Of a DNA stretch of 64,000 nucleotides, positions 1 through 64,000 are shown in pieces. Position 1 is the stretch's first letter; every line of letters begins with the position of its first letter. A model generated the notes under the pieces. That model was given only the letters and a program-made list of their open reading frames with translations. It was not told the DNA's origin and did no database searches. Location: positions 888,902-952,901 of the forward strand of contig JAKVOB010000001.1 in NCBI GenBank assembly GCA_022483015.1. The letters run 5' to 3'. The position numbers were made by a program, and so were the translations under genes. The stretch is from Atopobiaceae bacterium (GTDB taxonomy: Bacteria; Actinomycetota; Coriobacteriia; Coriobacteriales; Atopobiaceae).

Positions 1-1082
1 TCGTGACGCTGCACCACTTCGACACGCCCGACCGCCTCTTCCAGGATGGCGACTTCCTGAACCGTGCCACCATCGATGCCTTCGTGGACTACGCGAGGTT
101 CTGCTTCGAGGAGTACGCGGACGACGTCACCTACTGGTTCACGTTCAACGAGATCTGGGCCGTCGCCACCAACCAGTACATCGAGGGGACCTTCCCCAAC
201 GGCGTGCAGTGCAGGCTCGACCTGGCCTTCCAGTGCATGCACAACATGATGGTCGCTCATGCCAAGGCCGTCGTCGCCTACAAGGAGGCCGGCTATGCCG
301 GCAAGATCGGCGTGGTCCAGTCGCTCGAGTCCAAGTACCCGGACGACCCCTCCAAGCCGGCTGACGTCGCCGCTGCCAAGAACGAGGACGTACTCGAGAA
401 CCAGTTCCTGCTTGACGCCACCTTCGACGGGAGCTATTCGCCGGAGACCATGGCGGTCGCGAACAGGCTGGTCGCCCTCTCGGGGGGCAGCCTCGACATC
501 ACCGACGATGACCTCGCGGTCATGGGCAAGGCGGCCCCGCTCAACGACTATCTGGGAATGAACTACTACCAGAGCCGTTTCCTCAAGGCCTATGACGGCC
601 CCAACGACATCCACCACAACGCCACCGGTGAGGCGGGCACGGAGCGCTTCCGCCTGGCAGGCGTGGGGGAGCGCGTCGAGAAGGACGGCATCCCTCGCAC
701 CGACTGGGACTGGCTGATCTACCCGCAGGGCATGTATGACATGATCATGCGCATCACCCGTCAGTGGCCTGGCTACAAGGCGATCTACATCACCGAGAAC
801 GGCATGGGCTACAAGGATGACTTCCAGGATGGCGTGATCGATGACGAGCCGCGCATCGACTACATCAAGCAGCATCTCGAGTGGCTGCTCAAGGCAGTGG
901 ACGAGGGCGCCAACGTCAAGGGCTACTTCGTCTGGTCGCTCATGGACATGTTCTCGTGGACCAACGGCTACAACAAGCGCTATGGCCTGTTCTACGTGGA
1001 CTTCAAGACAGGGAAGCGCTATCCCAAGGCCTCTGCCTACTGGTACAAGCGCGTCGCGCTCCATCACTCGCTTGAGGCCTAA
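1..1082 (+). CDS. lacG: 6-phospho-beta-galactosidase (GH1), 5' end cut by window
   Basis: This is the C-terminal 360 residues of a family 1 glycosidase; the reading frame is open to the window edge, so the true start lies outside. It hydrolyses phosphorylated beta-galactosides such as lactose-6-phosphate after PTS uptake in the cytoplasm. Visible GH1 marks are TLHHFDTP, the acid/base motif WFTFNEI, the nucleophile motif YITENG and the LacG-typical end SLMDMFSWTNGYNKRYG. The closeness to LacG, rather than to 6-phospho-beta-glucosidases, is judged from memory of the family: the PRTDWDW and KRYGLFYVDF stretches are LacG-like. It lies upstream of the Leloir genes, so the cell seems able to use both Gal-6-P and galactose. 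The product Gal-6-P would need tagatose-6-phosphate enzymes, which are not in this window. Confidence 0.9.
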   Translation, partial: VTLHHFDTPDRLFQDGDFLNRATIDAFVDYARFCFEEYADDVTYWFTFNEIWAVATNQYIEGTFPNGVQCRLDLAFQCMHNMMVAHAKAVVAYKEAGYAGKIGVVQSLESKYPDDPSKPADVAAAKNEDVLENQFLLDATFDGSYSPETMAVANRLVALSGGSLDITDDDLAVMGKAAPLNDYLGMNYYQSRFLKAYDGPNDIHHNATGEAGTERFRLAGVGERVEKDGIPRTDWDWLIYPQGMYDMIMRITRQWPGYKAIYITENGMGYKDDFQDGVIDDEPRIDYIKQHLEWLLKAVDEGANVKGYFVWSLMDMFSWTNGYNKRYGLFYVDFKTGKRYPKASAYWYKRVALHHSLEA

Positions 1083-1092
1083 TAACATGTTA
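1083..1092. promoter_or_regulatory. TAACATGTTA palindrome after lacG
   Basis: A perfect 10-bp palindrome starts directly after the lacG stop codon in an AT-rich patch. The same 10-mer occurs in the divergent promoter region of a GntR regulator and a cellobiose/lactose-type PTS (50311-50320). It may be an operator shared by lacG/gal and that PTS; this is inference. Confidence 0.35.
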
Positions 1093-1122
1093 ATATAACA
1101 ACCATACGGTCAGGGTCGGTAG

Positions 1123-1179
1123 GTCCGCGTGCGGTCGACATAGCTAAGATTGTCTCGACTATGGAGGACCGCACGCGGA
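1123..1179 (+). promoter_or_regulatory. 14-bp inverted repeat hairpin in the galM leader
   Basis: The arms 1123-1136 and 1166-1179 are perfect reverse complements (GTCCGCGTGCGGTC and its complement, allowing one base of slack at the inner edge), with further CATAG/CTATG pairing inside. The stem ends four bases before the galM Shine-Dalgarno AGGAGGT (1183-1189). No T-run follows, so it is more likely an RNA leader structure, attenuator or large operator than a simple terminator of lacG. Confidence 0.5.
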
Positions 1180-1194
1180 CAGCAGGAGGTCAGG

Positions 1195-2250
1195 ATGGTT
1201 ACTACCGAACACTTTGGTATCACGGAGGATGGGCGCGACTTCTCACTCTTCACCCTGGAGGCGGCCGGGATCACGGCCAAGGTCTCCGACTTCGGGGCGG
1301 TGCTCACCTCCATCCTGGCCCCCGATGCCGCAGGCACGCTGGCCGACTGCGTCCTCGGCTTCGACGACGGTGCGGACTACCTCACCAACAAGGACTTCTT
1401 CGGTGCCCTTGCAGGCCCGATCGCCAACCGCACGGCCGGCGCCGAGCTCGAGCTCGGCGGCAGGACCTATCACCTCGTCAAGAACGAGGGTGAGAACAAC
1501 AACCACACCGACTTCGACCGCGGGCTGCACAAGCAGCTCTGGGACGTCGTCGAGGTGGGGGAGTCCTCCGTCACGTTCGGCATCGACCTTGCGGACGGCG
1601 TCTACGGGCTCCCCGGGAACCGCCGCTTCACGGTGACCTATGAGGTCACGCCAGACGCTCGCGTGCGGGTGCACATCCATGCCACGACGGATGCCGAGAC
1701 CTGCATCAACGCGACGAGCCACACCTACTTCAACATCGCGGGCGCGGGCAAGGGCGTCCATGACGTGCTCGACCAGGAGCTCCAGGTCTGGGGATCGCAC
1801 TTCATCCCGGTCGGCCCGGGCTCCATCCCCACGGGAGAGATTCGTCCCGTCGCGGGCACCCCGTTCGACTTCACCGCGGGCAAGCCCATCGGGCGTGACC
1901 TCGCTGCCGACGACGAGCAGCTCAAGCTGTGCGGTGGCTACGACCATGCCTTCTGCGTCGATGGCTATGACGGGAAGGGGACCGTGGCGCATGCCCTGCG
2001 CATCTGCGATCCGGCAAGCGGCCGCGTGATGGACGTCTGGACCACCCAGCCCGGTGTCCAGACCTACACCGGCAACTACCTCGGGGGTCTCACGGGCCAC
2101 GACGGCGCGGTCTATGAGCCGCGCGACGGCATCGCCTTCGAGGCCCAGTTCTACGCCGACTCCCCGCACCACGCAGGCTTCCCGCAGGACATCTTCGGGC
2201 CGGAGCAGGACTTCGACTCGGTCATAGAGTTCGCGTTCTCAGTGCAGTAG
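1195..2250 (+). CDS. galM: aldose 1-epimerase (galactose mutarotase)
   Basis: Interconverts alpha and beta anomers of galactose so that galactokinase receives its alpha substrate; cytosolic, first step of the Leloir pathway. The 351-residue protein has the family length. The catalytic His region reads NATSHTYFNIAG and the catalytic Glu region GIAFEAQFYADSPHH, both classic GalM signatures. The ATG at 1195 is chosen because AGGAGGT lies six bases upstream; a longer frame from 1150 lacks such a site and would run through the leader hairpin. It is followed 44 bp later by galK and then galT, the usual gal set. Confidence 0.93.
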   Translation: MVTTEHFGITEDGRDFSLFTLEAAGITAKVSDFGAVLTSILAPDAAGTLADCVLGFDDGADYLTNKDFFGALAGPIANRTAGAELELGGRTYHLVKNEGENNNHTDFDRGLHKQLWDVVEVGESSVTFGIDLADGVYGLPGNRRFTVTYEVTPDARVRVHIHATTDAETCINATSHTYFNIAGAGKGVHDVLDQELQVWGSHFIPVGPGSIPTGEIRPVAGTPFDFTAGKPIGRDLAADDEQLKLCGGYDHAFCVDGYDGKGTVAHALRICDPASGRVMDVWTTQPGVQTYTGNYLGGLTGHDGAVYEPRDGIAFEAQFYADSPHHAGFPQDIFGPEQDFDSVIEFAFSVQ

Positions 2251-2294
2251 ACTGAGTCCGATACTTATGCAACCAGTTTTATGAAAGGGACCCC

Positions 2295-3494
2295 ATGAAG
2301 AGCATCGAGGACCGTCGCGCTGCCATCCTGCCTGCCTTCGACGAGCGCTACGGTACTTCCGAGCGCCCGCTCGTGTCCGTGCACGCACCCGCGCGCACGG
2401 AGATCGCAGGGAACCACACCGACCATGAGGGTGGGACCGTAGTGGCAGGTGCGCTCGACCGCTCGATCGAGGGGGTGGCTGCGGCCAACGGGTCGAACGT
2501 GATACGGGTCACCAGCATGGGGTTCGACCCCATCGAGGTCGATCTCTCGTCGCTCGACGCCGATCCTTCCGAGCAGGTCTCAACGGCCTCGCTCGTCCGG
2601 GGCATGGCTCACGAGCTCGCCTCTACGGGGCGCACGCCTGCTGGTTTCGACCTCGTCTGTGAGAGTGACATCCCGGCAGGAGGGGGACTCTCCTCCTCCG
2701 CCGCCTTCGAGTGCATGACAGGCCGTGCCATGGAGCTCCTCTGGCCCGGACGCGACGTTGAGGCCATCGAGCTCGCGCAGATGGCGCAGCGTGCCGAGAA
2801 CGACTACTTCGGCAAGCCCTGCGGCCTCATGGACCAGCTCTCGGTCGCGCTGGGCGGCATAGCCCACATGGGCTTCTCGGATCCCGCGGTGCCCGCCTTC
2901 GAGCGCCTCGACTTCGACTTCGAGGCCGCGGGCTATGCCATCTGCCTCGTCGACGTGGGCTGCGACCACAGCCAGTTCACGGACGAGTACGCTGCGGTCC
3001 CGCAGGAGATGCATGCCGTCGCACAGGCCTTGGGTGCCGAGCGCCTGGGGGACGTGGAGAAGGCCAGCTTCGAGTCGCAGATTCCTGTGCTCCGTGAGCG
3101 TCTCGGGGACCGGGCGGTGCTTCGTGCCCTCCACTACTGGCGCGAGGACGAGCTCGTCTCCGCCCGCTGGGACGCCCTGGTGGCCGGCGACATGCCTGCC
3201 TTCCTTGCGGCCACGCGTGCGTCCGGTGCGAGCAGCGCCATGTTTCTGCAGAACGTCGCTTGCGGCGACACCTATCAGCCTGCGATGGTCGCGCTCGCCT
3301 TGGCCGAGGACGTCCTGGACGGCCGTGGTGCCGCGCGCATCCATGGCGGCGGCTTCGGTGGCTCCATCCAGGTGTTCGTGCCGCTCGACCTCGTCGGTCG
3401 CTTCTCGGAGGCCATGGACGGGTGGCTGGGCGATGGCGCCTGCGCCCGCTACGCCATCTCCCCTGAGGGGGCATCCTCGTCATGGCTTCGATAG
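2295..3494 (+). CDS. galK: galactokinase
   Basis: GHMP-family kinase that phosphorylates alpha-D-galactose to galactose-1-phosphate with ATP. Visible motifs are the substrate-binding GNHTDHEGG near residue 40, the ATP loop IPAGGGLSSSAAFE near residue 130 and the C-terminal IHGGGFGGSIQVF. Length 399 matches the family. AAAGGGA precedes the ATG. The stop codon overlaps the galT start by 13 bp, so the two are translationally coupled. The N-terminal motif ARTEIAGNHTDH differs slightly from the common GRVNLIGEHTDY, as in Firmicutes-type GalK. Confidence 0.95.
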   Translation: MKSIEDRRAAILPAFDERYGTSERPLVSVHAPARTEIAGNHTDHEGGTVVAGALDRSIEGVAAANGSNVIRVTSMGFDPIEVDLSSLDADPSEQVSTASLVRGMAHELASTGRTPAGFDLVCESDIPAGGGLSSSAAFECMTGRAMELLWPGRDVEAIELAQMAQRAENDYFGKPCGLMDQLSVALGGIAHMGFSDPAVPAFERLDFDFEAAGYAICLVDVGCDHSQFTDEYAAVPQEMHAVAQALGAERLGDVEKASFESQIPVLRERLGDRAVLRALHYWREDELVSARWDALVAGDMPAFLAATRASGASSAMFLQNVACGDTYQPAMVALALAEDVLDGRGAARIHGGGFGGSIQVFVPLDLVGRFSEAMDGWLGDGACARYAISPEGASSSWLR

Positions 3495-5017
3495 ACCTGG
3501 CGCGGACCATTTCCTTACTTGTGGACTACACGGTCGCGAACGGCCTCGTCGAGGAGGGGGACCGACTCTGGGCGTACAACCAGGTCCTCGAGGTCGTGGG
3601 GTCCATGGGGCCGGGTCCCGACGTCTCGCACATGGACTTCTCGTCGGCCTTCGACCTCGATGCCACGCTTGCATGCCTGTCTGACGTCGCCGTCACGAAC
3701 GGTCGCTACGAGGATACCGCCTCCGGACGCGACCGTGCCTCCATGGCCATCATGGGTCGGCTGATGCCACGCCCCTCCGAGGTCGACGCCACCTTCGAGC
3801 GGCTTCGCGCCGTCTCCCCCAAGGATGCGACCGACTGGTTCTATCGGCTCTCGTGTGACGTGGGTTACGTCCGTCGCTCGGCCATCGCCAGGAACGTCGC
3901 CTGGTCCACGCCGACGCAGTGGGGCGACCTCGAGATCACGATAAACCTCTCCAAGCCCGAGAAGGACCCACGCGACATCGCGGCCGCCGGTGCGGCGCAT
4001 GACACGGGCGAGGCCTATCCGGCCTGCCAGCTCTGCATGACCAACGAGGGGTACGCCGGTCGAGCCGCGGCCGCCCCGGGAGGGTCCCATCCCGCCCGCC
4101 AGAACCTGAGGATCGTTCCCATCGAGCTCGGCGGTGAGCGGTGGGGCCTCCAGTACAGCCCCTATGCCTATTTCGCAGAGCACTGCATCGCGATGAGCCC
4201 CATCCATCGTCCGATGCATGTGGACGAGGGGAACCTCTCGCGCCTGCTCGACTTCGTCGACCTCTTCCCACGGTACTTCGTAGGCTCGAACGCCGACCTC
4301 CCCATCGTGGGCGGCTCGATCCTGTCGCATGACCACTTCCAGGGAGGTCTCCACACCTTCCCGATGATGCGGGCGCCCGAGGTCCGTCGCGTGCGCCTCG
4401 AGGGCTTCGATGACGTCGGCTGCCATGAGGTCAAGTGGCCGTTGAGCGTCCTCAGGGTCTCGGGGACGGACCGGTCCCGCGTGCTCGCCGCCGCGACGCA
4501 TGTGATCGATGCCTGGCGTGGCTACTCCGACCCTTCGGCCGGCATCGTCGCCGCGACTGGCGAGACCCGTCATAACACGGTGACGCCCATCGTCTGGCGG
4601 CGCGGTGACGAGTATGTCATCGACCTTGCTCTGAGGTGCAACGTGACCACGCCCGACCACCCGCTGGGGACGTTCCATCCGCACGAGCAGTGGCATCACA
4701 TCAAGAGGGAGAACATTGGCCTCATCGAGGTCATGGGCCTGGCCATCCTACCTGGAAGGCTCCAGGCCGAGCTCGCGGCCGTACGCTCCCATCTGCTCGA
4801 CGGCACCTCGCTCGAGGACGATCCGCTCGCTGCGGCACATGCGACGTGGGCCCACGAGGTCGCCGGACGTCACCCGGACCTTGCCGCAGACGATGCCGAT
4901 GCGACCCTCCGGGACGAGGTCGGCCAGGTCTTCGGTCATGTGCTCGAGGACGCGGGCGTCTTCAAGTGGGACGAGGAGGGCAGGGCTGCGTCGGCCCGCT
5001 TCACGGACGGCCTCTAG
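3482..5017 (+). CDS. galT: UDP-glucose--hexose-1-phosphate uridylyltransferase, class II
   Basis: Exchanges UMP between UDP-glucose and galactose-1-phosphate, completing the Leloir entry. At 511 residues it belongs to the larger class II GalT found in Firmicutes, not the 350-residue Zn-type class I. Diagnostic stretches are YSPYAYFAEHCIAMS, HRPMHVDEGNL, and GSNADLPIVGGSILSHDHFQGG, which carries the HxH active-site histidines. It starts inside the galK end. No galE is present in the window, so UDP-galactose recycling must come from elsewhere. A terminator follows at 5041. Confidence 0.94.
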   Translation: MASIDLARTISLLVDYTVANGLVEEGDRLWAYNQVLEVVGSMGPGPDVSHMDFSSAFDLDATLACLSDVAVTNGRYEDTASGRDRASMAIMGRLMPRPSEVDATFERLRAVSPKDATDWFYRLSCDVGYVRRSAIARNVAWSTPTQWGDLEITINLSKPEKDPRDIAAAGAAHDTGEAYPACQLCMTNEGYAGRAAAAPGGSHPARQNLRIVPIELGGERWGLQYSPYAYFAEHCIAMSPIHRPMHVDEGNLSRLLDFVDLFPRYFVGSNADLPIVGGSILSHDHFQGGLHTFPMMRAPEVRRVRLEGFDDVGCHEVKWPLSVLRVSGTDRSRVLAAATHVIDAWRGYSDPSAGIVAATGETRHNTVTPIVWRRGDEYVIDLALRCNVTTPDHPLGTFHPHEQWHHIKRENIGLIEVMGLAILPGRLQAELAAVRSHLLDGTSLEDDPLAAAHATWAHEVAGRHPDLAADDADATLRDEVGQVFGHVLEDAGVFKWDEEGRAASARFTDGL

Positions 5018-5040
5018 CCTCGCCACATACATACGCTCGA

Positions 5041-5080
5041 GAAGCCCCCTGATCCACGCCTGGCCAGGGGGCTTCTTGCC
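5041..5080 (+). terminator. rho-independent terminator of the gal operon
   Basis: A 10-bp stem GAAGCCCCCT (5041-5050) pairs with AGGGGGCTTC (5066-5075) around a 15-base loop, followed by a short pyrimidine tail. It ends galM-galK-galT. Confidence 0.75.
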
Positions 5081-5226
5081 GAGTAGGGCGAGGACCGCCC
5101 GAGCAGGGGTCTGGCACAGGGCGAACGGGGCTGTTCCCAACAACCGTTCACCGGCTTTTTGGAAACATTTCGTCCCCAATCTCGATTTCCCCACAGGTCC
5201 TTGAAATCTAATACCAGTTTGGTTCG

Positions 5227-5238
5227 AGGTTCATACCA
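5227..5238. promoter_or_regulatory. upstream AGGT-N4-ACCA element, candidate HutC-type operator
   Basis: AGGT-TCAT-ACCA. Twelve bases overlapping it (5228-5239) are the exact reverse complement of 5481-5492, about 250 bp downstream. The core matches the TGGTCTAGACCA architecture known for NagR/DasR. Confidence 0.45.
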
Positions 5239-5413
5239 CCGCAGGGTACGGGCCGAGCATATGTTTTTGTTCCTTCGAGGACATGTCAGATTCTTTCGTT
5301 CTGAATTCCTGATTGTGAATAGCTGGAAACCACCAGGTAAAACGGTTTTCTAACCGGCGAACGGTCGCTATTATCGGGTGTGTGGTCAGTGAGGCCGCTC
5401 GTTTTGACGCTTC

Positions 5414-5441
5414 TTGACCGGCCTTTTGCAACTGGTAAACT
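5414..5441 (+). promoter_or_regulatory. candidate promoter of the GalNAc PTS operon
   Basis: TTGACC (5414-5419), a 16-bp spacer and TAAACT (5436-5441). The -35 box is good and the -10 box moderate. Two TGGT-N4-ACCA elements lie just downstream, where a bound repressor would block transcription. Confidence 0.4.
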
Positions 5442-5459
5442 GTGCATTGACTGATTACC

Positions 5460-5493
5460 TGGTTACTACCAGTTGCATCCGTGGTATGAACCA
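5460..5493. promoter_or_regulatory. two TGGT-N4-ACCA elements, candidate HutC-type operators
   Basis: TGGT-TACT-ACCA at 5460-5471 and TGGT-ATGA-ACCA at 5482-5493, centred 22 bp apart, i.e. about two helical turns. Known NagR/DasR/YvoA sites have the same TGGT-N4-ACCA core. The likely ligand-responsive regulator is the GntR protein at 8964-9692 in the same operon; this pairing is inference. Confidence 0.5.
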
Positions 5494-5537
5494 GACAGAT
5501 TCAAGTCGGTATCCAGAGAGAGACGAGAGGAACAACC

Positions 5538-5972
5538 ATGGTAGGAGTCGTCCTAACAGGTCACGGCAAGTTCGCACCAGGTCTGGCAAGCGCCCTCGAG
5601 ATGGTCGCCGGTCCACAGTCGAGCTTCTCCGTCGTTCCCTTTGACGAGTCGGCAGCGGGCGAGTACGCTTCCGTCCTCCGCGACGCGATTGGCGAGCTCG
5701 TGCAGCATAACGATGGCGTGCTCGTGTACGTCGACCTCCTGGGAGGGACCCCCTTCAACCAGGCGATGCTCGACGCCGCATCCATCCCGCATGTCGAGGT
5801 CGTCACCGGCACCAACCTCCCCATGCTCATCGAGTCCATGCTGACGCGAGGGTCTGACACCACCCTCAACGAGATGGTCGAGACCTCGCTCAAGGTCGGC
5901 AGGGCCGGCATCGATCACAAGACCCTCGAGAACACCTCGCCTGAGGAGAGCTTCGACGAGGGCGGCATCTGA
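5538..5972 (+). CDS. PTS mannose/GalNAc-family EIIA component
   Basis: Soluble phosphocarrier that takes phosphate from HPr and passes it to the EIIB of the same operon. At 144 residues it has EIIA-man size; the motif VLTGHGKFA gives the phospho-acceptor as His9, and LLGGTPFNQA is typical of the fold. It opens an operon with EIIB, EIIC and EIID, and its stop shares one base with the next start (TGATG). The downstream agaS and nagA point to N-acetylgalactosamine as substrate, so it is probably AgaF-like. Confidence 0.9.
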   Translation: MVGVVLTGHGKFAPGLASALEMVAGPQSSFSVVPFDESAAGEYASVLRDAIGELVQHNDGVLVYVDLLGGTPFNQAMLDAASIPHVEVVTGTNLPMLIESMLTRGSDTTLNEMVETSLKVGRAGIDHKTLENTSPEESFDEGGI

Positions 5973-6256
5973 TGGACATCGCGCAGAGCATCCTCGGCGC
6001 TTCCATCGCGCTTCTCATCTTCCTGGGGGTCGGCGGCCTCATCTATACCATCTGGAGCCGTGGCAAGGTCAAGCGCCAGAAGGGTTACTACGAGGACATC
6101 CACAAGAACCTCTCCAACGGTCAGCGCGTCATGTTCTCGGATGGTCTGTTCGGTGTGGTCCAGCGCGTCGGCAAGGAGACGTGCGACGTGAAGGTGAAGG
6201 GCGGCACGGTCATCGAGGTGTCACGCTTCGCCATCCAGGAGATCGTGAAGAAGTAG
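5972..6256 (+). CDS. YajC-like small membrane protein in the PTS operon
   Basis: A 94-residue protein with one N-terminal membrane helix (about residues 7-27) followed by a basic stretch and a small domain whose pattern (NLSNGQRVMFSDGLFGVV, then EVSRFAIQEIV) resembles YajC, the SecDF accessory protein. It begins on the last base of the EIIA stop. Being embedded between EIIA and EIIB suggests a role in membrane assembly or stability of this transporter rather than general secretion, but nothing in the sequence proves that. Confidence 0.75.
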   Translation: MDIAQSILGASIALLIFLGVGGLIYTIWSRGKVKRQKGYYEDIHKNLSNGQRVMFSDGLFGVVQRVGKETCDVKVKGGTVIEVSRFAIQEIVKK

Positions 6257-6317
6257 CACATGCGGTAACGACTCTTCGGCCGCTCCGACCGAGGACACAA
6301 GAGAGAGAAGGCACTAC

Positions 6318-6800
6318 ATGAGTGAGCCGAACATCCTGCTGACCCGCATCGACAACCGTCTCATCCACGGCCAGGTCGCAACCCAGTGGAACGGATCGCT
6401 GGGAGCCAACCTGATCCTCGTCGCCAACGATGCGGTCGCCACCGACAAGATGCGTCAGGGCCTGATGGACATGGCAGCCCCCACGGGCGTCGCCACGCGT
6501 TACTTCTCGATCGAGAAGACCATCGAGGTCATCCACAAGGCTGCGCCACGGCAGCACATCTTCATCATCTGTGAGACCCCAGAAGATGTGTTGAGGCTCG
6601 TCAAGGGGGGAGTGCCGATCAAGAAGGTCAACATCGGCAACATGCACATGGCTGAGGGCAAGCGGCAGGTCGCCACGTCCGTGGCAGTGAACGACGAGGA
6701 CGTCGCCGCCTTCAAGGAGCTGCAGGGGATGGGGGTGGAGCTTGAGATTCGGCGTGTTCCCAGCATCCCTGCTGAGAACACGAACAAGCTGTTCGACTAA
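6318..6800 (+). CDS. PTS GalNAc/mannose-family EIIB component
   Basis: Receives phosphate from EIIA and phosphorylates the incoming sugar. The 160-residue protein carries RIDNRLIHGQV with His17 as phospho-acceptor. Regions such as NIGNMHMAEGKRQVA are close to AgaV/AgaB-type EIIB proteins as I remember them, which supports N-acetylgalactosamine or galactosamine as substrate. GAGAGAAGG precedes the ATG. It sits between the YajC-like protein and EIIC in one transcription unit. Confidence 0.88.
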   Translation: MSEPNILLTRIDNRLIHGQVATQWNGSLGANLILVANDAVATDKMRQGLMDMAAPTGVATRYFSIEKTIEVIHKAAPRQHIFIICETPEDVLRLVKGGVPIKKVNIGNMHMAEGKRQVATSVAVNDEDVAAFKELQGMGVELEIRRVPSIPAENTNKLFD

Positions 6801-6875
6801 GGGGGTCGGGCAGCCTTAGGCCGTGGCGGGCCCGCGGGTCCGTCACACAATGCACTTCGAAAGGAGGAAAGGGAG

Positions 6876-7676
6876 ATGGAGTATAGCGTCCTTCAGATAG
6901 CCCTGGTCTTCATCGTCACGTTCATTTGTGCAATCGACCAGTTCAGCTTCCTCGAGTCGCTGTATCAGCCAATTGTGACCGGCATGGTCATTGGCCTCAT
7001 CTTGGGAGATGTCCAGACCGGCCTCATCGTCGGTGGCACCTACCAGCTGATGACCATCGGCAACATGCCTGTCGGAGGTGCCCAGCCGCCCAACGCGGTG
7101 ATCGGTGGCATCATGGCTGCTGTCCTGGCCATCGCGAGCGGGCTCGAGCCCACCGCGGCAGTTGCGACGGCAATCCCGTTCTCACTGCTCGGTCAGTACG
7201 GCGTCACCCTGATCTTCACGATCATGTCGCCGCTCATGACCACGGCTGACAACTATGCGCACGAGGCCAACACCAAGGGCATCGAGCGTCTGAACTACCT
7301 GGCCATGGCTGCACTCGGCCTGATCTTCGGCGTCGTCGTCACCCTGTTCTTCATCGGTGGCGCCACGTTCGGCAAGACCGTCGCTGCCATGATCCCGACC
7401 TGGCTCTCCGGAGGCCTCTCCGCAGCTGGTGGCATGATGCGCTTCGTCGGCTTCGCCATCCTGCTCAAGGTCATGGTTTCCACCGAGATGTGGGGCTTCT
7501 ACTTCATGGGCTTCGCCATGGCGAACATCGTCGTCGCCAACGATTCCCTCTCGAGCCCTGCACTGATCATCCTGGCGCTCATCGGCTTTGCCCTGGCCTT
7601 CTGGGACTACCAGATCCAGACCAAGTTCAAGACCGCTGGCCCTGCTATTGCTGGAGGTGAGGAAGATGGCATCTGA
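6876..7676 (+). CDS. PTS GalNAc/mannose-family EIIC component
   Basis: Integral membrane permease subunit of 266 residues, predominantly hydrophobic helices from end to end. The motif GGTYQLMTIGNMPVGGAQPPNAVIGG is characteristic of sorbose/mannose-class EIIC (written here in two overlapping parts of the segment near residues 52-77). A strong AAAGGAGG site precedes the ATG. Its last 11 bp overlap the EIID start, as is usual for EIIC-EIID pairs that form one complex. Confidence 0.9.
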   Translation: MEYSVLQIALVFIVTFICAIDQFSFLESLYQPIVTGMVIGLILGDVQTGLIVGGTYQLMTIGNMPVGGAQPPNAVIGGIMAAVLAIASGLEPTAAVATAIPFSLLGQYGVTLIFTIMSPLMTTADNYAHEANTKGIERLNYLAMAALGLIFGVVVTLFFIGGATFGKTVAAMIPTWLSGGLSAAGGMMRFVGFAILLKVMVSTEMWGFYFMGFAMANIVVANDSLSSPALIILALIGFALAFWDYQIQTKFKTAGPAIAGGEEDGI

Positions 7677-8760
7677 AACCTACGTCATTCCTGATCACTA
7701 TCAGGACCTCACGCCCGCTGAGCCTCTGGACCAGAAGACGCTCAACAAGATGGTCTGGCGTTCGCTGTTCCTGCAGGCATCGTTCAACTACGAGAGAATG
7801 CAGGCCTGCGGCTGGCTGTATGGCATCCTTCCTGGTCTGGAGAAGATCCACACCAACAAGGACGACCTCGCGGCTTCCATGAGCCACAACATGGAGTTCT
7901 TCAACACGCACCCGTTCCTCGTCACGTTCGTCATGGGCATCGTGCTGTCGCTCGAGCAGAACAAGGTGGACATCCCCACCATCCGCGCCGTCCGCGTGTC
8001 CGCGATGGGCCCGCTCGGTGGCATCGGTGACGCCATCTTCTGGTTCACGCTCGTCCCCATCACGGCCGGCATCACGTCGAACATGGCCATCTCCGGCAGC
8101 ATCGCCGCACCGTTCATCTTCCTGATCATCTTCAACGTCGTTCAGTTCGTCGTCCGCTTCTGGCTGATGAACTGGTCGTACAAGATGGGCACCAACGCGA
8201 TCAGCATGCTGACCGAGAATGCCAAGGAGTTCACGCGTGCGGCCTCCATCCTCGGCGTCTTCGTCGTGGGCTGCCTCACCGTCTGCTATGGCGGCACCAA
8301 GCTCGGCCTCCTCATCCCCAACGGCACCACCAACACCGCTACGGCAGAGTCCGCGGTCGTTACCAACCAGTCCCTCGAGGCTGGCGACTACGACACGTAC
8401 CTGTTTGGCAGCAATGCTGATGGCTCCCAGGGTACCTACAAGGAGTACACGGCCGACGCCGAGAGCGTGACCATGCTCACCGGCACCACCGCCGCTGGCG
8501 ATGACGCCACCGCCGCCGTCACTGACCTCGGCAACGGCAGCAGCTCCATCACGTTCATCCAGAACGTCGAGTCCGCCGTCAACATCGACATCCAGTCGAT
8601 CCTCGACGGCATCTGCCCCAAGCTCATCCCGCTTGGCATCACCATGCTTCTCTACATGCTGATGGCCAAGAAGAACTGGACCCCCATCAAGTGCATCTGC
8701 CTCGTCCTGGCGATCGGACTTGTTGGCTCCGGCTTCGGGCTTTGGGTCTCGATCTGGTAG
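7666..8760 (+). CDS. PTS GalNAc/mannose-family EIID component with an extra loop
   Basis: Membrane partner of EIIC. The ATG at 7666 is preferred because GGAGGTGAGGAAG lies just upstream. The N-terminal half shows the EIID core (LFLQASFNYERMQACGWLYG, and MGPLGGIGDAIFWFT near residues 112-126). At 364 residues it is roughly 80 longer than usual EIID proteins. The extra part lies at about residues 219-300: it is polar and rich in Thr, Ala, Ser, Asp and Gly, and sits between helices before the typical DIQSILDGICPKLIPLG end. This insert is discussed as a finding. Confidence 0.88.
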   Translation: MASETYVIPDHYQDLTPAEPLDQKTLNKMVWRSLFLQASFNYERMQACGWLYGILPGLEKIHTNKDDLAASMSHNMEFFNTHPFLVTFVMGIVLSLEQNKVDIPTIRAVRVSAMGPLGGIGDAIFWFTLVPITAGITSNMAISGSIAAPFIFLIIFNVVQFVVRFWLMNWSYKMGTNAISMLTENAKEFTRAASILGVFVVGCLTVCYGGTKLGLLIPNGTTNTATAESAVVTNQSLEAGDYDTYLFGSNADGSQGTYKEYTADAESVTMLTGTTAAGDDATAAVTDLGNGSSSITFIQNVESAVNIDIQSILDGICPKLIPLGITMLLYMLMAKKNWTPIKCICLVLAIGLVGSGFGLWVSIW

Positions 8761-8781
8761 GACCGTTCCACGAGTCCCCAC

Positions 8782-8817
8782 GGGGCGTGCGGCGGGAGGC
8801 TTCCTGTCGCACGCCCC
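8782..8817 (+). terminator. intercistronic hairpin after EIID
   Basis: GGGGCGTGCG (8782-8791) pairs perfectly with CGCACGCCCC (8808-8817). No T-run follows, so it may be a weak or rho-assisted terminator, or an mRNA processing/stability element separating the PTS genes from gntR-agaS-nagA. Confidence 0.5.
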
Positions 8818-8963
8818 ACACGGAGCCAGGTGCATGGGCCACGCATCAAGGTCCCGCAGAGCTCCTGCATGACGTGTTTCTCCCATAGGGTATGCGCCTC
8901 CCGTCCGGTGGGTCGCATATGGCACGAAGTACCGGACACGAGCGCAAGCGAGGGAAGCCCACC

Positions 8964-9692
8964 GTGGGTACCGTGTCGAAAAAGCAGCCTCTCTACGACC
9001 AGCTGGTCGACATCCTGCGGGATAAGATCGACAACGAGCTGCGTCCCAACGACCTGCTCCCCTCCGAGCGCGAGCTCTCCCAGCAGTACGGGCTGTCCCG
9101 CACCACCGTACGCCTCGCGCTCCAGGAGCTCGAGAACCTCGGGCTCATCTATCGCAAGCATGGCAAGGGCACGTTCGTGGCCGACTTCGGCGACAACGTG
9201 ACGAACCTCTCCCAGACATACAGCTTCACGGAGCAGATGCGTGAGCTGGGAAGGGTTCCTAAGACGACCATTCTCGAGTTCACCAAGCTCGAAGCCAATA
9301 AGTACCTCGCGAACCACATGAACATCCACATGGGCGACAAGGTCTTCACGATGAAGCGCCTCCGTGCCGCCGATGGCATCCCGATGATGGTGGAGCGCTC
9401 GTACCTCCCGGTACGGAACTTCATGTCGCTCACGGTGGAGGACGTCCGTTCGAAGCCCCTCTATGAGCTCATCGAGAAGGACTACCACGAGCAGATCCGC
9501 GTGGCCGAGGAGGAGTTCTCGGCGAGCATCGCGCGCCTGGAGGACGCTCGTCTCCTGGGCATCAACGAGGGGTCGCCCGTGCTCAACCTGGTCAGGACCA
9601 CGTACAACGAGGGCAACGAGATCATCGAGTTCACGCTCTCGGTGGCCAGGGCCGACCAGTTCAAGTACCGCGTCTCGCACTACCGCTCGTAG
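8964..9692 (+). CDS. GntR family (HutC/UTRA) regulator of the GalNAc operon
   Basis: Transcription factor with an N-terminal winged helix (PLYDQLVDILRDKI, then LLPSERELSQQYGLSRTTV) and a C-terminal UTRA effector domain (FTMKRLRAADGIPMMVERSY, near residues 120-140). From GTG 8964 it has 242 residues, the usual size, with GAGGGA upstream; the frame stays open to an ATG at 8892 and another at 8919, so a longer form is possible. Its place between the PTS genes and agaS suggests it senses a phosphorylated amino sugar and binds the TGGT-N4-ACCA elements before the operon. Confidence 0.85.
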   Translation: MGTVSKKQPLYDQLVDILRDKIDNELRPNDLLPSERELSQQYGLSRTTVRLALQELENLGLIYRKHGKGTFVADFGDNVTNLSQTYSFTEQMRELGRVPKTTILEFTKLEANKYLANHMNIHMGDKVFTMKRLRAADGIPMMVERSYLPVRNFMSLTVEDVRSKPLYELIEKDYHEQIRVAEEEFSASIARLEDARLLGINEGSPVLNLVRTTYNEGNEIIEFTLSVARADQFKYRVSHYRS

Positions 9693-9764
9693 CGGCGCAC
9701 GGGTGCCGGTCCCTCTGGGCCGACGTCCCATCTACAAGGTCAGACCAACTGAAGGAGCGACGTA

Positions 9765-10931
9765 ATGTTCGAGAAGGACGAGGCCTCACTCAAGGCGATG
9801 CGTGCCGACATCACGACCCGCGAGATCAAGCAGCAGCCCGACCTCTGGGAGGGCACGTACCAGATCTACCTTGACAACAAGCAGGCCATCTCGGAGTTCC
9901 TCGACTCGGCCAACAAGATGTCGGCCGGTCGGACGCGCGTCGTCTTCACGGGTGCCGGCACCTCCGCCTATGTCGGCGACACGGTGGCCCCGTACCTCCG
10001 TCGCGTCGGCCACACCGACACCTATGACTTCGCCCCGGTGGCCTCGACCGACATCGTCTCGGCCCCGCTTGACTACCTGCGTGCCGAGGACCCCACGATC
10101 CTGGTCTCGTTCGCCCGTTCCGGCAACAGCCCCGAGTCGCTCGCCGCGGTCGAGCGTGCCGGCCAGATCGCACAGCACATCAAGTACCTCAACATCACCT
10201 GTGCTCCCGAGGGCAAGCTCGCCGTCCAGGCCAAGAGCGACCCCAACGCGCTCACCATCCTCATCCCGGATGCCAACGACCAGGGATTCGCCATGACGGG
10301 CAGCTACTCCTGCATGGAGCTCATGAGCCTGCTCATCTTCGATCCCGCCACCGACGCGCAGAAGAAGATCTGGGTCGACCAGATCAGCGCCATGGGCAGG
10401 GACGTCATCTCCCGCGAGCCCGAGGTCGCCGACTTCCTCGCTGGCGACTATGACCGTCTCACCTATCTTGGCTCCGGCTCGCTCGGCGGCCTCACCCGTG
10501 AGGCCCAGCTCAAGGTCCTCGAGCTTGCGGCTGGCAAGATGGCCACCTCCTTCGACACCTCCATGGGGTACCGTCACGGACCGAAGTCGTTCGTCGATGG
10601 CCGCACGCTCGTGTTCGTCTTCGTGAGCAACGATGCCTACACCCGCCAGTACGACCTCGACATCCTCCATGAGATCGACGGCGACGCCATCGCCCAGAGG
10701 ACGGTCGCCGTCCAGCAGGACGTCTCGCCGAGCTTCGAGAACGACTCCTTCACCTTCACAGGCTTCCCGCCGCTCCCCGAGGGCTACCTCGCGCTCCCGT
10801 ACGTGATGTTCGCCCAGGTGGTCTCGCTCCTCAACTCCATCAAGGTCGGTAACACCCCCGACACCCCCAGCCCCTCGGGCACGGTCAACCGCGTCGTCAA
10901 GGGCGTCACGATCCATCCGTTCAACAAGTAG
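9765..10931 (+). CDS. agaS: galactosamine-6-phosphate deaminase/isomerase (SIS domain)
   Basis: AgaS converts galactosamine-6-phosphate to tagatose-6-phosphate with release of ammonia, the step after deacetylation. The 388-residue protein has two SIS sugar-isomerase modules: FTGAGTSAYVGDTVAPYL near residues 62-79 with FARSGNSPES near 113, and a second half with LGSGSLGGLTREAQLKVLE. MGYRHGPKSFVD near residue 270 is a typical AgaS/GlmS-like segment. GGAG lies upstream of the ATG. The tagatose-6-phosphate kinase and aldolase needed to finish the pathway are absent from the window. Confidence 0.9.
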   Translation: MFEKDEASLKAMRADITTREIKQQPDLWEGTYQIYLDNKQAISEFLDSANKMSAGRTRVVFTGAGTSAYVGDTVAPYLRRVGHTDTYDFAPVASTDIVSAPLDYLRAEDPTILVSFARSGNSPESLAAVERAGQIAQHIKYLNITCAPEGKLAVQAKSDPNALTILIPDANDQGFAMTGSYSCMELMSLLIFDPATDAQKKIWVDQISAMGRDVISREPEVADFLAGDYDRLTYLGSGSLGGLTREAQLKVLELAAGKMATSFDTSMGYRHGPKSFVDGRTLVFVFVSNDAYTRQYDLDILHEIDGDAIAQRTVAVQQDVSPSFENDSFTFTGFPPLPEGYLALPYVMFAQVVSLLNSIKVGNTPDTPSPSGTVNRVVKGVTIHPFNK

Positions 10932-10936
10932 ACCAG

Positions 10937-10957
10937 CGTCGGCACCCTGTGCCGACG
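10937..10957 (+). other. intercistronic hairpin between agaS and nagA
   Basis: CGTCGGCAC (10937-10945) and GTGCCGACG (10949-10957) form a perfect 9-bp stem with a 3-base loop and no T-run. Likely an mRNA stability or processing element. Confidence 0.5.
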
Positions 10958-10976
10958 AAGCAGAAAGCAGGTCATC

Positions 10977-12143
10977 ATGTACGCACTGCACGCTGACAGG
11001 TTCTACCTTCCCGGTGCCCCGCTCGACGGCGGCTACCTCGTCATCGAGGACGACGGCACCTTCGGATGGTGGCAGGAGGACGCTCCTAGCTGCGAGGTCC
11101 GCGACTACTCGGGCAAGTCGGTGGCCCCCGGCCTCGTCGACACGCACATCCACGGGTCCCTCGACCACGACGTCATGGACTGTGACTGGGCCGGCGTCGA
11201 CGCCATCAACCACGGCCTCGTGAGGAACGGCGTCACCTCGTGGACGCCCACCACCCTCACCGCCTCCACCGACCAGCTCACGGCTGCCTGCGCCTCCATC
11301 GGTGACAACTACACGTATGCACCCGGTGCCGCAGGTGCAGATGGCGGCGCCCGCGTCCAAGGCATCTTCCTCGAGGGCCCCTTCTTCACCGAGAAGCACA
11401 AGGGCGCGCAGAACCCCGCCTACATGGGCGACCCGAAGATCGAGGTCCTCGACGGCTGGCAGCAGGCTGCCCATGGCCTCGTCACCAAGATCGCCATCGC
11501 TGCCGAGCGCGAGGGTGCGCCCGAGTTCTGCGCCGAGGCCTCGGCCGAGGGCGTCGCCGTCGCCATCGGGCACTCCGATGCAGGTTACCTCGATACCATC
11601 AAGTGCGTGAACGCGGGCGCCTCCGTCTTCGTGCACACCTACAACGGCATGAGCCCGCTGCACCATCGCGAGCCGGGTGTCGTCGGCACGGCCATGACCT
11701 CGAGGAACACCTATGCCGAGATGATCTGCGACGGTCACCACCTGAACCCGATCGCGGTGCGCGCCCTCGTGGGTGCCAAGGGCTGGGACCACTGCGTCCT
11801 CATCACCGACTGCATGCGTGCCGGTGGCATGCCTGACGGCGACTACACCCTTGGTGAGTTCCCCGTCATCGTGGGCGACGGCATGGCCCGACTCAAGGAC
11901 GGCGGCTCGCTCGCGGGGTCCATCCTCACGCTCGACAAGGCTGTCAAGAACGTCGTCGAGTGGGGCGTCGTGACCTTCGAGCAGGCGCTCCGCATGGCCA
12001 CCGAGCAGCCGGCCCGTGCGAACAACATCGAGGACATCTGCGGCTCGATCCTTCCTGGCCGCGACGCGGACCTGTCCGTCTGGAACCCTGACATGACCAT
12101 CGCCGAGACCATCATCGGCGGCAAGGTCGTCTACCAGGCATAG
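10977..12143 (+). CDS. nagA: N-acetylglucosamine/galactosamine-6-phosphate deacetylase
   Basis: Metal-dependent amidohydrolase that removes the acetyl group from the PTS product before AgaS acts. Visible features are the metal motif VDTHIHG near residue 55, LEGPFF near residue 132, AIGHSDAGY near 194, HTYNGMSPLHHREPG near 216, and the catalytic Asp in LITDCMRAGG near 278. Length 388 is typical. In this operon the physiological substrate is probably GalNAc-6-phosphate (AgaA role), but NagA and AgaA cannot be told apart by these motifs alone. Confidence 0.92.
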   Translation: MYALHADRFYLPGAPLDGGYLVIEDDGTFGWWQEDAPSCEVRDYSGKSVAPGLVDTHIHGSLDHDVMDCDWAGVDAINHGLVRNGVTSWTPTTLTASTDQLTAACASIGDNYTYAPGAAGADGGARVQGIFLEGPFFTEKHKGAQNPAYMGDPKIEVLDGWQQAAHGLVTKIAIAAEREGAPEFCAEASAEGVAVAIGHSDAGYLDTIKCVNAGASVFVHTYNGMSPLHHREPGVVGTAMTSRNTYAEMICDGHHLNPIAVRALVGAKGWDHCVLITDCMRAGGMPDGDYTLGEFPVIVGDGMARLKDGGSLAGSILTLDKAVKNVVEWGVVTFEQALRMATEQPARANNIEDICGSILPGRDADLSVWNPDMTIAETIIGGKVVYQA

Positions 12144-12217
12144 GCTCCATCCCAGGCCGTGCCTGGGCACTGAGGTATCCCAGGGCCGTCTCCTCTCTCT
12201 TCGGCCCTCCGAGCACA

Positions 12218-12252
12218 GAGGGGTGCGGGCCACGTATCGGCCCGCACCCCTC
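12218..12252. terminator. strong bidirectional-looking terminator hairpin
   Basis: A perfect 14-bp GC-rich stem (12218-12231 with 12239-12252, loop 7). It lies between the ends of nagA (+) and the glycyl-radical enzyme gene (-) and could serve both. A smaller hairpin CCCAGGC/GCCTGGG occurs at 12151-12167. Confidence 0.7.
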
Positions 12253-12277
12253 ATACGTCCGTGGGCGTCTTCGGGAC

Positions 12278-14713
12278 CTAGAGTGCCTGCTCGGTCCTGG
12301 CGATGATGTCGTCCTGCGTGCGCCGCGAGAGCACGTTGAAGAAGGCGGAGTAGCCGGCCACACGCACGATGAGGTCGCGGTGACGCTCGGGATGCGCCTG
12401 CGCGTCGAGCAGCGTGGCCCTGCTCACCACGTTGAACTGCACGTGGTAGCCGTGGAGCCGGTCGAAGAACGTGCGCACCAATGCCTCGAGCTTCTCCTGG
12501 TTTCCCGGCTGGTCGAGCATCTCGGGGGTCACCTTCTGGTTGAGGAGGACGCCTCCGCAGATCTTGTCGGTGGGAAGCTTGGCCACGCTCAGGAAGACGG
12601 CCGTGGGCCCAAGCCGGTCGGCGGCGTGGCTCGGGCTGCAGGCCTCCGCCAGGGGTTCTCCGGCATGGCGGCCGTCGGGCGTGGCGAGGGTGCCGGCCCC
12701 TTGGGGGACGTTTGCCGAGATCGAGCTCGTGCCGGCATAGTAGGTGCCGCCGATGGGGCCGCGCCCGTAACGCGTGTTGTGGTACTTCGAGAGCTCGTCG
12801 ATGTAGACGTCGTAGGCCTGGCGCACGAGGGAGTCGACGTAGTCGTCGTCATTGCCATATTTGGGCGCGGCCACGAGCAGGCGACGGATCCTCTCGCCCT
12901 CCTCGCCCGAGAAGTCGTCCATGAGGGCCTCCCAGAGCCCAGCCGGAGTCACGGCCTGGTCCTCGAAGACGACCTTCTTGATGGCAGCGAGGCTGTCGGC
13001 GAGGTTGGCGATGCCCACCTGCAGGTCGGAGATGAAGTCGTAGTGGGCGCCACCCTCCTTGAGGGTGAGGCCGCGGTCGATGCAGTCGTCCACGAGGGTC
13101 GAGCAGAGCACGTCCGCCGTGTCCTGCTCGAGCACCATGTCGCAGGTGGTGTCGATGATCACGCACTGGCGGCACATCTCGCGGATGACCTTGTCCCATG
13201 AGGCCATGACCTCGTCGAAGCTCGTGAAGTCGCGGAAGTGGCCGCTGCCCTTGCAGAGCTTGGTGCCACTCGCGGGGTCGACGCCGTCGTTCATGGCGAT
13301 GAGCAGCGCCTTGGGGAAGTTGAGGAAGCTCATGCCGGTGCAGCGGTAGCCCCACTTGCCGGGGACGGCCGTTTCCACGCAGCCGATGGCCGAGTAGTCG
13401 TAGGCGTCCTCGCGCGAGACCCCACGCTCCATGAAGCTCGGGATGATGACCTCGTCGTCGTTGAAGGCGGGCATGCCGAAGCCGCATCGCACCACACGAA
13501 TGGCCTCGTCCATGAAGTCCTTGGGAAGGCGCTTGTGGTAGCGAACCGTGAGGTTGGGCTGCGTGAGGTGGCACTGGGCCACGGAGCGCAGGATGAGCCA
13601 GCTCATGGGGTTGGTGGCGTCGATGGGCTCGCCGTCCTGCAGCTTCTGGCCGGCCACGGTCACGTTCTGGTAGAGCGGGCTTCCTGCCGAGAACTGCGTG
13701 TGGCTCCACGAGCGGATCTTGTTGATGGTGTAGGTCTTGAGCCAGAGGTTCTCCATGAGCTCGTCGGCATCGCCCTCGGTGATGCGTCCGACGGCCAGGT
13801 CAGCCTCGTAGTACGGGTCGAGGAACTGGTCCATGCGCCCATACGAGAGGGAATGGCCGTTCGACTCGATCTGGAGCACGAGGTGCACGAGCCACATGGA
13901 CTGCACGGCCTCGCGGAGCGTCGATGCCGGCTCATAGGGGACCTTGTCGAGGATGCGGGCCATCTCGGTGAGCTCGGCGGCACGCGCCGCGTCCTTCTCG
14001 GTGGCCGCCTGGGAGCGTGCGAGGTCGGCATAGCGCCCGGCGAAGCCGCGGACCGCACCAATCACCTGGATGATTGCGCGGTAAAAGTGGCTCGCGTGTA
14101 TGGCCTTGGCGTCCGTGAGGTCGAGGCCGTCCAGGGCCGCCTGGGCTCGGCGCTCGTAGCCGACGAGGCCCTCGCGCAGCAGGCGTCCGTAGTCGACGGC
14201 TACGTGGGCATCGCCCGAGGTGATGTTGCCCTCGCTCTTGATGATGCCGAGGTCGTAGTAGAGCCGTGAGTGGGGCGGGAAGGCGGCAAGTCCGCGGTCG
14301 AGAAGGGTGTTGTGCTCCCAGAAGGGAGCGATGTCACGCAGCGCCTGCTTGGACTGATCGGTGATGTAGAAGCGGTCACCGTCTCGTCTCTCGAACTCGT
14401 CGAGCTCATCGATGACCCAGCTCATGGCGTACTCGGGGAAGATGGGTGCGCTGCGGTTGGAGCTTGCCTGGTTGCCGGCGATCAGGGTCTCGGGCTCGAT
14501 GAAGATCGTCATGCGTCCGAGCACGCGCGTGAGCATCTCGGCACGCTTCATGGTGAGGGGGAGGTCAGCGCATTCGCGGTAGACCTCGGTGGTGATGAGG
14601 GCACGCTCCACGTCTACCCAGGGCTTCGCGTCGAGGAGCTCGTCGCGGAAGTGCTCCATGCGGGGTGTGAGGGCACCAAAGTGCTCGAGGGGTGAGGTCG
14701 TGGGCGTGGACAT
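12278..14713 (-). CDS. glycyl radical enzyme, YbiW/PflD (PFL2/glycerol dehydratase) type
   Basis: An 811-residue glycyl radical enzyme. The thiyl-radical cysteine is Cys445 in AIGCVETAVPGKWGY, with Glu447 two residues on, and the radical glycine is Gly787 in RVAGYSAFF near the C-terminus. The CVE motif fits the dehydratase/C-O lyase branch rather than true pyruvate formate-lyase. The Cys-loop closely resembles E. coli YbiW; I recall recent work linking YbiW to 1,5-anhydroglucitol-6-phosphate opening, which I cannot check here. The ATG has AAGGAG seven bases upstream. No radical-SAM activating enzyme is adjacent, which is unusual. Confidence 0.88.
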   Translation of the reverse strand: MSTPTTSPLEHFGALTPRMEHFRDELLDAKPWVDVERALITTEVYRECADLPLTMKRAEMLTRVLGRMTIFIEPETLIAGNQASSNRSAPIFPEYAMSWVIDELDEFERRDGDRFYITDQSKQALRDIAPFWEHNTLLDRGLAAFPPHSRLYYDLGIIKSEGNITSGDAHVAVDYGRLLREGLVGYERRAQAALDGLDLTDAKAIHASHFYRAIIQVIGAVRGFAGRYADLARSQAATEKDAARAAELTEMARILDKVPYEPASTLREAVQSMWLVHLVLQIESNGHSLSYGRMDQFLDPYYEADLAVGRITEGDADELMENLWLKTYTINKIRSWSHTQFSAGSPLYQNVTVAGQKLQDGEPIDATNPMSWLILRSVAQCHLTQPNLTVRYHKRLPKDFMDEAIRVVRCGFGMPAFNDDEVIIPSFMERGVSREDAYDYSAIGCVETAVPGKWGYRCTGMSFLNFPKALLIAMNDGVDPASGTKLCKGSGHFRDFTSFDEVMASWDKVIREMCRQCVIIDTTCDMVLEQDTADVLCSTLVDDCIDRGLTLKEGGAHYDFISDLQVGIANLADSLAAIKKVVFEDQAVTPAGLWEALMDDFSGEEGERIRRLLVAAPKYGNDDDYVDSLVRQAYDVYIDELSKYHNTRYGRGPIGGTYYAGTSSISANVPQGAGTLATPDGRHAGEPLAEACSPSHAADRLGPTAVFLSVAKLPTDKICGGVLLNQKVTPEMLDQPGNQEKLEALVRTFFDRLHGYHVQFNVVSRATLLDAQAHPERHRDLIVRVAGYSAFFNVLSRRTQDDIIARTEQAL

Positions 14714-14757
14714 GATTGCTCCTTGCTGGCAGTGGTCTGTTCGTTGTCCTACCTTCC

Positions 14758-14786
14758 AGTATCGAGACGTCCTACCTCTATGTCAA
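14758..14786 (-). promoter_or_regulatory. promoter of the glycyl radical enzyme gene
   Basis: On the minus strand, TTGACA (14781-14786), a 17-bp spacer, and GATACT (14758-14763). The consensus -35 box and spacing make this one of the best promoters in the window. Confidence 0.7.
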
Positions 14787-14802
14787 CGTACGCAATAGAA
14801 AA

Positions 14803-14820
14803 TACTTACGAACGAAAGTA
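14803..14820. promoter_or_regulatory. 18-bp interrupted palindrome upstream of the glycyl radical enzyme promoter
   Basis: TACTT-A-CG-AA-CG-A-AAGTA, with eight-base arms matching at all but one position each. It begins 17 bp upstream of the -35 box. The 14-mer inside it (14806-14819) differs by one base from 18642-18655 in front of the DeoR gene. Confidence 0.5.
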
Positions 14821-14890
14821 CTGGGGCGAGTGGACGGCATTGGCATAGGGCGACCGTCCCTTTTGGAGTCCATCGCATCAGGTCACACCC

Positions 14891-14930
14891 TTGACGTCCC
14901 TGTGCTAATTGTTATAGTCAAGATAGAACA
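14891..14930 (+). promoter_or_regulatory. promoter and candidate operator of the YtrA-type regulator
   Basis: TTGACG (14891-14896), 16-bp spacer, TATAGT (14913-14918). Overlapping the -10 box is an imperfect inverted repeat TGTTATA (14910-14916) / TAGAACA (14924-14930), well placed for autorepression by the following GntR protein. Confidence 0.6.
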
Positions 14931-14942
14931 GAAGGAGCCGCT

Positions 14943-15362
14943 ATGGTCATCACCATTGACAGGTTGTCAGACGAGCCAATCTACCAGCAGATACGCTCGC
15001 AGGTCATCCAATCGATCGCCTCGGGAGAGCTCGAGGAGGGCGCTCGGCTGCCCTCCGTGCGAAGCCTCGCGGGTGACCTCGGCGTGAACTACCACACCGT
15101 GCACGAGGCGTATGGGGTCCTACGTGATGAGGGCTATGTCGTGATGCAGGGTCGCTCCGGGGCGATCGTGGCCGCCCGCGACCTCAAGCAGGTGCGCACC
15201 AAGTCGGACGTCGAGGACGAGCGCATGGCGGAGGTCCTTCTCCGCCTTGCCCTCGCCCATAAGGCACGCGGTGGCAACCGCGAGGACTTCCTCGAAGCTG
15301 CGGCCAGGCAGGCAGACCTCGCCTATGGGCTCGAGACCCCCTCGCGGGCCTCGGGCAGATAA
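14943..15362 (+). CDS. GntR family regulator, YtrA subfamily
   Basis: A 139-residue regulator with a winged helix (PIYQQIRSQVIQSIASGEL, SVRSLAGDLGVNYHTV) and only a short C-terminal helical tail, as in the YtrA subfamily. AGAAGGAG lies before the ATG. YtrA regulators usually control the membrane genes beside them; here a large membrane protein follows after 15 bp. The operator candidate at 14910-14930 suggests autorepression. Confidence 0.85.
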   Translation: MVITIDRLSDEPIYQQIRSQVIQSIASGELEEGARLPSVRSLAGDLGVNYHTVHEAYGVLRDEGYVVMQGRSGAIVAARDLKQVRTKSDVEDERMAEVLLRLALAHKARGGNREDFLEAAARQADLAYGLETPSRASGR

Positions 15363-15377
15363 GGGAGCAAGACCATC

Positions 15378-16484
15378 ATGGACACCACGTTCTTCATCGT
15401 TCTCATCGTCGGACTCGTGCCGCTCACGGGCATCTTCATGGCGCTCACGCCCTGGCTCATGCGCCGGCAGGAGTGCTTTGCCGTGACTGTGCCTGTCTCG
15501 GCACAGGCAGATCCCATCATAGGGACGTATAAGCGGCGCTATACAGCCGAGGTCGTCGTGCTCTCGGTGGTCTCGACGCTGGCCATCTGGCTCGCCTCCG
15601 TCCTGGGAGGTGAGGCTGCGACCACAATCGCCCTCACGCTCGCCGTGCTTGCGATCGTGCTCGTATCGTTCCTGCTCATGCTCCACTATCGCAAGCTCGT
15701 GATGCAGCTCAAGGAGGAGCGCGGCTGGCGGGCCGATACGTCGGAGCGCGCGGCCGTGGTCGGCGAGGCGGACATCCCCCAGGCCGTTCCCCTTGCCTGG
15801 GAGCTCCTCAACGTGCCGGTCATCTGCGGCACGGCCCTCGTGGGCGTGGCCCTCTATCCTTCCATGCCCGACCAGGTCCCCATGCATATGGACCTTTCGG
15901 GTGCGGTCACCTCCTGGGCCGACAAGAGCCCGCTCGTCGTCGTGTTCCCTGTGCTCATACAGGTGGTGATCCTGGCGGCGATGGCGTTCTCGCATTATTC
16001 CATCGTGCGCTCGAAGCGCCCCGTCGACCCGACGGCCCCGGTCTCCTCGGCCTTGGCCTATGGTCTGTTCGCACACGCCCAGAGTGTCTATCTCGTCGTG
16101 TTTGGTCTGCTCATCGATGCCGTCATGGTCTGTCTGCCACTCTCGTTCGCAGGTGTGCTCTCGATCGCCCAGGCGGCACTCGTCGTCATGGTCGTGGCAA
16201 TCTCCTGCGTGGTGGGGGCGCTCGCCCTCTCGCTCGTCTATGGGCAGGCCGGTAGCCGCATCGCCGCTCGCGTGGAGGGTGACGGTGCCATGGTCGATGA
16301 CGATGACGAGCATTGGAAGCTCGGTGTCTTCTACTTCGACGCGCAGGACCCGAGCCTCTTCCTACCCGAGCGCTTTGGCGTAGGCTGGACCGTCAACTAT
16401 GCCCGTCCTGCCGTCTGGGCCATCATCGCCGCCTTCGTTGTCACCATCATCGCGCTCCTCGTGGTGAGCGCGATGATGGTCTAG
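15378..16484 (+). CDS. DUF1648/DUF5808 membrane protein
   Basis: A 368-residue integral membrane protein with about seven or eight hydrophobic segments. Residues around 160-180 (YPSMPDQVPMHMDLSGAVT) match the DUF1648 motif seen in SdpI-like proteins, and the C-terminal HWKLGVFYFDAQDPSLFLPE is the DUF5808 signature. The function is not known; related proteins accompany YtrA-type regulators and are linked to cell-envelope stress or peptide immunity. It ends with a 4-bp convergent overlap with the ClC gene. Confidence 0.8.
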   Translation: MDTTFFIVLIVGLVPLTGIFMALTPWLMRRQECFAVTVPVSAQADPIIGTYKRRYTAEVVVLSVVSTLAIWLASVLGGEAATTIALTLAVLAIVLVSFLLMLHYRKLVMQLKEERGWRADTSERAAVVGEADIPQAVPLAWELLNVPVICGTALVGVALYPSMPDQVPMHMDLSGAVTSWADKSPLVVVFPVLIQVVILAAMAFSHYSIVRSKRPVDPTAPVSSALAYGLFAHAQSVYLVVFGLLIDAVMVCLPLSFAGVLSIAQAALVVMVVAISCVVGALALSLVYGQAGSRIAARVEGDGAMVDDDDEHWKLGVFYFDAQDPSLFLPERFGVGWTVNYARPAVWAIIAAFVVTIIALLVVSAMMV

Positions 16485-17845
16485 CGCGCCGCGCCCTTCT
16501 CGGGAGCGTCCTTCGCGGTCCTCTTCCTCGGGTCGATGACGGCCGGCATGGGCAGGTAGGCACCGGCGAGGCCAGCGAGCACCAGCCAGACGATGCTGCG
16601 CACCGGGAAGCACAGGATCAGGACGCCGATGGCGAGGAGGGGCTTCCTCGTCATGGCGGCCACGAGCGACGTGGTTACGACCGTGACGCAGAAGACGGGG
16701 TCGACGCCGGTGATGGAGGCCATGCCATAGCCGAGCGCGATGCCGGCGAAGATCGTGGGGAAGAAGCGGCCGCCCATCCATCCGAAGTGGATGCAGAGGT
16801 TATTGGCGAAGAGCTTCATGACTCCCGTGGCGATGAGGACGAATGCACCAAGACCCTGCCAGGTCCCCATGATCTCGGTGCCCTGGGCCTCGCCGGCGAA
16901 CATCGTGTAGGGGAGGAGCGAACCGACGAGTCCCATGAGGACACCACAGCCCACGGCCTTGGGGATGGGACGCTCGCCCACGCGGGCCGAGAGGTCGGCG
17001 AGGCTCACGTCGAAGGTGTTGTAGACACATCCAGCCAGCCACCCCACCAAGGCGAGCGGGCAGAACCAGATGAGGTAGGACAGGTCGAACGACGTCGCGC
17101 CGAATCGTGGCAGGCTCATGCTCGAGCCGAGCACGTCGTTCACCACCATGACACCGCCGAACGCCCCGAAGGCCGCGGCGGTGTAGAGGATGATCTTGGT
17201 GCGGCGAGGGTAGCGGTAGCCGGAGGGGTCGGGCGTGGCGTCATCCTCCTCGGCGGCCGAGGCCATCGGGAAGAACGGTGTGGAGAAGATTGCCGAGAGG
17301 GTGGCCGAGAGGGTAATCTCGCCCAGGTCCCTCACAGCCAGACCCGCGCGCTTGAGCCGGTCACCTATCCAGGTGCACCCGGCGGCGATGAGGCCGGTGA
17401 GCCCGGCCTCGGGGCCGATGGACCCGCCGAAGACGAGGGGTGCCGCAAAGGTGGCCAGTGCGGAGGGCAGGTCATGTACGTGGTAACCGCCGGTGCGCCT
17501 CACCTCGGCCATGACGTCCTCCATGGGCGTTGGCGGGTTGTGGAAGCGCCTGAGCAGTAGGCCGATCACGAGGCCACCTAGCGGGCAGATCACGAGCGGT
17601 GCCCACCACCAGGGGAGGAGTGCTGGCACAAGGTCCCAGAAGCCCTCCGTGAGGAAGTTGCTCAGCCAGAGCGCGGCCCAGGTCCCCAGACCCACGAGGA
17701 AGCCGGCGACCAGCGAGAGCGCGATGACGCCTGCGCTGGCGTCGGCCCGGGTACGGCCCTTGAGCTCGGCCCCGTCGAGGACGAGGCGCGGGTCCTCGGC
17801 CTGGTCGCCCTTCTCGTCCGTGCCCCTGTGCTTGCGGTCGCTCAT
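16481..17845 (-). CDS. ClC family chloride channel/antiporter
   Basis: A 454-residue membrane protein of the voltage-gated chloride channel family. The anion-filter motifs are GSIGPEAG near residue 142 (canonical GxxGPxx) and GWMGGRFFPTIFAG near residue 363 (canonical GxFxP). The N-terminal 35 residues are polar and charged. The start overlaps the upstream DeoR stop by 4 bp, so the two are likely co-transcribed. Whether it is a channel or a H+/Cl- or fluoride antiporter cannot be read from these motifs. Confidence 0.88.
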   Translation of the reverse strand: MSDRKHRGTDEKGDQAEDPRLVLDGAELKGRTRADASAGVIALSLVAGFLVGLGTWAALWLSNFLTEGFWDLVPALLPWWWAPLVICPLGGLVIGLLLRRFHNPPTPMEDVMAEVRRTGGYHVHDLPSALATFAAPLVFGGSIGPEAGLTGLIAAGCTWIGDRLKRAGLAVRDLGEITLSATLSAIFSTPFFPMASAAEEDDATPDPSGYRYPRRTKIILYTAAAFGAFGGVMVVNDVLGSSMSLPRFGATSFDLSYLIWFCPLALVGWLAGCVYNTFDVSLADLSARVGERPIPKAVGCGVLMGLVGSLLPYTMFAGEAQGTEIMGTWQGLGAFVLIATGVMKLFANNLCIHFGWMGGRFFPTIFAGIALGYGMASITGVDPVFCVTVVTTSLVAAMTRKPLLAIGVLILCFPVRSIVWLVLAGLAGAYLPMPAVIDPRKRTAKDAPEKGAAR

Positions 17846-18594
17846 GGCCTAACCACCCTCACGTCGACGCCGTCATGTCGGAGCGTGTCCGCCGCGTCGG
17901 CAGGGATGCCGGAGTCGGTGATGACGCAGGAGAGCCTGTCGCCGAGGTGGAGCGGTACCACGCCCCGCTGCGAGAACTTCTCGCTCTCGGTGAGCACGAC
18001 TACGCCCGCAGCCTGCGAGGACATGTCGCGGACGGCCTGCGCACGGAAGGGATCGGCATTGGTGAAGCCGCCTGCGGGCGTGAAGCCGTCGGTGCCGATG
18101 AAGAGGTGGTCCACGCTGAACTCACGGGTACAGAGGGCGAGCAGGGGGCCCACCATGACCTGGGCGTCACGCTGGTAGGCACCACCTAGCATGATGACGC
18201 TCACGGTGAGCCGGCCGCGTACGTAAGCTGCGATGAAGGCGCTGTTGGTGACGATGGTGACATCGTCCCTGTGGTCAGCGATGGCTGCTGCGAGCAGGGC
18301 GCAGCAGCTTCCCGACTCGATCATGGTCGTCTCGCCGTCGTGCACGAGGTCGAGGGCGGCCTCGGCGATGCGTCGCTTCTGGTCGTAGTGGCGGGCAAGG
18401 CGCCCGTTGATGTCATCGGCACTTCCCAAGAACGCGCTGCCATGCTCGCGCTGCACGATGCCGCGTTCGCAGAGCGCATCGAGGTCCTTGCGCACGGTGA
18501 CGGTGGACACGTCGAGGTCTCGGGCGAGGTCGGCCACGTCGGTGCGGCCCTGGTCGGCGAGGATCTGGAGGATCTGGTTGTCCCGCTTGCCCAC
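17842..18594 (-). CDS. DeoR family transcriptional regulator
   Basis: A 250-residue regulator with the DeoR helix-turn-helix (RDNQILQILADQGRTDV, then LDVSTVTVRKDLDALCERG) and a C-terminal sugar-phosphate-binding domain (MIESGSCCALLAAAI, FIGTDGFTPAGGFTNAD). DeoR proteins usually respond to phosphorylated sugars. It is the first gene of a unit with the ClC channel. A motif near its promoter is shared with that of the glycyl radical enzyme gene, which may be its real target. Confidence 0.88.
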   Translation of the reverse strand: MGKRDNQILQILADQGRTDVADLARDLDVSTVTVRKDLDALCERGIVQREHGSAFLGSADDINGRLARHYDQKRRIAEAALDLVHDGETTMIESGSCCALLAAAIADHRDDVTIVTNSAFIAAYVRGRLTVSVIMLGGAYQRDAQVMVGPLLALCTREFSVDHLFIGTDGFTPAGGFTNADPFRAQAVRDMSSQAAGVVVLTESEKFSQRGVVPLHLGDRLSCVITDSGIPADAADTLRHDGVDVRVVRP

Positions 18595-18633
18595 CTGGTC
18601 ACCTCCACGACCTCATCTGGTTCCGTTTGTCTC

Positions 18634-18655
18634 AGTATAGGTTACGAACGCAAGT
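18634..18655 (-). promoter_or_regulatory. DeoR gene -10 box with adjoining TTACGAACG motif
   Basis: TATACT on the minus strand (18634-18639) preceded by TTACGAACGCAAGT on the plus strand (18642-18655), overlapping the spacer. The 14-mer matches 14806-14819 at 13 of 14 positions. No good -35 box is seen, as expected for an operator-embedded promoter. Confidence 0.45.
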
Positions 18656-18753
18656 GGATAGACATCGGATGGTGTCTGGCGAACGAGCGGTAGGAAGGTA
18701 GGTCGCGAGTGGGATGGTCTAGGGTGGGTGACGCCGCGGCTTGGGTGCCGCAA

Positions 18754-18899
18754 AATCGAGGTTGTACATCGTTCGTGGAACCCACCTCATATCGCTATTA
18801 CTTTTGATATATTGAACATGCTGGTAGACGGGGCGCCTACTAATCCGGGAGCTCATGCTGGCGCCCTATGCCCGCAGCAAACGATGTACAACCTCGATT
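18754..18899. repeat. 20-bp perfect inverted repeat flanking a 106-bp AT-rich segment
   Basis: AATCGAGGTTGTACATCGTT (18754-18773) recurs as its exact reverse complement at 18880-18899. The match stops at both edges of each arm. The segment between is AT-rich in the middle (18790-18815), promoter-like in composition, and has no gene. It sits between the divergent DeoR gene and the pheS leader. It could be an invertible promoter element, a small non-autonomous transposon, or a paired operator; no recombinase is nearby. Confidence 0.7.
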
Positions 18900-19126
18900 A
18901 CTTGCCACCCAGGCCCTCCGAGCTGGCTTGGACGTCACGGAATCCCCTGTTGTGCCGACGAGGGAGGTCGCATGGCGGCTCGCGTTTGAACCGGGCGCGC
19001 GAGATATCGTGCGGGGAGCGTGCGCGCGTCTCCCTATCTCCTGCGTAATGCGTGGCTCCTTGCGAGTTCGTCGCATATGGCAGGCTTGCGAGACCTCATG
19101 CGTGCCATGTCCGGGTGGCAGGCCCG
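18900..19126. other. non-coding stretch between the inverted repeat and the pheS leader
   Basis: Open frames here are short, on both strands, and lack ribosome-binding sites or recognisable domains. I see no convincing gene or RNA in this stretch. Confidence 0.4.
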
Positions 19127-19135
19127 TGCTATCAT
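19127..19135 (+). promoter_or_regulatory. extended -10 promoter of the pheS leader
   Basis: TGCTATCAT is an extended -10 element (TGn plus TATCAT); the -35 position is weak. Transcription would start near 19142, at the beginning of the T-box leader. Confidence 0.4.
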
Positions 19136-19140
19136 CCATA

Positions 19141-19412
19141 GCAGGCAATGACGGAGAGGTCCGCCTCGACCGCGTCGCCTTCGCACAAGAGAGGAAGCCC
19201 ATGGGCTGGGAGGCTTCTGCGAAGGTAGGTCGGCGGAGTTCACTCTACCAGCTGCGAGCTCAACACGGGGACACCCGCAAGTAGGCGAGCCGTCAGTCCC
19301 ACGGCACGGGACACTCAAGAGGGTCATGCCGGGAGAAATCCGGTGGGCCAATCAAGGTGGTACCGCGGAAGAGCTTCCGTCCTTGGGCATATGGGCCTGG
19401 GGACGGTTTTTT
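19141..19412 (+). promoter_or_regulatory. T-box riboswitch (tRNA-Phe sensing) before pheST
   Basis: The conserved T-box core AAGGTGGTACCGCGG is at 19354-19368. A 12-bp terminator stem (19377-19388 with 19395-19406, including G-U pairs) is followed by six T (19407-19412). Stem I spans roughly 19141-19300, with the AGAGAGG region near 19190. A likely specifier codon is TTC at 19239-19241, which fits the phenylalanyl-tRNA synthetase genes downstream. Uncharged tRNA-Phe would favour the antiterminator and read-through. Confidence 0.9.
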
Positions 19413-19451
19413 GTTGGGGCGCGTGCGCGTCCGGGAAGGGGCATGTGAGCG

Positions 19452-20519
19452 ATGGCGATGATCGATGACCTCAAGGCTATCGAGGATGAGGCCCGCAAAG
19501 GCATAGGCGGTGCTCCCGACCTGGCCTCCCTCGACCGCATCCGTGTCGCGGTGACAGGTAAGAAGGGCTCGCTCACGGGTGTGCTCCGCGGCATGGGCGG
19601 ACTTGCCCCCGACGAGCGCCCTGCCATGGGCAAGCGTGCCAACGAGGTGCGTGCCAACGTCGAGGCTGCCCTCACGGCCCGCAGGTCCGAGCTCGAGCAT
19701 CGGGCCCTCGAGGCGCGGATCGCGGCGGACTCCGTGGACGTGACCCTTCCGGGACGAGAGCCCCACGTGGGCTCCGAGCACCTCATCTCGCAGATCGTCG
19801 AGGAGATCGAGGACGTCTTCTGCGGCCTGGGCTACAAGGTCGAGGACGGCCCCTACGTGGAGTCGACCTACTACAACTTCACGGCCCTGAACGCCCCTGC
19901 CGACCATCCCTCCCGTTCGGCCCGCGACACCTTCTACGTCGAGGACAACGCACCCGAGGGCAAGGAGCCGCTCCAGCTGGGGCTCTCTGACGTGCTGCTG
20001 CGCACGCAGACCTCGGGCGTGCAGGTCCACACCATGGAGGCCCACCAGCCGCCCATCTATATGATCTGCCCGGGCACGGTCTTCCGTCCCGATACGGCCG
20101 ACGCCAACCACCTCCCGCAGTTCACGCAGATCGAGGGCCTCGTGGTAGACGAGGGCATCACCTTCGCCGACCTCAAGGGCACCCTCGACTACTTCACGCG
20201 TGCCATGTTCGGCGAGGACCGAGCCACCCGCTACCGTCCCCACTTCTTCCCGTTCACCGAGCCCTCCTGCGAGGTCGACGTGTCGTGTGGCGTCTGCGGC
20301 GGCAAGGGCTGCCGCTTCTGCAAGGGCACCGGCTGGCTCGAGATCCTCGGATGCGGCATGGTCGACCCCAACGTGTTCGGCTATGTGGGCATTGACCCCG
20401 AGAAGTACTCCGGGTTCGCCTTCGGCATCGGCGCCGAGCGCGTCGCGGCCCTTCGCTACGACCTGCCTGACCTGCGTATGCTCATGACCGGCGACATGCG
20501 CTTCCTCCACCAGTTCTAG
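19452..20519 (+). CDS. pheS: phenylalanine--tRNA ligase alpha subunit
   Basis: Catalytic subunit of the heterotetrameric class II synthetase. The 355-residue protein shows the N-terminal coiled coil, HTMEAHQPPIYMICPGTVFRPD (motif 2 area, near 196-217), TQIEGLVVDEGITFADLKGTL and the C-terminal motif 3 GFAFGIGAERVAALRY. VSCGVCGGKGCRFCKGTGWLE-like Cys pairs near residue 280 are seen in many PheS. Expression is set by the T-box leader directly upstream; pheT follows. Confidence 0.96.
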   Translation: MAMIDDLKAIEDEARKGIGGAPDLASLDRIRVAVTGKKGSLTGVLRGMGGLAPDERPAMGKRANEVRANVEAALTARRSELEHRALEARIAADSVDVTLPGREPHVGSEHLISQIVEEIEDVFCGLGYKVEDGPYVESTYYNFTALNAPADHPSRSARDTFYVEDNAPEGKEPLQLGLSDVLLRTQTSGVQVHTMEAHQPPIYMICPGTVFRPDTADANHLPQFTQIEGLVVDEGITFADLKGTLDYFTRAMFGEDRATRYRPHFFPFTEPSCEVDVSCGVCGGKGCRFCKGTGWLEILGCGMVDPNVFGYVGIDPEKYSGFAFGIGAERVAALRYDLPDLRMLMTGDMRFLHQF

Positions 20520-20524
20520 CGAGG

Positions 20525-20580
20525 CCTGCCGCGCCTGCGGCAGGACGTGCGTATCCCCAGGGCCTTGGGACCAAGGCCCT
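20525..20580 (+). other. two hairpins between pheS and pheT
   Basis: CCTGCCGC/GCGGCAGG (20525-20532, 20537-20544) and AGGGCCTTGG/CCAAGGCCCT (20559-20568, 20571-20580), perfect stems of 8 and 10 bp. The second ends about 26 bp before the pheT start. No T-run follows; they may tune the pheS:pheT ratio or stabilise mRNA ends. Confidence 0.5.
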
Positions 20581-20605
20581 TGCGAACCCAAGAAAGGCAG
20601 CACCT

Positions 20606-23068
20606 ATGCGCATCTCATACGAATGGCTGAACACCATGGTCGACCTGCCGGAGAAGCCGGAAGACCTCGTCAGCGAACTCATCCGCACCGGCACCGAGGT
20701 CGAGGCGACCGAGACGGTCGGTGCCAACCTCGATCACGTGGTGGTGGGGCAGGTCCTCACCAAGCAGCCGCACCCCGACTCCGACCACATGTGGCTCTGC
20801 ACCGAGAGCGTGGGCGACGCCAACCTCGACAAGGACGGCAACCCCGCGCCCCTCCAGATTGTCTGCGGCGCCCAGAACTTCAACGAGGGCGACAAGATCG
20901 TGATCGCCATGATCGGTGCCGAGCTCCCCGGGAACGTGAGGATCAAGAAGAGCAAGCTGCGCGGCGTGGAGTCGCGCGGCATGAACTGCTCCGAGCGCGA
21001 GCTCGGCCTGGGCAGCGACCATGACGGCATCATGATCCTGCCGGCAGACGCTCCCGTGGGCATGCCCTTCTCGCAGTACCAGGGCACGTCGGACGTGGTG
21101 CTCGACTGCGAGATCACCCCCAACCGCCCCGACTGCCTCTCGATGGAGGGCGTGGCCGTGGAGGTCGGCGCCGTCCTCGACCACGACACCCATATCGAGC
21201 TCCCTGCCATCGAGCGCGAGGAGGTCCAGCGCAGCCGCGACCTCGTGGACGTCGAAATCGCCGACCCGGCCGTCTGCAGCCGTTACGTCGCCCGCGTGGT
21301 GCATGGCGTCAAGATCGGGCCGTCCCCCGAGTGGCTCGCGCGGCGCGTGATCGCGGCGGGAAGCCGTCCGATCAACAACGTCGTCGACGTCACGAACTAC
21401 GTCATGTACCTCACGGGGCAGCCGCTCCATGCCTTCGACCTCGGCAAGCTCTCCGTCCGCGACGACAAGCGCCACATCGTGGTGCGTCTCGCCAAGGAGG
21501 GTGAGCACCTCACCACGCTCGACGGTTGTGACCGCGCCCTCACGACTGACATGGCCGTCATCACCGACGACGGCCGTACCCCGGTGGCGCTTGCCGGCGT
21601 GATGGGCGGCCTCGACTCCGAGATCGACGACACGACCAGCGACGTCCTTCTCGAGAGCGCCTGCTTCGAGAAGGGCCGGATCTCGCGCACGAGTCGCTCG
21701 CTCGACCTCATGAGCGAGGCGTCCATCCGCTACGAGCGCCAGGTCGATGCCGCGAGCTGCGACGAGGTGTCCGACATCGCGGCGGCGCTGTTCGAGGCCT
21801 GCTGCGGCGCCACCGTGTGCCGCGGCCGGGTGGACGTGTACCCCGAGCCCGTCAAGGCTGCCACGATATTCCTGCGTCCGGACCGCGTCCGTGCGCTCGC
21901 GGGTGCCGACATCGACGACGCCTTCATGGAGCACGCACTCGTGCGTCTGGGCTGTGCCGTGCGTCCGGACCGAAGGGACCACCGCCTTGTGGTGGTGGCT
22001 CCCACGAACCGTCCGGACCTCACGCGTGAGGCCGACCTCGTCGAGGAGGTCCTGCGCCTCTGGGGCATGGGCGATGTGGAGGCGACGCTGCCCGCGGCCC
22101 GCAACCATGCCGGTGGCCTCACGGTCGACCAGCGCAGGCGTCAGCTCATCGGACGGACGCTCCGTGCGAGCGGCCTCTCCGAGACCCTCACGTACTGCTT
22201 CGCCCAGGACGGTGACCTCGACCGCCTCGGCATGCCCGAGGAGGGGAGGGGCATGGCCGTCCGCATCATGAACCCGCTCCTGGCCGACCAGGCCGAGATG
22301 CGTCGCTCGTGCATCCCCGGGCTCCTGCGCTCGGTGGCCTACAACGTGGACCACGGCGTGGCCAACGTGCAGCTCTACGAGCAGGGTAGGATCTTCCACG
22401 GCAAGGCCAACCAGAGCCAGCCCGAGGAGCCGAGCGTCATGGCTGCTGTCATGGCCGGTTCCTGGGCCGACGACACCTGGTGCGAGAAGTCGCGCCCGCT
22501 CGACTTCTTCGACGCCAAGGGCGTGATCGAGCAGCTCCTCGGGGCCCTGCGCATCACCAAGGTCCGCTTCCGCGTGGCCGATCCCGAGAAGTACCCCTGG
22601 CTCCAGCCTGGTCGTGCGGCCGAGGTCATGGCTGCCGGCGAGCTCCTCGGCTGGGTCGGCAACATCCATCCGCGCTCGCTCGAGGCCTTCGGGCTTGGCT
22701 GCGACGTCGTGGCCTTCGAGCTCTCGCAGGAGGCCCTGCTCCGCCTCGCGCATCGCGAGCTGCCCTACCAGGAGGTCCCCACGCTTCCCGGCGTCGAGGT
22801 CGACCTCGCAATCGTGGTCGACGAGGACGTCACGGCCGAGACCCTCGTGCAGCGCATCACGAGCGCCGGCGGGAAGCTCCTCGACGACGTCCGCCTCTTC
22901 GACGTCTACCGCGACCCGGTCCGCGTGGGGCCGGGCAAGAAGTCCATGGCCTTCTCGCTCACGTATCGTGCGGCCGACCATACCCTGACCTCCGAGGAGG
23001 TCGACCATGCGCATGCCAAGGTGGTGCGCAAGGTCTGTGCTGCCACGGGTGGCGAGGTCAGGGGCTAG
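20606..23068 (+). CDS. pheT: phenylalanine--tRNA ligase beta subunit
   Basis: Editing and tRNA-binding subunit of PheRS, 820 residues, the usual bacterial length. Domains in order: N-terminal domain MRISYEWLNTMVDLP, EMAP/tRNA-binding OB fold (about 40-150; HVVVGQVLTKQPHPDSDHMW), B3/B4 editing domain (about 210-400; INNVVDVTNYVMYLTGQPLHAFD), B5 domain, and C-terminal FDX-ACB domain ending RKVCAATGGEV. GAAAGG lies before the ATG. It is co-transcribed with pheS. Confidence 0.96.
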   Translation: MRISYEWLNTMVDLPEKPEDLVSELIRTGTEVEATETVGANLDHVVVGQVLTKQPHPDSDHMWLCTESVGDANLDKDGNPAPLQIVCGAQNFNEGDKIVIAMIGAELPGNVRIKKSKLRGVESRGMNCSERELGLGSDHDGIMILPADAPVGMPFSQYQGTSDVVLDCEITPNRPDCLSMEGVAVEVGAVLDHDTHIELPAIEREEVQRSRDLVDVEIADPAVCSRYVARVVHGVKIGPSPEWLARRVIAAGSRPINNVVDVTNYVMYLTGQPLHAFDLGKLSVRDDKRHIVVRLAKEGEHLTTLDGCDRALTTDMAVITDDGRTPVALAGVMGGLDSEIDDTTSDVLLESACFEKGRISRTSRSLDLMSEASIRYERQVDAASCDEVSDIAAALFEACCGATVCRGRVDVYPEPVKAATIFLRPDRVRALAGADIDDAFMEHALVRLGCAVRPDRRDHRLVVVAPTNRPDLTREADLVEEVLRLWGMGDVEATLPAARNHAGGLTVDQRRRQLIGRTLRASGLSETLTYCFAQDGDLDRLGMPEEGRGMAVRIMNPLLADQAEMRRSCIPGLLRSVAYNVDHGVANVQLYEQGRIFHGKANQSQPEEPSVMAAVMAGSWADDTWCEKSRPLDFFDAKGVIEQLLGALRITKVRFRVADPEKYPWLQPGRAAEVMAAGELLGWVGNIHPRSLEAFGLGCDVVAFELSQEALLRLAHRELPYQEVPTLPGVEVDLAIVVDEDVTAETLVQRITSAGGKLLDDVRLFDVYRDPVRVGPGKKSMAFSLTYRAADHTLTSEEVDHAHAKVVRKVCAATGGEVRG

Positions 23069-23110
23069 TCACCGAGCCATGCCAGGGCCATTCCTGCTAG
23101 GATTGGTCGC

Positions 23111-23806
23111 ATGCCGAGCTGGAACATACATACCGCGCACGTCGAGCGGCTCCTCCATGACGAGGGGCCGCTCGCGCTGGGCGTGGGTGACGTGAACTGC
23201 TTCCTCTTCGGCAACTACGTCCCTGACATCTACGTGGGCTACATGGTGCCTGACGTCACGCACACGGTCCCCTATCACGCCACGCACCTCGCCACGCCGC
23301 ATACCATCCCCATCCCGCGTTCCGACGAGTTCTGGAACACCTACGTGGCGGGTGCGCAGGAGCAGGGCCGTCCTGCGAGCGACGTCTGCCTGGGTGCCTG
23401 GGCGCACCTCGTGTGCGACAACGTCTACAACACCAACGTACGGGCCTTCAACGTGGCCCATGGGGTCCAGGCCGGCGAGCAGACGCGCATCCGCAAGCAG
23501 GGTGACTTCGACCGCTTCGGACGTACCCTGCCCATCACGATGCGCGTCGCCCTGACTGACGAGCTGGTGGCCGAGTGCGAGGCCTTCCCGCAGTATCCCA
23601 TCCTCGAGCCCGACGTGGAGCGCTCGGTCGCGGTGGCCGATGCCATCGTGGACGAGAATGCCGTCCATCCGCGCGGGGAGGGTGCCGACGAGCCCGAATA
23701 CAGCCTGCTCACCGAGGACTTCTTCTTCGAGACCTTCGAGCGTGCCAACAGGGCGCTGCTGCTGAGGCTGCGCGACTACGGCGCATGGAGGCGCAGCCTG
23801 GGCTAG
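23111..23806 (+). CDS. zinc-dependent phospholipase C-like protein
   Basis: A 231-residue cytoplasmic-looking protein. The start MPSWNIHTAHVERLL and the segment FLFGNYVPDIYVGYM resemble the zinc_dep_PLPC family (MPSWxxHxxxA... GNxxPD), with further His residues at HTVPYHATH and a WAHLVCDNVYN motif near residue 98. Members of this family in Coriobacteria are uncharacterised; the true substrate is unknown. It follows pheT after 42 bp. Confidence 0.65.
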   Translation: MPSWNIHTAHVERLLHDEGPLALGVGDVNCFLFGNYVPDIYVGYMVPDVTHTVPYHATHLATPHTIPIPRSDEFWNTYVAGAQEQGRPASDVCLGAWAHLVCDNVYNTNVRAFNVAHGVQAGEQTRIRKQGDFDRFGRTLPITMRVALTDELVAECEAFPQYPILEPDVERSVAVADAIVDENAVHPRGEGADEPEYSLLTEDFFFETFERANRALLLRLRDYGAWRRSLG

Positions 23807-24723
23807 CGGGTCTGTTGCGGCGCGGACCCCGCGTCGTGCTGGCCATGGTCGTGGCGCGCGCAGACCGCGGGCACGGTCGTCCGGCCGTCCTCCGAGGCAT
23901 CCGCCGACTCCCAGGCGACGCGCTCCCCGGCCACCGTCTCGTCCCAGATGAGGGGATGGATCTGCTCCTGCGGGATGAGGTTCACGGGTGTCCCGAGCTC
24001 CTGCGCGAGCATGTCATGGAGCCTTTGGGCGTCCTGCGCGGAGCAAGTGCCGTGGTGCTCTACGGCGAGGGTGGTGGCCTGGGGAGCGGCATGGTCCCCC
24101 TCGTCTGGGTCATGGAGCAGCCAGATGCGCCGTGCCGGGAAGGTGCCCCCCCAGCTCCGGCTGATGACGCCAGCAAGCGCTCGGGACACCTGGCCCAGGC
24201 GAGTGGCATCCGCGGCCGTGGGCTTGTGGGTCGGGTCAGGTTGGGGCCATGCGTCCTGATCACGCGCCATGAGCCGTTCCCAGCGCGCCCGCATGCGCAC
24301 GACGGCGATGTCATTCGCGACCAGGCACCTGAGCGTGGGCGACAAGGTGGTCGCTGCGGACCAGGCATCGGCCAGGGCATCATCGTCCAGCGAATGTGCG
24401 GTGCGGTCGTCCGCGAGGCGGGCGAGCGCGCGGACGCGTCGCCAGTCGACGCGTGCCGCAAGCCGTGTGGCGCAGGCGTTGCCCACGCCCCGCGCGTGCA
24501 ACCCCACCACGCCGAGGAGCTGGAGCACCGAGGCTCGTGCCAGGGGAGTCGTGCGGAAGGCCTCCCAGGTCAGGCCAGATCTGCCGAGGAAGCGCCTGAG
24601 CTCGTCGGTGTCCTGCCAGAGCATGAAGAGGGCGCGCGCGTCGGCGGTCGTGGTGGCAAGCGAGGGGCAACCACCGTCGGTCGGCGACGCGCTCTCTGGC
24701 TCGTTGTTCTTCTCGTCCGACAT
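23803..24723 (-). CDS. degenerate HepT-like/MNT-nucleotidyltransferase-like fusion protein
   Basis: A 306-residue protein without clear annotation. Residues about 45-120 follow the HepT (DUF86) pattern: LARASVLQLLGVVG, then VDWRRVRALARLADDRTAHSL. The HepT motif RX4HXY appears as DX4HXL, so Arg and Tyr are lost. Residues about 195-285 resemble an MNT-type nucleotidyltransferase fold (PARRIWLLHDPDEGD, HPLIWDETVAGERVAWES), but the GS-x-x-x-G motif is missing. The order HepT then MNT is the reverse of the common two-gene layout. It overlaps the 3' end of the preceding gene by 4 bp, tail to tail. The assignment is by pattern only. Confidence 0.5.
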   Translation of the reverse strand: MSDEKNNEPESASPTDGGCPSLATTTADARALFMLWQDTDELRRFLGRSGLTWEAFRTTPLARASVLQLLGVVGLHARGVGNACATRLAARVDWRRVRALARLADDRTAHSLDDDALADAWSAATTLSPTLRCLVANDIAVVRMRARWERLMARDQDAWPQPDPTHKPTAADATRLGQVSRALAGVISRSWGGTFPARRIWLLHDPDEGDHAAPQATTLAVEHHGTCSAQDAQRLHDMLAQELGTPVNLIPQEQIHPLIWDETVAGERVAWESADASEDGRTTVPAVCARHDHGQHDAGSAPQQTR

Positions 24724-24837
24724 CTCCCGCCGTCCTTCCTGGGGATTCCGTCCTACACTGTCAGGGTAGCCCAACCGCGTGCCCTCCATGGCGCGCCGCG
24801 CATCCATGCCAAGGTCTCCCTCGAGAGGAGCATTCCC

Positions 24838-25590
24838 GTGTCGGATTTCGAGAGGTCGGACTCCTCCCTGCTCTACGTGCAGGTCTCCGACTACGTGCGC
24901 GAGAAGATCTACTCCAAGGAGTGGGGCGTGGACGACCGCATCCCCTCCGAGCACGAGCTCATGGCCATGCTGCACCTCTCGCGCGGGACGGTGCAGAAGG
25001 GTATTCGCACCCTCGTGGACGAGGGGCTGCTCGTGCAGCAGCGCGGTCGCGGCACCTTCGTGACGCAGCCGGTCATGGCGCGTCCCTCGTCGAACAGCCT
25101 GCTCTCGTTCGCCGAGTCGATGAGCGTGCAGGGCATACCCTTCGAGACGCACGTGGTCGAGCGTTCCATCGAGACCGCCGGCAAGGCGTGCGCCTGGCAG
25201 CTCGGCATCGAGCGTGGGTCCTCCTACCTCTACCTGGCGCGCGTCCGTGAGGTCTTCGGCGAGCCGGTCATGTGCATCGAGAGCCACCTCAACATCGAGG
25301 CCATCCCCGACCTGGTCGATGCCGACTTCGAGCACGAGGGGCTCTTCTCGGCGGTGGAGCGGTGCAGCGGAAGGTCGATCGGCAGGTCCGAGATGGTCTA
25401 CTCGGCCCGTGCCTGCGGCAAGAAGCGCGGGGCCTGGCTCCGCTGCGACGAGCATGCGCCGGTGCTCGACCTCGACCAGCTGGTCCGCCTCGACGACGGG
25501 ACCCCCTTCGAGTGGGGCAGCGTCTGGCTCCCGGCGAACCGCTGTGTCATCAGCTCGGCCACCGAGCGCAGCGAGGGCAGTCGGCGCTAG
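24838..25590 (+). CDS. GntR family (HutC/UTRA) regulator
   Basis: A 250-residue regulator: winged helix (LLYVQVSDYVREKIYSKEW, IPSEHELMAMLHLSRGTVQ) and a UTRA effector domain (YLYLARVREVFGEPVMCIES). The GTG at 24838 is preferred because GAGAGGAG precedes it; the frame is open far upstream but without codon character. It is divergent from the HepT/MNT-like gene and lies upstream of the GH13 enzyme gene, so an alpha-glucoside regulator of TreR type is plausible. Confidence 0.85.
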   Translation: MSDFERSDSSLLYVQVSDYVREKIYSKEWGVDDRIPSEHELMAMLHLSRGTVQKGIRTLVDEGLLVQQRGRGTFVTQPVMARPSSNSLLSFAESMSVQGIPFETHVVERSIETAGKACAWQLGIERGSSYLYLARVREVFGEPVMCIESHLNIEAIPDLVDADFEHEGLFSAVERCSGRSIGRSEMVYSARACGKKRGAWLRCDEHAPVLDLDQLVRLDDGTPFEWGSVWLPANRCVISSATERSEGSRR

Positions 25591-25719
25591 TATCCGGCGT
25601 GCTGACCCGAATGGCAGGGACCGGTGCCATCCAGATGTCCTGGGCGCCGTTGGGGGGTCTCCTCGCACGTGCGTGTCCCAGCCTGCTAGGGTTGGGCCAT
25701 TCGCGACCAAGGGGGTCCC

Positions 25720-27063
25720 ATGTCTGACATCGAATGGTTCGAGGATGCGGTCGTCTACCAGGTCTATCCGCTGGGATGTTGCGGTGCCCCCTGGGAGCAG
25801 GACTGCCAGCTGGAGCATCGCCTGCCAAGGCTCGCCCAGCCCGCCTGGGTCGACCATCTCAAGTCCCTCGGTGTGGACTGCCTGCTGCTGAACCCTGTGT
25901 TCGCGAGCGGGAGCCATGGCTATGACACCTCTGACTACCTCACCGTCGATCCCCGTCTGGGCACCAACGACGACCTTCGTGACCTGGTGGCCACCTACCA
26001 CGAGGCCGGCATCAGGGTCATGCTTGACGGGGTGTTCAACCATGCGGGCAGGGGCTTCGCGCCCTTTCGGGACGTGCTGGCCAGCCGCGAGCAGAGCCGC
26101 TACCGTGACTGGTTCAACATCTCGTTCGACGGCGACGACGGCTATGGCGACGGCCTGTGGTACGAGGACTGGGAGGGCGCCGGTGACCTCGTCAAGCTCA
26201 ACCTGGGAAACGACGAGGTCAAGAACTACCTCTATGACGTCGTGCGGCGCTGGGTCGCCGACTATGACATCGATGGCCTTCGTCTTGACGTCGCCTACTG
26301 CCTCGACCTGGGGTTCCTCTGGGGTCTGCGTGACCTCGCCAACGAGGTGAAGCCGGGGTTCGTCCTCATGGGCGAGACCATGTTCGGCGACTACAACACA
26401 TGGATGGGCGAGCACGGCTGCCACTCCGTGACGAACTACGAGTGCTACAAGGGCCTGTGGTCAGCCGTGGCGAACAAGAACCTCCCCGAGGTCACCTACG
26501 CCTTCAAGCGCCAGTCGGGCACCGACCCGTGGTGCCTCTACACAGGTGCGCACCTCTTCGACTTCCTCGAGAACCACGACGTCGACCGCATCGCCACCAA
26601 GCTCGCCGACGCGCCACAGAAGCTCGCGCCGCTCTATGGCCTGCTCTATGGGATGCCCGGCATCCCGTGCCTCTACTATGGCGGCGAATGGGGCGTCGAG
26701 GGTGCCAAGCTCCCCGGCGACCATGAGCTTCGCCCTGCCTTCGACGTGCCTGGCGAGAATGACCTCACGACTTGGCTCAGGCGGCTGGGCACCGCCTACC
26801 ATACGACGCGTGCCCTTGCCCAAGGCGGCTACCAGGAGGTCCTGGTCCAGCCCGAGTGCTGCGTCTTCGAGCGCCTGGTCGATGACGAGTGCGGCCGCGA
26901 GCGCGTGCTCGTGGCCGTGAACATCGCCGATGAGCCTGTGCACCTCGACTTCGACGCGGGTTGTGGCCAGGCGACCGACCTCATCACCGGCGAGCTCCAT
27001 GACTTCGGCGGCGGCTCGGACCTCGAGCCCTGCTCCTGCCACTTCTGGCTCTGCGAGCGGTAG
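25720..27063 (+). CDS. GH13 alpha-glycosidase (neopullulanase/maltodextrin glucosidase-like)
   Basis: A 447-residue intracellular alpha-amylase family enzyme without signal peptide. The catalytic triad is visible: Asp190 in GLRLDVAY, Glu219 in LMGETMFGD and Asp287 in LENHDVDRI; region I is DGVFNHAG. It starts directly with the barrel (VVYQVYPLGCCGAP) and lacks the N-terminal domain of classic neopullulanases. Likely substrates are imported malto-oligosaccharides. AAGGGGG precedes the ATG. It follows a GntR gene. Confidence 0.87.
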   Translation: MSDIEWFEDAVVYQVYPLGCCGAPWEQDCQLEHRLPRLAQPAWVDHLKSLGVDCLLLNPVFASGSHGYDTSDYLTVDPRLGTNDDLRDLVATYHEAGIRVMLDGVFNHAGRGFAPFRDVLASREQSRYRDWFNISFDGDDGYGDGLWYEDWEGAGDLVKLNLGNDEVKNYLYDVVRRWVADYDIDGLRLDVAYCLDLGFLWGLRDLANEVKPGFVLMGETMFGDYNTWMGEHGCHSVTNYECYKGLWSAVANKNLPEVTYAFKRQSGTDPWCLYTGAHLFDFLENHDVDRIATKLADAPQKLAPLYGLLYGMPGIPCLYYGGEWGVEGAKLPGDHELRPAFDVPGENDLTTWLRRLGTAYHTTRALAQGGYQEVLVQPECCVFERLVDDECGRERVLVAVNIADEPVHLDFDAGCGQATDLITGELHDFGGGSDLEPCSCHFWLCER

Positions 27064-27110
27064 CTTCGCAGCGGGACCCGCCGCCATCCGCATCTGGGAT
27101 CGGTATGGAA

Positions 27111-27190
27111 GAAGCCCCGGCCCTCCAAAGCGAGCATCCCGCAGCCGCGCAAGGCACGGCGAGGACGCGAACGTGGAGGACCGGGGCTTC
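27111..27190. terminator. long-stem terminator between the convergent GH13 and pyk genes
   Basis: Sixteen-base arms (27111-27126 and 27175-27190) pair with a single mismatch around a 48-base loop. The GAAGCCCC...GGGGCTTC edge is the same as in the galT terminator. On the minus strand a CTTCTTCC tail follows, so it mainly serves pyk. Confidence 0.6.
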
Positions 27191-27212
27191 GAACGTTCGG
27201 TTACGTGCGGAC

Positions 27213-28661
27213 CTACTGGACCTGCGACACCATGACCATGTTGGTGGAGGTGACGTAGTCGCCCTGCTTGGGGCTGGTCTGCGGGTCGCCGGCGGTCACG
27301 ACGACCATGTCGCCCGTATCCGCGAGGCCCTTGGACTTGGCCAGCTTGAGCGAGCCGTAGATGACGTCGGACAGGGTGCCGCGCGTGTCGGCCTTGAGGC
27401 AGGTGACGCCCCAGTAGAACGAGCACTTGCGTACGGTGACCGCGCTCTCGGAGACGGCGACGACAGGCAGGCTCGGACGGAAGTTGGAGATGAGGCGAGC
27501 CGTGCGCCCGGTCGTGGTCGGGGCGACGATGCACTTGGCGTCGACGCGCTCGGCGGTGGTGACGGCAGCGAAGCCGATGGCTCCGTTGACGTTCTTCACG
27601 AGGTCGCCGCGGTCGTGGTACTCGGTGCGCTCCTCGAGGTACTTCTCGGTCTCGACGCAGACGGCTGCCATGGTATGGACGGCCTCGACCGGGTACTTGC
27701 CGGCCGCGGTCTCGCCGGAGAGCATGACGCAGTCCGTGCCGTCATAGACGGCGTTGGCGACGTCGGTGACCTCGGCGCGCGTCGGGCGCGGGTTGCGAAT
27801 CATGGAGTCGAGCATCTGCGTGGCGGTGATGACGGGCTTGTAGGCCTCGTTGCACTTGCGGATCATGGCCTTCTGAAGGTGCGGGACCTCCTCGGCCGGG
27901 ACCTCGACGCCCAGGTCGCCGCGGGCGACCATGATGCCGGAGGCCGCGTCGAGGATCTCGTCGAAGTTCTTGACGCCCATGGCGCACTCGATCTTGGGGT
28001 AGATCGAGACGCGCGGGCAGCCGTGGTCGGCGCAGATCTTGCGGATCTCGCGCACGCCGGCGGCGTCACGGATGAACGAGGCGGCGATGGCGTCGATGCC
28101 CTGGGTGCAGCCGAAGACGATGTCGTCGATGTCCTGCTCGGTGACGGCAGGCAGGCCGATGTTGACGTTGGGGACGTTGACGCCCTTCTTCTCGCCGAGG
28201 TCGCCGCCGTTGGTGACGACGCAGCTCATGTCGGTGCCGTCGACGCTCTCGACCTCAAGGCCGATGAGGCCGTCGTCGATGAGGATGACGGAACCCTTCT
28301 CGACCTCGTTGGGAAGGTTCTTGTAGTCGAGCGAGAAGCGCTGCGCGTTGCCGGTGACGTCGTCATCGGTGGTCACGATGACCTTCTGGCCGGTCTCGAG
28401 CGTGACCTTGTTGCCGCCCTCGAGGAGTCCGGTGCGGACCTCGGGGCCCTTGGTGTCGAGCAGGATGGCGACGTTGGCGCCGAGCTCGTCAGAGATCTTG
28501 CGGACGCGGGCCATGCCGGCCTTGTGGTACTCATGGCTGCCGTGCGAGAAGTTGAAGCGGGCGACGTTCATGCCAGACTTGATGAGCTCGCGCAGGACGT
28601 CCTCGTCCTCGGTGGACGGTCCCATCGTGCAGACGATCTTCGTCCTCTTGATTTGCTGCAT
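27213..28661 (-). CDS. pyk: pyruvate kinase
   Basis: Transfers phosphate from phosphoenolpyruvate to ADP, the last step of glycolysis. The 482-residue protein shows RTKIVCTMGPS at the start, NFSHG, LLDTKGPEVRTG, the catalytic stretch YPKIECAMGVKNFDEIL, MVARGDLGVEV and the PYKTATQMLDSM-like segment KPVITATQMLDSM. The C-terminal regulatory domain ends in SPKQGDYVTSTN. There is no extra PEP-utiliser domain. It is a single-gene unit on the minus strand. Confidence 0.96.
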   Translation of the reverse strand: MQQIKRTKIVCTMGPSTEDEDVLRELIKSGMNVARFNFSHGSHEYHKAGMARVRKISDELGANVAILLDTKGPEVRTGLLEGGNKVTLETGQKVIVTTDDDVTGNAQRFSLDYKNLPNEVEKGSVILIDDGLIGLEVESVDGTDMSCVVTNGGDLGEKKGVNVPNVNIGLPAVTEQDIDDIVFGCTQGIDAIAASFIRDAAGVREIRKICADHGCPRVSIYPKIECAMGVKNFDEILDAASGIMVARGDLGVEVPAEEVPHLQKAMIRKCNEAYKPVITATQMLDSMIRNPRPTRAEVTDVANAVYDGTDCVMLSGETAAGKYPVEAVHTMAAVCVETEKYLEERTEYHDRGDLVKNVNGAIGFAAVTTAERVDAKCIVAPTTTGRTARLISNFRPSLPVVAVSESAVTVRKCSFYWGVTCLKADTRGTLSDVIYGSLKLAKSKGLADTGDMVVVTAGDPQTSPKQGDYVTSTNMVMVSQVQ

Positions 28662-28747
28662 GTTCTGAATCCTCTTTCTCTCTTCGTTCCCCGGTCTTAT
28701 ATATGTTCCGGGCGCTTATGGGTGACGCTATCTCGAGCCGTCCGGAC

Positions 28748-29752
28748 CTAGCAGACGACGTTGGGTTTCGCGATCTCCTTGCCCGCTGCGAAGTTCGCGG
28801 CGTTGGTGAGCGTGACCTGCGCGATCTGGCCCAGGGCCTCGCGCGTGAAGAAGGCCTGGTGGCTCGTCATGACGACGTTGGGGAAGGAGCAGAGGCGCGC
28901 GGTGACGGAGTCGACGATCTCGCCGGAGCGGTTCTGGTAGACGTTGGCCGTCTCCTCCTCGTAGACGTCGAGGCCTGCGGCGCCGATCTTGCCTGAGACG
29001 ATGCCGCGGATGAGGGCCTGCGTGTCGACGAGGCCGCCGCGGCCGGTGTTCACGAAGATGACGCCCTTCTTCATCTTGTCGATGGCGGTGTCATCGATCA
29101 TGTGGTAGCTGTCCTCGTTGAGGAATGCGTGCAGCGAGATGAAGTCACTGCGGCGATAGAGCTCGTCGTAGTCGACGTACTCGTCGACTACGTGCTCCTC
29201 GTCCACGAGCTTCTGGTTGGGGTACAGGTCGCTTCCCAGCACGTGCATGCCGTAGCCCTTGCAGATGCGGCACAGCGCCGCGCCGATGCGGCCGGTGCCG
29301 ATGATGCCGGCGGTCTTGCCGTGGAGCGTCTCGCCCACGAGGCCGTTGAGGGAGAAGTTGTTCTCGCGGACGCGGATGTAGCCCTTGTGGATGCGGCGGT
29401 TGGCGCACTGGCCCAGTGCCATGGCGTGCTCGGCGATGGCCTCGGGGGAGTAGCCGGGGACGCGGACCACGGTGATGCCGAGGTCCTTGGCCACGGGAAC
29501 GTTCACGGCGTCGAAGCCGGCGCAGCGCATGAGGACGAGGTTGATGTCGAAGCCCTTGAGGATCTCGAGCGTCATGGCCGAGACGTCGTGGTTCACGAAG
29601 GCGCAGACCGCGTCATAGCCGCGGGCGAGGGCTGCCGTCATGGGGTTCAGGCCGGTCTCGGTGTAGTCGATCTTGATGCCGGGGAAGTCGGCAATCTCGG
29701 CGTCGAACGACTCCTTGTCGTAGCTCTCGGCACCGTAGAATAGAATCTTCAT
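28748..29752 (-). CDS. D-lactate dehydrogenase-like 2-hydroxyacid dehydrogenase
   Basis: NAD-dependent reduction of pyruvate to D-lactate, or of a similar 2-ketoacid. The 334-residue protein has the NAD loop GIIGTGRIGAALCRICKG near residue 147, NTGRGGLVDTQAL, the catalytic Arg in LMRCAGFDAVN, and a late His in MTSHQAFFT. These match LdhA/VanH-type D-lactate dehydrogenases. The ATG at 29752 begins MKILFYGAESYD, the usual family start. Its neighbour pyk supplies its substrate; the two genes face the same way but are 87 bp apart. Confidence 0.9.
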   Translation of the reverse strand: MKILFYGAESYDKESFDAEIADFPGIKIDYTETGLNPMTAALARGYDAVCAFVNHDVSAMTLEILKGFDINLVLMRCAGFDAVNVPVAKDLGITVVRVPGYSPEAIAEHAMALGQCANRRIHKGYIRVRENNFSLNGLVGETLHGKTAGIIGTGRIGAALCRICKGYGMHVLGSDLYPNQKLVDEEHVVDEYVDYDELYRRSDFISLHAFLNEDSYHMIDDTAIDKMKKGVIFVNTGRGGLVDTQALIRGIVSGKIGAAGLDVYEEETANVYQNRSGEIVDSVTARLCSFPNVVMTSHQAFFTREALGQIAQVTLTNAANFAAGKEIAKPNVVC

Positions 29753-30030
29753 GCAGCTATGCTCCCAAAATCGTGATGGTCGGTCGGGACGTGCCATGGT
29801 GTATGGGCACCGTCCCCCTACATATTCTCAAACGTTCATAGTCTATCGCAGAACCGGACATGGCGGGTTCTGCGACATCGTCCGTAACAAAGTGGACAAA
29901 TACCAGGTGACAGGGCGAGAAGAACCGATTCTGCCCGTCGCTTGACCACAACCTGGCGGTCAACCTTTTCCAACCTTTTTTGTGGCTCGGGGGTGCGGGT
30001 TGCCGGCGCGGGTATGATAGGTGGGTCACT
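29753..30030. promoter_or_regulatory. gap between ldh (-) and the P-type ATPase leader (+), with a 10-bp inverted repeat
   Basis: No gene is seen. TCGCAGAACC (29846-29855) and GGTTCTGCGA (29866-29875) form a perfect inverted repeat with a 10-base centre, about 95 bp upstream of the ldh start; it could be an operator. It does not match the Rex consensus. TATGAT at 30013-30018 may be a -10 box for the ATPase, but no -35 box fits. Confidence 0.4.
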
Positions 30031-30121
30031 GCAAGGCCTGGCATGAGCCTTGGTGAGCCCTTGCCCCACTCCCGGGGAATTATGATCGGGCACCGATGTG
30101 CCGGGCGAACAACCCCGGGAG
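30031..30121 (+). promoter_or_regulatory. structured leader sequestering the ATPase ribosome-binding site
   Basis: Two stems can form: GCAAGG (30031-30036) with CCTTGC (30059-30064), and CTCCCGGGG (30069-30077) with CCCCGGGAG (30113-30121). The second stem contains the Shine-Dalgarno GGGAGGG (30117-30123) of the ATPase gene. This is the layout of a translational riboswitch or thermosensor-like element; I do not recognise a known class. Confidence 0.45.
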
Positions 30122-30127
30122 GGAACC

Positions 30128-32839
30128 GTGAAGGAATACCTAGAGGCGTCCGACGACGTCCTCGCAGCGTGCAAGAGCGACGCCGAGAACGGCCTCACGT
30201 CCGACGAGGCAGCAAGGCGCCTGTCCGAGAACGGCCCCAACAAGCTCGACGAGGCCAAGAAGGACCCGATCTGGAAGCGCCTGCTCGCCCAGATGGCCGA
30301 CCCCATGATCATCATGCTGCTCGTGGCTGCCGTGATCTCGGCCGTAACCGGCATGGCCCAGGGCGACGGCGACTTCGCCGACGTCGTCATCATCCTGTTC
30401 GTGGTCGTGGTGAACGCCGTGCTCGGCGTGGTCCAGGAGAGCAAGGCCGAGGAGGCCCTCGAGGCGCTCCAGGAGATGAGCGGTGCGACCTCCAAGGTCG
30501 TCCGTGATGGCTCGCAGCTCGAGGTCAAGTCCCAGGACCTCGTGGTCGGCGACGTCATCGTGCTCGAGGCGGGCGACGCCGTCCCCGCCGACTGCCGCTT
30601 CATCGAGTCAGCCACCTGCAAGGTCGAGGAGTCCGCGCTGACGGGCGAGTCCGTGCCCGTCGAGAAGCACGTCGAGCCCGTGGCGATCCCCGACGAGGCC
30701 GACGACGTCCCCCTGGGTGACCGCAGGAACATGTGCTACATGGGCTCCGTCGTGGTCTACGGTCGCGGTCGTGCCGTGGTCGTGGCCACCGGCATGAGGA
30801 CCGAGATGGGCAAGATCGCCGACTCCATCACGCAGGCCACCGAGGAGCTCACACCGCTCCAGGTCAAGCTCGCCGAGCTCTCGAAGGTCCTCACCATCCT
30901 CGTGTGCGTCATCTGCGCCGTCATCTTCGGCGTGGGCTTCCTGAAGCACGGTGCCGAGTTCCTCTCGCAGCCCGAGCTCATCCTCGACACCTTCATGGTG
31001 GCCGTGTCGCTCGCCGTGGCCGCCATCCCCGAGGGCCTCGTGGCCGTGGTCACGATCGTGCTCTCCATCGGCGTCACGAAGATGAGCCACCACAACGCCA
31101 TCATCCGCAAGCTCACCGCCGTCGAGACCCTGGGCTGCACGCAGCTCATCTGCTCGGACAAGACGGGCACGCTCACCCAGAACAAGATGACGGTCATGCA
31201 CCACTACACGCAGAACAGGGACAGCCTCGTGACCACGATGGCGCTGTGCTGCGACGCCAAGTGGGACGACGCCGAGGGCAAGGCCCAGGGCGAGCCCACC
31301 GAGGCGGCCCTCGTGGCCGATGCCGCCAAGCACGGCTTCACCACGCGCGAGCTCGACGACGACAACCCCCGCACCGGGGAGGCGCCCTTCGACTCCGGGC
31401 GCAAGATGATGAGCGTGGTCAACCTCGACGAGCGCGGCCACTACGTCCAGCACACCAAGGGTGCGCCCGACGTCCTCCTCGCCCGCTGCACCAAGGTGCT
31501 CACCTCCGACGGCGAGGTCGACCTCACCGACGAGCTCCGTGCCAAGGTCATGGAGCACAACAAGTCCATGGCCGACGACGCCCTGCGCGTGATGGCCGCC
31601 GCACGGCGCGACCTCGGCACGGTCGAGCCTGCCAGCTACGAGGCGGCAGACCTCGAGCACGACCTCACCTTCGTGGGCCTCTCCGGCATGATCGACCCGG
31701 TCCGTCCCGAGGTGAAGGCCGCCATCGCCGAGGCCCATGGCGCCGGCATCCGCGTGGTCATGATCACGGGCGACCACATCGACACGGCCGTGGCCATCGC
31801 CAAGGAGCTCGGCATCATCACCGACCGCGCGCAGGCCACCACGGGGGCCGCCCTCGACCGCATGGACGACGAGGAGTTCTCGAGGCGCATCGCCGACTTC
31901 GGCGTCTACGCCCGCGTGCAGCCCGAGCACAAGGTCCGCATCGTCGAGACGTGGAAGGCCCACGACAAGGTCGTCGCCATGACGGGCGACGGCGTCAACG
32001 ACGCGCCCTCCATCAAGCGCGCCGACATCGGCATCGGCATGGGCATCACGGGCACCGACGTCACCAAGAACGTGGCCGACATGGTGCTGGCCGACGACAA
32101 CTTCGCCACCATCGTCTCGGCGGTGGAGGAGGGCCGGCGCATCTACGACAACATCAGGAAGGCCATCCAGTTCCTGCTGTCGTCCAACCTCGCCGAGGTC
32201 ATCGCCGTCTTCGTGGCGAGCCTCGTGGGCTTCACCATCCTCGAGCCCACGCACCTGCTCTGGATCAACCTCATCACGGACTGCTTCCCGGCGCTGGCGC
32301 TCGGCATGGAGGTCGCCGAGAGGGGCATCATGCAGCGCAGGCCTCGCGACAAGTCCGACGGCATCTTCGCTGGCGGCCTGGGCCTCGACTGCGCCTTCCA
32401 GGGCATCGTGATCGCCATCCTGACGCTCGTCTCGTACTTCATCGGCCACAACCTCGAGTATGGCACCATGGACATCTCGCAGGTCATCGCTGACCCCACG
32501 CTGGGCCGCGAGGGCATGACGATGGCGTTCCTCACGCTCTCGATGGTCGAGATGTTCCACTCGTTCAACATGCGTAGTCGCAGGCAGTCCATCTTCACCA
32601 TCCGTCACCAGAACGTGTGGCTCTGGGGTTCGTTGGCCTTGTCGCTGCTGCTCACCTGGTGCGTCATCGAGATCGACCCGATCGCGAACGCCTTCGGCTT
32701 CGCCGAGCTCAGCCTGTCGACCTATGGCGTGGCGATGCTGCTGGCCTTCATGGTCATCCCCATCAACGAGGTCTACAAGGCCGTCATGCGGCGCGTCGAG
32801 CGCGGGCGCAACGTCGTGGCGCCAGGGGATGCTGCCTAG
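30128..32839 (+). CDS. calcium-type cation-transporting P-type ATPase
   Basis: A 903-residue P-type ATPase of the P2 (SERCA/PMCA-like) group that exports or sequesters divalent cations. Order: N-terminal cation ATPase domain (TSDEAARRLSENGPNKL), actuator domain with the LTGES motif, PEGL ion-binding motif in AVAAIPEGL, phosphorylation Asp344 in CSDKTGTLTQNK, hinge MTGDGVNDAPSIKRADIG, and C-terminal helices. The GTG at 30128 is chosen for the GGGAGGG site; the frame remains open to GTG 30098. The PEGL motif supports Ca2+. rsgA starts right after its stop. Confidence 0.9.
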   Translation: MKEYLEASDDVLAACKSDAENGLTSDEAARRLSENGPNKLDEAKKDPIWKRLLAQMADPMIIMLLVAAVISAVTGMAQGDGDFADVVIILFVVVVNAVLGVVQESKAEEALEALQEMSGATSKVVRDGSQLEVKSQDLVVGDVIVLEAGDAVPADCRFIESATCKVEESALTGESVPVEKHVEPVAIPDEADDVPLGDRRNMCYMGSVVVYGRGRAVVVATGMRTEMGKIADSITQATEELTPLQVKLAELSKVLTILVCVICAVIFGVGFLKHGAEFLSQPELILDTFMVAVSLAVAAIPEGLVAVVTIVLSIGVTKMSHHNAIIRKLTAVETLGCTQLICSDKTGTLTQNKMTVMHHYTQNRDSLVTTMALCCDAKWDDAEGKAQGEPTEAALVADAAKHGFTTRELDDDNPRTGEAPFDSGRKMMSVVNLDERGHYVQHTKGAPDVLLARCTKVLTSDGEVDLTDELRAKVMEHNKSMADDALRVMAAARRDLGTVEPASYEAADLEHDLTFVGLSGMIDPVRPEVKAAIAEAHGAGIRVVMITGDHIDTAVAIAKELGIITDRAQATTGAALDRMDDEEFSRRIADFGVYARVQPEHKVRIVETWKAHDKVVAMTGDGVNDAPSIKRADIGIGMGITGTDVTKNVADMVLADDNFATIVSAVEEGRRIYDNIRKAIQFLLSSNLAEVIAVFVASLVGFTILEPTHLLWINLITDCFPALALGMEVAERGIMQRRPRDKSDGIFAGGLGLDCAFQGIVIAILTLVSYFIGHNLEYGTMDISQVIADPTLGREGMTMAFLTLSMVEMFHSFNMRSRRQSIFTIRHQNVWLWGSLALSLLLTWCVIEIDPIANAFGFAELSLSTYGVAMLLAFMVIPINEVYKAVMRRVERGRNVVAPGDAA

Positions 32840-34030
32840 GTGGCGCGTCGGCGCAACAAGCATGACCAGGGCGCGCGCTCGCGCGCACGCCACAGCGAGG
32901 GCGCAGGTGGGGCACAGGTTGCCCTGCCTGCGCTCTCCTCCCTTCTCGACGTCCCTCCCTTCGACGACCTCGCCAGCGACGCTGTCCAGCGGGCCGCGTT
33001 CGCCCAGGCGTGCGAGCGGGTCGTGCGAGAGTACGGAGTGGACGCCGACGAGCTCTGCATGGGGTGCGTCGTCCGTCTCGACCGGGGGTTCCCTGCGGTG
33101 GTGTGTGCCTCGGGGCTCATCCGGGCCGAGCATGCGGCGCGTCTCGCCAAGCTCGACGAGATCCGCCCTGCCGTGGGAGACTGGGTCGTCTGCCGGAGGC
33201 CTCCCGAGCACGACATGGGCGTGATCGAGGAGGTCCTGCCCCGCAGCTCCGAGCTGGCACGCTGGCGGGGAGGCACGCGTGGCGAGCGTCAGACGCTCGC
33301 TGCCAACGTGGACGTGGTCCTCGTGGCCCAGCAGCTGGGGGACCGGCCCCTCGCATGTGATCGCATCGTGCGCTCGGTGGTGGTGGCGCTCGATGGCGGT
33401 TCGGCCGTGGCCGTGGTGCTCACCAAGGCCGACCGTGCCGGGGCCCCTGGCCTCGAGCGTGACGCGTCGTTGGTACGGGAGGTACTGGGCGAGGGCGTAC
33501 CGGTGGTCGCCACGGCGGCCGGTGCCGATGACGCGTGTGACCTGGCCGATGCTGCAGCGCGCTCCGGTGCGGCCTGGGGCACGGATGCGGTCGCGGGTCT
33601 CGTGGGCCCTCGACGCGTGGGCGTGGTGCTGGGCGAGTCCGGCGCCGGCAAGTCGACGCTGCTGAACGCCCTCCTCGGCCATGAGGCACTCGAGGTCGGC
33701 GAGGTCCGCGGGCGTGACGACGCGGGCCGGCATACCACCGTCGCCCGGCGTATGGTGGCGCTTCCGCAGGGTGGGGTGATCGTGGACGCGCCGGGGCTCC
33801 GGAGCTTGCCGGTGCTCGGCCACGAGGAGGGGCTCTCGAGGGCCTTCCCGCTCGTCACCGAGGCGGCCGGGATGTGCCGCTTCCGCGACTGCACGCATAC
33901 CTCCGAGCCGGGATGTGCCGTGCTCGCGGCATGTGAGGCGGGGGAGTTCCCCCCGGCACGCCTCGAGGCCTATCGTGCCATCGCGGCCGAGATGGACCAT
34001 GCCCGCCGCATGCTCGACCCTGACGTGTAG
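32840..34030 (+). CDS. rsgA: ribosome small subunit-dependent GTPase A
   Basis: Circularly permuted GTPase that checks 30S subunit maturation. The 396-residue protein contains an OB-fold region (about 60-120), G4-like VLTKADRAG, G1 GESGAGKSTLLNALLG near residue 265, G3 DAPGLRS, and the zinc motif C-x4-C-x-H-x5-C (CRFRDCTHTSEPGC). The first 25 residues are basic and low complexity, a common extension. It begins at GTG immediately after the ATPase stop, so it is translated from the same message. Confidence 0.94.
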   Translation: MARRRNKHDQGARSRARHSEGAGGAQVALPALSSLLDVPPFDDLASDAVQRAAFAQACERVVREYGVDADELCMGCVVRLDRGFPAVVCASGLIRAEHAARLAKLDEIRPAVGDWVVCRRPPEHDMGVIEEVLPRSSELARWRGGTRGERQTLAANVDVVLVAQQLGDRPLACDRIVRSVVVALDGGSAVAVVLTKADRAGAPGLERDASLVREVLGEGVPVVATAAGADDACDLADAAARSGAAWGTDAVAGLVGPRRVGVVLGESGAGKSTLLNALLGHEALEVGEVRGRDDAGRHTTVARRMVALPQGGVIVDAPGLRSLPVLGHEEGLSRAFPLVTEAAGMCRFRDCTHTSEPGCAVLAACEAGEFPPARLEAYRAIAAEMDHARRMLDPDV

Positions 34031-34557
34031 GTGCGGGGAGGCCGGGGCCAGGCGAGGCCATCCCGGTGTCTTCCCATTCCTGATGTGTGACGGCGCGGGT
34101 GTCGGTCCTCTGGTCCGGGTGCCTTGGGCGTCTTGTTACACGACCCCTCCGGTTTGGCAGAATCGCGTCACGCGACCCCTCGCGTTCGGCAGGAATCCTG
34201 CGAACAGGAGGGGTTAGGTAACACTGCGCTCGGCCGAGAGGGACATGTGGCTGGCGAGGTGCCGGCATCAGACCGAACGCTCGCATCCCGTGAGGTGTCC
34301 GCGCCGCCCGCGGGTGATGGGCGACCTCCTGCCATGGAGGTCGTGAGGAGGCGCCGGGACTGCCCATGTCCGCACCCAAACCCACGCCGGTCTCATCGGG
34401 GTGGTCCTTCTCGGCGTCTGACAGGGTTTGTCAGGACGTTGTCAGGTTTTGGGCAGCATGCAAGAACTTAACCAATCTACCTGGGTGTCCACAATCATCT
34501 GATGAGGAAGAATCTTCTTGCGGGGCATCGCTGACGATGCTTGCGGGAAGGAGACCC
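34031..34557. repeat. 527-bp gap with a tandem repeat and hairpin, upstream of the pilus locus
   Basis: No gene is supported. A unit beginning CGACCCCTC is repeated at 34141 and 34173 (32-bp period), each followed by GTT and GGCAG with AATC. The second copy folds with 34208-34214 (GAGGGGT) into a long hairpin (34175-34214) with inner GTTC/GAAC and GCAGGA/TCCTGC pairs, possibly the rsgA terminator. TTGTCAGG occurs twice at about 34428 and 34439, near where the pilus promoter should be. Confidence 0.5.
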
Positions 34558-35376
34558 ATGGGCTCGAAGCTGAGGATCGTCATCGCCGTCGCATGCGCGA
34601 CCCTTGCCGTGATGGCATGCGTCACCTATGCGGACGGGGTCAAGGCGGAGGCCGAGAGCGTGCGGTCGGAGGCCATCGCCCGCTATGGCGGAGACGTCGT
34701 GAGGCTCGTCGTGTGCACGAAGGCCCTCGAGGCAGGCGATGTCGTCAGAGAGTCGGATGTCACGAGCAGGGACTGGCTCGTCGACCTCGCGCCGGCGGAA
34801 GCCTGCACGGACCTCGAGGGCATCGTGGGTACGACCCTGACCGTCCCGGCAGCGTCGGGCGCGCCCCTCACGGCCCTCAACTTCAGGGAGTCCGGGAGCG
34901 ACCTGGCGGTCCCTGCCGGATGCGTGGCCGTGACCGTCCCGCTCACCGACAAGCTCGGTCTGGCGCGCAACGTCTCGGCCGGTTCCACCATCGCGGCCTA
35001 TCGTGCGAAGGATGACGGGTCGGCCGTCCTCCTCGCCACGGGACTCGAGGTGCTCACGGCCCTCGACGCCTCTTCAACGACGACGTCGTCGCGCCAGCAG
35101 GTGACGCTCGCCGTCCCCACGGATGACATCTCCGACGTGCTTGCGGCCTCCGCCTCGGGGGACCTGCGCCTCGTCGTCCCAGCGGACGACGTGGACGACC
35201 TCCCCGCTGACGAGGTCTCGCCTCCGGCGACGACCAGCGCCCGCACCTCGACCGCGGTCGAGCCCGAGGTCGCTGCTGACACCGCCATGTCTCCCGTGTC
35301 ACCGGACGTGCACCAGGACTATGTAGCCACACCGACGTCGCCCACGACCACGAGCAGGGAGGGCGATGCCCTATGA
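34558..35376 (+). CDS. cpaB: Flp pilus assembly protein CpaB/RcpC-like (SAF domain)
   Basis: A 272-residue protein with an N-terminal membrane anchor (IVIAVACATLAVMACVTY) and a SAF domain: ALEAGDVVRESDVTSRDW near residues 60-78, as in CpaB. The C-terminal third is Thr/Ser/Pro-rich. In Tad systems CpaB lies in the envelope and helps pilus assembly. GGAAGGAG precedes the ATG at 34558; an upstream in-frame extension has no coding character. It is the first gene of the tad operon and overlaps tadZ by 4 bp. Confidence 0.8.
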   Translation: MGSKLRIVIAVACATLAVMACVTYADGVKAEAESVRSEAIARYGGDVVRLVVCTKALEAGDVVRESDVTSRDWLVDLAPAEACTDLEGIVGTTLTVPAASGAPLTALNFRESGSDLAVPAGCVAVTVPLTDKLGLARNVSAGSTIAAYRAKDDGSAVLLATGLEVLTALDASSTTTSSRQQVTLAVPTDDISDVLAASASGDLRLVVPADDVDDLPADEVSPPATTSARTSTAVEPEVAADTAMSPVSPDVHQDYVATPTSPTTTSREGDAL

Positions 35377-36839
35377 CCGCCAACCGTTGGTACCTCTGTG
35401 CGGATGCCTCGATGGCTTCCGACGTCGCCCGTGCCCTCATGGTCCATGATGCCGAGACCGAGGTCATCTGCGTGCCTTCGGCCCAAGGGCTTCGCAAGGC
35501 CCTCCTGGGCGAGTGCCCCGGCCTGGCCTCCGCCCTGGTGGGGGAGGGATGCGAGGGAATGGACCCCATCAACCTCGCAGCCGCCGTCGCCGCCGATGCC
35601 CATGCGGCCCAGGTCGTGCTCGCCTGCTCCGGTCCCTCGGGGTCGCTCCGCTCGCGGGCTGCCCGGGCTGGGGTCGGACTCGTGGTCGACCTGCAGGGGC
35701 ACACACCCCCTGTCCCGCCAGAGACGGGTCTCAACCAGCGTGCCGGTGGCTGCCGTCCTGCTGGTCCGTCGACGGCCGGGGCAGGGGAGAGGGGAGACGT
35801 CGCCGCTGTGGAGGTACGACCGGGAGCAGGTGCCGCTGCCAAGGCGTCCTGCGAGGCGCTCCCGTCCCTGGACGACCTCGATGAGCCCGATGGCATCGCG
35901 GGGGACCTGCCCGCCAAGGGGAACGGCCGTCCTGCCGAGGGTGCCACGCGGCCGCAGACAGGCGCGACGGACCTGTCACCTGCGGCGATGACGCGTCCGC
36001 CCAAGGGTCGGCATGCGCCCATGCTCGCATTCGTCTCGGGCCGCGGCGGCGTGGGCAAGACCGCCATCGTGGCGACCTCGGCGCTCCTGGCCGCGTCCTG
36101 GGGGATGCGGGTGGCGGTCGTCGACCTCGACCTGGCCTTCGGGAACCTCTTCGGCGTGCTCGGGATGAGTGCGCCAGCCGACCTCTCGCCCCTCTCGGGA
36201 GCGGTGGCGGGCGCGGCGCAGACGGAGGCCATCGTGCGCTGTGGGAGGAAGGTCTGCGAGAAGGTCGCCCTCTGGGGGCCCTGCGAGCATGCCGAGCTTG
36301 CCGAGACCGTGCAGCCCCATGCGGCGACGCTCCTCTCGGTGCTCTCGGCACGCTATGACCTTGTCCTCGTGGATACGTCGACCACCTGGGGTGACGCCAT
36401 CGCCCAGGCGGTCCAGACCTGCGACCGCCTCGTGATCGTGGGAGACCAGCGTGCGGGGGCCGTGAGCTCGCTAGCCCGTGCCGGCAACCTGGCCGTGCGC
36501 CTGGGCGTGGCACGCACCCGCATCATGCGCCTCATGAACAGGTGCGACCCGCGCCATCGTGACGAGGGCTTCCTCGCCCGTGCGGACGTCGGGCTCGAGT
36601 GTGCACGTAACCTGCGTGTGGTCGATGGCGGCGACGAGGTGGCCGAGCTCCTCTCGGCAGGGCTTGCCCAGGAGCTCTCGGCCCTCGAATGCGACTTCAC
36701 CGACAGCCTTGCCACGGCCCTCGCGCAGATGCTCTCGGAGCTCGGGTGCCTGCCTGACGACCCCCGTGCGGCACGTGCCCTCGAGGGCAGGCGGCGCTTG
36801 TCGCGCGGCCTTTTCGGCCGTGGTCGGGAGGCGAGCTAG
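35373..36839 (+). CDS. tadZ: Tad pilus localisation ATPase TadZ/CpaE-like
   Basis: A 488-residue protein: N-terminal receiver-like domain (about 1-115), a low-complexity linker, then a MinD/ParA ATPase domain with deviant Walker A GRGGVGKT near residue 223, VVDLDLAFGNL (Walker A'), and DLVLVDTSTTWGD (Walker B). CpaE proteins place the pilus machinery at a pole. It overlaps cpaB by 4 bp and abuts tadA. Confidence 0.85.
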   Translation: MTANRWYLCADASMASDVARALMVHDAETEVICVPSAQGLRKALLGECPGLASALVGEGCEGMDPINLAAAVAADAHAAQVVLACSGPSGSLRSRAARAGVGLVVDLQGHTPPVPPETGLNQRAGGCRPAGPSTAGAGERGDVAAVEVRPGAGAAAKASCEALPSLDDLDEPDGIAGDLPAKGNGRPAEGATRPQTGATDLSPAAMTRPPKGRHAPMLAFVSGRGGVGKTAIVATSALLAASWGMRVAVVDLDLAFGNLFGVLGMSAPADLSPLSGAVAGAAQTEAIVRCGRKVCEKVALWGPCEHAELAETVQPHAATLLSVLSARYDLVLVDTSTTWGDAIAQAVQTCDRLVIVGDQRAGAVSSLARAGNLAVRLGVARTRIMRLMNRCDPRHRDEGFLARADVGLECARNLRVVDGGDEVAELLSAGLAQELSALECDFTDSLATALAQMLSELGCLPDDPRAARALEGRRRLSRGLFGRGREAS

Positions 36840-38159
36840 ATGAGCGTGCTCGAACGGGTCCGCGCCCAGGTCGCCGAGATGCCCGAGGCGGTGTCCTCCG
36901 AGCGCTCCAGTGAGGTCAGGCGGCGTCTCAAGCACGACCTGGTGGACCGGCTCGGACTTCCGGCCGTGGCCGCCATGGCCTCTGCCGAGAGCATGGACCG
37001 TGCGCGCTCGGAGCTTGGGGTGACCTGCCAGGCCATCCTCAACACCCATGACTATGACGAGGTCGCACCGTCCGAGAGGGCCGGTCTCGTCCGAGAGGTG
37101 CTTGACGAGGTCGTGGGGCTTGGCCCCCTGCAGCCCCTCCTTGATGACGAGTCGGTGACCGAGGTCATGGTCAACGGCTGTGCGTCGCTGTACTACGAGC
37201 GTGCGGGCACCCTCGTTCGCGCAGACCGCCTGTTCGACTCGTCCGAGCAGATACTGACCGTGGTGGACCGCATCCTGGCACCGCTCGGGCGCCGTCTCGA
37301 CGAGTCGAGCCCCATCGTCAACGCGCGGCTGGCCAACGGGTACCGCGTGAACGCGGTGATCTCTCCCGTGGCGCTCGACGGCCCCATCGTCACCATCCGG
37401 AAGTTCTCGGGAAGGATAACCTCCCTCTCGCGCCTGGTCGGCATGGGAAGCATCCCCGCCTGGTATGCCCAGCTCCTCACCTGGGCCGTGCGTGCACGGC
37501 TCGACGTGGCCGTGGCCGGTGGCACCGGGAGCGGCAAGACCACCCTGCTGAATGCCCTCTCCTGCGAGATCGGCCATGGCGAGCGCATCGTGACCGTGGA
37601 GGACTCCGCCGAGCTCAAGTTCGAGACCCATCCGCATGTGGTGCGTCTCGAGGCCCGTGCGGCCTCGATCGAGGGCAAGGGCGAGGTCACGATCCGCGAC
37701 CTCGTGACCAACGCCCTGCGCATGCGCCCTGACCGCATCGTCGTGGGCGAGGTCCGTGGTCCCGAGTGCATCGACATGCTCCAGGCCATGAACACGGGGC
37801 ATGACGGTTCCCTCACGACCCTCCATGCCGGCACGGCCGACGAGGCCATCCTGCGCCTGGTCCTCATGGCGCGCTTCGGCATGGACCTTCCCACCGACAT
37901 CATCGAGGAACAGATAGCAACGGCCCTTGACCTCGTGGTCATGGGCAGACGCATGCCAGACGGGAGCCGTGTGGTCTCGGAGGCCGCGCTGGTGCGTCGT
38001 GCTGCCGCTGGTGGGGTCGACCTCGATGAGGTGGTCTCCTTCGATGCGGTGGAACGGAGCTGGCATCTCGTGAGCGAGCCGGCCTTCGTGGGCGACCTCG
38101 TCGTGCAAGGGATCGCCTCGTCCGAGGAGGTGGCGGCATGGAGGTCCTCATGCTCCTGA
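36840..38159 (+). CDS. tadA: Tad pilus secretion ATPase TadA/CpaF
   Basis: Type II/IV secretion ATPase that powers pilus extension. The 439-residue protein has Walker A GGTGSGKTTLLNAL near residue 227, the Asp box VTVEDSAELKF, Walker B MRPDRIVVGEVRG and the His box GSLTTLHAGTADEA. All key residues are intact. tadB begins 22 bp before its stop. Confidence 0.94.
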   Translation: MSVLERVRAQVAEMPEAVSSERSSEVRRRLKHDLVDRLGLPAVAAMASAESMDRARSELGVTCQAILNTHDYDEVAPSERAGLVREVLDEVVGLGPLQPLLDDESVTEVMVNGCASLYYERAGTLVRADRLFDSSEQILTVVDRILAPLGRRLDESSPIVNARLANGYRVNAVISPVALDGPIVTIRKFSGRITSLSRLVGMGSIPAWYAQLLTWAVRARLDVAVAGGTGSGKTTLLNALSCEIGHGERIVTVEDSAELKFETHPHVVRLEARAASIEGKGEVTIRDLVTNALRMRPDRIVVGEVRGPECIDMLQAMNTGHDGSLTTLHAGTADEAILRLVLMARFGMDLPTDIIEEQIATALDLVVMGRRMPDGSRVVSEAALVRRAAAGGVDLDEVVSFDAVERSWHLVSEPAFVGDLVVQGIASSEEVAAWRSSCS

Positions 38160-39070
38160 CGGTGGCGCTTGCAGCGGCCCTGGCGGGGTGGGTGCTCGTC
38201 CCCCGCTCGCAGGGCGTACACCCTGCCACGCAGGGGAGACGGCGACGTCGGACCTGCCTTGGGCTCCTCGCACGCCTGGGTGACACGACCTTCGTCGATG
38301 CGCTCCTGCACCTGGACGTGCTCTCCCGCGCGGCGAGCCTCGTGGCTGCCGACGCGCGGGGTCGGGGCGTCGGCCTCGAGCGCCCACAGGCGGCGGCCTG
38401 CCTCCTGCTCGCCTGCCTCGCCTCGTGCGTGCTCTGTGTCTTCGTCGCCTCGAGTGCGTTGGGAATTCTCGTCGGGGTGTTGCTCTGCGCGGTCGCGCTT
38501 CCCTCGTGGGTCGCCGCCCGTGCCGCGGCGCGCAGGCGCGAGCTTGCCCAGGAGATGCCTGCCATCTTCAGGTCGCTTGCCGCGGCCATGGGGGCGGGGC
38601 GCACCCTCTCGCAGGCCGTGAGCTATGTGGGGACCCATGAGGAGGGGCCTGCTGCCGAGGAGTTCGGCCGTGCGTCGCTCGAGCTCATGTGCGGTACGTC
38701 GGCCTCGGAAGCCCTCGAGGCGCTTGCGGGGCGGCTCGATGCCCCGGGCATGGGGCTGCTGTCGTGTGCCCTGCTCGTGTCTCAGAAGACGGGAAGCCCC
38801 CTGGGTGACCTCTTCCTGAGGTCGGCACGACTCGTCGAGCGGCAGGGGGAGTTCGAGCAGTCCCTCTCGGTGAGGACGGCGCAGGTACGGCTCTCGGTGC
38901 GTGTGGTCTGTGCGCTCCCGGTGCTGCTGGTGGCCTGCCTCGCCCTGGTGTCGGTCGACTTCAGGGAGGGCCTCTCCACACCCATCGGCCTGGGGAGCCT
39001 CGTCGTGGCCGCCCTGCTCGACGTGCTGGCCCTCGTACTGATCAGGCGCGTCATGCGGGAGGTGGTCTAG
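38138..39070 (+). CDS. tadB: Tad pilus inner-membrane platform protein TadB
   Basis: A 310-residue type II secretion F-domain protein. Hydrophobic segments at the N-terminus (about 5-20), around 90-125 and at the C-terminus (about 250-305) flank the cytoplasmic F domain (ELAQEMPAIFRSLAAAMGAGRTLSQAV). GAGGAGGTG precedes the ATG. With TadC it forms the membrane platform moved by TadA. Confidence 0.87.
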   Translation: MEVLMLLTVALAAALAGWVLVPRSQGVHPATQGRRRRRTCLGLLARLGDTTFVDALLHLDVLSRAASLVAADARGRGVGLERPQAAACLLLACLASCVLCVFVASSALGILVGVLLCAVALPSWVAARAAARRRELAQEMPAIFRSLAAAMGAGRTLSQAVSYVGTHEEGPAAEEFGRASLELMCGTSASEALEALAGRLDAPGMGLLSCALLVSQKTGSPLGDLFLRSARLVERQGEFEQSLSVRTAQVRLSVRVVCALPVLLVACLALVSVDFREGLSTPIGLGSLVVAALLDVLALVLIRRVMREVV

Positions 39071-39751
39071 GTGGCATCCGAGGCGGCCATGCTCCTCGTC
39101 GTCGGGCTGGCGGCGTTCGTCGGCGTCTTGCTCCTCGCATGGCCGCGCCGGGGTGATGCGCTCACGGCCGCGGCCCGTGCCGTGGCCTCCGATGACGGCC
39201 ATCGGTCGGCCATCGCCCAGGCGTGGGCGGCCCTCGAGGGGCGTGTGCGTACGCTTCCTGCCGTGCGACAGCTCCAGGATTCCGCGGAGGCGGGTGCCGC
39301 ACGTGCTGAGGCCCTCTCCGACCTGCCCGAGCTTCTCGACATCGTGACCCTCGGACTCTCGGCAGGACTCTCGTTCGACGCTGCGCTCGAGCTCTACTGC
39401 GAGCGCTATGACACCTCGCTCGCCCATGCCTTCGCGGGGGCGCTCGCCAGCTGGCGCCTGGGCGTGTGCGACCGGGCCCAGGGCCTTGCCGGCCTGGCCG
39501 AGAGCCTCGACCTGCAGTCGCTCCGTCGCCTCTCGGGGGCGGTGGGCGAGTCGATCGAGTTCGGGGTCCCGCTCGCCGAAGCGCTCTCGCGACAGGCGGA
39601 CCTCATCCGCGAGGAGCAGCGCGTGGAGGTGGAGGAGAGGATCGAGAAGGCCCCGGTGAAGATGCTCCTGCCGCTCGGCACGCTCATCGTGCCGGCGATG
39701 CTGCTGGCGATCCTGGGGCCGCTCCTGGCCTCTGCCCTGCGGCTGGGATAG
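39071..39751 (+). CDS. tadC: Tad pilus inner-membrane platform protein TadC
   Basis: A 226-residue F-domain protein beginning at GTG with GGGAGGTGG upstream. The core ELLDIVTLGLSAGLSFDAALEL and ALSRQADLIREEQRVEVEER are typical of TadC, with a C-terminal helix pair (LIVPAMLLAILGPLLASAL). It follows tadB without a gap. It is somewhat shorter than many TadC proteins (about 290), missing part of the N-terminal region. Confidence 0.85.
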   Translation: MASEAAMLLVVGLAAFVGVLLLAWPRRGDALTAAARAVASDDGHRSAIAQAWAALEGRVRTLPAVRQLQDSAEAGAARAEALSDLPELLDIVTLGLSAGLSFDAALELYCERYDTSLAHAFAGALASWRLGVCDRAQGLAGLAESLDLQSLRRLSGAVGESIEFGVPLAEALSRQADLIREEQRVEVEERIEKAPVKMLLPLGTLIVPAMLLAILGPLLASALRLG

Positions 39752-39831
39752 CACGTGGCCGTCCCCTGGCGACTCGGGGGACGACCTTCGATGACGGTGG
39801 TGCCGTGAGGCACCCGAGGATGGGAGAGGAC

Positions 39832-40071
39832 ATGCGCAAGGACGGACATGGCACGGGGGACGGGACGGATCAGACATCAGGCCGGCATCTGCCGGGCCAG
39901 GTGCTTGCGCGCGTGGGCGTGCTCGCGCGGGGGGAGGAGGGCCAGGGAACGACGGAGTACGCGATCCTGGTGGGTGTGCTCGTGGTGATCGCCATCATCG
40001 CGATCATCGCCTTCAGGGACAAGATATCCGAGCTCTGGGATGCCATCTCGAGTGGCATCAACTCGCTGTAG
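39832..40071 (+). CDS. flp: Flp-type major pilin
   Basis: A 79-residue prepilin. The processing motif EEG|QGTTEYA has Gly at -1 and Glu at +5, then a hydrophobic helix (ILVGVLVVIAIIAIIAF) and a short tail. This is the pattern of Flp/Tad major pilins. The leader is long (about 38 residues) and hydrophilic. ATG 39832 has GAGAGGA upstream; ATG 39820 is an in-frame alternative. The prepilin peptidase (TadV/CpaA) is not in the window. Confidence 0.87.
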   Translation: MRKDGHGTGDGTDQTSGRHLPGQVLARVGVLARGEEGQGTTEYAILVGVLVVIAIIAIIAFRDKISELWDAISSGINSL

Positions 40072-40079
40072 GTGCGGGC

Positions 40080-40625
40080 ATGGAATGGGGTCCGGGGCAT
40101 GTCCGGCCCAGGCGTGGCAACGGCCTCCTCATGGGCCTCGTGCTCGTGGCCCTCGTGGCACTGCTGGTCGTCGCCCGCCTGCTGGCATCGGGGAGCGTCG
40201 GGACCTCCGAGGCCGCGGCCACCTCCCCTGGGGAGGGAACCTCCCCCGTGACGGTCCCTGCCACGGCGGGGACGGCAGTCGGAACGGACACCTCGGGGGG
40301 CGATGGCGCGGATGCGGTGCCCGCATACGGCGACCCGACCGACGCCACGGAAGGATCCGTGGGCGACGTGACCAGATGGGAGTCGGCCGATGACGTCGGC
40401 GCCGCAGCGTCAGCCCTGCTCGAGGGCTATCGCGATGGCTCCGTGCCCGCCGTGCTCGTCCAGGCCGGATACCTGGACCTGCTCGGAGACGTCTGGGGGT
40501 GCACCGTCCGAGGCCCTGCGTGGGTCGACGTCTGCCTGGTGGCAGAGGCCGGTGGGGGCTCCTCCGTGCGCGTCCTGCGGATGGAGGTGGACAGATGGGA
40601 GGAGCTCTATGGGGATGTCACGTGA
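40080..40625 (+). CDS. membrane-anchored hypothetical protein in the tad locus
   Basis: A 181-residue protein I do not recognise. It has one N-terminal membrane helix (GLLMGLVLVALVALLVVARLL), a Ser/Thr/Gly/Ala-rich linker (about 40-85), then a compact domain with two Cys residues (GCTVRGPAWVDVCLVAEA) that could form a disulfide outside the cell. Its place between two pilin genes suggests a role in pilus assembly or anchoring. Confidence 0.7.
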   Translation: MEWGPGHVRPRRGNGLLMGLVLVALVALLVVARLLASGSVGTSEAAATSPGEGTSPVTVPATAGTAVGTDTSGGDGADAVPAYGDPTDATEGSVGDVTRWESADDVGAAASALLEGYRDGSVPAVLVQAGYLDLLGDVWGCTVRGPAWVDVCLVAEAGGGSSVRVLRMEVDRWEELYGDVT

Positions 40626-40836
40626 GCGGCCGAGAAGGACGACGCGTGGTGAGGAGGGGCAGTCGACGGTCGAGTACGCGCTCGTGCTGCTGGCGTTCCT
40701 GGTCGGCATCGTCGCGCTCGCGGCGCTCTGGCGAGCGGCGGCCGACGGGACGGTGTCAAAGCTCGCCGCCGATGCCGCATCGCATACCACGGGACAAGGG
40801 ATGCTCGCTGCCATACAGGACGCGCTCCTGTTCTGA
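40609..40836 (+). CDS. second Flp-like prepilin
   Basis: A 75-residue prepilin with the motif EEG|QSTVEYA followed by the helix LVLLAFLVGIVALAALW. GGAGG lies six bases before the ATG, which is inside the end of the previous gene. The motif matches that of the major pilin (Q at +1, Glu at +5, Tyr at +6), so this is probably a minor or alternative pilin. Confidence 0.8.
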   Translation: MGMSRERPRRTTRGEEGQSTVEYALVLLAFLVGIVALAALWRAAADGTVSKLAADAASHTTGQGMLAAIQDALLF

Positions 40837-41314
40837 TCCCGCGGCGTCCTCGGGGCAGGCGACGGTCGAGGCCGCCGTGCTCCTGCCTACGGTCATGCTG
40901 CTCCTGGCGCTTCTCGTGCAACCGGTCTGCCTCATCTACACGCGGGCCGTGATGCAGTCGGCGGCGGCGGACACGGCGCGCGTCCTGGTGACGAGACGCA
41001 CCGGTGACGGAGGGGACGACGAGGCCTGCGAGGCCTACTGTCGGCGCCGCCTGGCGGCGGTGCCCGAGGTGGGGTGCTTCCATGACGGGGGCCCGAGCGA
41101 CTGGGAGGTGTCCGTCACGGGGGCCGAGGGCTCCTCGGAGGTGTCTGTCGAGGTCGTGGGACATCTGCGACCGCTCCCGCTGCTGGGTGTGCTGGCGCGT
41201 GCGTTCGGCGAGTCCGAGGGTGACAGGGTGGTGCTCAGGGTGAGGGTCGACGAGGTCGTTCGTGCGGAATGGTTGGAGGGGAGCTATGAGGACTGGGTCT
41301 CGATCTGGGAGTGA
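40772..41314 (+). CDS. TadE-like prepilin
   Basis: The frame carries SSG|QATVEAAVLLPTVMLLL, a pseudopilin motif with Glu at +5, and a globular C-terminal domain with two or more Cys. The only upstream ATG in frame is at 40772, 65 bp inside the previous gene, giving 180 residues; no clear Shine-Dalgarno is visible, so the start is uncertain. TadE proteins are minor pseudopilins of Tad systems. Confidence 0.7.
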   Translation: MPHRIPRDKGCSLPYRTRSCSDPAASSGQATVEAAVLLPTVMLLLALLVQPVCLIYTRAVMQSAAADTARVLVTRRTGDGGDDEACEAYCRRRLAAVPEVGCFHDGGPSDWEVSVTGAEGSSEVSVEVVGHLRPLPLLGVLARAFGESEGDRVVLRVRVDEVVRAEWLEGSYEDWVSIWE

Positions 41315-43362
41315 GCGGCGGCGTGCGCCCCATGGCCTCGGCCTGTCGCTCTTCGTCGACGACGAGGGGGGCTACACCACGGTGGCATTCGCCGTCGCGT
41401 TGCTGGTGAGCATCGCGTTGGTATTCTCGCTCGCCTCCGCCGAGTGGACGCTCACGCGTGCTGCGGACGTCCAGCCGGTGGCCGACGCCTGCGCGCTGGC
41501 CGGAGCCAACGTGGTCGGGGCCTATTCGACCGTGGCCACGACGCTGGATGCCTGCGTGCTCACGATGGGGCTCGCGGGCGTGCTCGTGTCTGGCGTGGGA
41601 CTCGTCGTCTCGGCCATCCCCTGGCGCCCAGGGCCTGGGGGCCGAGGTGATGGGGATCGGCCGCCGGGTGCTCGATGCCCGCGGCCGCTTCGCGACCTCG
41701 GCGGCCACGGGCCTCAGACGGCTCGAGGCGACGCTTCCCGGTCTCATCGTGGCCTCCTCGGCGCGGGTCGTCTCGGCGAACTCGGAGGGCTCGCAGTCCT
41801 TCACGGGCGTGGCCGTGCCGTTCCCGCAGACGAGCGAGAGCGAGTGGGACGGCCTCGACGACGAGCTCGACACCAGCAGCATGGAGCAGGACGCCGCCGA
41901 GCTCCAGGAGAGGACCACGCAGGCGGAGGAGGCCAAGGCGGAGGCCGACGCGGCACTCCTCGAGGGGTGGCGCGCCGACTGCGGCGACGAGCCCTACAAC
42001 CTGCAGCAGCGGGCTGCCACGCTGGCGGGGCTCTCGGAGAGCGAGAACCCCGACTACCCGAGCGTGGAAGGTTGGAACTTCGGCGTGGCGCTCTCTCGTT
42101 CGCGCACCTACTATGCGGCCCGCGCCGCCGGCGAGGTGCCGGAGGGCCAAGGCATCGAGGAGCTCACCGACTCGAGCTGCCGCAAGGCGTTCTTCTCGTA
42201 TGCGAGGGGACGCATGGCGCAGGGGCACTACCGTGAGCGTGCCGACGGCACGGTCGATATGGACCTGCCGGAACTCCCGCACGATACGGACGAGGTGCGC
42301 TCCACGACCTTGTACACGGACGCGACCTGGCCCCTGACGCAGGAGGCGGCAGGCACGACGTTGCACTCCACCCTCGCGTGCCCGGGGGCGACCGGGGCCG
42401 CTGCCGGCATGGGATCGCTCGCAGGCGTCGATGTGGGATCGTCCCAGGTCTGTCCCGTGTGTGCCATGAGCGTTGGCGACATGGGCAAGGTGGCCTCGGC
42501 CTCGACGAACATCGACAACGGCTACGAGCATCACTGGCGTCGGGTGTCCGCTGCTTCACGAGCCTACCAGGACGCACGGGAGCGCCAGGCTGAGGCCGAG
42601 GCCCAGATGCAGGAGACGGCCGAGCAGGGGAAGGGCGCCTTCGACCAGGCCTTGGAGCAGCTCTCCGTGCCGCGCCCCAAGCTCTGCCCCGCGGGGGCCT
42701 GGGGGTGCATCGGCGTGGTGGCCCGTTCTGACGGCTCGACCACGCCGGAGACGCTCGCCGGGTCCTTCGTGGAGGGCCAGGCCCTGCCGGGAGGGGTGGC
42801 CGTCTCGGCGGCGACGCTCGCTCCCGACGCCGACACCGTCGAGAACAACGTGCTCTCGCGACTCTTCGACGGTCTGGCGCAGGGCGAGGAGGGCGAGGGG
42901 GTGACAGGCGTGCTCCAGGGGGTCACGGGGCTCTGGGGGAGCCTTCTCGAGGGCTATGGCTCCGGATATGGCGACGTGGCCGACGTGGCGGACGACCTCT
43001 TCTCGGGGATCGATGGCGTCTTCGGCACCAAGGTGGGCTCGTGGCTCAGGGACAGGCTTGCGGAGTCCGTCCGGGCCATGGGCCTCGAGCCCTGTGACCT
43101 GCGACTCAAGAAGCCGGTGCTCTGCAACACGCAGGACGTCCTCGACCAGGCGGGGGCCGCCGACCTCGGTACCATCCGCCGCTACCTCGAGGCGATCCCC
43201 GACGGTGGCACCCCCGAGGAGGTCGCTGCCGCCCTGGGCCAGGAGGTCTGGAATGACCTCGACACCACATTCACCGTGGCCGAGATACCCGTTCCCGGGA
43301 CCGACCTCACGATTCCCCTCACCATCGACCTCAAGGACCTCGGGCTGGGAGGTTCCCCATGA
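41286..43362 (+). pseudogene. TadG-like pilus protein interrupted by a +1 frameshift
   Basis: The first frame starts at ATG 41286 (GAGGGGAGC upstream) and encodes a TadG-type N-terminus, DDEGGYTTVAFAVALLVS, with an Asn/Ala-rich continuation to about 41618. The remainder, rich in Glu-Ala and Cys, continues without a stop in the next frame to 43362. The switch point is the C run 41618-41621 in CCATCCCCTGG: with three C instead of four the two halves join smoothly into about 690 residues. It is either a sequencing error, a phase-variable tract, a programmed +1 shift, or a real loss. Confidence 0.8.
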
Positions 43363-43859
43363 GCGAGCGGTCGGCCATCGGGACTGGCATGCGTGGCGAG
43401 GACGGTCAGATGACGGTCGAGCTCGCGGCCCTCGTGCCGGTGGTCATCGTGGTGGCCGTCATCGTGCTCAACCTGGCGCGCTTCACGGAGCTCTGCGCGC
43501 GCTTCGACCGGGTGAGCCTCGATGTGGTGGTCTCCCAGGGGACGGCCCCGGCAGGAGGTCAGGACGCGCTCTCGGGGGTCGATGCCGTGCGCTCGGCGCT
43601 CGAGGGGGCGGTCGTCCGAGGGGACCTTCCCCTCGGTGGTTCGTGCGAGGTGGAGGTGAGCTCCACGGAGGCGTCTGCGGGCGCGGGCGGGGCGGTCTTC
43701 TCGCTGGCCCCACGGCTCGAACGCTATACCTGCACGCTCGTCTACCATCCCTGGCCCTCGGCGTTCGCCGTGGCGGGGGTGTCGGCGGGGGTGCCGATCT
43801 CGCTCACGCATGAGCGGACGTTCGTGATCGACCGATACCGGACAGGGGTGGTGGGCTGA
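43359..43859 (+). CDS. TadE-like prepilin
   Basis: A 166-residue protein with EDG|QMTVELAALVPVV (Gly -1, Glu +5) followed by a hydrophobic helix, the TadE pattern. The globular part has two Cys. The start overlaps the TadG-like frame by 4 bp, so the operon continues through the frameshifted gene. Glu+5 and Gln+1 are shared with the other prepilins here. Confidence 0.78.
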   Translation: MSERSAIGTGMRGEDGQMTVELAALVPVVIVVAVIVLNLARFTELCARFDRVSLDVVVSQGTAPAGGQDALSGVDAVRSALEGAVVRGDLPLGGSCEVEVSSTEASAGAGGAVFSLAPRLERYTCTLVYHPWPSAFAVAGVSAGVPISLTHERTFVIDRYRTGVVG

Positions 43860-43860
43860 C

Positions 43861-44247
43861 ATGTGCGAGGTCTTGGTGTGCCTGGGAGGGTGCCATGCGC
43901 CGGCGTTCCGCGCACGGGTGCTCAGGAGCTGGGGCGGTCGGCTCAGGGGACTGCTCGGCACGACGAGGGCCGACCCCTCGGTGGGGCCGGTGCTGCTGGT
44001 GAGGTGCGGGTCGGTGCATACCTTCGGGATGCGCTATGAGCTCGACCTCGCGCTGCTCGATGACGAAGGGCGGGTCCTCGCCACACGTCGGGGCATGGGG
44101 CCGGGCCGGGTGGTCTCCGCACATGGGGCATGCCTCGCCCTCGAGCGCCCAAGTGGGTTGGGACCATGGCCCGAGGTGGGGGAGTACGTGCGGTTCGAGA
44201 AGGCGGAGGCGACGGGTGCGGCCCGTATGCCGGGGATGGGAGCGTGA
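43861..44247 (+). CDS. DUF192 family protein
   Basis: A 128-residue protein with the DUF192 signature: SWGGRLRGLLGT, then CGSVHTFGMRYELDLALLDDEGRV and PGRVVSAHGACLALE. DUF192 proteins are small beta-barrels of unknown function that often accompany pilus or secretion genes. It starts two bases after the previous stop. No signal peptide is seen. Confidence 0.8.
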   Translation: MCEVLVCLGGCHAPAFRARVLRSWGGRLRGLLGTTRADPSVGPVLLVRCGSVHTFGMRYELDLALLDDEGRVLATRRGMGPGRVVSAHGACLALERPSGLGPWPEVGEYVRFEKAEATGAARMPGMGA

Positions 44248-44252
44248 TTGCG

Positions 44253-45149
44253 ATGGAAGGGACTCTGGAGCAGCGGGGCGGCCGCTATGGTCAGGACGTG
44301 CCCTATGGTTCGGGACGCGGACGGGACCAGGGACACTCGTACCTGCCGGCATCGCCGGGTACACGGGATGCGCCGCCCAACAAGGCAGGCATCACGCTAG
44401 GACCAGGTACCAAGCGATGTCCTCGCTGTGGGGCCGTGCTCTTCGATGACATGGAGGTCTGCTATGCGTGCCTCTATGACTTCTCGAAGGACCGTGCGGC
44501 CCAGAGGAGGGCGCAGATGCCGCCCATGCCTGGCGACCCGGAGCTCTCGACTGCCGATGTGGTGGGGTTGGTCGACGGCTGGGCAGGGTCCGAGCCCGAG
44601 GTGCGGGACGCACCTATGGACGACGGATACCTCTGGGGGGAGCTCTTCTCGCAGGAGGACGAGGACGACCCCTGGGCGGACATGCCTGACGTGGCGGAGT
44701 CTCCCCTGGCACAACGGCCGCAGGAGGCCTGGGACCAGGACGAGGCCCTGCCGGCGGCCGCTGCGTCCCTCCGTCCCGCACATGCCAGCCATGACTGGGC
44801 TCCCACGCCGACCGATTCGACGGCACCCCTGCCGAGGATCGGGGTGGTGACGGACCGTCTCGGCGTGCGCGTCGAGACGGACGACATGGATGTGACCTGT
44901 CGGATTCCCGCCGATGGCCTGGCCGTGGGTCGCGGGGACGACAACGACGTTATCCTGCGCGCGCGGTCAGTCTCGCGCCATCACGTGAGGCTCTTCCCGT
45001 CGGCGGCAGGCGTGGTCGCGGAGGACCAGGGGGCCACGAACCCGGCGCTGGTGCTGGGCAGTCCCCTTACGGGAAGCAGGACCCTGAAGCTGGGGGACGT
45101 GCTCGATATAGGCGGCACCCGTCTCACGCTCGTGCCGGTCAACGGCTAG
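44253..45149 (+). CDS. zinc-ribbon and FHA-domain protein
   Basis: A 298-residue protein with a Cys4 zinc ribbon (CPRCGAVLFDDMEVCYAC, about residues 53-70), a long acidic, low-complexity linker, and a C-terminal FHA domain (about 205-298: LAVGRGDDNDVILRARSVSRHHVRL). FHA domains bind phosphothreonine, so a Ser/Thr kinase may act on pilus or envelope partners. ATG 44253 is preferred, with GGGAG ten bases upstream; GTG 44244 is possible. It ends the tad locus. Confidence 0.8.
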   Translation: MEGTLEQRGGRYGQDVPYGSGRGRDQGHSYLPASPGTRDAPPNKAGITLGPGTKRCPRCGAVLFDDMEVCYACLYDFSKDRAAQRRAQMPPMPGDPELSTADVVGLVDGWAGSEPEVRDAPMDDGYLWGELFSQEDEDDPWADMPDVAESPLAQRPQEAWDQDEALPAAAASLRPAHASHDWAPTPTDSTAPLPRIGVVTDRLGVRVETDDMDVTCRIPADGLAVGRGDDNDVILRARSVSRHHVRLFPSAAGVVAEDQGATNPALVLGSPLTGSRTLKLGDVLDIGGTRLTLVPVNG

Positions 45150-45203
45150 GGCATAACCGAGAGGGAACGCGAGGTGAGGGACGTCTGGCGGAAGGAGGAC
45201 GGT

Positions 45204-45512
45204 ATGGAAGGTCCAGGAGGGTCGGAGGAGATCGGAGCCATGGTGGAGGCAGATGGAGGCGGTGCGGCCAAGCCGGTCATGAGCATCCGGGAGGCCAAGT
45301 CGCTCTGGCGCGACCCGTGTCTCGTGAGGCTGCCGTCAAGGTGGTCGAGCGAGCGACGGATGTTGGTGGTCGGTCGGGTCCATGACGTGTTCTGGACGGC
45401 CATCGCAAGGAGGCTGAGCACGGACGTCGAGATCATCAGCGCACGATACGCAACCGAGGAGGAGGTCGGAATCTATGAGCAAACGAACTGGGGAGACTAC
45501 TACCAGCGCTAA
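45204..45512 (+). CDS. brnT: BrnT-like toxin
   Basis: A 102-residue protein with the BrnT core RRMLVVGRVHDVFWTAIARR followed by VEIISARYATEEEVGIYE. BrnT is a RelE-like ribonuclease toxin. The N-terminal half diverges from classic BrnT (the FEWD start is absent). GAAGGAGG lies before the ATG at 45204, which is why the longer frame from 45174 is not used. The stop overlaps the antitoxin start by 38 bp. The pair lies between the tad locus and tRNA-Phe. Confidence 0.7.
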   Translation: MEGPGGSEEIGAMVEADGGGAAKPVMSIREAKSLWRDPCLVRLPSRWSSERRMLVVGRVHDVFWTAIARRLSTDVEIISARYATEEEVGIYEQTNWGDYYQR

Positions 45513-45819
45513 CCTTGTCGCCCGCTTCGAGGCGGGGGATGCGGTCATGGACTACTTCAAGATGCCCGCGGCGGTCGCGGCAGGTGTGGAGGGACGCATC
45601 AACGTCGACATGTCGTCGTGGATGTACGAGGCGGTGAGGGCTGAGGCGCAGAGGTCCGGCCTCTCATGCCAGGCGGTCGTGAAGTGGTGGTTGTCAGAGA
45701 GGATCAGTGCCGAGGCGCGTCGCGACAAGGCAGAGCCTGCGAGGGAGCAACCGACCTCCCGCTCGATGGGCCAGTATGGTTGCGGCGATGACTACTACTA
45801 TGGCGAGCCGACGTTCTGA
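45475..45819 (+). CDS. brnA: BrnA-like antitoxin
   Basis: A 114-residue protein. The region VNVDMSSWMYEAVRAEAQ-like segment (about 42-60), then RSGLSCQAVVKWWLSERIS, matches the ribbon-helix-helix of BrnA, which neutralises BrnT and represses the operon. The Tyr- and Gly-rich tail is unusual. It follows brnT with a 38-bp overlap, the normal BrnTA order. Confidence 0.72.
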   Translation: MSKRTGETTTSANLVARFEAGDAVMDYFKMPAAVAAGVEGRINVDMSSWMYEAVRAEAQRSGLSCQAVVKWWLSERISAEARRDKAEPAREQPTSRSMGQYGCGDDYYYGEPTF

Positions 45820-45872
45820 CCGCGTCGCGTCCCGGTGTCGCGGCAGATTGCACAACAAAGAGGCGCGCACGC

Positions 45873-45900
45873 TTGCGCGAGCGGGCGAGTTTGGTATCAT
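45873..45900 (+). promoter_or_regulatory. promoter of tRNA-Phe
   Basis: TTGCGC (45873-45878), 16-bp spacer, TATCAT (45895-45900), about 30 bp upstream of the mature tRNA end. Confidence 0.6.
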
Positions 45901-45929
45901 AAGCAGGCTTGCGAAAGCGGCACCCAGAC

Positions 45930-46005
45930 GGCTGGGTAGCTCAGTTGGTAGAGCAGGGGACTGAAAATCCCCGTGTCAGGGGTTCAATTCCCTTCCCAGC
46001 CACCA
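45930..46005 (+). tRNA. tRNA-Phe (GAA)
   Basis: A 76-nt cloverleaf: acceptor GGCTGGG/CCCAGCC, anticodon stem GGGGA/TCCCC with loop CTGAAAA and anticodon GAA at 45963-45965, T arm with GGTTCAATTCC, and an encoded CCA (46003-46005). It is the tRNA sensed by the pheST T-box upstream. Confidence 0.97.
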
Positions 46006-46015
46006 TGCAAAACAC

Positions 46016-46050
46016 GAGGTAGACGGTCAAATCGGCCGCCTACCTCTTTT
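46016..46050 (+). terminator. terminator of tRNA-Phe
   Basis: GAGGTAG (46016-46022) pairs with CTACCTC (46040-46046), followed by TTTT. Confidence 0.75.
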
Positions 46051-46252
46051 GTTACTCATGAACAGGATTCCCGACTTACTCAGGAGAGGTATTTACGGAC
46101 CATCCCTGTCGTCCCTCTCGCACGTCACATCCGCTCACCGTGTCCGTTGGCCTCCCTGCCCGACTCGTCAGCCCATGCCGGTGTGGCTGGGCTATGGTCG
46201 GATGCGACCATCATCGGCCTGGCCCCTACCAGGCATCCGAGAGGAGCCATGC

Positions 46253-47353
46253 ATGTCCGCACTCGTCTTCAACAGCCCGTCCAAGTATGTCCAGGGCCCC
46301 GACGCCCTGTCAGACCTCGCCACCTATGTGGAGCCGCTCGGGTTCAAGGCCCTCGCCATCGCCACGCCCTCGGGCGTGCGTCGCATCGGCGGCAAGGTGC
46401 GTGCGGGCTTCGAGTCGTCGCAGGCGGACGTCATTCTCGAGGAGTTCGCCGGTGAGTGCTGTACCTCGGAGATCGAGCGCCTCCGCCAGGTGGCCGAGCG
46501 CGAGGGCGCGGACGTCATCTGCGGCATCGGTGGCGGCAAGGCCCTCGACACCGCCAAGGCCGTGGCCTACTACCTCAAGGTCCCCGTGGTGATCTGCCCC
46601 ACCATCGCCAGCTCTGACGCCCCATGCAGCGCCCTGTCCGTGGTCTACTCGGATGGCGGCGCCTTCGACTCCTACCTCTACCTGCGCTCGAACCCCGACG
46701 TCGTCCTCATGGACACCACCGTCATCGCGGCCAGTCCCGTGCGGCTCACCGTGTCGGGCATGGGTGACGCGCTGGCGACCTACTTCGAGGCACAGGCCTC
46801 GGTCGACTCGGCAGGCACCACCTGCGCCGGCGGCAAGGCCAGCTCGGCCGCCCTCGCGCTCGCACGCCTCTGCTTCGACACCCTCATGGCAGACGGCGTC
46901 AAGGCCAAGGTCGCTCTCGAGGCAGGCTGCCTCACCCCGGCCGTCGAGCACGTCATCGAGGCCAACACGCTCCTGTCGGGCATCGGCTTCGAGAGCTGCG
47001 GCCTGGCCGCGGCCCATGCCATCCACAACGGCCTCACCTGCCTGCCCGAGACCCACGACAACTACCACGGCGAGAAGGTCGCCTTCGGCACGCTCTGCCA
47101 GCTCGTGCTGGCCGACGCCCCCACCGAGCAGATCGAGCAGGTCATGGCGTTCTGCCTCGAGGTGGGCCTCCCGGTGACCCTGGCCGAGCTGGGTGTGGAG
47201 CACATCACCACCGAGCAGGTCATGGAGGTCGCCACCGCGGCATGCGCCCCCTCGGACACGATGGGTAACATGCCCTTCGAGGTCACGCCTGACATGGTGG
47301 CCAACTGCATCCTGGCGGCGGACGCCCTGGGCCGCTATTACACCGAGGGATAG
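46253..47353 (+). CDS. gldA: glycerol dehydrogenase
   Basis: NAD-dependent oxidation of glycerol to dihydroxyacetone. The 366-residue protein has the NAD-binding GIGGGKALDTAKAVA near residue 87, SSDAPCSALSVVY, and zinc ligands in GMGDALATYFEA, AAAHAIHNGLT and HGEKVAFG. ATG 46253 has GAGAGGAG upstream; an extended frame from 46049 lacks this. A related gene of hydroxyketone metabolism is possible, but all zinc ligands of GldA are present. Confidence 0.92.
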   Translation: MSALVFNSPSKYVQGPDALSDLATYVEPLGFKALAIATPSGVRRIGGKVRAGFESSQADVILEEFAGECCTSEIERLRQVAEREGADVICGIGGGKALDTAKAVAYYLKVPVVICPTIASSDAPCSALSVVYSDGGAFDSYLYLRSNPDVVLMDTTVIAASPVRLTVSGMGDALATYFEAQASVDSAGTTCAGGKASSAALALARLCFDTLMADGVKAKVALEAGCLTPAVEHVIEANTLLSGIGFESCGLAAAHAIHNGLTCLPETHDNYHGEKVAFGTLCQLVLADAPTEQIEQVMAFCLEVGLPVTLAELGVEHITTEQVMEVATAACAPSDTMGNMPFEVTPDMVANCILAADALGRYYTEG

Positions 47354-47472
47354 CCCAGCGTGGGCATCGTCCCTCTCGTGTGCCCTGCCCTGCGCCAGAC
47401 CCGGGCCATATAGGTCCCGCTGCCCCGCTATACTGCAAGCAGTGAAGCACGCTGTGTCTGGGGGCAGACGGT

Positions 47473-48525
47473 ATGGCAGAGAAGGACGACAGGACGGTTC
47501 ATGGGGTCAACCTCTCGGGGTGGCTCGTGCTGGAGAGCTGGGTCACGCCCTCCCTCTTCGCGAGCACCGGTGCCTTCGACGGCGCAGGCCTGAGGGAGGC
47601 CCTCGGTCGCAAGCGCTTCTCCGAGCTCCTCGACGCCCACCGTTCCACCTTCATCACCGAGGAGGACTTCTCGAGGATCGCCGCCCGCGGCTTCGACGCG
47701 GTGCGCCTGCCCGTGCCATGGTTCGTGCTCGGCGACGACGGTCCGTTCCCCGGCTCGTACGACGGCTGTCTCAAGTACGTCGATGCCGCCATGAACTGGG
47801 CCGAGGACGAAGGGATCCAGGTCCTGCTGTGCCTCTCGTCCATCCCTGGCTCCACCGACTCCGAGAGTGGCCATCAGATGGTGATCCAGAACGAGGAGAG
47901 GTCCCGCGCCGCCGCGCTCGAGGTCATCTCGGTCCTGGCCGAGCGCTTCGGCAGGAGGCCCGGCCTCCTGGGCATCGAGCCGCTTGACGAGCCACAGGTC
48001 CAGCACCGTCATGGCCTCACGCTGACCGACGGCGTGCCGATGCACCGCCTCCGCAACTACTATCGCGACGCCTACGAGACCATCCGACAGATGGGCGGCC
48101 ACAAGCCGGTCGTGGTCATCTCGGACGGTGGCATGCCGGGTGAGTTCCGCCGCTTCATGGCGCAGGACCGTTACACCAATGTCTGGCTCGACTCCCATAT
48201 CTACCATTACGCCGACTCCACGGATGCCTCCGGCCCCCGGGGCGTGCGTGACCTCATCACCGCGACCGACCGGTACCTCAAGACGGCTCATGAGAGCCAT
48301 CTCCCCTGCATGGTGGGCGAGTGGTCGGCGGCGCTCCCGCTGGCCGACTCCGCGATGACGCCCGAGGGACGCATCGCCCTCGAGCGTGTCTATACCTCGA
48401 GCCAGCTCTCCGCCTTCGCAGGCAGCGCCGGCTGGTTCTTCCAGACCTGGAAGACCGAGTCGCACCTGAGCTCGTGGGACGCCCGCGTGGCGCTCTCGAG
48501 CTTCGAGCGCGGGATGTTCGACTAG
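47473..48525 (+). CDS. GH5-family glycoside hydrolase (beta-glucanase-like)
   Basis: A 350-residue (beta/alpha)8 hydrolase without a signal peptide. It opens GVNLSGWLVLESWVTP, has FDAVRLPVPWFV, the acid/base Glu in GIEPLDEPQ, and the nucleophile Glu in CMVGEWSAA. These resemble GH5 exo-beta-1,3-glucanases/cellulases. The Asn that normally precedes the acid/base (NEP) is Asp here. Being intracellular, it probably acts on imported oligosaccharides. Its stop shares a base with rsmI. Confidence 0.82.
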   Translation: MAEKDDRTVHGVNLSGWLVLESWVTPSLFASTGAFDGAGLREALGRKRFSELLDAHRSTFITEEDFSRIAARGFDAVRLPVPWFVLGDDGPFPGSYDGCLKYVDAAMNWAEDEGIQVLLCLSSIPGSTDSESGHQMVIQNEERSRAAALEVISVLAERFGRRPGLLGIEPLDEPQVQHRHGLTLTDGVPMHRLRNYYRDAYETIRQMGGHKPVVVISDGGMPGEFRRFMAQDRYTNVWLDSHIYHYADSTDASGPRGVRDLITATDRYLKTAHESHLPCMVGEWSAALPLADSAMTPEGRIALERVYTSSQLSAFAGSAGWFFQTWKTESHLSSWDARVALSSFERGMFD

Positions 48526-49433
48526 TGGAGCCCACGGAACCCACCGCCGCCAGTGACATCAGCCATCCGGCGGGCCTATTCTCGCTGGTGGGAACCCCTA
48601 TCGGTAACCTGTCTGACGTGAGCCCGCGTGTGAGCGCCACCCTGGCCGCGGCCGACGTCGTGCTCTGCGAGGACACGCGCGTCACGGGCAAGCTCCTGTC
48701 GTGCCTCGGCGTGCATGCCTCGCTCGAGCGCTGCGACGAGAACGTCATCCGCGAGCGCACGCAGTCGGTCCTCGACCGCCTGGCGGCCGGCGAGCGCGTG
48801 GCGTTCGTCTCGGACGCGGGGATGCCGGGGGTGTCCGACCCAGGGAGCGTTCTCATGGATGCCGCGCTGGCGGCCGGCGTTGCCACCGAGGTCATCCCGG
48901 GGCCGAGCGCCGTCACCTGCGCCGTCGCGGCGAGTGGCCTTGCCTGCCGGCACTTCCTCTTCGAGGGGTTCCTGCCGCGCAAGGCTGGTGAGAGGGACCG
49001 TCTGCTCGTCACGCTCTCGCAGGTGCCGGCAGCGCTCGTGATCTACGAGTCGCCGCATCGTGCTGTGGCCACCCTGGCTGCCATCGCCGTAGCCATGCCC
49101 GCGCGTCGCGTGGCCCTGGTACGCGAGCTCACCAAGGTCCACGAGGAGGTCTCCCGTGGCACCGCGCCCGAGCTCGCGGCATCCGTCGCGGCGCGTGTGG
49201 AGGCCGAGCCCCTCAAGGGCGAGTGCGTCATCGTGGTGGAGGAGCCGGCGGCGGACGAGGTCGTGGCCGCGCCTGCAGACGTCGCCGCGCGTCCCTCGCT
49301 CGACGAGGCCATCGCCGAGGGCATCCGGCAGGGGAGCCCCAAGAGCGCCCTTGCCCGCCGTATCGCGCGGGCCTATGGCATCACGCGTGACGAGGCCTAC
49401 CGGCGCGTGGTCGAGCTCTCACGCAAGGGGTAG
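48525..49433 (+). CDS. rsmI: 16S rRNA (cytidine(1402)-2'-O)-methyltransferase
   Basis: SAM-dependent methyltransferase acting on C1402 of 16S rRNA. The 302-residue protein shows LVGTPIGNLSDVSPR, VLCEDTRVTGKLL, FVSDAGMPGVSDPG, VIPGPSAVTCAVAASGL and YESPHR, all standard RsmI motifs. It starts at GTG 48525, overlapping the last base of the GH5 stop codon, so translation is coupled. Confidence 0.94.
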   Translation: MEPTEPTAASDISHPAGLFSLVGTPIGNLSDVSPRVSATLAAADVVLCEDTRVTGKLLSCLGVHASLERCDENVIRERTQSVLDRLAAGERVAFVSDAGMPGVSDPGSVLMDAALAAGVATEVIPGPSAVTCAVAASGLACRHFLFEGFLPRKAGERDRLLVTLSQVPAALVIYESPHRAVATLAAIAVAMPARRVALVRELTKVHEEVSRGTAPELAASVAARVEAEPLKGECVIVVEEPAADEVVAAPADVAARPSLDEAIAEGIRQGSPKSALARRIARAYGITRDEAYRRVVELSRKG

Positions 49434-49482
49434 GCATGACACGGTCGTTCTTCTCGGCATGCCTGTCTCCCCTGTATCCCCG

Positions 49483-50205
49483 TCATTCCATTCCGACGCT
49501 CATGAACTCCGCCCCATGGGCATGGCGCGAGCGGGTGTATGTGAACGGCCTGCCATCGGTGAGGTACTCGACCTGCTCGATCTCGAGGAGCGGCTCGTCC
49601 GAGGGGACCTCGAGCAGACGGCACTCCTCCGGCGTGGGTTTCGCGGCCCGCACCACGCGGTTCGAGCTCGCGATGGTGTAGTCCGTGCGCTCGCGGATGT
49701 AAGCGAACAGCGAGGTCTCGGCATCGTGGCGCCTGAGGTCTGGGAAGAGCTTGATGGGCATATAGGTGTACTCGACGGTCAGGTGGACGTCGTCAGAGAT
49801 CCTGAGCCGGCACATGTAGTAGGCGAACTCATCGGGCTCCATGCCCAGGCTCTTCGCGATGGGGTCGGGAGGGGCAGCGACGGTGAACTCCTCCACCTCG
49901 GTCCTGACCTTCTTGCCCATGGCTGTCTGCTGGGCGTAGAAGCCCCCCATGTCACAGGAGATCTCCGTGCCCGATGCCGTCGTCGCCATCTTCGGGATGA
50001 GGGCCTTCACGAAGGAGCCTGACCCCTTTCGCCGCACGATGAGACCCTCGACCTCAAGTTGGTCCATGGCTCGCGTGATGGTGATTTTGCTCACGCCATA
50101 CCGTTCACAGAGTTTCTGCGCCGAGGGGAGAAGGTCGTTGCATGGGTAGGTGCCATCGGCGATCTTCGCCTTGATATCTGCCACTACCTGCTCGTATTTG
50201 TGCAC
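49483..50205 (-). CDS. GntR family (HutC/UTRA) regulator of the cellobiose/lactose-type PTS
   Basis: A 240-residue regulator: winged helix (QVVADIKAKIADGTYPCNDLL region, then LCERYGVSKITITRAMDQL) and UTRA domain (DVHLTVEYTYMPIKLFPDL). It is divergent from the PTS genes at 50377, the usual place for a local regulator. The intergenic region has several AACATG-type palindromes, likely its operators. It is convergent with rsmI. Confidence 0.87.
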   Translation of the reverse strand: MHKYEQVVADIKAKIADGTYPCNDLLPSAQKLCERYGVSKITITRAMDQLEVEGLIVRRKGSGSFVKALIPKMATTASGTEISCDMGGFYAQQTAMGKKVRTEVEEFTVAAPPDPIAKSLGMEPDEFAYYMCRLRISDDVHLTVEYTYMPIKLFPDLRRHDAETSLFAYIRERTDYTIASSNRVVRAAKPTPEECRLLEVPSDEPLLEIEQVEYLTDGRPFTYTRSRHAHGAEFMSVGME

Positions 50206-50275
50206 GGCGACCTCCCCTGCGGATTAATCACATCAGATTCCGATGTCACCATGATAACCGCTCACCGATGCATTC

Positions 50276-50343
50276 TTGTCTGGCTGATAGAACATGCTAT
50301 GTTCGCAACGTAACATGTTAGGTAATGGCACAAAGCATGTTAC
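50276..50343 (+). promoter_or_regulatory. PTS promoter with nested palindromic operators
   Basis: TTGTCT (50276-50281), 16-bp spacer, TATGTT (50298-50303). Overlapping the -10 box is GAACAT-GCT-ATGTTC (50290-50304), a perfect six-base-arm palindrome. Downstream lie TAACATGTTA (50311-50320) and the inverted pair GTAACATG (50310-50317) / CATGTTAC (50336-50343). These are good operator candidates for the divergent GntR protein. Confidence 0.6.
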
Positions 50344-50376
50344 GCATGTGTCGAAACGAGTTGAGGGGGAATCGCT

Positions 50377-50691
50377 TTGGGAGAGGGACCGACAAGGGTG
50401 GCCCTGTTCTGCAGCGGGGGGTTCTCGACGAGCCTTGCTGCGGCAAAGGTCCAGAAGTACTTCGAGCAGACGAACAGGAACATGACGATTGACGCCTACG
50501 GCTATGCCGACCTCAATGACAAGGCACCCTCTGCCGACGTCATCGTGCTGGCGCCGCAGATCCGCTACGTCTACGACGACGTGGTCAAGGAGTATCCCGA
50601 CAAGAAGGTCGTGAAGCTCACGATGCAGGAGTTCGGAAGCATGGACGGCGCCATCATCGCCGGACGTCTCGCCAAGGAAGGTGTTGAATAG
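50377..50691 (+). CDS. PTS lactose/cellobiose-family EIIB component
   Basis: A 104-residue phosphocarrier with the active Cys12 in ALFCSGGFSTS (canonical CxxGxST). It starts at TTG 50377, with GAGGGGG seven bases upstream. It passes phosphate to the sugar entering through the EIIC that follows. The closing segment EYPDKKVVKL and EFGSMDG is typical of CelA-like EIIB. No EIIA gene accompanies it. Confidence 0.85.
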   Translation: MGEGPTRVALFCSGGFSTSLAAAKVQKYFEQTNRNMTIDAYGYADLNDKAPSADVIVLAPQIRYVYDDVVKEYPDKKVVKLTMQEFGSMDGAIIAGRLAKEGVE

Positions 50692-50692
50692 G

Positions 50693-52171
50693 ATGTCGAA
50701 CGACAAGGTAGAGAGGTTCGAGGACTCGTTCACCCGGGTCGCAGGTAAGTTCGCGGGCAACAAGATGCTGCTCACGCTTCGTGACTCGTTCATCCTCGTC
50801 TCTGCGACGAGCATGATCGCGGGCTTCGCCCTCATGATCTCCTCGGTGTTTGTGAGCCCGTCATCGGGACTCATCTTCTCTGACAGCGGCCTCAACCTGG
50901 GTGCCCTCATCTTCGGGTCTGCCGACGCGTTCAAGGCGTCCGGACTGTACTCGGGACTTGGGACCGCGAGCACCCTCATCGGCCTGGTCTCGCATGGCTC
51001 GCTCGACGTGTTCGCCGTGCTGCTGGTAGTCGTGTTCGCTCGCACCTTCTCGAAGAAGTACTTCCCCCATGCGGAGGAGCATCTCACCTCGGTGCTGTAT
51101 GCCCTCGGCTCCTTCTTCATCTGCATGCCCTGGAAGTTCACGTACACGCCGACCGACACGACCGACTCGATCAACGTCCTCAACTACATGGACACCACGT
51201 TCTTTGGTACCAAGGGCGTATTCGCCGCGCTGGTGATCACCGGGCTCGCCGTCTGGATCTACAACACGGTGCTCGACAAGGGCCTCAAGATCTCGATGCC
51301 CGATTCCGTGCCACCTGCGGTGGCCCGCAGCTTCGAGTCGCTCATCCCTGGCTGTGCCACCATGGGCTTCTTCGTAATCCTCACGAGCCTGAGCACGTCG
51401 CTCACCGGCCAGAGCATGCCTGAGCTCTTCCTCACGCTGCTCCAGGCACCGGCGCTCGCCATCTCCAACACCGGCGCGTTCGCCTTCGTCTCGCAGTTCA
51501 CGTGGAGCCTGCTGCAGTGGTTCGGCATCCATCCCACGTCCATCTGGGGCCCGATCTTCGGCCTTACCTGGAACATCAATGACACGCAGAACATGCTCGG
51601 CCAGGCCCAGAACATCTACTCGACCCTGTACATGAACTTCTCGACCGTCGCCGCCGGCACCTGCTCGGTCGCCCCGGTGCTCGCCCTCATCCTCTTCTCG
51701 AAGAGGGCGTCGGCCAAGAAGATCACCAAGATTCCCATCATGCCTGCCATCTTCAACATCTCAGAGCCGATCACCTTCGGCCTGCCCATCGTGCTCAACC
51801 CGCTCTATCTCATCCCGTTCGTCGTGGCCCAGCCCCTCGGCTTCTACATCGGCCTGTTCTTCACGCAGATAGGCTTCATCGGGCCCATCGTGAACAACGT
51901 GCCGTGGACTGTGCCGACGCTGATCTCGGGCCTGCTGTACACGGGCTCCATAAACGGGCTGCTGGTCCAGGCGGTCATCCTCGCTGCGACCACGGCCATC
52001 TACATCCCCTTCATCAAGATCGATAATAAGGTGAACCCCGAGGTCGATCCTGACGAGGAGAAGGCGCAGACAGATGGTGCCGGCGAGCAGGTTGACTCGC
52101 CGGTGCTCGAGGCCGATGCCATAGCTGTTGGGGAGCTGCCGACCTCAAAGTCGGCTCCCGCGGTCGCCTGA
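50693..52171 (+). CDS. PTS lactose/cellobiose-family EIIC permease
   Basis: A 492-residue membrane protein with about ten hydrophobic helices. The conserved EIIC segment ISEPITFGLPIVLNPLYLIPFV lies at about residues 355-380 (written in part), together with GLLYTGSINGLLVQ. The ATG at 50693 is used; GTG 50681 is an in-frame alternative. The last 40 residues are acidic. Likely substrates are beta-glucosides, cellobiose or lactose. Confidence 0.88.
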   Translation: MSNDKVERFEDSFTRVAGKFAGNKMLLTLRDSFILVSATSMIAGFALMISSVFVSPSSGLIFSDSGLNLGALIFGSADAFKASGLYSGLGTASTLIGLVSHGSLDVFAVLLVVVFARTFSKKYFPHAEEHLTSVLYALGSFFICMPWKFTYTPTDTTDSINVLNYMDTTFFGTKGVFAALVITGLAVWIYNTVLDKGLKISMPDSVPPAVARSFESLIPGCATMGFFVILTSLSTSLTGQSMPELFLTLLQAPALAISNTGAFAFVSQFTWSLLQWFGIHPTSIWGPIFGLTWNINDTQNMLGQAQNIYSTLYMNFSTVAAGTCSVAPVLALILFSKRASAKKITKIPIMPAIFNISEPITFGLPIVLNPLYLIPFVVAQPLGFYIGLFFTQIGFIGPIVNNVPWTVPTLISGLLYTGSINGLLVQAVILAATTAIYIPFIKIDNKVNPEVDPDEEKAQTDGAGEQVDSPVLEADAIAVGELPTSKSAPAVA

Positions 52172-52199
52172 CGGCACCTGGCAGGTCCGTGCGCCCGCT

Positions 52200-52232
52200 C
52201 GACGGGAGGCCCCTCTCCTTCGCCTCCCGTCG
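52200..52232 (+). terminator. hairpin after EIIC
   Basis: CGACGGGAGGC (52200-52210) pairs perfectly with GCCTCCCGTCG (52222-52232) over an 11-base loop; no T-run follows. Likely a partial terminator or stability hairpin before the esterase gene. Confidence 0.5.
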
Positions 52233-52320
52233 GGTGGACGTACGTGCCATATGCAACGAGAAGGACCATTCGCATACCCCGCCGGTACGGCTGATGCGGG
52301 GGAGAGGGGCAACGGATCAC

Positions 52321-53838
52321 ATGGAGCTCGCGCTCGACAAGCTGTTCTCTGACAACATGGTGCTTCCTAGCGGACGCACCTTTCGCGTGAGCGGGCGAGG
52401 TGTGCCTGGTCGGATGATCAGGGTGAGGGTGGCCTCGCAGGTGGTCACGACCTCGGTGACTGCATCGGGCACTTGGTCGGTCGAGGTGGATCCCGGGGGT
52501 GACGCGCATCCCAAGGAGGGGTCGCTCGTCGTGGACGACAAACAGTCCGGGGCCAAGGTAGTCGTGGAGCACGTGAGGTTCGGACACGTCTATCTCTTGG
52601 GCGGACAGTCCAACATCGAGTTCCGCATGCGGGAGGACGAGGGCTACGTCCAGGCATTGGACGCGATGCCCCAGCCGTGGGCCTATGTGTATACCGTCCC
52701 GCAGGTTGAGTACCTGGCAGATGACGGCTCCGTCATGCCCGAGGGACTCGACGGGGGTGCATGGCTGCCACTCGGCTCCGCTTCCTTGGGCAACGTCTCC
52801 GCTGTGGGCTACTATGCGCTCCAGGCCATCCACCGGGAGCATCCGGATGAGGTCGTGGGTCTCGTCGACTGCTTCAAGGGCGGGACGTCGGCCTCGTGCT
52901 GGGTGCCGCCTGAGGTCCTCGTGGACCCAAGCCTCCATGAGGCCTATGTCGAGCCCTTCGAGGCGGCGATAGCCGACAAGGACGAGGCGGACTTCGATCG
53001 GGAGCAGGAGACCTACGAGTCGCTGGTCGAGAGGCACAACGATGACCTTGCGAGGTATCGTGCCGCCCATCCGGACCGCACGCTGAGCGAGGCCAAGAAC
53101 GTGGTGGGGCACACGCCTTGGCCACCCCCGGCGCGTCCTACTAGCCCCTACAGGCCCTCGGGGCTCTATGGGACGATGTTCGTGCCGGCGAGCTCCTACT
53201 CGTACTCCGCAATCGTGTGGTACCAGGGTGAGGACGACTCGAAGCATGCGAAGCTCTATCACCAGCTCCTGACCGGGCTCATCGGTGCCTGGCGTCATGC
53301 CTTGCATGATGCCGAGGTCCCCATCTATGTGATGCAGCTCCCTGGGTATGCGGATGACCTGCCAGACTCGTGGGCGCTCGTGCGTCAGGCCCAGCTCAGG
53401 GTCTCGTACGAGATGCCTGGGGTCCATCTCGTCTCCATCGCTGACACGGGTGACGAGCACAACATACACCCCGCCTCCAAGCGGGTGGCAGGTGAGCGTT
53501 TGGGGCGCGTACTGTCGAGTCATTCCTGCGACGGTACACCCGTGCCAGGTAAGGTTCACCTTCGCGACGATGCCCTGACGGTCGAGGTGGACGATGCGGA
53601 GTCGATTGCTTCGGACGGCGACGCTGTGGCAGAGGTGCGGGAGGATACCGGATGGAACCGCGTCTGCATGACGGTGCAGAATGACCCGCCGCGGGTACTT
53701 ATTCCGGTAGGGGCTAATACTACCCGCGTGAGGTACGGCTACGAGAACTACCCTCATCTCGTGATACGGGACGACTTCGGCCAGCCGCTGGCTCCCTTCG
53801 AGCTTGCGCTGAAAGAGGGCGAATGGTCCCTGGCGTAG
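52321..53838 (+). CDS. SGNH-hydrolase, sialate O-acetylesterase-like
   Basis: A 505-residue protein without signal peptide. It begins LALDKLFSDNMVLPSG, as in sialate O-acetylesterases, with the nucleophile Ser in YLLGGQSNIEF (near residue 100), IVWYQGEDD, and the catalytic Asp/His in DTGDEHNIHPASKR. It would remove acetyl groups from acetylated sugars inside the cell. ATG 52321 has GAGAGGGG upstream. It lies in a cluster with a PTS and an ROK kinase. Confidence 0.83.
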   Translation: MELALDKLFSDNMVLPSGRTFRVSGRGVPGRMIRVRVASQVVTTSVTASGTWSVEVDPGGDAHPKEGSLVVDDKQSGAKVVVEHVRFGHVYLLGGQSNIEFRMREDEGYVQALDAMPQPWAYVYTVPQVEYLADDGSVMPEGLDGGAWLPLGSASLGNVSAVGYYALQAIHREHPDEVVGLVDCFKGGTSASCWVPPEVLVDPSLHEAYVEPFEAAIADKDEADFDREQETYESLVERHNDDLARYRAAHPDRTLSEAKNVVGHTPWPPPARPTSPYRPSGLYGTMFVPASSYSYSAIVWYQGEDDSKHAKLYHQLLTGLIGAWRHALHDAEVPIYVMQLPGYADDLPDSWALVRQAQLRVSYEMPGVHLVSIADTGDEHNIHPASKRVAGERLGRVLSSHSCDGTPVPGKVHLRDDALTVEVDDAESIASDGDAVAEVREDTGWNRVCMTVQNDPPRVLIPVGANTTRVRYGYENYPHLVIRDDFGQPLAPFELALKEGEWSLA

Positions 53839-53915
53839 GTGCCTATGACCTGAGACCTTAGAATGTGATGCGCGATACCACTCAAGACAGAATATGGCAG
53901 GAGAAGGGACACGGC

Positions 53916-54794
53916 ATGCGCGACCTCATGGCGATAGACGTGGGCGGCACCTCGATCAAGCTCGCGGTATGGCACGACGGCAAGCTGGTGGACGAGCACA
54001 GCGTACCCACGCCCGACTCGCTCGACGGCTACTACGAGGCCCTCGAGTCCGAGGTGGCCTCCGCGCGCGAGGGCTATCCCATCGAGGGCGTGGCCATGAG
54101 CTCGCCCGGTGCTCCCAACAGCCAGACCGGCGTGATCGAGAGCTCGAGCGCCATCCCCTACATCCACGGCTTCGACATCAGGGACGAGCTCGCGCGCAGG
54201 TTCTGCCTGCCCGTGAGCATAGAGAACGATGCCAACTGCGCTGCGCTGGCCGAGGTGGCGGACGGCGTGGGCAAGGATGCCACGAGCCTGCTCTTCGTGG
54301 TCATCGGCACGGGTGTGGGCGGCGCCGTGATCATCGATCGCAAGCTCTGGCACGGCGCCCACCTTCTGGGTGGCGAGTTCGGCTTCGCGATCACCAAGGA
54401 CGGTCGGATCCTCTCCGAGGTGGCGAGTCCCGTCTCTATGGCGGCGCGTTACAAGGAGCGCACCGGTCACGAGGTCACGGGCAAGGAGGTCTTCGACCTG
54501 GCGGAGGAGGGCGACGACGTCGCGGCCGACGAGGTCCACACGATGACGTCTACGCTGGCCAGGGCCCTGTTCAACCTGCAGTACTGCTTCGATCCGCAGA
54601 TGATCGTGCTGGGTGGCGGCATCTCGAACAACCCGCACCTCATTCCCCTGCTGGAGGCCGAGGTAAAGGACCTCCAGGCGACCCTGCCGTTCAAGACCAT
54701 CGCCCCGACGTTGGTGACCTGTGCCTATACGTCGGCCGCGAACCTGCGCGGTGCTGTGGAGAACTTCGAGCAGACGTATTCCGAGGTAGGGTAG
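53916..54794 (+). CDS. ROK family sugar kinase
   Basis: A 292-residue sugar kinase. ATP motif AIDVGGTSIKLAVW at the N-terminus, the catalytic Asp in IENDANCAALAE, GTGVGGAVI and VLGGGISNNP are present. The ROK zinc motif C-x-C-G-x2-G-C is absent, as in BglK-type beta-glucoside kinases and some ManNAc kinases. GGAGAAGGG precedes ATG 53916. A role in phosphorylating beta-glucosides or amino sugars is plausible. Confidence 0.83.
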   Translation: MRDLMAIDVGGTSIKLAVWHDGKLVDEHSVPTPDSLDGYYEALESEVASAREGYPIEGVAMSSPGAPNSQTGVIESSSAIPYIHGFDIRDELARRFCLPVSIENDANCAALAEVADGVGKDATSLLFVVIGTGVGGAVIIDRKLWHGAHLLGGEFGFAITKDGRILSEVASPVSMAARYKERTGHEVTGKEVFDLAEEGDDVAADEVHTMTSTLARALFNLQYCFDPQMIVLGGGISNNPHLIPLLEAEVKDLQATLPFKTIAPTLVTCAYTSAANLRGAVENFEQTYSEVG

Positions 54795-54843
54795 GTCAGG
54801 CGAGAGGAACCATCCGCGTCGGTAAGTCAGCAGACATCCTGAG

Positions 54844-54872
54844 TTGACAATGGTTCCAAGGCCGTGTAATGT
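54844..54872 (+). promoter_or_regulatory. promoter of tRNA-fMet
   Basis: Consensus TTGACA (54844-54849), 17-bp spacer, TAATGT (54867-54872), about 31 bp upstream of the tRNA. Confidence 0.75.
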
Positions 54873-54903
54873 TCTCTCTTGCGCTTACGAGCGCTCCACA
54901 TAT

Positions 54904-54980
54904 TGCGGGGTGGAGCAGTCTGGTAGCTCGCCGGGCTCATAACCCGGAGGTCGTTGGTTCAAATCCAGCCCCCGCGACCA
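54904..54980 (+). tRNA. initiator tRNA-fMet (CAT)
   Basis: A 77-nt tRNA with anticodon CAT (54938-54940), three G-C pairs in the anticodon stem (GGG/CCC), and no Watson-Crick pair at the end of the acceptor stem (T54904 opposite G54976), the marks of initiators. CCA is encoded (54978-54980). The sequence is close to the bacterial fMet consensus. A mobile element follows it. Confidence 0.95.
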
Positions 54981-54988
54981 AAAACATG

Positions 54989-55020
54989 CAGGTCATCGGC
55001 TTGTCCGATGGCCTGTTTTT
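54989..55020 (+). terminator. terminator of tRNA-fMet
   Basis: CAGGTCATCGG (54989-54999) pairs with CCGATGGCCTG (55005-55015; one T-G pair) followed by five T. Confidence 0.85.
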
Positions 55021-55024
55021 GTGT

Positions 55025-55311
55025 CTTGCACCAAGGCCCTTGGTGCGCGCGCACCAAATAGCGTGCGAATGGGCTTTCTATGGAGGCCAATCCGCTGCAA
55101 GTTATCCCGACGCCGCCAACGGTGCCAGGCAGTCCCAAACCGCCTCAAATCGGTCATTGGAGGACGTCCTCGACGTCCCCGCAGGTCTTCGCCAAGAGCG
55201 CGAGGATGGTCGTTCTGTGACTCCCGACCCTGCAAGATGCTAGGAGACCCTAGGCCCTTCCCCTTGTGATGCCGCGTGGGCAAGTCGCCCTAGTCTGCCC
55301 CTTGCACCAAG
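55025..55311. repeat. GCACCAA repeats and palindromes at the element's left end
   Basis: CTTGCACCAAG occurs at 55025-55035 and again at 55301-55311. The first copy is part of GCACCAAGG-C-CCTTGGTGC (55028-55046), which overlaps a perfect 18-bp palindrome TTGGTGCGCGCGCACCAA (55040-55057). The 290-bp region between has no convincing gene. It probably holds recombinase arm or Xis-binding sites, or an operator of the next gene. Confidence 0.6.
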
Positions 55312-55336
55312 TCGACGGCAGGAGATCGGAGCAAGG

Positions 55337-55576
55337 ATGACAGCGAGTCACATGGCACCAAACGGTGAGGTCGGAGTTTCGCCAAGACGCGAGCCAGAGC
55401 TCATAGGCGTTAGGGAGGCGGCGGACATCCTCAATGTCTCCTCCCGAACGGTCACGAGGCTCTGCGGCCTCAACAAGATCAAGAGCGTGAAGATCGGCTT
55501 CCAATGGCGTGTCAACCGTGCCGCCCTCATGCGTTATGCCGGCCTTGAGGAGGGCCGCGACGATGGGGAGCTGTGA
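55337..55576 (+). CDS. excisionase-like helix-turn-helix protein
   Basis: A 79-residue protein with a MerR/excisionase type winged helix: LIGVREAADILNVSSRTVTRLC, then IKSVKIGFQWRVNRAALMRY. Small proteins of this kind direct excision of integrative elements or repress their operons. It lies next to the repeat region (55025-55311), which may be its binding site. Confidence 0.75.
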   Translation: MTASHMAPNGEVGVSPRREPELIGVREAADILNVSSRTVTRLCGLNKIKSVKIGFQWRVNRAALMRYAGLEEGRDDGEL

Positions 55577-55751
55577 GGAGATCGCCTCGGGATGCGCTGC
55601 CCTGCGAGATATGAATAAGTGTCCTTGGCATGCGTTAACGTCAAAGGACCCATGGCTGGCAAACGAGGCTGAGACACCCTATCCACTGGCCCATGGGATT
55701 AGCTGCGCCTACGTGCCGGCCGTCAACCCCTCCGATTGGAGATGATCGGTC

Positions 55752-56036
55752 ATGGCTGAAACGCGCGCGGACGGATGCACGACGCTCGGTTCCTGGGGCG
55801 TGAGCATCAAGGAGTACTACACCATCGAGGAGGTGTCGCGCCTGCTCCACGTTCACGTCACGCGAATAAGGGAGCTCGCAGACCAGGCCGACGACCCGAT
55901 GCCGTTCCGCTGCTTCGAGGGTCAGAGGAGGAACGGATTCATCTACCGCGAGGACCTGGTGGCATGGCTCGACAGGCACACGGTGCTCTGGAGGGACCAG
56001 AGGGCCATGAGGCCGGGGGCCGGGGATGGCTGCTAG
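55752..56036 (+). CDS. second small helix-turn-helix (excisionase-type) protein
   Basis: A 94-residue protein with YYTIEEVSRLLHVHVTRIREL and a wing-like RRNGFIYREDLVAWLDRH, matching the DNA-binding domain of excisionase/MerR type. The C-terminus is basic. It overlaps the next gene by 11 bp. It may be a regulator or a cofactor of the replication module that follows. Confidence 0.7.
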   Translation: MAETRADGCTTLGSWGVSIKEYYTIEEVSRLLHVHVTRIRELADQADDPMPFRCFEGQRRNGFIYREDLVAWLDRHTVLWRDQRAMRPGAGDGC

Positions 56037-56358
56037 CGAGAGGCCCGACGAGTACGTGACCATCTACCGCTTCATGACGCACGAGCTCGGACTCTGGGGA
56101 GTGGACCTCCTCGTCTACGCAAGGGTGCTGAGCTTCTGCACCGACCCCGACGGCAGCTACTACGAGAGCAGGGGACGATGCGCCGACTTCCTCGGAATCA
56201 GCAGCCGACAGGCCGCGAGGTCGTTCGCAAGGTTATGTGCGTCCGGGCTCATCGACGACATCGGGATGAGGCGGCATCAGACGGGCTGCAGCACCAGGGA
56301 GTATCGCGTGAACAGGGAAGTGATCTCAGCGATTCTCCACGGCGGCCAGTGGGGGTGA
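56026..56358 (+). CDS. winged-helix protein, possible replication initiator
   Basis: A 110-residue protein: WGVDLLVYARVLSFC, RCADFLGISSRQAARSFARL and GLIDDIGMRRH form a winged helix like that of replication initiator or DnaD-like proteins. Directly after its stop lie five palindromes (56356-56456) and a DnaC-like gene, an order typical of replication modules: initiator, origin, loader. It could also be a repressor of this unit. The assignment is by context and pattern only. Confidence 0.6.
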   Translation: MAASERPDEYVTIYRFMTHELGLWGVDLLVYARVLSFCTDPDGSYYESRGRCADFLGISSRQAARSFARLCASGLIDDIGMRRHQTGCSTREYRVNREVISAILHGGQWG

Positions 56359-56456
56359 CAGGATGTCATGACACCGTGTCACCCCCCTGACAGCGTGTCA
56401 CCCCCTATGGCCGAAAGGGGTGACACCATGTCACCCCCACCCCTGACACCATGTCA
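56356..56456. repeat. array of five TGACA-N3-TGTCA palindromes, candidate element origin
   Basis: Copies at 56356-56368, 56369-56381, 56388-56400, 56421-56433 and 56444-56456, with central triplets GGA, CCG, GCG, CCA and CCA. The first two touch; most are followed by CCCC. They fill the gap between the winged-helix protein and the DnaC-like gene. The array may be a replication origin (iterons) or a multi-site operator. Confidence 0.85.
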
Positions 56457-56480
56457 CCCAAGATTAGAAAGGAGAATAGA

Positions 56481-57353
56481 GTGGATGGAGAAGAGAGGGG
56501 CAAGGGGCGCCTGGTCTTGCCATCGGAGGCAATGGCGGCGGGGCTCGTCGATCAGGAGCCCGACAAGGTTCCCTGCCCGCATTGTGGCAAGCCGCTCGAC
56601 CAACTCGGGGCGGTCTTCGCTGGTAAGGTCTACTGGGTGTCGCACGCGAGGTGCGGGTGCCAGGGCGAGCGCCGCGAGGACCGGGAGGTCGCCGATGCGG
56701 CGGAGACGGCCGAGCAGGGCGAGAAGGCGCGCCTCCTCGCAAGGGCCGGCGTCCCGGCGAAGTTCGCCGATGCCACGCTCACGGACGGTTATTGCAGGGC
56801 GTACGTCGACTCGTTCGTGAAGGACGAGACCTCGACGGGGCTCTACGTGCATGGCCCAGTGGGCACCGGCAAGACGTACAACGCCGCCGGTATCGTCAAG
56901 GCGCTCATAGCGAAGAAGTGCGACGCGATCTTCTCGTCCGCGCTGGACATCTTCACGAACATACAGGAGACCTACGACAGCGGGGCCTCGAGCAAGCGCG
57001 AGATGGAGCGCTACCTGTCCTGCGGGATCCTGGTCCTCGACGACCTGGGCAAGGAATCGAACACGCGGTGGGCCCTCACGATGCTCTTCACGCTCGTGAA
57101 CGCCCGCTATGAGCGGATGCTGCCGACCGTGATCACGTCGCAGTACACGATGGAGGGGCTCAGGCAGCGGCTCTCCCAGAAGGGCGAGCGCGAGACAGCC
57201 GAGGCCATCGTATCGAGGCTTTCGGAGACGTGTATGGACGTGACCCTTCTGGGCGGGGACAGGAGGAGGGTGGAGACCAGTCTTCCGATGAGATCTCCGA
57301 AGGTCGACAAGGAAAACTCTGGGCAAACACTGTCGGGACTTGAGGGCTTCTGA
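56481..57353 (+). CDS. DnaC/IstB-like helicase-loader ATPase
   Basis: A 290-residue AAA+ protein with an N-terminal zinc motif (CPHCGKPL, then CGC near residue 58), Walker A GPVGTGKTYNAAG (near residue 123), Walker B GILVLDDLGKE and sensor VITSQYTMEGL. It likely loads the host DnaB helicase at the element's origin. GTG 56481 is chosen for AAAGGAG upstream; an ATG at 56451 lies within the last palindrome. Confidence 0.85.
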   Translation: MDGEERGKGRLVLPSEAMAAGLVDQEPDKVPCPHCGKPLDQLGAVFAGKVYWVSHARCGCQGERREDREVADAAETAEQGEKARLLARAGVPAKFADATLTDGYCRAYVDSFVKDETSTGLYVHGPVGTGKTYNAAGIVKALIAKKCDAIFSSALDIFTNIQETYDSGASSKREMERYLSCGILVLDDLGKESNTRWALTMLFTLVNARYERMLPTVITSQYTMEGLRQRLSQKGERETAEAIVSRLSETCMDVTLLGGDRRRVETSLPMRSPKVDKENSGQTLSGLEGF

Positions 57354-57459
57354 GAGGCTATCTTGAGCACCAGAGATGCCGAGCGCGGAAGCTCTTCTAA
57401 CGGGAGGTCTGAATCCAGGGCCATCTGTCGGTGCCCTGGCAGCGCAATGAGTCCGGGCG

Positions 57460-57840
57460 CTATCCGATGTGGGTCTGTCTGCCTGGTACCGAACCGACCA
57501 CCCCTGAGTACTTCTTGCCGCACACGGAGCAGCGTGCTTCCCCGTTTCCCCGTGCTAGAGAGATGACAATCCCCGAATCCTCGTAGCAGCTGGGGCATAT
57601 GGGGCCAAAGCGTGATCCATCATCCTCGACGAGATAGTAAGAACTGCCGTCGCGCTTGAGCTCCTCGCGCCTGCGGAGCTTGGTGGACAGCTCGTCCGCT
57701 TTCTCTCTGAGCTCACGGTTCTCATCTTGGAGCTTGAATAATGAGTCGCGTGCCTCATAGAGCATCTTCTGGTCGTCTGCTGAACTGATGCCAGCGGCTA
57801 TGACGACGATGGCTCGAGCGATATCGCCAACACTAGCCAT
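57460..57840 (-). CDS. coiled-coil zinc-ribbon protein of unknown function
   Basis: A 126-residue protein on the opposite strand to the rest of the element. Residues about 28-62 form a Glu/Arg-rich coiled coil (LQDENRELREKADELSTKL), followed by a C-terminal zinc ribbon with CPSC and CSVC. I do not recognise its role. GGAAGAAGG precedes the ATG on the minus strand. Its orientation suggests a cargo gene. Confidence 0.65.
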   Translation of the reverse strand: MASVGDIARAIVVIAAGISSADDQKMLYEARDSLFKLQDENRELREKADELSTKLRRREELKRDGSSYYLVEDDGSRFGPICPSCYEDSGIVISLARGNGEARCSVCGKKYSGVVGSVPGRQTHIG

Positions 57841-58066
57841 GAGTCTGCCTTCTTCCTGTTGCCCTATGCCTCATCCTACCCCGTCCTTCGGACAGCGCGT
57901 TGTCTGTCTTCGCCAGGACAGACAACGCCGCCCACCTCGCCAGCCGTCTCCTGTGTAATCAGTCGCGGCGGGCCACGCTCGGCATCCAACATCGACTCGG
58001 TAAACAGTGGCCGCAAGGTGGCCCGTCAACGTCGAGGTGGCTCGCCGTCATCAGGGAGGTGACGGC

Positions 58067-58664
58067 GTGGCGGAGGACTTCGGCGACGATGCCGGGCAGC
58101 AGCTCTACGAGTGGACCATGCGCATCGGTCCTCTACGCGAACAGGCACCCAGGGGCGGGCTCGTCCCAGGAGCAGGTGCAGAGGGCCGTCGACAGGCTGA
58201 CGGCCTGCGCTCGAGCACGCGCGGGACATGGCGCCCGATGCGGCGGGCCACGAGGACCTCGCTCCCTGAGTACGCCAAGCTCGACCTCCATGAGTTCAAG
58301 GAGCTCGACGACTTCCCAGCCGTCCGCTCCGCGATCGACGCGCGGCTGTCCTCGGACGGGCTTCCTCCACTACTTCAATGACGACGAGCAGGGCAGGAGC
58401 TGGCTCGTCTTCCGCACGGCAGACGCACCTGGCGTCTCCGCGAGCTTCGACACGTTGGCGGGCGATGCCAGGAAGGCCGGCGAGCGCGCCGCCGCCGAGA
58501 TACGGTCGCGGGCACGATGCGACCGGGAGGCTGGTCGGGACGAGGAGCCGCTGTCAGAGCGTGCCACGCGCGTCAGGGCAGCGTCCAAGGCGCAGGAGGA
58601 GACCAAGGCACCTGAGCACGCTCCCGAGCCGCGGCACCACAAGCAGGAGACGAGGGCGAAGTGA
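58067..58664 (+). pseudogene. decayed gene upstream of virD4, possibly PcfB/DUF3801-like
   Basis: Protein-like text is spread over all three frames: DFGDDAGQQLYEWTMRIG in one, SSQEQVQRAVDRLTA in the second, LEHARDMAPDAAGHEDLAP in the third, then EYAKLDLHEFKELDDFPAV back in the first and HYFNDDEQGRSWLVFRTADA in the second to the stop. At least four shifts are needed. GGGAGGTG precedes the GTG at 58067. The place directly upstream of virD4 is where PcfB-like (DUF3801) genes usually lie; that identity is tentative. Confidence 0.65.
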
Positions 58665-60445
58665 GCAGGACCCGAGCCCTCCCCGCGCCCGTGGTCGCGC
58701 TCGCCTCCGCGGCGGCGTTCCTCGCGGGAGACCTCTACGCCGCCACGCTCTCGGCCATGCCGGGGCAGGCCGCCTCGAACCTCGAGGCGGCCGTCTCGCA
58801 GGTCCCGTCATACCTCGCCGCCAATGGCCCCGTCCCCTCGCTGGACCCCGTGCCGCTGGCGGTCGGGACGCTCGCGTGCTGCGGGGTGTGGGTCGCTTGG
58901 TCGTACCAGCTCGTCCGGGCCGGGAACTACCGCCAGGGCGAGGAGCACGGGTCGGCCAGGTGGGCCACGCCGCACGAGGCGTCGCGCTTCGCCGACCCCA
59001 CGGACCCGTACGCCAACATCATCCTCACCAGCCACGTGTCACTCGCGCTCGCGCGTGCCGACCACGATCCCCGATACGAGCGCAACCGCAACGTGCTTGT
59101 CGTCGGTGGCTCGGGCTCCGGCAAGACGAGGAGCTACGTCCTGCCGAACCTGCTGCAGGCCAACGCCTCCTACCTCGTCACCGACCCCAAGGGCACCCTG
59201 GCCGACGAGGTGGGCCCGATGCTCGTGCCCCTCGGCTACGAGGTCCGCCGCATCGACACCGTCGACTTCCGGAGGTCGGACCACTACAACCCCATCGCGT
59301 ACGTGAGGTCTCAGCAGGACGTGCTGGAGCTCGTCGACTGCCTCATCGCCAACACGAAGCGAACGAGGAACGACTCGGCCGACCCCTTCTGGGAGAACTC
59401 GGAGCGCCTGCTCTACACGGCGCTCGTGGCCTACCTCGTGGACCACTGCCAACGGGAGGACGCCAACCTCCCAGGCCTCATGACGCTGCTGTCGCTCGCC
59501 GAGGCGAGCGAGGCCGACGAGGGATTCGAGAGCCCGCTCGACCTCCTGTTCCGCGAGGTCGAGACGGGCTGCAGGTGCGTCGTCGACGAGGAGGGCGAGG
59601 AGGCAGGCGGCCGGGCCTTCTGCGGCGGTGCCGCGAGGGTCAGGTGGGTGCGGGTGGCGGAGCCGCTCACGCCCGAGCAGGACTTCGCCCTCTCCCGCTA
59701 CCGCGCCTTCAAGGCGGCCGCCGGCAAGACCCTGAAGTCGATCATCATCAGCTGCAACGCCCGGCTCAGCGCCCTCGACAGCGCGGAGCTCAGGGAGCTC
59801 CTCTCGCGGGACGACATGGGGCTCGACCGCATGGGCGAGGCGGGGCGGCGCACCGCGATCTTCGCGACGTCGTCCGACACCAACGGCACCTACTCGTTCG
59901 TCCTGGCGCTCCTCGTGTGGCAGGCGACCAACCTGCTCTGCGAGCGGGCCCTCCGCGAGCACGGCGGGAGCCTTCCCGTGCCGGTGCACCTCGTCCTCGA
60001 CGAGTTCGCCAACATCGGGCGGCTCCCAGACTTCGAGCGGACGGTCGCGGTCGTGCGCTCGCGCAACATCGGCGTCTCGGTGATCATCCAGTCAACGGCC
60101 CAGCTCAGGAGCCGCTACGGGGACGACGCCCAGACGATCGTCGACTGCTGCGACACGACGCTGTTCCTCGGGGGCAAGTCGTCCGAGACCAACAGGGGTG
60201 TCTCGGAGCAGGTCGGCAAGGAGACCGTCTCGCTCCTCGGGACGAGCGAGAGCCGCGGGGCCAACCCCAACTCGACCCAGAGCAGGAACGTCGCCGAGCG
60301 GGACCTCATCCAGTCGGCCGAGGTCGCGAAGCTCGACCGCCGCCGCGCCATCGTCCTCATCGCCGGGGCCGACCCCGTCATCGACGGGAAGTACGACCCG
60401 GCCAGGCACCCGCGCCTCCGCGAGGGGGTGGTCCCCATGAAATAG
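58661..60445 (+). CDS. VirD4/TraG-type conjugative coupling protein
   Basis: A 594-residue type IV coupling ATPase that delivers DNA to the transfer channel. Two N-terminal membrane helices (about 8-30 and 63-83), a GSARWATPHEA segment typical of TraG, Walker A VVGGSGSGKTRSYVLPNLLQ (near residue 149), LVTDPKGTLADE, and Walker B HLVLDEFANIGRLPDFE. It starts at GTG overlapping the previous frame by 4 bp. Confidence 0.92.
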   Translation: MSRTRALPAPVVALASAAAFLAGDLYAATLSAMPGQAASNLEAAVSQVPSYLAANGPVPSLDPVPLAVGTLACCGVWVAWSYQLVRAGNYRQGEEHGSARWATPHEASRFADPTDPYANIILTSHVSLALARADHDPRYERNRNVLVVGGSGSGKTRSYVLPNLLQANASYLVTDPKGTLADEVGPMLVPLGYEVRRIDTVDFRRSDHYNPIAYVRSQQDVLELVDCLIANTKRTRNDSADPFWENSERLLYTALVAYLVDHCQREDANLPGLMTLLSLAEASEADEGFESPLDLLFREVETGCRCVVDEEGEEAGGRAFCGGAARVRWVRVAEPLTPEQDFALSRYRAFKAAAGKTLKSIIISCNARLSALDSAELRELLSRDDMGLDRMGEAGRRTAIFATSSDTNGTYSFVLALLVWQATNLLCERALREHGGSLPVPVHLVLDEFANIGRLPDFERTVAVVRSRNIGVSVIIQSTAQLRSRYGDDAQTIVDCCDTTLFLGGKSSETNRGVSEQVGKETVSLLGTSESRGANPNSTQSRNVAERDLIQSAEVAKLDRRRAIVLIAGADPVIDGKYDPARHPRLREGVVPMK

Positions 60446-60548
60446 GGGAGCCCGCGGGGGAGGCGAAGCGCCGCGCCTCCCCCGGACGGGCGTCGCGGCG
60501 CACGGGAACGGTCGCGGCACCGCCGCGCCGACGTCATGGAGGCACCAC

Positions 60549-60764
60549 ATGCTCTCACAGATCATCAGCCTCGTCTCGGGGTGCGTCTCCTTCCTCGGGG
60601 GCTTCCTCGTCGTCTGGGGCGCCGTGTCGCTCGGCCTCGCCATACGCGAGCAGCAGGGCGGCGCGCAGATAGCGAGCGCCATCTCGACCATCGCGGGCGG
60701 GGCGATCATCATCGCCGCCTCGGTCTACTTCGGGATGCTCGACACCTCGTGGCTCCCGGCCTAG
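60549..60764 (+). CDS. VirB2/Maff2-like small membrane protein
   Basis: A 71-residue protein with two hydrophobic helices (about 5-30 and 42-62) separated by REQQGGAQIASAIS. This size and layout, between virD4 and prgI, is that of the VirB2/TrbC-like (Maff2) pilus or channel subunit in Gram-positive elements. Confidence 0.75.
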   Translation: MLSQIISLVSGCVSFLGGFLVVWGAVSLGLAIREQQGGAQIASAISTIAGGAIIIAASVYFGMLDTSWLPA

Positions 60765-60773
60765 GGGGCGGCG

Positions 60774-61292
60774 ATGTCGCTCAGCGTCGCGGTCCACAAG
60801 GACATAGGCGAGTACACGGAGAAGGTCGTAGGCAAGCTGAGCCTCAGGACGCTCGGCTGCGTCGCGGGCGGCCTCGCCACCTCGGTGGGGACGGCGGCCG
60901 CGTGCCACGTGCTGCTCGGCGTCGAGCCGGCCGACGCGAGCCTGCCCGTCATGGCGGCCTCGATGCCGTTCTGGCTCATGGGGTTCTGGCGCCCCCACGG
61001 GATGCGGGCCGAGAGGTTCGTGCCGCTCCTGTGGGAGCACGCGACCGGCGACGGGCTGCTCCTCTACAGGAGCAGCTGCTCGATGGCCGCGCCGCCGCAG
61101 GGGCTCGCCGCCAGGGAGTCGAGGGGATACCGGAGGAAGTCTAGGAGGAAGGGGGCGGAGCTCCATGAGCCGAGCCAAGAGGGGCAAGACGGACGAGGGG
61201 GCCGACCAGGGGCGCACGCCGCGGCCGGGAGGCAAGCCCATGGGCAGGAGGATGCGGGAGCAGGAGCGCGAGCTAAGCACTTCCGTCGCTGA
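60774..61292 (+). CDS. PrgI family conjugation membrane protein
   Basis: A 172-residue protein whose first 110 residues match PrgI (VHKDIGEYTEKVVGKLSLRTL, two membrane helices at about 25-50 and 58-75). It belongs to the channel with VirB4. The last 40 residues lie in the 128 bp overlapping virB4 in another frame and are low complexity, Gly/Arg/Ala-rich, so the functional protein may end earlier. Confidence 0.82.
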   Translation: MSLSVAVHKDIGEYTEKVVGKLSLRTLGCVAGGLATSVGTAAACHVLLGVEPADASLPVMAASMPFWLMGFWRPHGMRAERFVPLLWEHATGDGLLLYRSSCSMAAPPQGLAARESRGYRRKSRRKGAELHEPSQEGQDGRGGRPGAHAAAGRQAHGQEDAGAGARAKHFRR

Positions 61293-63654
61293 GAGGCGCC
61301 GCCATCGTCGCGCGGCCAGGGACGTCTACAACGCGATAGGGTTCGAGGCGATGTACAGGGACGGCATCTGCGAGGTGGAGGAGGGGCTCTTCTCGCAGAC
61401 GGTGTCGTTCTCCGACATCAGCTACCAGTCCGCCAGGAAGGACGCCCAGGAGGCGGTCTTCTCGGCATGGTGCCAGCTGTTCGACTCCTTCGGGGCCGAC
61501 AGCTCGGTCCAGCTCTCCGTCGTGAACACGCCGATACCGGCCGACGAGATCGGGAACAGGACCTTCTTCGACGGGTCCGACCCCATCACGGGGCGGTTCG
61601 CCGCCGAGTACAACCGGATCCTCAACGACAAGATGCGCGAGGGCGTCTCCAACCTCGTGCGCGACCGCTACCTCACGTTCTCGGTGGGCGCGGCCGACGC
61701 CGCCTCGGCCGTGCCGAGGCTCGCGCGCGTCCGCGGCGACGTCACGCAGGCGCTCCAGCGCATCCGCTGCGACGTCGGGCTCCTCGACGGGGAGGCGCGG
61801 CTGCGCGTCGTGAACGACCTGCTCCGACCCGGGCGGAGGCTCGACTTCGACTGGGGCATGGTGGGTGCCGAGACGGGCCTGAGGACCAAGGACCTCATAT
61901 GCCCGTCCTGCATCGAGACCAAGCCCGGCGGGTCGTCCACCTGCCTCAGGGTGGACGGCAAGTGGTGCCAGACGCTCGTCGTCCGCTCCTTCGGCAGCGA
62001 GCTCTCGGACCGCTGCCTCGCCGAGCTCATCGACCTCCCCATCCCGCTCGCCGTGGTCCTGCACGTGCAGGGCATGGACAAGGCGAGGGCGATCTCCTAC
62101 GTGAAGCAGCGCCTCGCGTGGATGGACAAGGAGATCATCGACGAGCAGATGAGCGCCGTGAAGCGCGGCTACGACTTCGAGATCCTGCCGTCCGAGCTCA
62201 AGTACTCGAAGGCCGAGGCCGAGGACCTCCTCGACCACCTCCAGAACAGGAACCAGCGCCTCTTCTCGTACACGGGGCTCGTCCACACCTACGCGGACAC
62301 CCCGGCCGAGCTCGACGACCAGGTCATGCAGATCATGCGTGCCGCGCGCTCCAACTCCATCGACCTCGACACGCTCGACTACCGGCAGCGAGAGGGCCTC
62401 AACTCGGTCCTCCCGCTGGGGAACAACCACGTCGAGGTGAGCCGCATGATGACGACGGCCCAGGTCGCCATCCAGATGCCGTTCGCCACGCAGGAGGTCA
62501 ACCAGGCGGGCGGCGGCTACTACGGCCAGAACAAGGAGTCCTCGAACCTCGTCATCTGCAACCGGAAGAGGCTCGCGAGCCCCATGGGCTACGTCGCCGG
62601 CAAGCCCGGCAGCGGCAAGAGCTTCTCGGTGAAGCGGGAGATAGAGAACACGATCCTCGCCTACCCCGAGGACCAGGTGATCATATTCGACCCGGCGGGC
62701 GAGTACTCGCCCGTCGTGGTGCCCAACGGGGGCACCAGCATCAGGCTCGGCCCCGACTCCGGCGCCCACCTCAACCCCTTCGACCTCGCCGACGTCGCCG
62801 AGCAGAGCCCGAGCGCCCAGCGCGCGTTCAAGATCGACGCGTTCCTGGCCCTGTCGGGCGCGACCATGGCCGAGGGCAGCCAGGGCCTCCCAGAGGCCGA
62901 CAAGTCGATCATCAGCCGCTGCGTGGAGGAGGCCTACGAGGCGTGCGACGCCCGCGCCGCGACGCCGACGCTCCAGGACCTCTACGACACGCTCCTCGCC
63001 CAGCCGGAGCGTGAGGCGCGCGACATAGCCCTCCGCTACGAGCGCTACGTGAGGGGCGCGACCTCGTTCTTCAACCACGAGAGCAACGTGGGGTTCGAGG
63101 ACAGGGTCACGAACGTGGACTTCCGCGACCTCTCGCAGAACATGCGCGTCTTCGGGATGCTCACCGCCCTCGAGAGCGTCCGAAACCGCATGTACTCGAA
63201 CTTCGAGCGCGGCATCACCACCTGGCTCTACATCGACGAGGTCCAGTCGCTCTTCGAGCATCCGTCGATCGTGAGCTACTTCTCGAAGTTCTGGGCGGAG
63301 GGTCGCAAGTTCAACCTCATCTGCACCGGCATCACCCAGAACTCCGTCTACATGCTCGAGCACGAGGAGGCCAGGAACATGGTCCTCAACTCCGACTTCG
63401 TGCTGCTCCACAAGCAGAGCTCCCTCGACCGCAAGGCATGGGTCGACCTGCTCGGGCTGTCGGAGCAGGAGTCGCGCTACATCGACGAGTCCGTGAAGCC
63501 TGGCGAGGGCCTGCTCGTCGCGGGAGGGGCACGCGTCCCCATAAAGGACGACTTCCCCAAGGGCGCGCTCTACGACCTGTTCAACACCAAGCCGGACGAG
63601 GTCGCCGAGGCCAAGCGTGCCGCCGCCTCGTCCGCGGGGAGGCGCGCGAGGTGA
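61165..63654 (+). CDS. VirB4-type conjugation ATPase
   Basis: An 829-residue ATPase of the VirB4/TraE family, the motor of the transfer channel. The N-terminal half holds the CagE/TrbE domain; the C-terminal half has Walker A VAGKPGSGKSFSVKREIENT (near residue 475), FDPAGEYSPVV, Walker B TTWLYIDEVQSLFEHP and a GITQNSVYML motif. Its start lies 128 bp inside prgI. A GTG gene overlaps its stop. Confidence 0.92.
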   Translation: MSRAKRGKTDEGADQGRTPRPGGKPMGRRMREQERELSTSVAERRRHRRAARDVYNAIGFEAMYRDGICEVEEGLFSQTVSFSDISYQSARKDAQEAVFSAWCQLFDSFGADSSVQLSVVNTPIPADEIGNRTFFDGSDPITGRFAAEYNRILNDKMREGVSNLVRDRYLTFSVGAADAASAVPRLARVRGDVTQALQRIRCDVGLLDGEARLRVVNDLLRPGRRLDFDWGMVGAETGLRTKDLICPSCIETKPGGSSTCLRVDGKWCQTLVVRSFGSELSDRCLAELIDLPIPLAVVLHVQGMDKARAISYVKQRLAWMDKEIIDEQMSAVKRGYDFEILPSELKYSKAEAEDLLDHLQNRNQRLFSYTGLVHTYADTPAELDDQVMQIMRAARSNSIDLDTLDYRQREGLNSVLPLGNNHVEVSRMMTTAQVAIQMPFATQEVNQAGGGYYGQNKESSNLVICNRKRLASPMGYVAGKPGSGKSFSVKREIENTILAYPEDQVIIFDPAGEYSPVVVPNGGTSIRLGPDSGAHLNPFDLADVAEQSPSAQRAFKIDAFLALSGATMAEGSQGLPEADKSIISRCVEEAYEACDARAATPTLQDLYDTLLAQPEREARDIALRYERYVRGATSFFNHESNVGFEDRVTNVDFRDLSQNMRVFGMLTALESVRNRMYSNFERGITTWLYIDEVQSLFEHPSIVSYFSKFWAEGRKFNLICTGITQNSVYMLEHEEARNMVLNSDFVLLHKQSSLDRKAWVDLLGLSEQESRYIDESVKPGEGLLVAGGARVPIKDDFPKGALYDLFNTKPDEVAEAKRAAASSAGRRAR

Positions 63655-64000
63655 GCGGGACGGCGGAGGACGGGCCGCGCACGCGCCCCAAGGCGTCGGA
63701 GGTCGCGTTCGAGGGGAGCACCGACGCGGTCACGTCCGGCATCGTCCGCGACGCCGACGAGCGCACAGGCGCCATGTCCCGACATGCCCATGGCGGGCGT
63801 GGCGCCACGGCGACCAGGGGCGCCAGGGCGCTCGGTGCCGCACGCGACCTCGCAGGAGGGGCGACCGCCGCCGACCCCGACTCCGACGACGGCCGCGAGG
63901 CCTCCGAGGACGCCATCGAGGGGACGGGGCGGACGGCGTCGAGGGCCGCGCGGGCCCGGCGCGACGCATCACTGAGGAGGGACGGGCGCGAGCAGGCCAC
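63651..64000 (+). CDS. start of a hydrophilic element protein, cut by window end
   Basis: The frame opens at GTG 63651, overlapping the virB4 stop by 4 bp, and is uninterrupted to the window end (116 residues seen). It is rich in Ala, Arg, Asp, Gly and Thr with no recognisable domain yet. In similar elements the gene after virB4 encodes a channel protein or an NlpC/P60 cell-wall hydrolase with such a low-complexity N-terminus; that is inference. Confidence 0.6.
   Translation, partial: MSGTAEDGPRTRPKASEVAFEGSTDAVTSGIVRDADERTGAMSRHAHGGRGATATRGARALGAARDLAGGATAADPDSDDGREASEDAIEGTGRTASRAARARRDASLRRDGREQA

Follow-up and report, generated by a model that had tools for sequence, protein, structure and literature searches.

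A candidate lambda-like replication origin with palindromic iterons in an integrative and conjugative element of Coriobacteriia

The origin of phage lambda carries four 19-bp inverted-repeat iterons, which are bound by dimers of the initiator O, and a 40-bp A+T-rich region. It is described as lying in the middle of gene O, and gene P, which encodes a helicase loader (PMC6391071), belongs to the same operon (PMC5043065, PMC7466680). In the gp38-oriL-gp39 region of phage SPP1, the origin is reported to lie inside the initiator gene, with an AT-rich unwinding element and the phage's own helicase loader (PMC6316719). The RepA_N initiator of plasmid pSK41 has a DnaD-like, winged-HTH N-terminal domain that binds four boxes inside rep, and the stretch of protein encoded there is reported to be dispensable (PMC5703833). 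Phage-type replication genes, comprising a replisome organiser and DnaC, are described for Tn6104 and streptococcal IMEs, and dedicated theta systems for the TnGBS ICEs (PMC5704250). ICEBs1 uses its relaxase for rolling-circle replication from oriT, a mode thought to be shared by many ICEs (PMC4595007). Here, we describe a five-palindrome array that separates a winged-helix (WH) gene from a helicase-loader gene in a 64-kb window (the whole stretch of DNA analysed), and compare it with these systems. The coordinates of its features are collected in Table 1.

Table 1. Features of the array and its surroundings (window positions unless a locus is named).
Feature	Position	Strand	Evidence or remark
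tRNA-Met gene, ICE left end (attL side)	54904..54980	+	ARAGORN
HTH_17 excisionase-type small protein	55337..55576	+	Pfam PF12728, 1.8e-10
Second HTH_17/excisionase-like small protein	55752..56036	+	PF12728, 1.4e-5, just under cut-off; TIGR01764, 2.4e-3, below cut-off
WH protein, 110 aa, predicted replication initiator	56026..56358	+	AlphaFold model and PHROGs matches
Iteron 1	56356..56368	none	TGACAGGATGTCA; its starting TGA is the stop codon of the WH gene
Iteron 2	56369..56381	none	TGACACCGTGTCA; abuts iteron 1
Iteron 3	56388..56400	none	TGACAGCGTGTCA
Iteron 4	56421..56433	none	TGACACCATGTCA
Iteron 5	56444..56456	none	TGACACCATGTCA
A/purine-rich tract, candidate DNA-unwinding element	56457..56490	+	overlaps the loader ribosome-binding site
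DnaC/DnaI-like helicase loader	56481..57353	+	phrog_50 DnaC-like helicase loader, 8.1e-47; PDB 2w58 helicase loader, 9.7e-14
VirD4/TraG coupling protein	58661..60445	+	PF02534, 5.5e-58
Putative VirB4-type conjugation ATPase	61165..63654	+	DUF87/HerA PF01935, 1.3e-6; TraC_F_IV, 8.1e-4, below cut-off; position after VirD4
MobA/VirD2-type relaxase	L006:18429-19820		PF03432, 2e-11; ~16 kb from the array

The array region belongs to a ~31-kb integrative and conjugative element (ICE) whose left end is at a tRNA-Met gene. The element was classed as an ICE because an integrase, a relaxase, a coupling protein and flanking repeats are present; it also encodes a T4SS ATPase that is probably VirB4, and its transfer is putative. 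The 3' end of the tRNA gene and the sequence beyond it (window 54936-55024) are repeated at 92% identity ~31 kb away (L007:11307-11396), where the right-end repeat adjoins a tyrosine integrase gene (PF00589, 6.3e-27). A 488-bp copy (94%) of the left end (window 54938-55425) lies just past the right end (L007:13546-14033) and is possibly what is left of an earlier or tandem element. The cargo at L007:309-7280 consists of a type IIG restriction-modification enzyme (1.4e-183), followed by GajA-like (2.5e-134) and GajB-like (1.4e-95) proteins, and the latter pair likely represents a Gabija defence system. The element also carries an ArdC-type antirestriction protein (L006:16529-17653; PF08401, PF18818) and a large, repeated, surface-protein-like ORF (L006:12748-16344), in which an LPKTG motif was seen by eye near the C-terminus. 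The same genome holds a second copy of the region, whose WH and loader genes are 98% and 97% identical, respectively, to those of the window and which also has VirD4 and VirB4 (G000:C1:1998157-1999481; L005, L009, L012; L010). In this copy, a 78-residue duplicate of the C-terminal end of the loader (87%) lies ~1.1 kb past the intact loader. Searches returned no matches to the window WH protein in the viral_contigs, plasmids and phages collections, none to the loader or the WH alignment in viral_contigs, and no relative of the ICE in plasmids, collections that may omit records very near the window genome. The loader search of plasmids gave 62 records, each below 60% identity.

The first-pass annotation had reported five exact matches to TGACA-N3-TGTCA at 56356-56456, two of them touching, and the five sites were found at exactly these coordinates. 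It had also placed the array between the WH and loader genes, which holds, and had described it as filling the gap exactly, which is true only for a loader that starts at an ATG (56451) inside site 5. From the sequence, the likelier start is the GTG at 56481, with the Shine-Dalgarno-like AGAAAGGAG at 56466-56474. Because the loader most likely starts there, the array would lie wholly between the genes and be followed by a short A/purine-rich tract. Over its 34 nt, this tract is 56% A+T and 76% purine, compared to 32-40% A+T in the adjoining stretches, a modest counterpart of the A+T-rich tract beside the sites in lambda. With up to one mismatch, the palindrome occurs seven times in the window against 1.23 expected and a maximum of four in shuffles (n=100). 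The whole genome (2,276,002 bp) has ten exact sites: five in the window array, four in the array of the second copy (C1:1999074-1999151, reverse strand) and one at window 14957, which is outside the ICE. Centre spacings of 13, 19, 33 and 23 revealed no regular helical phase among the five sites. A copy with one mismatch, TGACAGCGAGTCA, falls on the beginning of the first excisionase-like gene (55338-55350) and could be either chance or a second binding place. All five sites are perfect palindromes, so the array does not have the direct, non-palindromic iterons of Rep_3-type plasmid origins. The remark in the first-pass annotation that palindromic sites are unusual is correct for plasmid iterons, and the phage lambda origin does have them (PMC5043065).

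The AlphaFold model of the WH protein (mean pLDDT 84.3) has a predicted recognition helix at residues 60-73, which includes R61 and R65. In PHROGs, replication initiation made up four of the six rows for this protein, all weak, with phrog_270 (replication initiation, 7.9e-4) and phrog_391 (O-like, 1.9e-3) the best; phrog_678 was matched at 0.027. The protein ends after its WH domain, and the C-terminal part of an initiator is absent; Phg_2220_C was not matched. RepA_N (PF06970) was not matched by the protein up to an E value of 0.1, nor by six relatives up to 0.5. Its fold is generic, the best PDB matches being mostly transcription regulators of the MarR/ArsR/CRP types. Fold comparison failed to discriminate between a regulator and an initiator, as the PDB rows also hold the initiator 4pt7 and the DnaD protein 2v79; a replisome organizer and replication protein O were among the viral rows. 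The loader gene lies directly 3' of the array, which is a feature of lambda O-ori-P. On the other side, the second excisionase-like gene runs 11 nt into the WH gene. WH relatives with the upstream HTH part fused were seen among P0060, P0075, P0081 and P0054, the part being HTH_17-type in P0060, and one protein joins the WH directly to loader sequence. These fusions hint that the neighbouring genes may act together.

A three-sequence WH profile matched 69 of the 396 genomes of the class, and a broader profile matched 35 of the 138 genomes in the family of G120. Among the named sources of WH relatives are Collinsella aerofaciens, Slackia and Ellagibacter. WH and loader matches on one strand and less than 700 bp apart were found in 69 of 79 sources; those left out were L065, L124, L127, L128, L129 and L138-L141, which have no WH or no loader match, and L075, which consists of overlapping pieces. 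The layout of WH gene, 13-bp palindromes, A-rich tract and DnaC/DnaI-like loader recurs in the resulting 69 Coriobacteriia loci. The first-pass annotation had made its reading depend on conservation of the array beside homologous gene pairs in other Coriobacteriia elements, and such conservation is what these loci display. Downstream of the loader, 61 of them have both VirD4 and VirB4 matches. Neither was matched in seven, which are five short stretches (4.3-7.9 kb) plus L130 and L131, where window-type VirD4/VirB4 went unmatched in the 13 kb fetched. TGACANNNTGTCACCC occurs in 7 of 60 genomes, and single sites may be chance because the 12-14 kb fetched from two of the seven (G035 and G057) gave no WH match. 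In L065/L037 (genome G313), the WH gene and an array with two exact sites are kept, and the loader, VirD4 and VirB4 were unmatched in 13.3 kb. The loader match of L132 (the L035 region; an Atopobiaceae MAG copy, JAKVON010000016.1) is split over two frames, reflecting sequencing error or decay. L124, L127, L129, L140 and L141 have VirD4/VirB4 matches and larger WH-initiator-like frames (356-484 aa), with the window's loader unmatched; L124 has CGACG-type sites, and L140 has repeated 'NVT' stretches.

Perfect 5+3+5 palindromes numbered 159 in the 18,323 nt of gap between the WH and loader matches, compared to 18.6 in shuffles. Control stretches of equal length beginning at the WH start, which may run into arrays, contained 34. 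Loader-coding stretches also contained 34, after 189 palindromes in L104, taken for masked-base pairs, were subtracted from 223. Scores were above all 40 shuffles in 27 of the 32 distinct helix/half-site groups and not in the other five (representatives L067, L081, L094, L105 and L122); L131 was above its shuffles, yet not above its own loader-coding control. A spacer of 2 or 4 in place of 3 gave scores of only 2-6. Of the 69 loci, 48 have the array within the WH frame and 16 have it past the stop codon, and in five it is weak. Because it is found both inside the frame and after the stop, it is the DNA rather than the protein reading frame that is conserved. These loci and lambda O-ori-P have in common several inverted-repeat sites within or next to the initiator gene; here, the WH protein is predicted to bind them. 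Across 30 groups, the 40 nt that follow the last site had an A+T content of 0.57-0.63 and a purine content of 0.68-0.74, against 0.31-0.41 and 0.49-0.62, respectively, in the other bins. By eye, the tract of the relatives often reads CACCC[A/G]ATAAGAAAGG, directly after the last site. In several relatives the likely ribosome-binding site, again by eye, is further downstream, suggesting that the tract is more than a ribosome-binding site.

Half-sites vary across the loci and include TGACA, TGACG, GGACA, TGAAG, TGCCA, TGCAA and others. At position 7 of the recognition helix (R65 in the window), Arg accompanies C4 of the half-site in 50 loci and a non-Arg residue accompanies A4 in ten, a perfect agreement over the 60 loci scored. 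The co-variation was followed on a tree of loader proteins from 66 loci, which omits L085, L095 and L104 (partial or masked); the count omits the weak-array loci L081, L094, L097, L107, L121 and L122. Helix position 7 and half-site position 4 each change four times on this tree, and random placement of three, four or five changes reproduced the pattern in 0 of 200,000 trials each. The starred-branch sign test had two pairs (p 0.5), too few independent changes to reach significance. Arg at helix position 6, carried by five loci, agreed with G1 of the half-site in 60/60 loci with two changes, and random placement reproduced this in 588 of 200,000 trials with two changes and 203 with three. Helix position 3 (R61 in the window) is Arg in all 32 listed helix/half-site pairs and in 90% or more of a 70-row alignment, and G2 is retained throughout the TG/GG half-site classes. 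In the AlphaFold model, the residues at positions 3, 6 and 7 lie in helix 60-73, and they correspond to the DNA-reading residues of CRP. A relation between half-site position 5 (A/G) and helix position 4 (Gln or Ser/Thr) was promising at first and was rejected on the L103, L087 and L130 types, in which Ser goes with TGACA, Gln with TGACG and Thr with GGACA, respectively. For the later loci (L124, L127-L129, L140, L141 and L172-L175), half-sites were read without shuffle comparison. The position-7 rule holds in L124 and L172-L174 and is ambiguous in L127, L128, L140 and L141, and L129 has Asp with TGAGG, which is neither C nor A at position 4. In L175, read by eye, Thr replaces Arg at helix position 3 and the sites are GTACC, with T for G at half-site position 2.

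L130 encodes a related WH protein with four GGACA-N3-TGTCC sites, a Phg_2220_C domain (PF09524, 2.5e-24), also carried by L131, and a match to phrog_428 (replication initiation, 1.5e-38), and a loader follows. This protein had 416 matches to phage records, mostly of partial length, with ten covering at least 80%. Among the 25 matches listed, several hit the C-terminal domain only, and the names included replication initiation protein, replisome organizer and O family protein. Of eight named phage genes, some of them near relatives of each other, five have palindrome arrays that exceed all 40 shuffles; Bacteroides phage B40-8 has three perfect GGTGAAAATCACC. The other three did not exceed shuffles: L178, which is a B40-8 relative with weaker copies; Streptococcus phage Javan73, where the genes run in the order helicase, initiator, loader; and Brochothrix phage NF5, in which the match falls outside the WH part.

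We consider that the array is probably the replication origin of the ICE, with predicted binding, unwinding and replication of the lambda O-ori-P type. Dimers of the adjacent WH protein would bind the five palindromes, with G2 of TGACA read by R61 and the G opposite C4 by R65. The bound protein would open the neighbouring A-rich tract, the loader would be recruited and place the host helicase, and the excised circle would replicate theta-type. This scheme builds on the array and its position, the conservation of the DNA, the helix co-variation, the A-rich tract, the loader family and the ICE context. An initiator-origin-loader module in a conjugative element, as proposed in the first-pass annotation, is supported by arrays conserved beside homologous gene pairs, by the co-variation of palindrome type with the WH helix and by the ICE genes; a switch for the loader, its alternative, is less likely. 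Several observations speak against an origin. The 110-aa WH protein has no C-terminal domain, which leaves recruitment of the loader by the WH unexplained; the window tract is short and overlaps the ribosome-binding site of the loader; and L065 has a WH and an array with no loader match. The generic fold, the weak PHROGs matches, the groups and phage genes whose arrays do not exceed their shuffles or controls, and the small number of independent changes also count against it. Relaxase-driven rolling-circle replication is possible instead, since the ICE also encodes a relaxase.

The WH fold is like that of MarR/ArsR/CRP regulators and the sites are directly upstream of the loader, and the array might thus be an operator on whose five sites a WH repressor or activator controls the loader and the downstream conjugation genes, with no origin involved. 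Helix co-variation favours binding and is silent on its purpose. We regard an operator as unlikely, because 48/69 loci carry the array within the WH frame, an odd location for one, the genome has a single exact site beyond the two arrays, and the A-rich tract, the helicase-loader partner and the phage initiator relatives would go unexplained. No sigma-70-like promoter was found in 54950-58700, a weak test that covers the sigma-70-like type only. Initiators of iteron replicons commonly repress themselves through their origin sites, and the sites here do precede the loader gene. An origin with such a dual role, in which the initiator acts on these sites to repress its own operon or the loader and thereby ties copy number to expression, is nonetheless improbable, as the sites are downstream, not upstream, of the WH gene. 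ICEs carry partition and transfer sites, and palindromes occur in these. That the WH binds a partition (centromere-like) or transfer (oriT/relaxosome) site here is very improbable, given that the relaxase gene is ~16 kb off, that 69 of the 79 sources have a helicase-loader match next, and that neither VirD4 nor VirB4 of the window type was matched in the 13 kb fetched for L130 and L131.

Returning to the lambda-like origin, we tentatively propose that an ICE family spread across Coriobacteriia captured a phage-type origin, that its initiator was stripped to a bare 110-aa WH in some lineages, and that single residues of the recognition helix (window 61, 64 and 65) rewrite the iterons in step, giving mutually blind origins. 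The idea of mutually blind origin types is weakened because both copies in the genome share one half-site type. If the family reading is true, unrelated ICEs could replicate side by side in one cell. The kind of origin is known, and the compact, widespread ICE version with switching specificity is the new part; a description of this Coriobacteriia origin was not found in the literature searched, in which subscription journals were thinly covered. A dedicated lambda-like origin would make the Coriobacteriia elements analysed here phage-like, self-copying replicons after excision. It would also offer a compact origin for genetic tools in the class, including its gut genera, and a natural set of initiator/iteron pairs for direct tests of base reading by WH proteins.

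Lambda O has a C-terminal part beyond its DNA-binding domain. The window locus has the same order as lambda O-ori-P, namely initiator, palindromic iterons, A+T-rich tract and loader. In contrast to lambda, its sites are 13 bp long and lie past the stop codon of a 110-aa protein with no C-terminal part, its tract is short, its loader is of the DnaC/DnaI type, sequence homology to O is not clear, and it is located in an ICE. SPP1 is similar in having an origin at the initiator gene together with a loader, but it has direct repeats. Among phage initiators with Phg_2220_C, L130 carries the same kind of array, whereas the window protein lacks this C-terminal domain. The window also differs from pSK41 in having no RepA_N match; pSK41 Rep contacts primase, and the account of it cited here describes no neighbouring loader (PMC5703833). 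Tn6104, the streptococcal IMEs and TnGBS are likewise integrative elements with their own replication genes, whose origin anatomy is not described in the source cited (PMC5704250). Compared to these, the Coriobacteriia elements display an array, a tract, co-variation in specificity and conjugation genes of their own.
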